IMG/VR virus record: IMGVR_UViG_3300028399_000031
Location: 1-22,348 of that record
Length of the DNA stretch: 22,348 bases
Source: a virus
Reading direction: 5' to 3' (one strand)
This document shows, in pieces, positions 1 to 22,348 of the stretch; positions within the stretch are counted from its first letter, which is position 1, and each line of letters starts with the position of its first letter. A program made the translations under genes and the position numbers. A model generated the notes under the pieces. That model was not told the origin of the DNA and did not search any database. It saw nothing but the letters and a program-made list of their open reading frames with translations.

Positions 1-1
1 G

Positions 2-121
2 CGGCGGTCCGAGGCTGACGTGTTCTCCGTCATGACGCAGTATGTCGACGGCGACGTCGATTACATCGACGACGCGCTCACGTCGCGCAATCAATTCGAG
101 TTCGAGGACGCGACCGAATGA
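2..121 (+). CDS. 3' end of an upstream phage structural gene (partial)
   Basis: An open frame enters from the left edge and ends at a TGA at 119-121, giving the last 39 residues of a protein that ends ...FEFEDATE. The TGA overlaps the next gene's ATG as ATGA, the arrangement used by most genes here, which supports the frame being real. The tail is acidic, with several Asp-Asp and Asp-Gly pairs. Its place just before the neck genes suggests a head, capsid or connector protein, but too little is present to identify a family. Confidence 0.6.
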   Translation, partial: RRSEADVFSVMTQYVDGDVDYIDDALTSRNQFEFEDATE

Positions 122-531
122 ACACGCCGGGAGCGGACATCTTGACGAGAGCGGAGCTCGACCGATTCGCCGGCGACATCGAGGCTCTCGTGGCCGATGG
201 CGAGGCGGGCTCCGTGACGGTCGCGTTTACGATGGTGTCGACGTCCGGAGACGACGTCGACCTCGCGACGGGTGCAGTGACCGCCGCTGAGGGCGTCCGA
301 TACGTCAACGCCGCTCGGATCACGGCGATCGAGGACGTGAACGCCGGAGTCCAGGTCGGAGACGTCATGCTCCTCATGGACGGTCGCGAGCTCGCCCGAG
401 AGGTCATCACGCCGCGGGCCGCCGACCGGATCACCGTCGACGGTATCGAGGTCGAGATCGTCAACGCCGAGCGCGATCCGACGGGGACCGTCTGGAGAAT
501 CCAGGGGCGCGCGGTGGAGGGCCAGGCATGA
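118..531 (+). CDS. Neck / head-completion protein candidate
   Basis: This 137-residue protein probably belongs to the head-tail joining region. The C-terminal half has the pattern GDVMLLMDG, then ADRITVDGIEVEIVNAERDPTG and a closing WRIQGRA. A small beta-rich domain built around a 'dG..y.V..v..dp.g..w.lq.R' core is typical of siphovirus head-completion/neck proteins. It lies directly before an HK97 gp10-like gene and overlaps it by 4 bases, which is the expected order. There is a GAGGA ribosome binding site upstream of the ATG. The assignment rests on gene order and general sequence pattern, not on a firm family match. Confidence 0.55.
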   Translation: MNTPGADILTRAELDRFAGDIEALVADGEAGSVTVAFTMVSTSGDDVDLATGAVTAAEGVRYVNAARITAIEDVNAGVQVGDVMLLMDGRELAREVITPRAADRITVDGIEVEIVNAERDPTGTVWRIQGRAVEGQA

Positions 532-1046
532 CCGCCGTCCCGCGCATCACGATCGACCCGACGGAGATCGCGCGATTCGAGGAGGCTCTCGGCAATGTCG
601 TGCGACGTTTCGGGGTCGACGTCACGCTCCTTGTGAAAAAGGTGGCGTTCGACCTCGTCCGAGACATTATGCGATCGACACCGGTCGACACAGGTCGCGC
701 GCGGGCCGCGTGGTCGGTCTGGCTCGATCGCGTCTCCGGGCGTCCTCGAGGCCCGCGTGGATATCAGTCGCTCCCGCGAGCAAAAAACGCGTCGAGCGAT
801 ACAGGAACACCGGAGGGGATCGCGCTCGGCACGGCCGAGGGGTCGTTCGAGGAGCGGTTGACGGCGCCGGCGCCGGGTCTCAAGTCGCGCGGCCGCGACG
901 TCGTGTTCGTCGAGGTCGCCAACAACGTGAAGCATATTCTCCCGCTTGAGTTCGGTTGGTCGAAGCAGGCGCGGCAGGGCATGGTCCGAGTCCAGGTCCG
1001 GCGCCATGCCCGGCACTACATCGCGCAATTCGGAGGACCGGCATAA
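528..1046 (+). CDS. HK97 gp10-like tail completion / minor tail protein
   Basis: The 172-residue product carries the hallmark STPVDTGRARAAW near residues 45-60. It also has a C-terminal block, ILPLEFGWSKQARQGMVRV, seen in the HK97 gp10-like family of neck/tail-completion proteins, where a hydrophobic strand is followed by 'E.G.S..ap.Gmv'. Members help join the tail to the head connector. The length is normal for the family. The stop overlaps the next ATG by one base (TAATG), and a GGAGG-type site lies upstream of its own ATG. This is among the more secure structural calls in the window. Confidence 0.78.
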   Translation: MTAVPRITIDPTEIARFEEALGNVVRRFGVDVTLLVKKVAFDLVRDIMRSTPVDTGRARAAWSVWLDRVSGRPRGPRGYQSLPRAKNASSDTGTPEGIALGTAEGSFEERLTAPAPGLKSRGRDVVFVEVANNVKHILPLEFGWSKQARQGMVRVQVRRHARHYIAQFGGPA

Positions 1047-1504
1047 TGGCCGTGGCGAACGTCGTCGAGATCACCGATATCCGCGCGTCGCTCCTCGTCG
1101 CGATGGACGTCGTTTCGATAACGTCGGAGGTGCCGAAAACCCGATGGGTGCTCGACGGAGGCCGCGACACGAATACGGCGAAAATGTCGGATTGGATCGA
1201 GCCGACCGTCCGGTTCGTCGACGAGCTCCCGTCGAGGGGCGCGCGCGAAAGCGCGGTCGAGTTCGAGGTCTCGATCGCGGTGAGGCGTGGGGCGAACATT
1301 CACCGGCGCGAGGACATCGCGCAGGCGATTGAGCGGACATTCTCCTCGAAGGTCGTCGACGTTCATCGACATAGTACCTCTCTCAGCTCGCAATTGATCG
1401 GGCGGATTCGCTTCGAGGGGGCGCGCTACGTCAACGGCGGAGAAGTCGCCGGGATTCATCGAGGAGTCGTCACCGTCTCCGGGCGGTTCTATCCTACAGA
1501 TTAA
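1046..1504 (+). CDS. Tail terminator-like protein
   Basis: The product is 152 residues. A longer in-frame start at 956 exists, but the start at 1046 is preferred: it touches the previous stop as TAATG, has GGAGGA just upstream, and avoids a long overlap with the gp10-like gene. The protein shows helix-then-beta-sheet character (IRASLLVAMDVV, later EFEVSIAVRR and a final VVTVSGRFYP). That agrees with the small alpha/beta fold of tail terminator proteins, which cap the tail tube. The call depends mainly on position, between the gp10-like gene and the tail tube gene. No diagnostic motif is visible. Confidence 0.55.
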   Translation: MAVANVVEITDIRASLLVAMDVVSITSEVPKTRWVLDGGRDTNTAKMSDWIEPTVRFVDELPSRGARESAVEFEVSIAVRRGANIHRREDIAQAIERTFSSKVVDVHRHSTSLSSQLIGRIRFEGARYVNGGEVAGIHRGVVTVSGRFYPTD

Positions 1505-1516
1505 GGAGGTGCCACA

Positions 1517-1987
1517 ATGGGCCAGACTCGAAACCTTCGCGACGGTCAGATCACGATCAAGGACAACGGCGCCAACTCGCTGGTACTCACGATCGACCAG
1601 GGCGATCTCTCGTTCTCCGAGAAGCGGAACACGATCGAGGTCATGGATCGCGGTACACTGGATCACACCAGACCCGGCGACGATGTCTCGGTCGAGCTCT
1701 CATTCTCGATCAAGGTCGACCGTGTGTCGGACGCGACGACCGTCACGCTCCGAGACGCTCTCACGGGGACGCGATCGGCGTCGTCGTGGGCGTCGACCTC
1801 CGGCGCTCACGAGCAATACACGACGACGGTCGAGTTCGTCGCGAACGATCCGACGGGCGGCGCCGACGACGAGACGATCACGTTCTCGAAGGTCTACGTC
1901 GAATCGATCGATTTCAGCGAGGGCGACGAGTTCAACACGCTTGAGGTGAGCGGCAAGGCGTTCGTCACCGCGCCGACCTACAGCTAG
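1517..1987 (+). CDS. Major tail (tail tube) protein
   Basis: This 156-residue protein is the probable tail tube subunit. Its sequence is almost entirely beta-strand-like, with repeated alternating segments (GQITIKDNG, SLVLTIDQGDLSF, VSVELSFSIKVD, VTLRDAL, TTTVEFVAND, LEVSGKAF), which suits the tail-tube beta-sandwich. It has the strongest ribosome binding site of the neck-tail block: AAGGAGGT at 1503-1510, followed by GCCACA and then the ATG. That is expected for a protein made in many copies. It sits directly before the tail assembly chaperone pair and the tape measure gene, the usual siphovirus order. Confidence 0.72.
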   Translation: MGQTRNLRDGQITIKDNGANSLVLTIDQGDLSFSEKRNTIEVMDRGTLDHTRPGDDVSVELSFSIKVDRVSDATTVTLRDALTGTRSASSWASTSGAHEQYTTTVEFVANDPTGGADDETITFSKVYVESIDFSEGDEFNTLEVSGKAFVTAPTYS

Positions 1988-2011
1988 TCCGGAACGAAAG
2001 GACGGAACCCG

Positions 2012-2545
2012 ATGAAGATCGAAGGCGTCAATCGATCGGAGCTCGCGCGCCATTTCGTGGTCGACCTCCCGGTCGGATTTCGCGAGGAGGACGGCGAGCT
2101 CGTGCCGGTCATCGTCTCCGCGCGATTCCGCATTATGTCGCTCGATTTCACAGACAACGTCGAGGCGAAGCTACCTCCGAAGCCGGTGCCGCCGAAGCGT
2201 CCGCTCCGCTCCCGGGGTAAGCCGGAGCGCGATGAGCAGGGTCGTCCCATCTACGAGTACGACGAGCGCGACACGCGATATCTTCGCCAAATCGACGCGC
2301 ACAACAGAGCCTATTCTGCGGCGATGTTCATCGAAGCTCTCGATGATCCGGCGTGGGAGTTCGCCGCGACGAGGCCGGATGATTCCGCGGAGTCGTCGGA
2401 GTGGATGGCATACTATCGCGCGATCTGGGATGAGATGTCGGAGTTCGGCCTCTCCGCTCAGGCATTGACGACGGTCGCGAATCGCATCCGGGAGATGAGC
2501 GGGATATCCGACGCGGACATCGAGGCGGCGAAGGAGGGTTTTTGA
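2012..2545 (+). CDS. Tail assembly chaperone, upstream frame (gpG-like)
   Basis: The 177-residue zero-frame protein is the probable short tail assembly chaperone, which in lambda-type phages coats the tape measure protein during tube assembly. It has a beta-rich N-terminus (HFVVDLPVGF, PVIVSARFRIM), a charged proline-rich middle (residues about 55-80) and a helical C-terminus containing EWMAYYRAIWDEM. It ends KEGF-stop exactly at a G GGT TTT slippery heptamer, so part of its translation should continue into the next frame. Position between the tube and tape measure genes agrees with this. The ribosome site is GGACGGA, before the ATG. Confidence 0.75.
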   Translation: MKIEGVNRSELARHFVVDLPVGFREEDGELVPVIVSARFRIMSLDFTDNVEAKLPPKPVPPKRPLRSRGKPERDEQGRPIYEYDERDTRYLRQIDAHNRAYSAAMFIEALDDPAWEFAATRPDDSAESSEWMAYYRAIWDEMSEFGLSAQALTTVANRIREMSGISDADIEAAKEGF

Positions 2546-2580
2546 TCCCGGGGGGTCTCAAGCGCGAACGGACTCTCCGG
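2536..2580 (+). promoter_or_regulatory. Programmed -1 frameshift signal (slippery heptamer plus stem-loop)
   Basis: The heptamer G GGT TTT (2536-2542) is in register with the zero frame and sits directly before the TGA (2543-2545). After a 5-nt spacer, bases 2548-2558 can pair with 2570-2580 to form an 11-bp stem (8 Watson-Crick and 3 G-U pairs) around an 11-nt loop (2559-2569). A slippery X XXY YYZ site followed by a hairpin at 5-8 nt is the standard layout for -1 frameshifting in tail assembly chaperone genes. Confidence 0.75.
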
Positions 2581-2739
2581 TGGCTGATTCATACGGTCGC
2601 GCATGAGCTCGGTATGACGCGCGGCGCCGTCATGTCAATGCCGCGGGCGGAGCTCGTAGACTGGCTCGCATATTTCCGGATTCGCGATGAAGATGAGCGA
2701 GACCGGATCGAGCGAGTAAAGCGGGGGATGAAGCAATAG
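2542..2739 (+). CDS. Tail assembly chaperone extension (gpT-like domain), made by -1 frameshift
   Basis: This 65-residue frame lies at -1 relative to the upstream chaperone and contains RTLRWLIHTVAHELGMTRGAVMSMP, then DWLAYFRIRDEDE. That is the helical pattern of gpT-type extensions, which recruit the tape measure protein. It begins with a TTG overlapping the upstream TGA and has no ribosome site suited to independent initiation. It is best read as the second half of a fused protein of about 242 residues (2012-2542 followed by 2542-2739, with base 2542 read twice). Its TAG stop overlaps the apparent ATA start of the tape measure gene. Confidence 0.72.
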   Translation: MIPGGLKRERTLRWLIHTVAHELGMTRGAVMSMPRAELVDWLAYFRIRDEDERDRIERVKRGMKQ

Positions 2740-5252
2740 GACTCGCGCAGAACATCACGGTCCGGGTCGGCGCAGACATCACGGGTTACCGCGCGGGGCT
2801 CAATCGCGCGGTGTCCGAGACGCGGGCCGCCGGCGCCCGGTTCCGCGCCGCATTCGGGTCACTCCGCCGGAATGCGACCATCGCGGGGACGGCGATCGCC
2901 GCGACCTTTGGCGCCGCGACCGCTCTCGCGGTCAAGTCGGCGACCACCTACGAGAAATCGCTCGCGGAAATCTCGACGCTCGTCGATTCGACCCGCGGCG
3001 AAATCGCCGCGATGGGCGACGCGCAACGCGAGCTCGCGGTTGAGTTCGGGACCGACATCGCCTCGCAGCTCAAGGGCACCTATGACGCGATCTCCGCCGG
3101 CGTGACCGACGTCGCGAATGCGACCGAGCATATGCGCGTTGTGAACAAGGCGGCGACGGCCGGAATCACCGACACGGCGACCGCCGGCGAGGGATTGATC
3201 CGCGTCATGAGCGCCTACTCGAAGCAGGGGACGACGGCGGCTCAGGCGTCCGACCTCCTGTTCACGATCGTCCGGAAGGGCGTCACGACGTTTAAGGAAT
3301 TGGCGCCGAATGTCGGGCGTCTCGCGTCGGTCGCCGCGGCCGCCGGCGTCTCGATGGAGGAGATGGGGGCGGCGCTGGCCACCGCGACGAAGACGGCGAG
3401 CACTCCAGAGGCGATCGTCCAGGTCGCGCAGCTCATTTCCGCCATCGTCAAGCCGGGGGTCCAGGCGGCGAAGGCGGCGGACAAGCTCGGTCTCGAGTTC
3501 GGCGCCGTCGCGCTATCGACCAAGGGACTCCTCGGCGTCATGGACGACCTACGTGAGAAGATCGGCGCGTCGACCGCGAAAGAGCTGGCGCGGCTCTCGG
3601 CCGAGGGAGCGGAGACCTCGGTCATCTTCGATCGCATGGCGGCGGCGACCGGGCTCAACGTCGAGCAGGTCGCGCAATTGTTTCCGAATGTCCGCGCACT
3701 CCGCGGCGCGCTCGCTCTCATGGCGAACGATGGGCGAACGGTCGCGGATAATCTGGAGGCGATGAAAGAGGCGACCGGCGCGACGGACGCCGCGTTCGCG
3801 AAAATCGAGCGGACCGGCGCCAAGTCATTCGACAAATTGAAGGCGACGATAACGGACCTCCGCATTGAGATCGGACAAGCGCTCGCACCGGCGGTCCTCG
3901 GTCTCGTCGAACGCATCCGCCCGGCGGTGCGCTCGGTCATCGCGTGGGTCAAGGCGAATCCGAAGCTCGCGGGGACGATCGCCTCGGTCGTCGTCGGGAT
4001 CACGGCGGCGGCCGCCGCGGCGGCGGCGCTCGGATTCGCGCTCACCGGAATCGGCGCCGTCGTCGGAGTCGTCACGTCGGCATTCGCTCTACTCTCCGCC
4101 GGTCTCGCGGTGTTCACGGGTCTGCCGCTCCTCATCTTGGCGCCGCTCGCTCTCGTCGCCGCCGGGGTCGCCGCGGTCGTCATCGATTTCGTCGATCGAG
4201 TCGGCGGGATTCGGAACGCATGGGACATCGTTTCGGCAGCAGTGATCGCGACGGCGCGCTCCGTCGTGGATTGGTTCCGCGCGAATTGGCCGAGGATTCG
4301 AGAGGTAGTCGTAGGAGTCATTTCGACAGCATGGACGCTCATTCGTCCAATAGTTCATGCAATCGCGTCGGTCACAAAAGAGATTGTTGGAGGACTGATA
4401 TCATACATTCAGAATAATTGGCCATTGATCTCTGACACGTTTAATGCTGTCTGGAAACTCGTTCGATTTGCATGGGAAAACATAGGACAACCGGTGTGGG
4501 ACGAGGTTGAGCGAGCTGCACAGGCGACGTTTGACGCGGTAACGAAAGCACTCCGAGGCTTCGGTAAGATCATCGGTGGGTTGTTGAAGGTCGCGATGGG
4601 CGCAATCACTGGTGACTGGAAAGCGTCTTGGGATGGGATAAAGGACATTGCGACAGGAACATTTGACATTATCGAGTCCGCATGGGATCTAATGTGGTCA
4701 GGAATAAAATCGATCGCCAGTAGATCCGGAGACATTCTATCTGACATTTGGGAGTTTATTTGGGGAGGCATCAAGTCGAGTTTTCAGACCATCGTCGACG
4801 GCATCGTTTCGATCTTTCAGGGCGCATGGGAGACGATTACCGGGCTCGTGCAATCGATCGTCACGGCCGGCAATTCTGTGGCATCATTCCTCGGCGGCGG
4901 TGGTCTCGGATTCTCGCTCCCGGGGTTCCAGTTCGGCGGGCTCGTGGGAGGTCGACCGGGGGTCGACCGGAATATCGCGGCGCTCTCCCGTGGCGAGTTC
5001 ATCGTCAATTCCGACGCGACGGCGGCATTCCTCCCGCTCCTCGAAGCGATCAACGCGATGCCGTCGGGGGGGCGTTCAGGATCCGCTCCGGCTACGGGCT
5101 CTGCCGGCGACGTCCTCCGCTTCGGCGACGTCCGCCTCGAGCTGCCGGGAATCGACGCTCTCGATCAACGTGGCGTGTCCCGACTCTCGAATGAGCTCGC
5201 GCGGCTCGGATCGTCGAGGACCGCCCGGACGAATCGGAGGACGCTTCGATGA
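2736..5252 (+). CDS. Tape measure protein (TP901-type)
   Basis: This protein spans the tail tube and sets its length. From ATA at 2736 it has 838 residues; from the first conventional start, GTG at 2811, it has 813. The longer form is preferred because the skipped residues (NITVRVGADITGYRAGLNRA) look like a conserved tape measure N-terminus. Residues about 70-280 resemble the TP901 core (YEKSLAEISTLVD, then ATAGITDTATAGEGLIRVM). Residues about 410-485 are a long hydrophobic Ala/Val/Leu membrane-like stretch. Residues about 525-690 are Trp-rich repeats (IRENW-, AWDLMWSGIKS-, IWEFIWGGIKS-like) encoded by a conspicuously AT-rich segment. The stop overlaps the next ATG by 4 bases. Confidence 0.88.
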   Translation: MGLAQNITVRVGADITGYRAGLNRAVSETRAAGARFRAAFGSLRRNATIAGTAIAATFGAATALAVKSATTYEKSLAEISTLVDSTRGEIAAMGDAQRELAVEFGTDIASQLKGTYDAISAGVTDVANATEHMRVVNKAATAGITDTATAGEGLIRVMSAYSKQGTTAAQASDLLFTIVRKGVTTFKELAPNVGRLASVAAAAGVSMEEMGAALATATKTASTPEAIVQVAQLISAIVKPGVQAAKAADKLGLEFGAVALSTKGLLGVMDDLREKIGASTAKELARLSAEGAETSVIFDRMAAATGLNVEQVAQLFPNVRALRGALALMANDGRTVADNLEAMKEATGATDAAFAKIERTGAKSFDKLKATITDLRIEIGQALAPAVLGLVERIRPAVRSVIAWVKANPKLAGTIASVVVGITAAAAAAAALGFALTGIGAVVGVVTSAFALLSAGLAVFTGLPLLILAPLALVAAGVAAVVIDFVDRVGGIRNAWDIVSAAVIATARSVVDWFRANWPRIREVVVGVISTAWTLIRPIVHAIASVTKEIVGGLISYIQNNWPLISDTFNAVWKLVRFAWENIGQPVWDEVERAAQATFDAVTKALRGFGKIIGGLLKVAMGAITGDWKASWDGIKDIATGTFDIIESAWDLMWSGIKSIASRSGDILSDIWEFIWGGIKSSFQTIVDGIVSIFQGAWETITGLVQSIVTAGNSVASFLGGGGLGFSLPGFQFGGLVGGRPGVDRNIAALSRGEFIVNSDATAAFLPLLEAINAMPSGGRSGSAPATGSAGDVLRFGDVRLELPGIDALDQRGVSRLSNELARLGSSRTARTNRRTLR

Positions 5253-5674
5253 ACATGATTTTTCAGGTTCCCGGCACGCCGGCGGTGTTCCTCCGGAATC
5301 GCGACTCGGGCGACGTCGAGATTCGCGACCGTGGACAGGCCGTCGGGTTCACCGACGGGACGGCGGTTTTCGCCTATGACGTCGCAGTGGCCGCGGAGGT
5401 CTACAGGTTCTCGATCTCGAACATCCCGGACGATCAAAAGGTCGCATTCCAGACCTGGTTTGACGACGTCGCCCAGGGCGTCTTCAAATCGTTCACCGTC
5501 ACGATCCCGCGTTACGAGGGCGTCCTCGATACGCCGGGCCCGCTCGTCTTGACCGGATGTCGGTTCTCGGAGCCGGCGCTCGACTGGCGCAACATGGGGC
5601 CCGGCGATGGATGGTGGTCGGTTTCGTTCGACGTCTATCGTCAGACTGCCGGCGCGACCGGTCCTCCGGTATAG
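5249..5674 (+). CDS. Minor / distal tail protein
   Basis: The 141-residue protein directly follows the tape measure gene with an ATGA overlap, the position of the distal or minor tail protein that begins the tail tip. It is beta-rich (TPAVFLRNR, VYRFSISNI, KSFTVTIPR) and closes with a Trp-rich strand (DGWWSVSFDVYR), a common ending in small tail-tip proteins of the lambda gpM or distal-tail type. The family cannot be fixed by eye, so the function is inferred from position and composition. Confidence 0.6.
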   Translation: MNMIFQVPGTPAVFLRNRDSGDVEIRDRGQAVGFTDGTAVFAYDVAVAAEVYRFSISNIPDDQKVAFQTWFDDVAQGVFKSFTVTIPRYEGVLDTPGPLVLTGCRFSEPALDWRNMGPGDGWWSVSFDVYRQTAGATGPPV

Positions 5675-5683
5675 GGGGGGGCG

Positions 5684-8600
5684 ATGCCGCGCGGTTTGCC
5701 GTGGACGAATCACACAAACGCGACGGGCGAGCGTCCGGTGTTCTACGCCGACATGGTCCTCGATCATCAAACCGTCTCGCTCGGTCTCTACGACCTCCTC
5801 CCGGGTCCGGTGCAGGGCCGGGTCAAGCGGTGGGCGCCGCTCAAGTATCAGCAGCGAGGCGGGCAAGATTCGATCCGTCTCAGTCTCACGAATGCGCCGA
5901 GCTCCGCGCTCGGTAAGGCGATCCGGTGCCAGGGCGGGGGAGCCGCCGCGGCGCGCGACGGGTCGTTCGCCTATTGGCTTCCGAGCTCTGGGACGCCGTT
6001 CGGCACCGGCACCGACGACCACGCGTTCATGGTCATCATGCGCGCGTGGTCAATCGAGGATCTCGACTCCGCCGGCGCCATCCTGGCGTTCAAGAAAAAC
6101 CATTTCCGATTCATCCTCAAGCCGGATGGCTCGATAACTCTGGAGTTCGACAACGGCGGCGTCTGGTCTGTCGTCACGACCGACGCGGCGGGACTCTCCG
6201 ACGGCGAGCTGTTCTCGATCGGATTCTCGCACGCCGCATCATCGGGCCAGGTGACCTATTTTCGCCGATCGGATTCCGGCGACCTCGTCGGGACGCCGGC
6301 TCGATTCACACCGGCCGGAGCGAGCGGCGCGCATCCGATCGTCTTCTCCGGCGATTCAGACGGCGCCATCGCCAACGCCGGGACGGAGGGCCGATTCCCG
6401 ACGTGGCTCGACGTGGACGAGCCGAGATGGTGGAGCCGGACGCTCACGTCGTCGGAGTTCCAGGCGGCTGCCCGGCGCACGCTCAAGCCGAGCGAGGCGA
6501 ACGACTCCTCGCTCGTCGCATGGACGCGATTCGACGAGGGGACCGGCACGACGTCGGCGGTGAGCTCGCAGACCGGCGCGAGCATCACCGCGACCTTGAC
6601 GGCGGACAACGGCGACGGCGTGTTCTCGCCGGCGCTCACCGCTCCGGAGTGGATCTCCGGGATCACGCGCGATCGGATCACCGATCACATGGAGGCTCTC
6701 TATCCGATCGAGGGCGCGCTCGTCCGTATCTGGATCGCATTCAGCGACCCGGTCGCGACGACGCCGGTCAAGCTATTCGAGGGGGTCGTCTCCGAGGTCA
6801 TCCAGGCCGACCGTCGATCGATCGAGCTCGACGTCCGCGACGTCTCGGAGCGCGCCGACCGCCTCATCGGGACCGTCGTCGATAAGACGACATGGCCGGA
6901 TGCGCCAGAATCGAGCGTCGGAAAAATCATCCCGCTGGTTTTCGGCTCCGTCACCGATCTCCCGGGGCTCCGTCTCTCAGAGGCAAAGCGCACGCGGCTC
7001 AGGGCCTCGGTCCTCACCGCGTCGACGTCGATCCCGGTGGACGACACGACCGGATTCCCGACGTCTGGGACCATCCTCGTCGACGAGGAGCAGATCGACT
7101 ACACCGGGACGACCTCGGATTCGTTCACCGGAGTGACCCGCGGCGCCAACGGCACGATCGCGACGTCGCACGTCACCGGAGCGCAGGTCACGGAGGTACG
7201 CTCGGAGGTCTACGCGTTCGCCGACCACGCCGTGACAGCACTCACCAACGTCCGCAAGCTCAACAGCCGGGGCGAGGCCGTCCCGGTCGATGCGGCGGAC
7301 ATCACGATCGCGACAACGCCGCGGGCGACGGTGACATTCACGCGACCGCCTCGCGTTGACATCCGCGGCGAAGGATCGCTATGGCTCTCGATCGGAACCG
7401 AGGAGCCGTTCACCGGGCCACCAGGACCGGGGGGGGCGATTAATTCGGTGTTCGAGGCGGAGAAGGCGTGCGAGCTCAACGCCGCTTGGACGGAGACTAA
7501 CTTCGGAATCCAATCGCAACCGGGACAGGATTTCTTGGTCGTCCGGCGCACCTCCGATTTTGACGGGCCGGTCCCGGCGTCCGGCGTCCTCAAGGCATAT
7601 GTCGTTTACGAGCATCACGGCATCGACCCGGTGACGACGTTTCCAGCGATCACGGCATCACTCACCCAAAGCGGCGTCCTCTTGCTCCCGCTGGGGACTC
7701 TGGTCTCAACGAACACAACTCCGGACCGCGCTCTACAGCAGGGCGCATTCTTCACGGAGGCGGCCGGATTCGAGGGAGCGCATCAGCACCAGATACCGGG
7801 GTCGCTACATGATCACCTCGTCGGGCAGCCGGAATTGTCGACGATCATCCGACCGGTGTCTGGACCGAAGCAATATGCGACGCCGAGCGGCTGGTCGGTC
7901 TCCGCGCTGGGCGTCAATCCGTACAATCAGCCGCAAGGCACATTGGCTCCGCAATACACTGCGACGCAATTTTTCTTGCGGGATTCACTCAACTATACCG
8001 CCGATGGATCAGTCGACACATTCGACGCGATCCTCAGTTCGCCAACTCCGCCACCGACAACGGCGACAGGTGTCTATTCGTTCGGCAATCTCAGCCGGAC
8101 CAACCGACAGATCAAGCGCGTGCGTCTCGTCGCAGTCGTCTCGGGCCGCGCCGACCTATACGAGATTGAGTTTTCGATTCGTGGACAAGCCGTCGCGACG
8201 ATCCCGGTTGGCTCTATGTCAGCGCTCGGCAATGGAACGAGCGCCCGCACGACCTATGTGTCGTCGGTCGTTGATCTCACGCCGTCACAATTCGCGCTCG
8301 TGGAATTGCTGCGGCCGGACTCTCTCATTCGCATCACCGCTCCGGGAGGCCAGACGGTCTCAGGGCAAGAGCTCGAATTATGGGAGGTCTACGTCGAGAC
8401 CGAGCTCGATTCGACCGCTCCATCGACTCGCATCGTCCGACCGACCTATGACAACTGGATCAAGGCCCTCGAAGGATGCCGCGACGGACGGATCGAGACG
8501 TTCGAGCCATCAACGTATTGTGCTCATATGACGCTGCAGAACATCCCGGGAGGCCCGTCGGTCCCGTCTGGATTCAACCGGTGGCTCATCAACCCGAATC

Positions 8601-10372
8601 CTCCTGTCAACGGTCCAGACTGCCCGTTTTCGACGCTCACGCAGCCGACGCTCCGGTTCTATTTCACCGACCTCGACGAGCCGTTCGCTCGACTCAAGTC
8701 GGCGGCGATTATCATCGCACACAACAACGGGTTCGACTCGGGCCCGCCGTCTCTCATCGCTCCACAAACGGTTCCGCTCAATTTCATTTCCCCACCGCCT
8801 CCCGGTGGATTCATTCAATCGGATCCCGGATTTGTCATCGACTCGACGAGTGGCGCGCCGTTGTCGCCGCGCTACCTCGTGCGGTTGGTCCTCCGTGGAG
8901 TCCAGGTGGCGGCGTTCGACTTCTCTCTCGACATGAGCGATGCAGTCGTTCCTGTGGACTATGACGGATGGGCCTCGGGGCGCTGGCCTATGCAGCGGTC
9001 GTTTGTGCAGGAGCTTCCGTTCACTTGGGCGCAGCCGGGCCCGATCTATTTCGGCGCCGGCACGACTTTGACGCGTGGCGATCCGCGCGTGGAAAGCTCA
9101 AGCGGATGGCAGAATCTCGCGGGTCTCGCGCCAGGCGGTGGGGACTACCAAGTCTCGGACCTCATCGGGAATGCGGGAGACTCTTATATCGAGATCATCA
9201 TGCCGCCACCGACGCCGTCAACCAACGTCGATGCGATTTCCTCGGAGCACACAAACCCGGGAAGCGATCCGAATTACACGGTGCAAAATCCGCTGTATCA
9301 TCACATCGGGTCAATGTGGACGCCGCGACTCTTCGACGTCCGCATCGAATACTATGCCGAGGAGTTCCAAGACGAGGCGCAAGATGAGGACACCGGTCCG
9401 ACCGACGCGCAGGACGCGCTGTCCCATTCGTCGTTGACATGGTTCGACGTGACGTCCTCGTGGCTACTCATCAATTCATGGAACGCGTTCGTCGACCTCG
9501 GCGTCGAGTTCGCGGCGGGTCCGATCGTCGCCATGCAGGACAAGCACGTCAAATATCTCCGGGTTAACTCGATCATCGAGTTCGGGGTCGTCGGGCAGGA
9601 AGACACCAACCGAATCATCGCCGACGTCGACTCGGGCGACGGCGGAAACCCGATCGACCATGTGGAGCGCATCTTCGACGACTACATCGGCGCCGCCTAC
9701 AAAGATTCGAGCGCATTCGCGACGGCGAAGACGCTCGCGCGCACCGACGCCGCGGGCGTTCTCCTCGAACAGAAGAAGGCGAGCGAGGTCATCGACTCCA
9801 TCCTCACTCAGTATTCATTCTCGTGGTTCTGGGAAAACGGGCTTTTCGTTCCGCTATTCAAGCCGGCGCTGTCATCGATCTCCGCGGGGTCGCCGACGCT
9901 CGACGAGGACGCGATCGTTCGCGATTCGCTCTCGATCTCGCGCACGCCGCAAGACGAGATCATCAATGATGTCGAGGTCTTGTGGGGTCCGAATTATGTC
10001 GACGGTGATTTCACCGGTTCGACCGACGCGAAGGCGTGGACGGACCGCGAGCAAGCGGAGTCCGCGACATCGAAAACGGCATATTCGGCGACCAAGAAAC
10101 GCGTCGTCGAGGCCGACTGGATCGTCACCGCATCGGCGGCGCTCGCATATCGCGACAACATTCTCGACTACCTGGACCACGCGGCAACCGTGCTCCGGTG
10201 GTCGACCTATCTCAACGGGCTCGACGTCGTGCGCGGCGACGTCGTCGACATTTCGCACGAATGGAGGTCGACCAACAAGGTCGAGGTCGTCGAGCTCTCC
10301 ATCAACCCGGGCGGGCGGGACAATCCGCCGACGATCGAGTTCGTCGGCATTGACCGAAACGATGCACCATAG
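5684..10372 (+). CDS. Giant tail-tip / hub protein with LamG-like domain
   Basis: The 1562-residue protein is the likely central tail-tip component and host-recognition factor. Residues about 90-295 look like a LamG/concanavalin-type beta-sandwich (HAFMVIMRAW, FILKPDGSITLEF, PRWWSRTLTSSEFQAAAR, SLVAWTRFDEGTG). Residues about 320-430 carry a hub-like segment (DVSERADRLIGTVVDKTTWP, GKIIPLVFGSV). Residues about 440-500 have a motif common in phage tail proteins (TTGFPTSGTILVDEEQIDYT, then FTGVTRGANGT). Residues about 1336-1562 return to hub-like sequence ending in ISHEWRSTNKVEVVELS. The middle, about 600-1320, is unrecognised, of lower GC, and includes HQH...HDH near residue 700. The start follows a G8 run that may act as the ribosome site. 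No peptidoglycan hydrolase motif was seen. Confidence 0.75.
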   Translation: MPRGLPWTNHTNATGERPVFYADMVLDHQTVSLGLYDLLPGPVQGRVKRWAPLKYQQRGGQDSIRLSLTNAPSSALGKAIRCQGGGAAAARDGSFAYWLPSSGTPFGTGTDDHAFMVIMRAWSIEDLDSAGAILAFKKNHFRFILKPDGSITLEFDNGGVWSVVTTDAAGLSDGELFSIGFSHAASSGQVTYFRRSDSGDLVGTPARFTPAGASGAHPIVFSGDSDGAIANAGTEGRFPTWLDVDEPRWWSRTLTSSEFQAAARRTLKPSEANDSSLVAWTRFDEGTGTTSAVSSQTGASITATLTADNGDGVFSPALTAPEWISGITRDRITDHMEALYPIEGALVRIWIAFSDPVATTPVKLFEGVVSEVIQADRRSIELDVRDVSERADRLIGTVVDKTTWPDAPESSVGKIIPLVFGSVTDLPGLRLSEAKRTRLRASVLTASTSIPVDDTTGFPTSGTILVDEEQIDYTGTTSDSFTGVTRGANGTIATSHVTGAQVTEVRSEVYAFADHAVTALTNVRKLNSRGEAVPVDAADITIATTPRATVTFTRPPRVDIRGEGSLWLSIGTEEPFTGPPGPGGAINSVFEAEKACELNAAWTETNFGIQSQPGQDFLVVRRTSDFDGPVPASGVLKAYVVYEHHGIDPVTTFPAITASLTQSGVLLLPLGTLVSTNTTPDRALQQGAFFTEAAGFEGAHQHQIPGSLHDHLVGQPELSTIIRPVSGPKQYATPSGWSVSALGVNPYNQPQGTLAPQYTATQFFLRDSLNYTADGSVDTFDAILSSPTPPPTTATGVYSFGNLSRTNRQIKRVRLVAVVSGRADLYEIEFSIRGQAVATIPVGSMSALGNGTSARTTYVSSVVDLTPSQFALVELLRPDSLIRITAPGGQTVSGQELELWEVYVETELDSTAPSTRIVRPTYDNWIKALEGCRDGRIETFEPSTYCAHMTLQNIPGGPSVPSGFNRWLINPNPPVNGPDCPFSTLTQPTLRFYFTDLDEPFARLKSAAIIIAHNNGFDSGPPSLIAPQTVPLNFISPPPPGGFIQSDPGFVIDSTSGAPLSPRYLVRLVLRGVQVAAFDFSLDMSDAVVPVDYDGWASGRWPMQRSFVQELPFTWAQPGPIYFGAGTTLTRGDPRVESSSGWQNLAGLAPGGGDYQVSDLIGNAGDSYIEIIMPPPTPSTNVDAISSEHTNPGSDPNYTVQNPLYHHIGSMWTPRLFDVRIEYYAEEFQDEAQDEDTGPTDAQDALSHSSLTWFDVTSSWLLINSWNAFVDLGVEFAAGPIVAMQDKHVKYLRVNSIIEFGVVGQEDTNRIIADVDSGDGGNPIDHVERIFDDYIGAAYKDSSAFATAKTLARTDAAGVLLEQKKASEVIDSILTQYSFSWFWENGLFVPLFKPALSSISAGSPTLDEDAIVRDSLSISRTPQDEIINDVEVLWGPNYVDGDFTGSTDAKAWTDREQAESATSKTAYSATKKRVVEADWIVTASAALAYRDNILDYLDHAATVLRWSTYLNGLDVVRGDVVDISHEWRSTNKVEVVELSINPGGRDNPPTIEFVGIDRNDAP

Positions 10373-10381
10373 GGGGGAGAA

Positions 10382-10744
10382 ATGCCGCAGGGCTCGTATG
10401 AATTGATCGGGATTGTGCTCGGGGCGCTCACGCCGTTTGTGGGGGCGTTCATATGGTTGACAAAGTGGATGGCTCAGCGGTTAACGACGTCGATCGATCG
10501 ATTGAACGACACCATCGCGCACCACACCGCTCTCGTCACGCGTCATGTCGAGGGTGCCAAGCGGTACTCGTCGAGGACGCGCGACGACATCCGCGACGTC
10601 CGCGAGAGGCAGGACGCGACACGGGAGGTCCTCGACGAGCTTGTCAGACGGCACGCGCCAGGGCACAAGCTCTGCCGGTTTAACGACGTCGAGGCCGACC
10701 AGGTCAAGCGCGCCGCTCGTGCGACGCTGAAAAAGGAGACATGA
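10382..10744 (+). CDS. Small membrane protein with one N-terminal helix (holin/lysis candidate)
   Basis: This 120-residue protein has one clear hydrophobic segment at residues about 6-30 (ELIGIVLGALTPFVGAFIWL). A charged, heptad-like helical region (about 35-95) and a basic C-terminus (VKRAARATLKKET) follow. A single anchor with a soluble coiled coil recalls hemolysin-XhlA-like lysis accessories, although those usually carry the anchor at the C-terminus. It follows the last tail gene and precedes a lipoprotein gene, a place where lysis genes are often found. No endolysin is visible nearby, so the lysis role is only a possibility. The ribosome site is GGGGGGAGAA, before the ATG. Confidence 0.45.
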   Translation: MPQGSYELIGIVLGALTPFVGAFIWLTKWMAQRLTTSIDRLNDTIAHHTALVTRHVEGAKRYSSRTRDDIRDVRERQDATREVLDELVRRHAPGHKLCRFNDVEADQVKRAARATLKKET

Positions 10745-10842
10745 TTCGCGATGTCGTGGCGGCGGTTTTCGGTTCGCGGGTTCCGTCGCCGTTCGCCGCG
10801 GCATCGTTTCACTCGGTCGAAAACCCGCGGAGGACGGAACCC

Positions 10843-11466
10843 ATGAATCGCTACCTCATCACTCTTATCGCGATCGCTCTCATCGTCCCGGGATGCGGGA
10901 CGACCGCGGCCGAGGACCAGACGAGCGCGGACGCGCTCACGAAGGCGTCGACCGGACCGGCGGTCGCCGGCGACCGCGAGGTCGGAATCACTCCGCAAAC
11001 CGCCTACACCAACATGGGGGGAGACAATCAGCAGAGCCGCACCGACTTCACGGTGAAACGCGACGTCAACAACGCCGCGCAGGCGCCGGGTCAGCAGACC
11101 GGATTTTCGCTCAACGCCGTCGGCGACGTCCGCCGCATGCTCGCGGAAGACCCGGTCCTCCTGTCGATCGCGGACCGGATGAAGGCGCTCGGAGCCGCGG
11201 CGGCGGCCGCGACGGATGCCGCCGAGATCGAGCGGATCGGAAAGGCACTCGAAGCGGAGCGAGCCGCCTACGTCCAGGCGCGGCGCGACCTCATGCAATC
11301 GGCGGAGGCGTTCGGCACGATCAACATGCCGAACCTCACCAATCTCACCGTCGCGAACGTCAACATGACCAACGCCGGGCGGGAGGCCGAGCCGCTCCCG
11401 GACAGCTACGCGAACGCCGCGGCGTCGATCGCGGAGAAGCTCGCGCAACTCAAGGGCAACAAGTAG
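10843..11466 (+). CDS. Predicted phage lipoprotein
   Basis: From ATG 10843 the product is 207 residues with a short lipoprotein signal: basic start MNRY, hydrophobic LITLIAIALIV, then PGC with Cys18 as the lipidation site. GGAGG lies 9 nt upstream at 10829-10833. The same frame can be extended to ATG 10741 (overlapping the previous stop), but this adds 34 residues ahead of the signal and has a ribosome site only 2 nt away, so it is less likely. The mature part includes an Ala-rich helix (about 105-150) and an Asn-rich stretch (NMPNLTNLTVANVNMTN, about 160-180). Roles in lysis (outer spanin) or superinfection exclusion are possible; neither is demonstrated. Confidence 0.55.
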   Translation: MNRYLITLIAIALIVPGCGTTAAEDQTSADALTKASTGPAVAGDREVGITPQTAYTNMGGDNQQSRTDFTVKRDVNNAAQAPGQQTGFSLNAVGDVRRMLAEDPVLLSIADRMKALGAAAAAATDAAEIERIGKALEAERAAYVQARRDLMQSAEAFGTINMPNLTNLTVANVNMTNAGREAEPLPDSYANAAASIAEKLAQLKGNK

Positions 11467-11476
11467 GGGCCCGCTT

Positions 11477-11508
11477 GCGGTGTCGGACCGCGCGGTCATA
11501 ATGACCGC
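11477..11508. promoter_or_regulatory. Palindrome cluster, probable operator with overlapping promoter
   Basis: Four alternating half-sites occur in 32 bases: GCGGT (11477-11481), GACCGC (11486-11491), GCGGTC (11492-11497) and GACCGC (11503-11508). They form a perfect 12-bp palindrome at 11486-11497 and a perfect 8+1+8 palindrome, GCGGTCAT-A-ATGACCGC, at 11492-11508, directly touching the regulator's ATG. A promoter fits the same DNA: TTGCGG (11475-11480), 16-nt spacer, CATAAT (11497-11502). Binding by the adjacent XRE protein is inferred. Confidence 0.5.
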
Positions 11509-11754
11509 ATGGTCCGATCCACCCATAACCCGCGCGAGCTCGGTCGGCTCATTTCTACGCATCGCCTCGCGGCCGGATTGTCGCGCCGACAATTGGTCGA
11601 GCGCGTCAATGAGCTCGACGGGTCCATCTCGTATCGCCATTTATCCCGCATCGAGGCGGGCACCGCTCCGCCTCCTCGTCTCGACCGCATCATTCGCATC
11701 GCGCGCGCGCTCGAGGTCGACGTGGCGCAGCTCATCCCGGAGGCATCCCCATGA
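11509..11754 (+). CDS. XRE-family helix-turn-helix regulator
   Basis: The 81-residue protein is nearly all one XRE/Cro-CI-type DNA-binding domain. Residues about 10-75 contain ELGRLISTHRLAAGLSRRQL, then ISYRHLSRIEAGTAPPPRLD and RIIRIARALEVDVAQLIPE, the usual five-helix pattern with recognition helix and SRIEAG turn. There is no Shine-Dalgarno site. The start codon abuts a palindrome, and a -10-like CATAAT ends 6 nt before the ATG, so the mRNA may be leaderless. The gene lies between late and DNA-metabolism genes on the same strand, suggesting a self-regulated switch between the two blocks. It has no separate oligomerisation or cleavage domain. Confidence 0.8.
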   Translation: MVRSTHNPRELGRLISTHRLAAGLSRRQLVERVNELDGSISYRHLSRIEAGTAPPPRLDRIIRIARALEVDVAQLIPEASP

Positions 11755-13031
11755 CAGAAAAGAGGACAGGGCTCATCGTGACGTCGAGCGCGAAGGCGCC
11801 GGCGCTACGATCGTCAGAATCAGACCGAATCGTCACGCGCGGAGGAGCGCTCGCCCGGACGGTCGATAAGGTGCCGCTCCGCATGTCGAAGAAAGAGCTA
11901 TTCACGCTCGATCGCGGCAAGACGTTCACCATCACGGCCGAGGGTTTCCGCACGCTCAACGCGGCGTCCGGCATGACCATCGTCGATGCGCCAACGGTCG
12001 TCGTCGACGGGATCGAGCAACCGAACCCGTGCGTCAAGAAGGACGACGCGACGGGCAAGATCACCGACGTCTGGATTCGCAAGGGGATCGTCGGGCGGTC
12101 GACGAACGGGAACGTCCTCGTCCTCACGCAGACCATCCACTATTCGCCGCGGCTCTACTTCCTACGCGACCTCTTCAACCTCGTGAAGATGGGTCAGCGA
12201 TGGCGGAAGAACCCGAGCACCGGCAAAAATGAGAAGGTTTCCGATACCGATTGGTCCGAGCACGGCCGGCTCGTGCCAATTGCCCGTCTCGATTCGATCG
12301 AGCTCGCGGACCATGAGGCGGTTTATCCGCTCGACGAGACCGTCGCCATCGTGGCGAATCTCATGAGCTCCGACGTCGCGGCGGTCATCGCGACGCAGAA
12401 CGAAAACCAGATTTTCGCCGTCCGCAAGGCGGCGACGATCTGCGAGCGGCGACTCTGCCAGGCGCATCCGGGTTTTCCGAGGCAGACGATCCAGGGCATC
12501 GGCAACGATGCGGTCACGATCACATGGGACGATCCGGGGTCGAAGTACGCGAAGCCGGTCGAGGCCGTGGCGTATCTCGATGTCATGGGGTGGGTCGAGA
12601 ACGCCGACGCTCAACGTGAGGCGCTCCGGGCGGCGGCACAGTTCGAGGCCGGAGAGTCCTCGCTCGATGCCCACCTCGTCGATCTCGGCGAAGTGTCCTC
12701 ATCGACTGTGGAGGAGCCGGTCGAGAAGGTCGTCGACGTCCAGGCGACGGTGACGACGAAGGAAGAGGAGACGACGTCTGCGGATGTCGTCGACGATGGC
12801 CCGCGCCTCAAGCTGATCGAGCAGGGGCGCGAGATGGCCGAAGAGCTCAAGCGGCGCCAGGGCGGCGAGGAGAAGGTGCGCGCGCTCTCGCGTGAGCTCC
12901 TCGGTCCGCTCGCATTCGAGGACAATGACGAGGACTCGCTCCGCGCATTCATTTCGGCTGTGTCGTGTGCGATCGACGCGGACGACGAAGGGCAGGGCGC
13001 ATTATTCGGAGGTGGCGACCATGAGGATTGA
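11751..13031 (+). CDS. Possible ssDNA-annealing/recombination protein (uncertain)
   Basis: I do not firmly recognise this 426-residue protein. Residues about 40-290 form a mixed domain, with HYSPRLYFLRDLFNLVKMGQRW and later RKAATICERRLCQAHPGF. The latter vaguely resembles the 'KAqt.a.R.al..HP' helix found in several phage single-strand annealing protein families. From about 300 onward it is low-complexity and acidic, ending in a charged helical region and the acidic, glycine-bearing tail GALFGGGDHED, which recalls the protein-binding tails of ssDNA-binding proteins. It precedes and overlaps by 11 bases an SMC-like ATPase gene, so a DNA recombination or repair role fits the context. GGAGG lies upstream of the ATG. 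Confidence 0.4.
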   Translation: MTEKRTGLIVTSSAKAPALRSSESDRIVTRGGALARTVDKVPLRMSKKELFTLDRGKTFTITAEGFRTLNAASGMTIVDAPTVVVDGIEQPNPCVKKDDATGKITDVWIRKGIVGRSTNGNVLVLTQTIHYSPRLYFLRDLFNLVKMGQRWRKNPSTGKNEKVSDTDWSEHGRLVPIARLDSIELADHEAVYPLDETVAIVANLMSSDVAAVIATQNENQIFAVRKAATICERRLCQAHPGFPRQTIQGIGNDAVTITWDDPGSKYAKPVEAVAYLDVMGWVENADAQREALRAAAQFEAGESSLDAHLVDLGEVSSSTVEEPVEKVVDVQATVTTKEEETTSADVVDDGPRLKLIEQGREMAEELKRRQGGEEKVRALSRELLGPLAFEDNDEDSLRAFISAVSCAIDADDEGQGALFGGGDHED

Positions 13032-15093
13032 GCGCGTACATCTGGATTCGTTCATGGGGTCGACGACGACGCTCGACATCCCGGCGCGGACCGTGCTCGC
13101 CGGCCCGAACGGGTGCGGCAAGACGCGAGTTGTGCGCGCGATCACGATCGCGATTACGGGGGTCGACCCGGCACTCGGCAAACGCGGCATCATGACGCTC
13201 GCGAGCGCCCGGTCCATGCGAGTCGGCGTCGACTGTATCGGAGTCGACGACCGGCGGTTCGCGATCTCGCGCCGATTCACGTCGACGGACAAAGGGACCG
13301 TCAAAGAGGAGCTCCAGATCGCTCCCGACACGGGAGAGCGCGGGCTCCGGGCCCGCGACGCGAAGATCGCCGAGGTGCTCGGGGGCGCGATCTTGTTCGA
13401 CCCGGATGAGTTCTTCGGATTTTCGCCGGCGAAGCGCGCCGCCTACCTCGCATCGATCGGCGCCGGCGCCGACGCGATGAGTCTCGAGGAGTTCCTCGAA
13501 GCCATTGCGCCGCCGTCATGCGAGGCCTGGGCGGACGTCCTCGCGCCTCTCCGGTCGGCGTGGAATCCGACGGCGCCGCCGTCCGCAAATCTCGCCGCGT
13601 CGAACGCGGTGATCGCCTCCGCGGTGTCATCGGCCGCGGCGGCGAAGAAAGAGGCCGAACAGGCTCTCAAGCGACTCATGGACAAGCGCTCGACCATGCA
13701 AGTCGCGCTCGGAAAGTCCGCCGCCGACCTCGGGGCGGAACGCGCGAAGCTCCGCGAGCAAGTCGAGGAGCTGTCGGCGACTCTCGCCGCCGACACCGAG
13801 CGGCGGCGACAAGTCGAGTCCGTGCAGCAACAGGCGCGCGCCGCCGACCGAGATGTCGACAAGGCGCGCCGGAAGATCGAGAAATGCGACGACGTCGTCA
13901 GTGGAGCCAAGAAGGTTCTCGCTGAAATGGAGGAGGCCGCCGAGCTCGCGCGGGCCAATCGAAGCACCATCGAGCCGCCAGATGATCCGCCGCGGGACGA
14001 ATCCGCCATCGAGGCGGCGCTCGAAACAAAATCTCAAGCGCGCGCGGAGGCCGACGCAGCAGACAAGCTCCTCCGGGGATTGTGCTCCCGACGGGATCGA
14101 GCGGGAGAGAGCGGCTCGTTCGCATGTCCGATCTCGTCTGGTCTCGATTGCCCGGCCGGCGACACGGTGCGCGCGAATCTTGCGGAGGCCATCGAGGCCG
14201 CGCTCACAGACTACGAGACGAAGGTCCAAGAGGCGGACCGGACCGCGCAGGAATATGAGGCGATCATGGCGCGCGAACATGAGCGCGCGATTCGCCGAAG
14301 CGAGTATCGAAAACAGGTCGCTCAAGCCGTCAAGGCGGAGCGGAAGGCCGTTGCCGACGCCGAGCGAAAAGTCGAGATGGCGCGGGCCGCGCTCGCCACA
14401 GCGGAGGCCGAACGCGCGGCCGCGGATGAGGCGCTCCGAGATGCGCTCGCGCGGCAGAAGGACGCGCGCAAGCGCGAGACCGAGGCACCAGGCGTCATCG
14501 ACACGAGCGAGACCGAGAAGCTCGTGGCGGCGACAAGGGAGAGGATCGCCGACATCGATGAGGCGATCGCCGCGGCCGAGAGGGTCCGCGCGATCGATGA
14601 GGAGATCCTACACGCGGAGGCCGCGGCCGCGGCCGCGCGTGAGTCCGCGTCGACGCTACGCGGCGTCGCGAAGACCGCGAAGTCCGTCACAGGCCGGGCG
14701 CTCTCCGACTCGATGCGGCCGCTACTCGATACCGTCGAACAGCTCCTCGCTGGCGTGCGCCCAGGCTGGGCTCTCGAAGCCGTCGCGGTCGAGGGCGGAA
14801 TCAACATCATGGCGCGGACATCCGGCGAGACTCTCATACCGTGGCGCGCGCTCTCGGGCGGCGAGTCCGCGATCTTCACAGCGGCTCTCTCGCTTGCCAT
14901 CGTGCGGCTCGTCGATCCACCGGCGAAGCTCCTCCTCCTGGAGGCGGCGGAGGTCGACGGGCCGAATCTCGACGCATTCCTCGCAATCCTCGGCGAGCTA
15001 GGATCCGAGTTCGACTCGATCGTCGTCGCATCATGTCACGCGGCGTCGGTCCCGGATGGGTGGTCTCTCATCGATCTCGGAGCAACGCGATGA
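13021..15093 (+). CDS. SMC/Rad50-like coiled-coil ATPase
   Basis: The product is 690 residues from ATG 13021, preferred over an upstream in-frame ATG at 12892 because the ATPase fold begins at MRIERVHLDSF and GGAGG lies just before it. Walker A is GPNGCGKT (28-35, Lys34). Two long Ala/Glu/Arg-rich coiled coils (about 195-350 and 395-560) flank a hinge with CPISSGLDCP (Cys369 and Cys377). The ABC signature LSGGES is at 611-616. The Walker B region is KLLLLEAAEVD (636-646), with Leu where Asp is usual but Glu641 kept. Such ATPases act in DNA end processing and recombination. A partner nuclease of the SbcD/Mre11 type is not present in the window. Confidence 0.8.
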   Translation: MRIERVHLDSFMGSTTTLDIPARTVLAGPNGCGKTRVVRAITIAITGVDPALGKRGIMTLASARSMRVGVDCIGVDDRRFAISRRFTSTDKGTVKEELQIAPDTGERGLRARDAKIAEVLGGAILFDPDEFFGFSPAKRAAYLASIGAGADAMSLEEFLEAIAPPSCEAWADVLAPLRSAWNPTAPPSANLAASNAVIASAVSSAAAAKKEAEQALKRLMDKRSTMQVALGKSAADLGAERAKLREQVEELSATLAADTERRRQVESVQQQARAADRDVDKARRKIEKCDDVVSGAKKVLAEMEEAAELARANRSTIEPPDDPPRDESAIEAALETKSQARAEADAADKLLRGLCSRRDRAGESGSFACPISSGLDCPAGDTVRANLAEAIEAALTDYETKVQEADRTAQEYEAIMAREHERAIRRSEYRKQVAQAVKAERKAVADAERKVEMARAALATAEAERAAADEALRDALARQKDARKRETEAPGVIDTSETEKLVAATRERIADIDEAIAAAERVRAIDEEILHAEAAAAAARESASTLRGVAKTAKSVTGRALSDSMRPLLDTVEQLLAGVRPGWALEAVAVEGGINIMARTSGETLIPWRALSGGESAIFTAALSLAIVRLVDPPAKLLLLEAAEVDGPNLDAFLAILGELGSEFDSIVVASCHAASVPDGWSLIDLGATR

Positions 15094-15275
15094 AAGTCTA
15101 TCGAATCTGGTTCGAGGGAGTGTCGGAGAGCGAGATCGTCGAGGCGGAGACGTTCTCGCACGCGCTCCAGCTCTGGCACGATGCGATGAGAGAAGAGCTC
15201 GAAGATGATTACGATCCGGACTATGAGCCGGACATGGTCGAGCTCCTCGGCGAAGGCCCAGTGATACGACCATGA
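15090..15275 (+). CDS. Small acidic protein between ATPase and helicase genes
   Basis: This 61-residue protein starts at an ATG overlapping the ATPase stop (ATGA) and ends overlapping the helicase start (ATGA). The N-terminus (KVYRIWFEGVSESEIVEAETFSHALQLW) suggests a beta-beta-alpha unit, followed by an acidic segment (REELEDDYDPDYEPD). The fourfold-base context and tight coupling on both sides indicate it is translated with its neighbours. No family is recognised; it could be an accessory to the ATPase or helicase. Confidence 0.55.
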   Translation: MKVYRIWFEGVSESEIVEAETFSHALQLWHDAMREELEDDYDPDYEPDMVELLGEGPVIRP

Positions 15276-17047
15276 GCGCGACGCGCGCCACCGACGAGCA
15301 GGCGGCCGCGATCAACTCCACGCATCGATATCGCGTGATCGTCGCGCATCCCGGGACCGGCAAGACGTTCACGCTCGCGCGAATCGTCGGCGAGCTCGTC
15401 CGGAGATTCCGGACACCGGAGGCCGTGACCGCCGTCACGTTCACTCGCAACGCCGCGGCCGAGCTCCGCGACCGCATCGCCGGAATCGTCGGCGAACGCG
15501 ACGCGCGCCGCATTCACATCGGAACATCGACCGCCATCGCTCTAAAGATTCTCCGGTCGAAGCCGTCGGCCTACGGATATCCCGACGAGATCACGGTCTA
15601 TGACGACACCGACGCGGCGGATGTTCTCGATGATATCCGCGTCCGATTGGGTCTCGATCACAAAGTCTCGACCAAGCGGGCCCGAGAATTGATCGAGGCC
15701 AAGCGGCGAGGCGAACCGGGAGAATGGACGCGCGAAGAAGAGCGCCTCACATCCGAATACGTCGAGACACTCCGGCGCGCCGGCGCCGTCGAGGTCGCCG
15801 AGATCATCGACCGCGCCGTCTGGCTCATGGCTCACGACGCCGACGTCCGCGATCGATTCCAATATCGCGCCCGGTGTCTCGTCGTGGACGAATACCACGA
15901 CACCGCGCCGAATGAGCGCGAGCTCTACCGCGTCCTCGATCCGCGCGAGGTCGTCATCGTCGGCGATCCGAATCAGGAGATTTACGGATTCCGAGGCACG
16001 TCAAATCAGTTCCTCTTGGGCGCCGCGGCGGACGAGGCATCGGAGGTGCATATCCTGTCGAGGTCGTTCCGCTCCGATCGGGCGATCGTCGCCGCCGCGC
16101 GGAATCTCATCGCGCGAAACCCGGCGCAACCCGACCGCGCGATCGAGGCCCGGCCCGGCGCCGCGCCCGGCGCCGTCCACGCCCGACGCTTCACCGCGTG
16201 GCCCGACCACGACGAGGCCATCGTCGAGATCGTCCGCGGCGCCTCGCACCGCGGCGAGTCCTCCGCCGTCCTCGTCCGCACGAATCGCGAGGTCGCACTC
16301 ATCATCCGCGCGATCCGCGCCGCCGGCGTCGAGGTCGTCCCGCTCTCGTCCGAGCGGTCGTTCCTCGCGCTCTCCGAGGTCCGGCTCTATCACGCGATGA
16401 TCCGCGCGGCGATCAACCCGCGCGACGAGATCGCCGCCCGTCTCGTCATGGACGCCGACCCGGATCTGCCGCGATGGAGGTCGCCCGACGGATTCACCGC
16501 GCGAATCGCCGCCCGACAGAACGACCAGGCCGTCCTCGACGTCGTCGGATGGACCGACCAGCACTCGATCGACGATCCGGGCGCCTACGCCGATCAGGCG
16601 CGGCGTGAGATCGTCGAGCGGTACGAGGGCGACGGATTGCATACCCGGGCGACGAATGTCGAGGAGGCGGCGCTCAGGGCCGCTCAGTGGCTCGACGATC
16701 ATCCCGGCGAGGGGCTCACCGAATATCTCGACTCGATCACCGCGATCGAGCTCGGCGACATGACGGCGCCCGATGAGACGATCCCCAGGGTGGGCACGGC
16801 TCACGCGGCGAAGGGGCTCGAGTTCGACGTGGTCGTCGTCGCCGGCATGGTCGATGGCTCGTTCCCGCTCGCGCCGCGACGCGATGCCGACCCGGTCGCT
16901 CATCTATGGGAGGAGCGGCGGTTGTTCTATGTCGCCGCAACTCGCGCGAGGCATACGCTTTACGTCATGTCTTGCACGCCGCCCGACGACCCGCGGAGAC
17001 AGGTCGTCTCTCAATTCGTCGGCGAGATGTTGACGCCGCCGACGTGA
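15272..17047 (+). CDS. UvrD/Rep-family SF1A DNA helicase
   Basis: The 591-residue protein contains the helicase motifs in order: a Q-motif-like TDEQAAAIN (7-15), motif I AHPGTGKT (25-32, Lys31), motif Ia VTFTRNAAAELRDRI, motif II DEYHD (206-210, where DEYQD or DEFQD is more usual), motif III GDPNQEIYGFRG (about 231-242), motif IV SRSFRSD, motif V TAHAAKGLEFD (about 509-519) and motif VI RRLFYVAATRARHTLYV (about 549-565). It unwinds DNA using ATP. It is shorter than cellular UvrD/PcrA, mainly through reduced accessory subdomains. It is translationally coupled to the small acidic gene and lies in the SMC-like ATPase operon, suggesting a shared role in phage recombination or replication. Confidence 0.9.
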   Translation: MSATRATDEQAAAINSTHRYRVIVAHPGTGKTFTLARIVGELVRRFRTPEAVTAVTFTRNAAAELRDRIAGIVGERDARRIHIGTSTAIALKILRSKPSAYGYPDEITVYDDTDAADVLDDIRVRLGLDHKVSTKRARELIEAKRRGEPGEWTREEERLTSEYVETLRRAGAVEVAEIIDRAVWLMAHDADVRDRFQYRARCLVVDEYHDTAPNERELYRVLDPREVVIVGDPNQEIYGFRGTSNQFLLGAAADEASEVHILSRSFRSDRAIVAAARNLIARNPAQPDRAIEARPGAAPGAVHARRFTAWPDHDEAIVEIVRGASHRGESSAVLVRTNREVALIIRAIRAAGVEVVPLSSERSFLALSEVRLYHAMIRAAINPRDEIAARLVMDADPDLPRWRSPDGFTARIAARQNDQAVLDVVGWTDQHSIDDPGAYADQARREIVERYEGDGLHTRATNVEEAALRAAQWLDDHPGEGLTEYLDSITAIELGDMTAPDETIPRVGTAHAAKGLEFDVVVVAGMVDGSFPLAPRRDADPVAHLWEERRLFYVAATRARHTLYVMSCTPPDDPRRQVVSQFVGEMLTPPT

Positions 17048-17058
17048 TCCGGTACGCT
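17030..17058 (+). promoter_or_regulatory. Candidate sigma70-type promoter before replication gene
   Basis: TTGACG (17030-17035), a 17-nt spacer and TACGCT (17053-17058) form a -35/-10 pair of the TTGACN/TANNNT type. It overlaps the helicase gene's 3' end and lies in the 40-base gap before the initiator-like gene, one of the few places in the window where genes do not touch. The -10 match is weak, so this is a prediction only. Confidence 0.4.
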
Positions 17059-17087
17059 CGCGGCGGAAATAGGACGGAGCGGGCACA

Positions 17088-17954
17088 ATGTCGAGACGGC
17101 GCCAATTCGTCAAGGTGTACGGAGAGGATCTCCGGACGAGCTCCCGGTTCCGCCGCCTCGGTCATGCCGCTCAGGGCGTCTATTTGAAGCTCCTCACGAT
17201 GATCGCCGACCAGGACGGGCTCGTCTATGCCTACTCCGACGGCGGATTCCTCAAGCCGTACACCGCGCACGAGCTCTCCGCGGAGATGTTCGTCCCGCGG
17301 TCGACGCTCTCCCGGGCGATCGAGCGATTGACCCGCGAGGACTGCCGGCTCGTCGTCGCCGTCGACCCGGGGCCGTTCGTCATCGACGGCGGCACGCCGT
17401 TGCGATACCACGCCGACACCGGCGGACTCGGCGTCCTCTGGATTCCGCGATTCTCCGAAAAGTCCGGCCGCGCCGACATCGAGCGCCGCGGCAAAACCCG
17501 GACGCCGCCCGCTCGCCGCCGCCTCCGATCGCTCGTCGCCGAGGCGCTCGCGACGCCGAAAACCGCCCAAAATCACGACGCCGAGCAGGCGATCGAATCA
17601 CACTTAGGAGACCGGAATCCGACCGGTTTTCGTCCATATGGACACAAACCGGACGAAACCCGGACGGATTCCGGGCGCACCGACGTAGACGCCGCAACGA
17701 CTTACGATCGGTCATTGCCGGACAAGAAACAGAATCAGAAACAGATAGACGCACGGCGTCACAACGACCGTAAGTCGTCGAAGCCGAACGTCACCACCGA
17801 CGGGCTGTCGGACGCGTCGATCCGCAAGCGCATCGACGACCTCGCCGCGGCGATCCGCGCAGGGTCGACCGGCGACGAGCTCGCCGAATGGACCGAGCTC
17901 ATCCGTGAGCGGTCGCGGCGCCGTGCGGCGTCGACCTCGGAGGTCGTCTCTTGA
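17088..17954 (+). CDS. Replication-initiator-like protein with N-terminal winged helix
   Basis: The 288-residue protein begins with a winged-helix-like domain (residues about 1-130): FVKVYGEDLRTSSRFRRLG, then GVYLKLLTMIADQDGLVYAY, VPRSTLSRAIERLTREDC and a wing segment ending GVLWIPRF. The pattern of a 'plant-pathogen/replisome-organizer' type N-terminus followed by a long disordered, charged linker (about 135-245) and a helical C-terminus is common in phage replication initiators of the lambda O or DnaD-like kinds. The linker DNA holds a dense set of repeats resembling an origin (see 17612-17778). The start is supported by GGACGGAG upstream. A transcriptional regulator remains possible. Confidence 0.6.
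   Translation: MSRRRQFVKVYGEDLRTSSRFRRLGHAAQGVYLKLLTMIADQDGLVYAYSDGGFLKPYTAHELSAEMFVPRSTLSRAIERLTREDCRLVVAVDPGPFVIDGGTPLRYHADTGGLGVLWIPRFSEKSGRADIERRGKTRTPPARRRLRSLVAEALATPKTAQNHDAEQAIESHLGDRNPTGFRPYGHKPDETRTDSGRTDVDAATTYDRSLPDKKQNQKQIDARRHNDRKSSKPNVTTDGLSDASIRKRIDDLAAAIRAGSTGDELAEWTELIRERSRRRAASTSEVVS
17612..17778. other. Repeat cluster, candidate replication origin inside the initiator gene
   Basis: The stretch contains a perfect 10-bp inverted repeat CCGGAATCCG (17612-17621) / CGGATTCCGG (17665-17674); a nested 30-bp palindrome with 15-base arms and two mismatches centred on GTCCATATGGAC (17623-17652); adjacent repeats AAACCGGACG and AAACCCGGACG (17646-17666); an A-rich pair AGAAACAGA (17725-17733 and 17737-17745); and a perfect pair ACGACTTACG (17697-17706) / CGTAAGTCGT (17769-17778). 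Repeats next to an A-rich segment inside an initiator gene match the lambda-type origin plan. Function is inferred. Confidence 0.45.
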
Positions 17955-18355
17955 GCCGGCGCGTGCGATTCTCCGACCGGGCCGACGAGGTCGCGTTTTG
18001 CATCGCCCACCATCCCGACTATCGAGACCTCCGGCACGTCTGCCGGGAGTACCGATTCGACAAGACGCGCCGATGGAGGTTCGATCTCGCGTGGCCGGCG
18101 CTCAGGATCGCCGTCGAAATCCACGGGGGCACCAGGTCGGCCCGAGGCCGTCGCAATTCGCACGCCGGACCGAAGGGGCTCCAACGCGACCTCGAGAAGG
18201 CCCGGGGGGCGCTCTTTCGAGGATGGCGCCTCCTCGCCTACACCGATCTCGACCTCGAGGAGCACGGGGTCGCGCTCATCGTCGACGAGGTGCGACGCCT
18301 CCGCGATGGGACAAGTGCAAATGACCACGAAACCAAGGAGGGAAGTCCCGAATGA
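17951..18355 (+). CDS. Vsr/DUF559-like PD-(D/E)XK endonuclease
   Basis: The 134-residue protein has the compact core REYRFDKTRRWRFDLAWP, then RIAVEIHGGT, KGLQRDLEKARGALFRGWRLLAYT. This is the arrangement of Vsr/DUF559-type nucleases widespread in phages. Likely catalytic residues are Asp45 and Glu56, with His58 in place of the lysine of classic PD-(D/E)XK enzymes, as seen in Vsr-like branches. It starts with TTG overlapping the previous TGA, and GGAGG at 17939-17943 lies exactly 7 nt upstream, so TTG is well supported. A branched-DNA or nicking role in replication or recombination is plausible from its position after the initiator gene. Confidence 0.75.
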   Translation: MSRRVRFSDRADEVAFCIAHHPDYRDLRHVCREYRFDKTRRWRFDLAWPALRIAVEIHGGTRSARGRRNSHAGPKGLQRDLEKARGALFRGWRLLAYTDLDLEEHGVALIVDEVRRLRDGTSANDHETKEGSPE

Positions 18356-18678
18356 AGAATGCCGACCAACCGATACCCGTCATGATCGCGCGCCCGGAAG
18401 ATGGGTTCGCCGCCGGCCGCACGTATCCCGCATGGATTCGCGAGCACGCGGTCGACGTCGCGAATGAGTCGGGGGAGATCCTCCGATTCCCGCGATCGTT
18501 CGTCCGATTCGATGTTCGCGCTTGGCGCGACGACGTCCTCGACATCGACGGCGTGACCGAGGCGCTCGACAACCTCGACGAGCGAATCGCGGAGGTCAAG
18601 GGGAAGAGGGTTCAAGAATCACTAGTCGCGGCGTCGCTCATCGTCCGCGAAACCATCCAGCGGGGGGGCTCGAAATGA
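18352..18678 (+). CDS. Hypothetical protein, 108 aa
   Basis: No family is recognised. The N-terminal half looks like a small beta domain (VMIARPEDGFAAGRTYPAW, EILRFPRSFVRFDVRAW), and the C-terminal half is a charged helix (GVTEALDNLDERIAEVKGKRVQESLVAAS). It overlaps both neighbours as ATGA. AGGAGGG lies upstream of its ATG inside the nuclease gene. It begins the block of small genes that continues to the end of the window. Confidence 0.55.
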   Translation: MKNADQPIPVMIARPEDGFAAGRTYPAWIREHAVDVANESGEILRFPRSFVRFDVRAWRDDVLDIDGVTEALDNLDERIAEVKGKRVQESLVAASLIVRETIQRGGSK

Positions 18679-18872
18679 TCCGACCGTCTCGATTCGATCT
18701 CATGGGGTCTTTTGCGCTCTTCGCGATCACGTCCGCGTGTCTTGTCGCCTACCTCGTCTCCTACGAAATCGCCGGATGGCACGGCGTCGCCCGGCTCTTC
18801 GGCGCGTCCGCCGCGATTGTCGTCACGATCGTTATCGTGGACGAGATCGACTATCGGAGGACCGGTTCATGA
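18675..18872 (+). CDS. Small two-helix membrane protein, 65 aa
   Basis: Starting from the ATG that overlaps the previous stop, this protein has two hydrophobic segments, residues about 10-28 (MGSFALFAITSACLVAYLV) and 38-56 (ARLFGASAAIVVTIVIV). They are joined by a short loop, and the protein ends with a charged tail (DEIDYRRTGS). It should sit in the inner membrane with both ends on the same side. Two-helix phage proteins of this size include holins and membrane-acting takeover or exclusion proteins. Its place among early-type genes makes a main-holin role less likely. Confidence 0.55.
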   Translation: MIRPSRFDLMGSFALFAITSACLVAYLVSYEIAGWHGVARLFGASAAIVVTIVIVDEIDYRRTGS

Positions 18873-19087
18873 TCCGATTCCGAATCGTCCCGCGCGCCGC
18901 TTGGGTTGGGCTGCATGTCTCCGAAATGCCCGGGGTGGCGTTTTTTCAACCCGTCCCGTTTCTCCGCATCGTCATCGACGCGCGACGCGACGACCGCGAA
19001 CATCTCACGAAACAACTCGCCGCGATTGATGCGGTAATTGCCCGGCGCACGCCTCCACCGTTCCGCTCAAGGAGGGGTACACGATGA
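18869..19087 (+). CDS. Hypothetical protein, 72 aa
   Basis: The start chosen is ATG 18869, which overlaps the previous stop as ATGA and has GGAGG about 8 nt upstream. A longer reading from 18737 would run through the membrane protein gene and is rejected. The sequence starts with beta-like MIRFRIVPRAAWVGLHV, continues with FLRIVIDARRDDREHL and a short helix, and ends in a basic tail (RRTPPPFRSRRGTR). No family is recognised. The stop overlaps the next ATG. Confidence 0.5.
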   Translation: MIRFRIVPRAAWVGLHVSEMPGVAFFQPVPFLRIVIDARRDDREHLTKQLAAIDAVIARRTPPPFRSRRGTR

Positions 19088-19407
19088 AACAACCGGCACT
19101 GTCGATCGACGTCTCCATGCGCCTCGAACGCTCCACGACAGAGCGAGGATCGCGCCTTTACCGAACGACTCTACTCGTCGAGATCCCGAAGGAGCGGGCC
19201 CGGTCGTTCGTCGCCGACCGCATCATGTCGATGGACGACGCGAACAAGCTCGAAGCTCAAACCGATTGGCAGGACGTCATCATCGCCGACGCGCTTAACC
19301 AGCTCCGAATGAACGCCGCGCTCATCATGACCGCGGTCCATACCATCGAAACCGCCGCGCGGGAGGCGGCGGACGTCGCAACCGAAACCAGAAAGGAAAC
19401 GCCATGA
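19084..19407 (+). CDS. Hypothetical protein, 107 aa
   Basis: No family is recognised. The first half is beta-like (ALSIDVSMRLERST, LYRTTLLVEIPKERARSFVADRI). The second half is mostly helical (MNAALIMTAVHTIETAAREAADVATETRK). AGGAGGG lies just upstream of the ATG (within AAGGAGGGGT at 19070-19079), one of the better ribosome sites of this block. It overlaps both neighbours by 4 bases and is therefore probably co-translated with them. Confidence 0.5.
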   Translation: MKQPALSIDVSMRLERSTTERGSRLYRTTLLVEIPKERARSFVADRIMSMDDANKLEAQTDWQDVIIADALNQLRMNAALIMTAVHTIETAAREAADVATETRKETP

Positions 19408-19838
19408 ACCGATGCCCGAATTGCGGATCATCCGCCATCATCGAGACCGCCGACAACGGTTATCGATGCCGATCGTGCTCCGCGCCATGCCCGGCGCCGC
19501 CGCCTCAACTCGAATCGCCAGCCGAAGCCGTCGACATCGCAGTCGCACCACCGATCCGGACGCGCGACGACGTCCGAGCCGACGGCGCCGTCCCGGTCCC
19601 AGAGATCCATGACGAGGAGCCGCACGACGCGACGATTGTCCATGTCGTCGAAGGCGACGGGCTCCGGTCCGTCAGGGCCGTTGACGTCAACCGAGGCGAC
19701 CTCTTCAAGCTCGCGATCGACGACGGCGAGCTCCTCGAAGCCGTCGATTTCGAGGTGCTCCAAGAAGGAGAGCACATCATCGCGAAGGTCGTCGAACCGG
19801 ACGACGACGGGCAACCGGAAGACGAAGGGGACAAATGA
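19404..19838 (+). CDS. Zinc-ribbon protein with acidic C-terminus
   Basis: The 144-residue protein opens with a compact zinc ribbon: CPNC at residues 4-7 and CRSC at 22-25, separated by 14 residues. A Pro-rich linker (about 28-55) leads to an acidic beta-rich region (RAVDVNRGDLFKLAIDDG, VDFEVLQEGEHIIAKV) and a strongly acidic tail (EPDDDGQPEDEGDK). Zinc ribbons with acidic tails often bind nucleic acid or RNA polymerase, so a regulatory role is conceivable, but nothing in the sequence settles it. It is coupled to its neighbours by ATGA overlaps. Confidence 0.6.
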   Translation: MNRCPNCGSSAIIETADNGYRCRSCSAPCPAPPPQLESPAEAVDIAVAPPIRTRDDVRADGAVPVPEIHDEEPHDATIVHVVEGDGLRSVRAVDVNRGDLFKLAIDDGELLEAVDFEVLQEGEHIIAKVVEPDDDGQPEDEGDK

Positions 19839-20206
19839 TGAGCGAAACCAAACCCGCGATCTCCATGCACGGTCTCAAGCCGGGAAACGTGTTTCACCTC
19901 GTGAACCGCGCCGCCAAGTCGCTCCGAAACGCAGGGCTCGATCACGCCGCGGCCGACCTCCTGTCTCGCATCATCAAGCAGGACAACGTGAAATGGTCCT
20001 ACGAGGAGACGCTCGACATCGTCCGCGAATATGTCGCGGTCGTCGAGGAGCTCGATACCGGGGATGATGGTCCTCCCGGCGAATCCGGCGCGATTTCGCT
20101 CGGCGGTTTGGCAGCCGCCGTCATCATCCTCGGTCTCGTCCTCCTCTATCTCATGACCGACACCGAAGCGGTCGACGAGATCATCAGGAGGGCGCTATGG
20201 CGGTGA
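19835..20206 (+). CDS. Tail-anchored membrane protein, 123 aa
   Basis: Residues 1-80 are soluble and helical (HLVNRAAKSLRNAGLDHAAADLL, SYEETLDIVREYVAVVEEL). One hydrophobic segment lies near the end (about 88-108, SLGGLAAAVIILGLVLLYLM), followed by a short tail with basic residues. This suggests a cytoplasmic domain anchored by its C-terminus. Two ATG codons lie in a row; the first overlaps the previous stop and is used here. No family is recognised. Confidence 0.55.
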   Translation: MMSETKPAISMHGLKPGNVFHLVNRAAKSLRNAGLDHAAADLLSRIIKQDNVKWSYEETLDIVREYVAVVEELDTGDDGPPGESGAISLGGLAAAVIILGLVLLYLMTDTEAVDEIIRRALWR

Positions 20207-20550
20207 CATATGAGCAGCTCATCGATAGCCCGCAGGCCACCGAGGCTTTATTCGCGTATGCGAAGCGAATCGTCGATGCGTTCGCCGAGATCGAGGACCG
20301 CATCGAGAAGCTCGAACGCCACGTCGAGGAAATCCGCGAGGCGTTCGTCTCACGATGCGATGGACTCGCGTCGACTATCGAGACGGCGCAGAAGCGACTG
20401 GACTCGATTTCGGACATAGCGCGACCAGCGGACAACCTCAGACCGATCGACGCGCGAGTTCACGGCGATGAGTCGATACCGCGGATTCGAGACCTCGTCG
20501 AGATCGTCGAGAAGCTCGCGCGGCTCGGGAAAGGCGGCGCAGGATCATGA
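20197..20550 (+). CDS. Coiled-coil hypothetical protein, 117 aa
   Basis: The protein is almost wholly helical with heptad-like charge spacing: FAYAKRIVDAFAEIEDRIEKLERHVEEIREAF at residues about 19-50, and a C-terminal helix IRDLVEIVEKLARLG. It overlaps the previous gene by 10 bases. The next gene encodes a shorter protein with the same beginning and end pattern, so the two look like relatives. The function is unknown; a scaffolding or binding role is a guess. Confidence 0.5.
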   Translation: MAVTYEQLIDSPQATEALFAYAKRIVDAFAEIEDRIEKLERHVEEIREAFVSRCDGLASTIETAQKRLDSISDIARPADNLRPIDARVHGDESIPRIRDLVEIVEKLARLGKGGAGS

Positions 20551-20756
20551 GGGTCGACAAGGATCGCATGAGGGCGCATCTTGAGAGCGCCGATCCTGTT
20601 TCGTTCGCGTCCACGGTCGCCGATGCGCTGAATGAGATGGATGCGCGGATCGAGAGAATCGAGCGAAGTGGGGTAACCGAGGTGGATCGGTTGCGGAGGA
20701 TCCTCAGACGCATTCAGGAGATGGCGCGAAAGGCCCTAGGGGAGGCCGGCGAATGA
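20547..20756 (+). CDS. Short coiled-coil protein related to its upstream neighbour
   Basis: This 69-residue protein contains FASTVADALNEMDARIERIER and ends VDRLRRILRRIQEMARKALGEAGE. Both stretches line up with the neighbouring 117-residue protein (FAEIEDRIEKLER and IRDLVEIVEKLARLGKGGAGS), with about 40 middle residues missing. A tandem duplication followed by internal loss would explain this, although short coiled coils can also resemble each other by chance. ATGA overlaps join it to both neighbours. Confidence 0.5.
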   Translation: MRVDKDRMRAHLESADPVSFASTVADALNEMDARIERIERSGVTEVDRLRRILRRIQEMARKALGEAGE

Positions 20757-21589
20757 GCACAGCGTTGACGACGCATCCAATGACCGAGAAGAACCTCGTC
20801 GACATGATTCGGCGGCGCTACTCATTGCCCGAGTGGGCTACATTTGATCAAGTCCGCAACGCGACGGGGGCGATGCACGATCGGACCATCGACGTCTTCG
20901 CCATCAACTGCTACCCGTCGTCACGCATTCGGTACATCGCGTGCGAGGTCAAGGTTGATCGCGCTGATTTCCGCCGAGAGCTCGACCAACCGGAGAAACG
21001 CGAGGCATTCGCAAAGCTCGTGAACGAGTTCTGGTATGTCGCGCCGCGTGGCGTCATCCCGGCCGCAGAGGTGCCGGACGGATGCGGACTCCTCGAAACA
21101 TGGGGCCAGGACAAGCTCCGCGCCACGATTCGGGCGCGGCAAAACCTCGACAACCATCCCGACGAGTTTCTATGGATCTCGCTTGCGCGCCGCATGTCCG
21201 AGACGATGCAGGACGCGAGACATCGGTCGAAGGTTTTCGCGGAATGGCGCGGCAAGTCGATTTCGATCGACGATCTACGCCGCCTCGCAAGTAAGCTCGG
21301 AATGGATCGAGACGTGCAGATCCGGGCCGAGATGATCGCTCACGAAATGCGCCGGGCCGCGAAGAAAACCGCGAAGCAATGGATCGCGCAGAACCACTTC
21401 GTCCTCCGAGACGTACAACGAGCCGTCAAGGCCGATCTCGGAAAGGGATACTATGAGGCGGTCGAGGCCGGCGAAATCGCGGAATGGCTCCGGAGAAAGA
21501 CCATGAGCGACAAGCTCGCCGGGCTCGCATCGGATTTGCGACGTTGCGCCGACTGGATCGACCAGGTTACGGAGAGAGATAGATCATGA
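20753..21589 (+). CDS. MmcB-like PD-(D/E)XK nuclease-fold protein
   Basis: The 278-residue protein carries a nuclease-like core: RTIDVFAINCY, then RYIACEVKVDRADFRREL, PEKREAFAKLVNEFWYVAPRG. The likely active-site set is Asp47, Glu65 and Lys67 (D...ExK). 'EVK.sRaDF..el..PeKr' followed by 'YvaP.g' is typical of MmcB-like DNA repair and related phage nuclease-fold proteins. The C-terminal half (about 150-278) is helical and basic (RRAAKKTAKQWIAQN), possibly DNA-binding, and is not recognised. A role in phage DNA processing or host DNA attack is possible. Confidence 0.65.
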   Translation: MSTALTTHPMTEKNLVDMIRRRYSLPEWATFDQVRNATGAMHDRTIDVFAINCYPSSRIRYIACEVKVDRADFRRELDQPEKREAFAKLVNEFWYVAPRGVIPAAEVPDGCGLLETWGQDKLRATIRARQNLDNHPDEFLWISLARRMSETMQDARHRSKVFAEWRGKSISIDDLRRLASKLGMDRDVQIRAEMIAHEMRRAAKKTAKQWIAQNHFVLRDVQRAVKADLGKGYYEAVEAGEIAEWLRRKTMSDKLAGLASDLRRCADWIDQVTERDRS

Positions 21590-21783
21590 GCAAGACATGG
21601 GCGAAGGCGGTCCTCGATGAGATCGACGAGCGCGGGGACGGACTCACCGAATGGGAGATCGAGTTTTGCGCCTCGATCCGGCCCACGGTGGACGCCGGCG
21701 CGCCGCTCTCCGAGCGACAGGTCAAGTCTCTCGCTCAGATTCACGAGGATCGGGTGCCGCCGACGGTGGAGGGGGTCGAATGA
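21586..21783 (+). CDS. Hypothetical protein, 65 aa
   Basis: The product is a small acidic helical protein (KAVLDEIDERGDGLTEWEIEF, then APLSERQVKSLAQIHEDR). The second part resembles short 'ls..Q...L..I...v' modules found in small phage proteins of unknown role. ATGA overlaps on both sides support translation. Confidence 0.5.
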   Translation: MSKTWAKAVLDEIDERGDGLTEWEIEFCASIRPTVDAGAPLSERQVKSLAQIHEDRVPPTVEGVE

Positions 21784-21962
21784 CGATCGACGACGCGCGG
21801 CGCATCGCCGCCAAAGTATTCGAGCTCCGCGAGATGCGCGGTGTGACAATGACGCCAGAAAATCTCGAAGCGATCGCCGGGGTCATCAAGGCTGTTGCAG
21901 ACGAACCGCAGGGAGACTCGACGTACCAAGGCGGGTCGCTCAGGCAGGAGGGGGATCAATGA
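21780..21962 (+). CDS. Hypothetical protein, 60 aa
   Basis: The start chosen is ATG 21780, which overlaps the previous stop, with GGAGGGGG upstream. An earlier start at 21651 would run through the preceding gene. The protein is one or two helices (TIDDARRIAAKVFELREMR, ENLEAIAGVIKAVADE) with a polar tail. No family is recognised. Confidence 0.45.
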   Translation: MTIDDARRIAAKVFELREMRGVTMTPENLEAIAGVIKAVADEPQGDSTYQGGSLRQEGDQ

Positions 21963-22249
21963 CACGACCACAGCTTGCAGGGCTGAATCGATCGATCACA
22001 CAGACCAGGCGCCGGGTATCCGGCTCGATGCTCAAGATCCCGCCGGGGCCCGCGATCGGTCCAGAGGAGCGCCAGGCGGATCGACTCAGCGAGATCATGC
22101 AGCGAGCACGGATCGAGATCGACCGTGCGACTAAAGCCGGCGATCGGTCCGCGTTCCTCGCCGCCGCCGAGCTCCATGACGCTGCCGCGACAGCACTCTC
22201 GCGTCCTGGCGACCGCGCGGCACTGGACGCCGTCGCGGATCTCTGGTAG
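21959..22249 (+). CDS. Hypothetical protein, 96 aa; last gene of the operon
   Basis: The start is ATG 21959, overlapping the previous stop, with AGGAGGGGG about 5 nt upstream. The protein begins with a basic, probably disordered segment (residues 1-40), then helices (QADRLSEIMQRARIEIDRATKAGDRSAFLAAAELHDAAATAL). The second helix pair recalls a small helical-repeat unit. No family is recognised. The coding run of the window ends here, 62 bases before a terminator. Confidence 0.5.
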   Translation: MTRPQLAGLNRSITQTRRRVSGSMLKIPPGPAIGPEERQADRLSEIMQRARIEIDRATKAGDRSAFLAAAELHDAAATALSRPGDRAALDAVADLW

Positions 22250-22311
22250 GATCGCGACGCAAAGCCGCACGCGATTCGCTCACGTTTCCCGAGTCGCCGC
22301 GTGTTCCTCCA
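22250..22311 (+). other. Short non-coding stretch before the terminator
   Basis: No convincing reading frame fits here. TGGACG (22224-22229), 17 nt, TAGGAT (22247-22252) resembles a promoter that would start transcription near 22259. CACGCG (22268-22273) can pair with CGCGTG (22298-22303). It may be only an operon trailer; a short RNA is a possibility. Confidence 0.25.
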
Positions 22312-22348
22312 GGGCCGCCCGAGACGCTACCTCCTCGGGCGGTCCTTT
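22312..22348 (+). terminator. Rho-independent terminator
   Basis: GGGCCGCCCGAG (22312-22323) pairs with CTCGGGCGGTCC (22334-22345) over 12 bp with one G-U pair and a 10-nt loop, then TTT reaches the window edge. It follows the last gene and fits a strong intrinsic terminator, although the full length of the T-run cannot be seen. Confidence 0.75.

Follow-up and report, generated by a model that had tools for sequence, protein, structure and literature searches.

Does the gene that follows the helicase in the viral record IMGVR_UViG_3300028399_000031 carry the replication origin of its own phage? The window is the whole of this record: 22,348 bases, with a GC content of 0.64. It is a complete IMG/VR entry that is classed as linear and is probably a fragment. 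A preliminary description of this DNA drew attention to repeats in the low-complexity linker of a putative initiator and proposed that they form a lambda-type origin. Judging from the sequence, the linker-coding part of this gene very probably does contain the phage's origin: the syntenic counterparts of the gene are initiators, their linkers are enriched in repeats, and an AT-rich stretch often follows. This gives a concrete candidate, of ~150 bp, for a phage that has no close relative.

Tail genes occupy the left part of the record (Table 1). To their right, a run of plus-strand genes encodes p426, a SMC/RecF-like ATPase, a UvrD/Rep-like helicase, the putative initiator, a phrog_503 protein, and then small proteins.

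Table 1. Features of the 22,348-nt window and of the candidate origin.
Feature	Position	Strand	Comment
Tape measure (tail gene)	2811-5252		Left part of record
Tail or virion protein	5684-10372		1562 aa; left part of record
Small HTH protein	11509-11754		Phage HTH gene
p426	11751-13031	+	Conserved protein of unknown function (phrog_32428); cassette member
SMC/RecF-like ATPase	13027-15093	+	Cassette member
UvrD/Rep-like helicase	15272-17047	+	Cassette member
Putative replication initiator	17088-17954	+	ORF of 288 aa; directly behind the SMC-helicase cassette
phrog_503 protein	17951-18355	+	Followed by small genes
Core inverted repeat, left arm	17612-17635		22/24 complementary to right arm
Core inverted repeat, right arm	17651-17674		22/24 complementary to left arm
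Unit L2	17614-17624	-	GGTCGGATTCC; 11 bp
Unit L1	17625-17635	-	GGACGAAAACC; 11 bp
Dyad centre	17636-17639		ATAT, between both sets of units
Unit R1	17640-17650	+	GGACACAAACC; 11 bp
Unit R2	17651-17661	+	GGACGAAACCC; 11 bp
Unit R3	17662-17672	+	GGACGGATTCC; 11 bp
Weak outer inverted pair	17697-17710 / 17765-17778		13/14; flanks the AT-rich stretch; possibly chance
AT-rich stretch	17722-17751		A-rich; candidate unwinding element; GC 0.37; AGAAACAGA twice

The putative initiator has no recognizable family. Direct searches of IMG/VR, GTDB genomes, and INPHARED found no homologs, which leaves no close relative in which conservation of the repeats could be seen. The protein does not match any family from Pfam or PHROG at E ≤ 0.001 or from NCBIfam at E ≤ 0.1. 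Its sub-threshold matches are to helix-turn-helix proteins (MarR_2, E = 0.004, and the DnaD-like loader phrog_8489, E = 0.56), and these hint that the N-terminal domain is probably a winged helix. AlphaFold without an alignment gave a poor and uninformative model (pLDDT of 43 for the whole protein and 42 for the N-terminal part). The predicted architecture is an N-terminal domain, a low-complexity linker, and a short helical C-terminus; the last comes from low-confidence models only. Residues 136-288 do not match a DnaD-like or DnaB_2 C-terminal domain, and among the downstream proteins that we tested, we did not recognize a DnaB or a DnaC/P-like loader.

We assigned the gene as an initiator by synteny. 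Direct searches of IMG/VR with p426, the SMC protein, or the helicase did not identify any relatives, nor did searches of INPHARED with the SMC protein or p426, so we gathered relatives with a profile of the helicase. This gave 80 IMG/VR loci, ~45 of which contain the SMC ATPase. Most of those ~45 loci have p426 as well, and the order p426 - SMC/RecF-like ATPase - UvrD-like helicase is maintained. The cassette resembles a replication/recombination module. The loci that contain it (L008-L087) span 30-69% GC, and very different initiator genes lie downstream. For 19 relatives, we picked the initiator-like gene downstream of the helicase by eye from the translations, before the repeats were examined. 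All 19 genes match PHROG families for replication initiation, replisome organizers, DnaD-like loaders, or O-like proteins; the candidate gene's own matches are sub-threshold. In every one of these loci, the initiator or DnaD/O-like gene is next to the cassette or within ~3 kb of it.

One of the fetched loci, L059, is the only one with counterparts (at 8247-9050 and 9474-9815) of both the phrog_5429 “DNA repair protein” (20753-21589 in the window) and the phrog_503 protein, which points to a closer kinship with this record. No recognizable initiator adjoins the helicase in L059.

Within the gene, the core inverted repeat has a score of 18, which is the highest in the record (the runner-up has a score of 13). 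Of 200 dinucleotide shuffles of the entire record (22.3 kb), one matched this score. None of 1,000 synonymous recodings of the gene, which followed the codon usage of the record, did so, and 1 of 1,000 synonymous permutations within the gene did. The preliminary description had noticed two parts of this structure, and both are present: a perfect 10-bp inverted pair (CCGGAATCCG, at 17612-17621 and 17665-17674), which is the outer end of the 24-nt core repeat, and a nested palindrome around CATATG, centered at 17637/17638, with 13 of 15 positions paired. It had overlooked the composition of the core: five 11-bp units that run outward from ATAT, of which the minus strand has two and the plus strand three.

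Units R1-R3 are in frames 0, 2, and 1, and the peptides that they encode are unlike each other, so the units do not stem from a repeat in the protein. Taken alone, the periodicity of 11 bp carries moderate weight (18 of 24 lag matches, which was reached by 15 of 1,000 permutations). Together, the recodings, the reading frames, and the record-wide shuffles indicate repeated units, resembling initiator sites, that are independent of the protein sequence. The record does not contain a second comparable cluster of units, and the best single matches elsewhere in it are isolated.

On the 3' side of the units, at a distance of 48 bp, is the AT-rich stretch, whose coding strand is rich in A. Outside of the tail genes (in the record's non-tail half), no other 25-30 bp are as AT-rich, and the stretch is among the most AT-rich 1% of the gene. 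The A-rich duplication of AGAAACAGA that had been described is found here, with copies at 17725 and 17737. Given its composition and its position next to the repeats, this stretch is a candidate for opening of the DNA.

We infer the following mechanism from this arrangement. The initiator would use its N-terminal (probably winged-helix) domain to bind the five units of the inverted 2+3 array. With their spacing of about one helical turn, the units would line up the copies of the initiator along one face of the double helix. This complex would then strain and open the A-rich stretch, and the opened strand would receive the replicative helicase via a loader from the host or the phage.

To see if relatives have similar repeats, we compared each gene from 18 cassette loci and from this record to its own synonymous permutations. 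We considered direct or inverted repeats to be beyond permutation if they were at least 3 above the best of 20 permutations. Such repeats were found in 12 of 19 initiator genes (including the one from this record) and in 2 of the 137 remaining ORFs (Fisher p ~1.5e-11). These remaining ORFs come from mechanical calling, and some may not be genes. Without this record, the proportion was 11/18 (p ~1e-10). As positive controls, the repeats of lambda O were reached by 0 of 100 permutations and those of 80-alpha gp20 by 1 of 100, so that gp20 nearly passes. Even lambda O would fail the strict criterion, which makes 12/19 a conservative count. For instance, L012 has five 12-bp copies and an inverted repeat, L064 has 12-bp copies, and L014 has 16-bp copies.

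In most of these genes, the repeats lie after the N-terminal domain, at residues ~90-165; in L045 they are near residue 226, and in this record they are at 175. Most relatives, like lambda, have an AT-rich stretch after the repeats, with a median rank in the top ~1% of the gene (the limits of the arrays in this comparison were partly set by eye). Most relatives have direct iterons, and an inverted set is not the rule. The sequence comparisons show that the putative origin-in-initiator layout, known from lambda and SPP1, recurs among numerous phages that have the cassette in common but are otherwise unrelated. Repeats that survive synonymous permutation pick out the initiator genes within loci and could serve as a general origin finder. 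If origins lie in the initiator's linker across diverse phages, then this rule would allow prediction in unculturable metagenomic phages.

In L080, an initiator-like gene contains an 18-nt direct repeat (GGGGGTGACTCTCTGTCA, with a spacing of 22) at 6880-6990, along with long runs of G and C. The run of C may have an effect on the reading frame at the end of this contig.

Could the repeats have another explanation? They might be a by-product of an RNA hairpin in the initiator's mRNA that controls its translation or stability. The predicted fold is quite stable (-40.8 kcal/mol, z = -6.4; 0 of 200 shuffles were equally stable), but any 24-bp inverted repeat would yield such a fold. Also, the hairpin would be in the middle of the gene and lacks a run of U, most relatives have direct repeats at this location so that the common feature is repeated DNA and not a stem, and the AT-rich neighbor would be left unexplained. 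We consider the hairpin improbable. Initiators often regulate their own expression as well, and the units could instead be autoregulatory sites of the initiator, or operators for a repressor or other regulator such as the small HTH protein, with no origin involved. A dyad of repeated units would suit a dimeric regulator, and a phage HTH gene is present. However, the sites are ~525 bp inside the gene rather than at a promoter; no comparable cluster is found elsewhere in the record; and in relatives, repeats recur in the initiator genes and hardly in other genes. A purely regulatory role is very improbable.

Finally, the repeats could have arisen by chance or by mutation, such as when DNA is duplicated locally in inverted orientation, in a linker that is free of constraint. 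The linker is relaxed and of low complexity, two of the listed items (the distant 11-mer pair and the outer inverted pair, both discussed below) are near chance expectation, and one of the whole-record shuffles did reach the core score. In contrast, none of the synonymous recodings did, and the coincidence with an AT-rich stretch, the position in an initiator gene, and the enrichment in relatives speak against chance. We give this explanation very little credence, and we prefer the reading that the repeats belong to an origin.

How does the candidate origin compare to known ones? The lambda origin lies in gene O, and binding by the initiator, opening of A-rich DNA, and loading of the helicase are established for it (PMC5043065, PMC4488673). 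As is proposed for the window, the lambda origin is located where the initiator gene encodes the linker, it has repeated sites with dyad symmetry (in lambda, within each site), and an A-rich stretch lies 3' of them (PMC5043065, PMC4488673). But lambda has four iterons of 18-19 bp that run in one direction, instead of five 11-bp units (2+3) that run in opposite directions and share one dyad. Also, we did not find homology to O or to O-like families, and we did not recognize a P-like gene. So, “lambda-type” holds as an analogy of layout and fails as a claim of family membership.

SPP1 oriL is within gene 38, and an origin mechanism is established for gp38 (PMC6316719). For ORF20 of 80-alpha, an origin in the gene was inferred from genetics (PMC5499656). 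Both resemble the candidate in having repeats and an AT-rich unwinding element in the gene for a replisome organizer (PMC6316719, PMC5499656), with the likeness of SPP1 taken from the publication. Furthermore, relatives of the cassette carry genes for DnaD-like proteins and replisome organizers. In contrast, the putative initiator has no significant match to their families, the DnaD-like or DnaB_2 C-terminal domain of a replisome organizer of the SPP1 G38P type was not recognized in it, and its repeats are inverted. The DnaD-like gene of L042 (IMGVR_UViG_2840572291_000001) is downstream of the same cassette and has 11-bp units (CCGAACTAATG), with an A-rich repeat after them. Unlike in the window, those units all run in one direction and have another sequence, the GC content is 37%, and the protein has a C-terminal DnaB_2 domain.

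An origin within the initiator gene is already a known kind; what is unusual here is the inverted 2+3 arrangement of the units. We are doubtful that one-turn units in this arrangement around ATAT represent a distinct origin layout, used by an initiator lineage without recognizable relatives. If they do, then the DNA would perhaps open at the dyad, or helicases would be loaded in both directions.

An extreme of GC skew at the candidate origin, which the preliminary description had suggested looking for, is not seen: the cumulative maximum is at 15242, and the minimum is at the start of the record. Because the record is a linear fragment, the skew is neither for nor against an origin here.

All of the repeats that had been listed are present, and they vary in significance. 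The outer 10-bp pair (17697-17706/17769-17778) extends to 13 of 14 positions over 14 bp, yet ~10% of the gene's synonymous permutations match its score of 11, so by itself it is not significant. Similarly, the 11-mer AAACCCGGACG does occur at both 17494 and 17656, with AAACCGGACG adjoining the second copy, but such a distant pair is near chance expectation: the record has 24 11-mers that occur again within 200 nt. The claim that repeats are denser here than in neighboring genes is borne out by the core inverted repeat and the AT-rich element, and not by each of the listed items.

A search with the DNA pattern of the units matched L002, which has ~4 tandem copies of GGACGGAATCC, nearly identical to unit R3, on the minus strand at 8066-8110. 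These copies are intergenic, between terminase-like and acetyltransferase-like genes, in a phage that is apparently unrelated. We rejected this match as not homologous. Within the window, a lone partial unit (CGGCAAAACCCGG, at 17489-17504) lies ~120 bp 5' of the array; it is near chance expectation and could be an outlying site.
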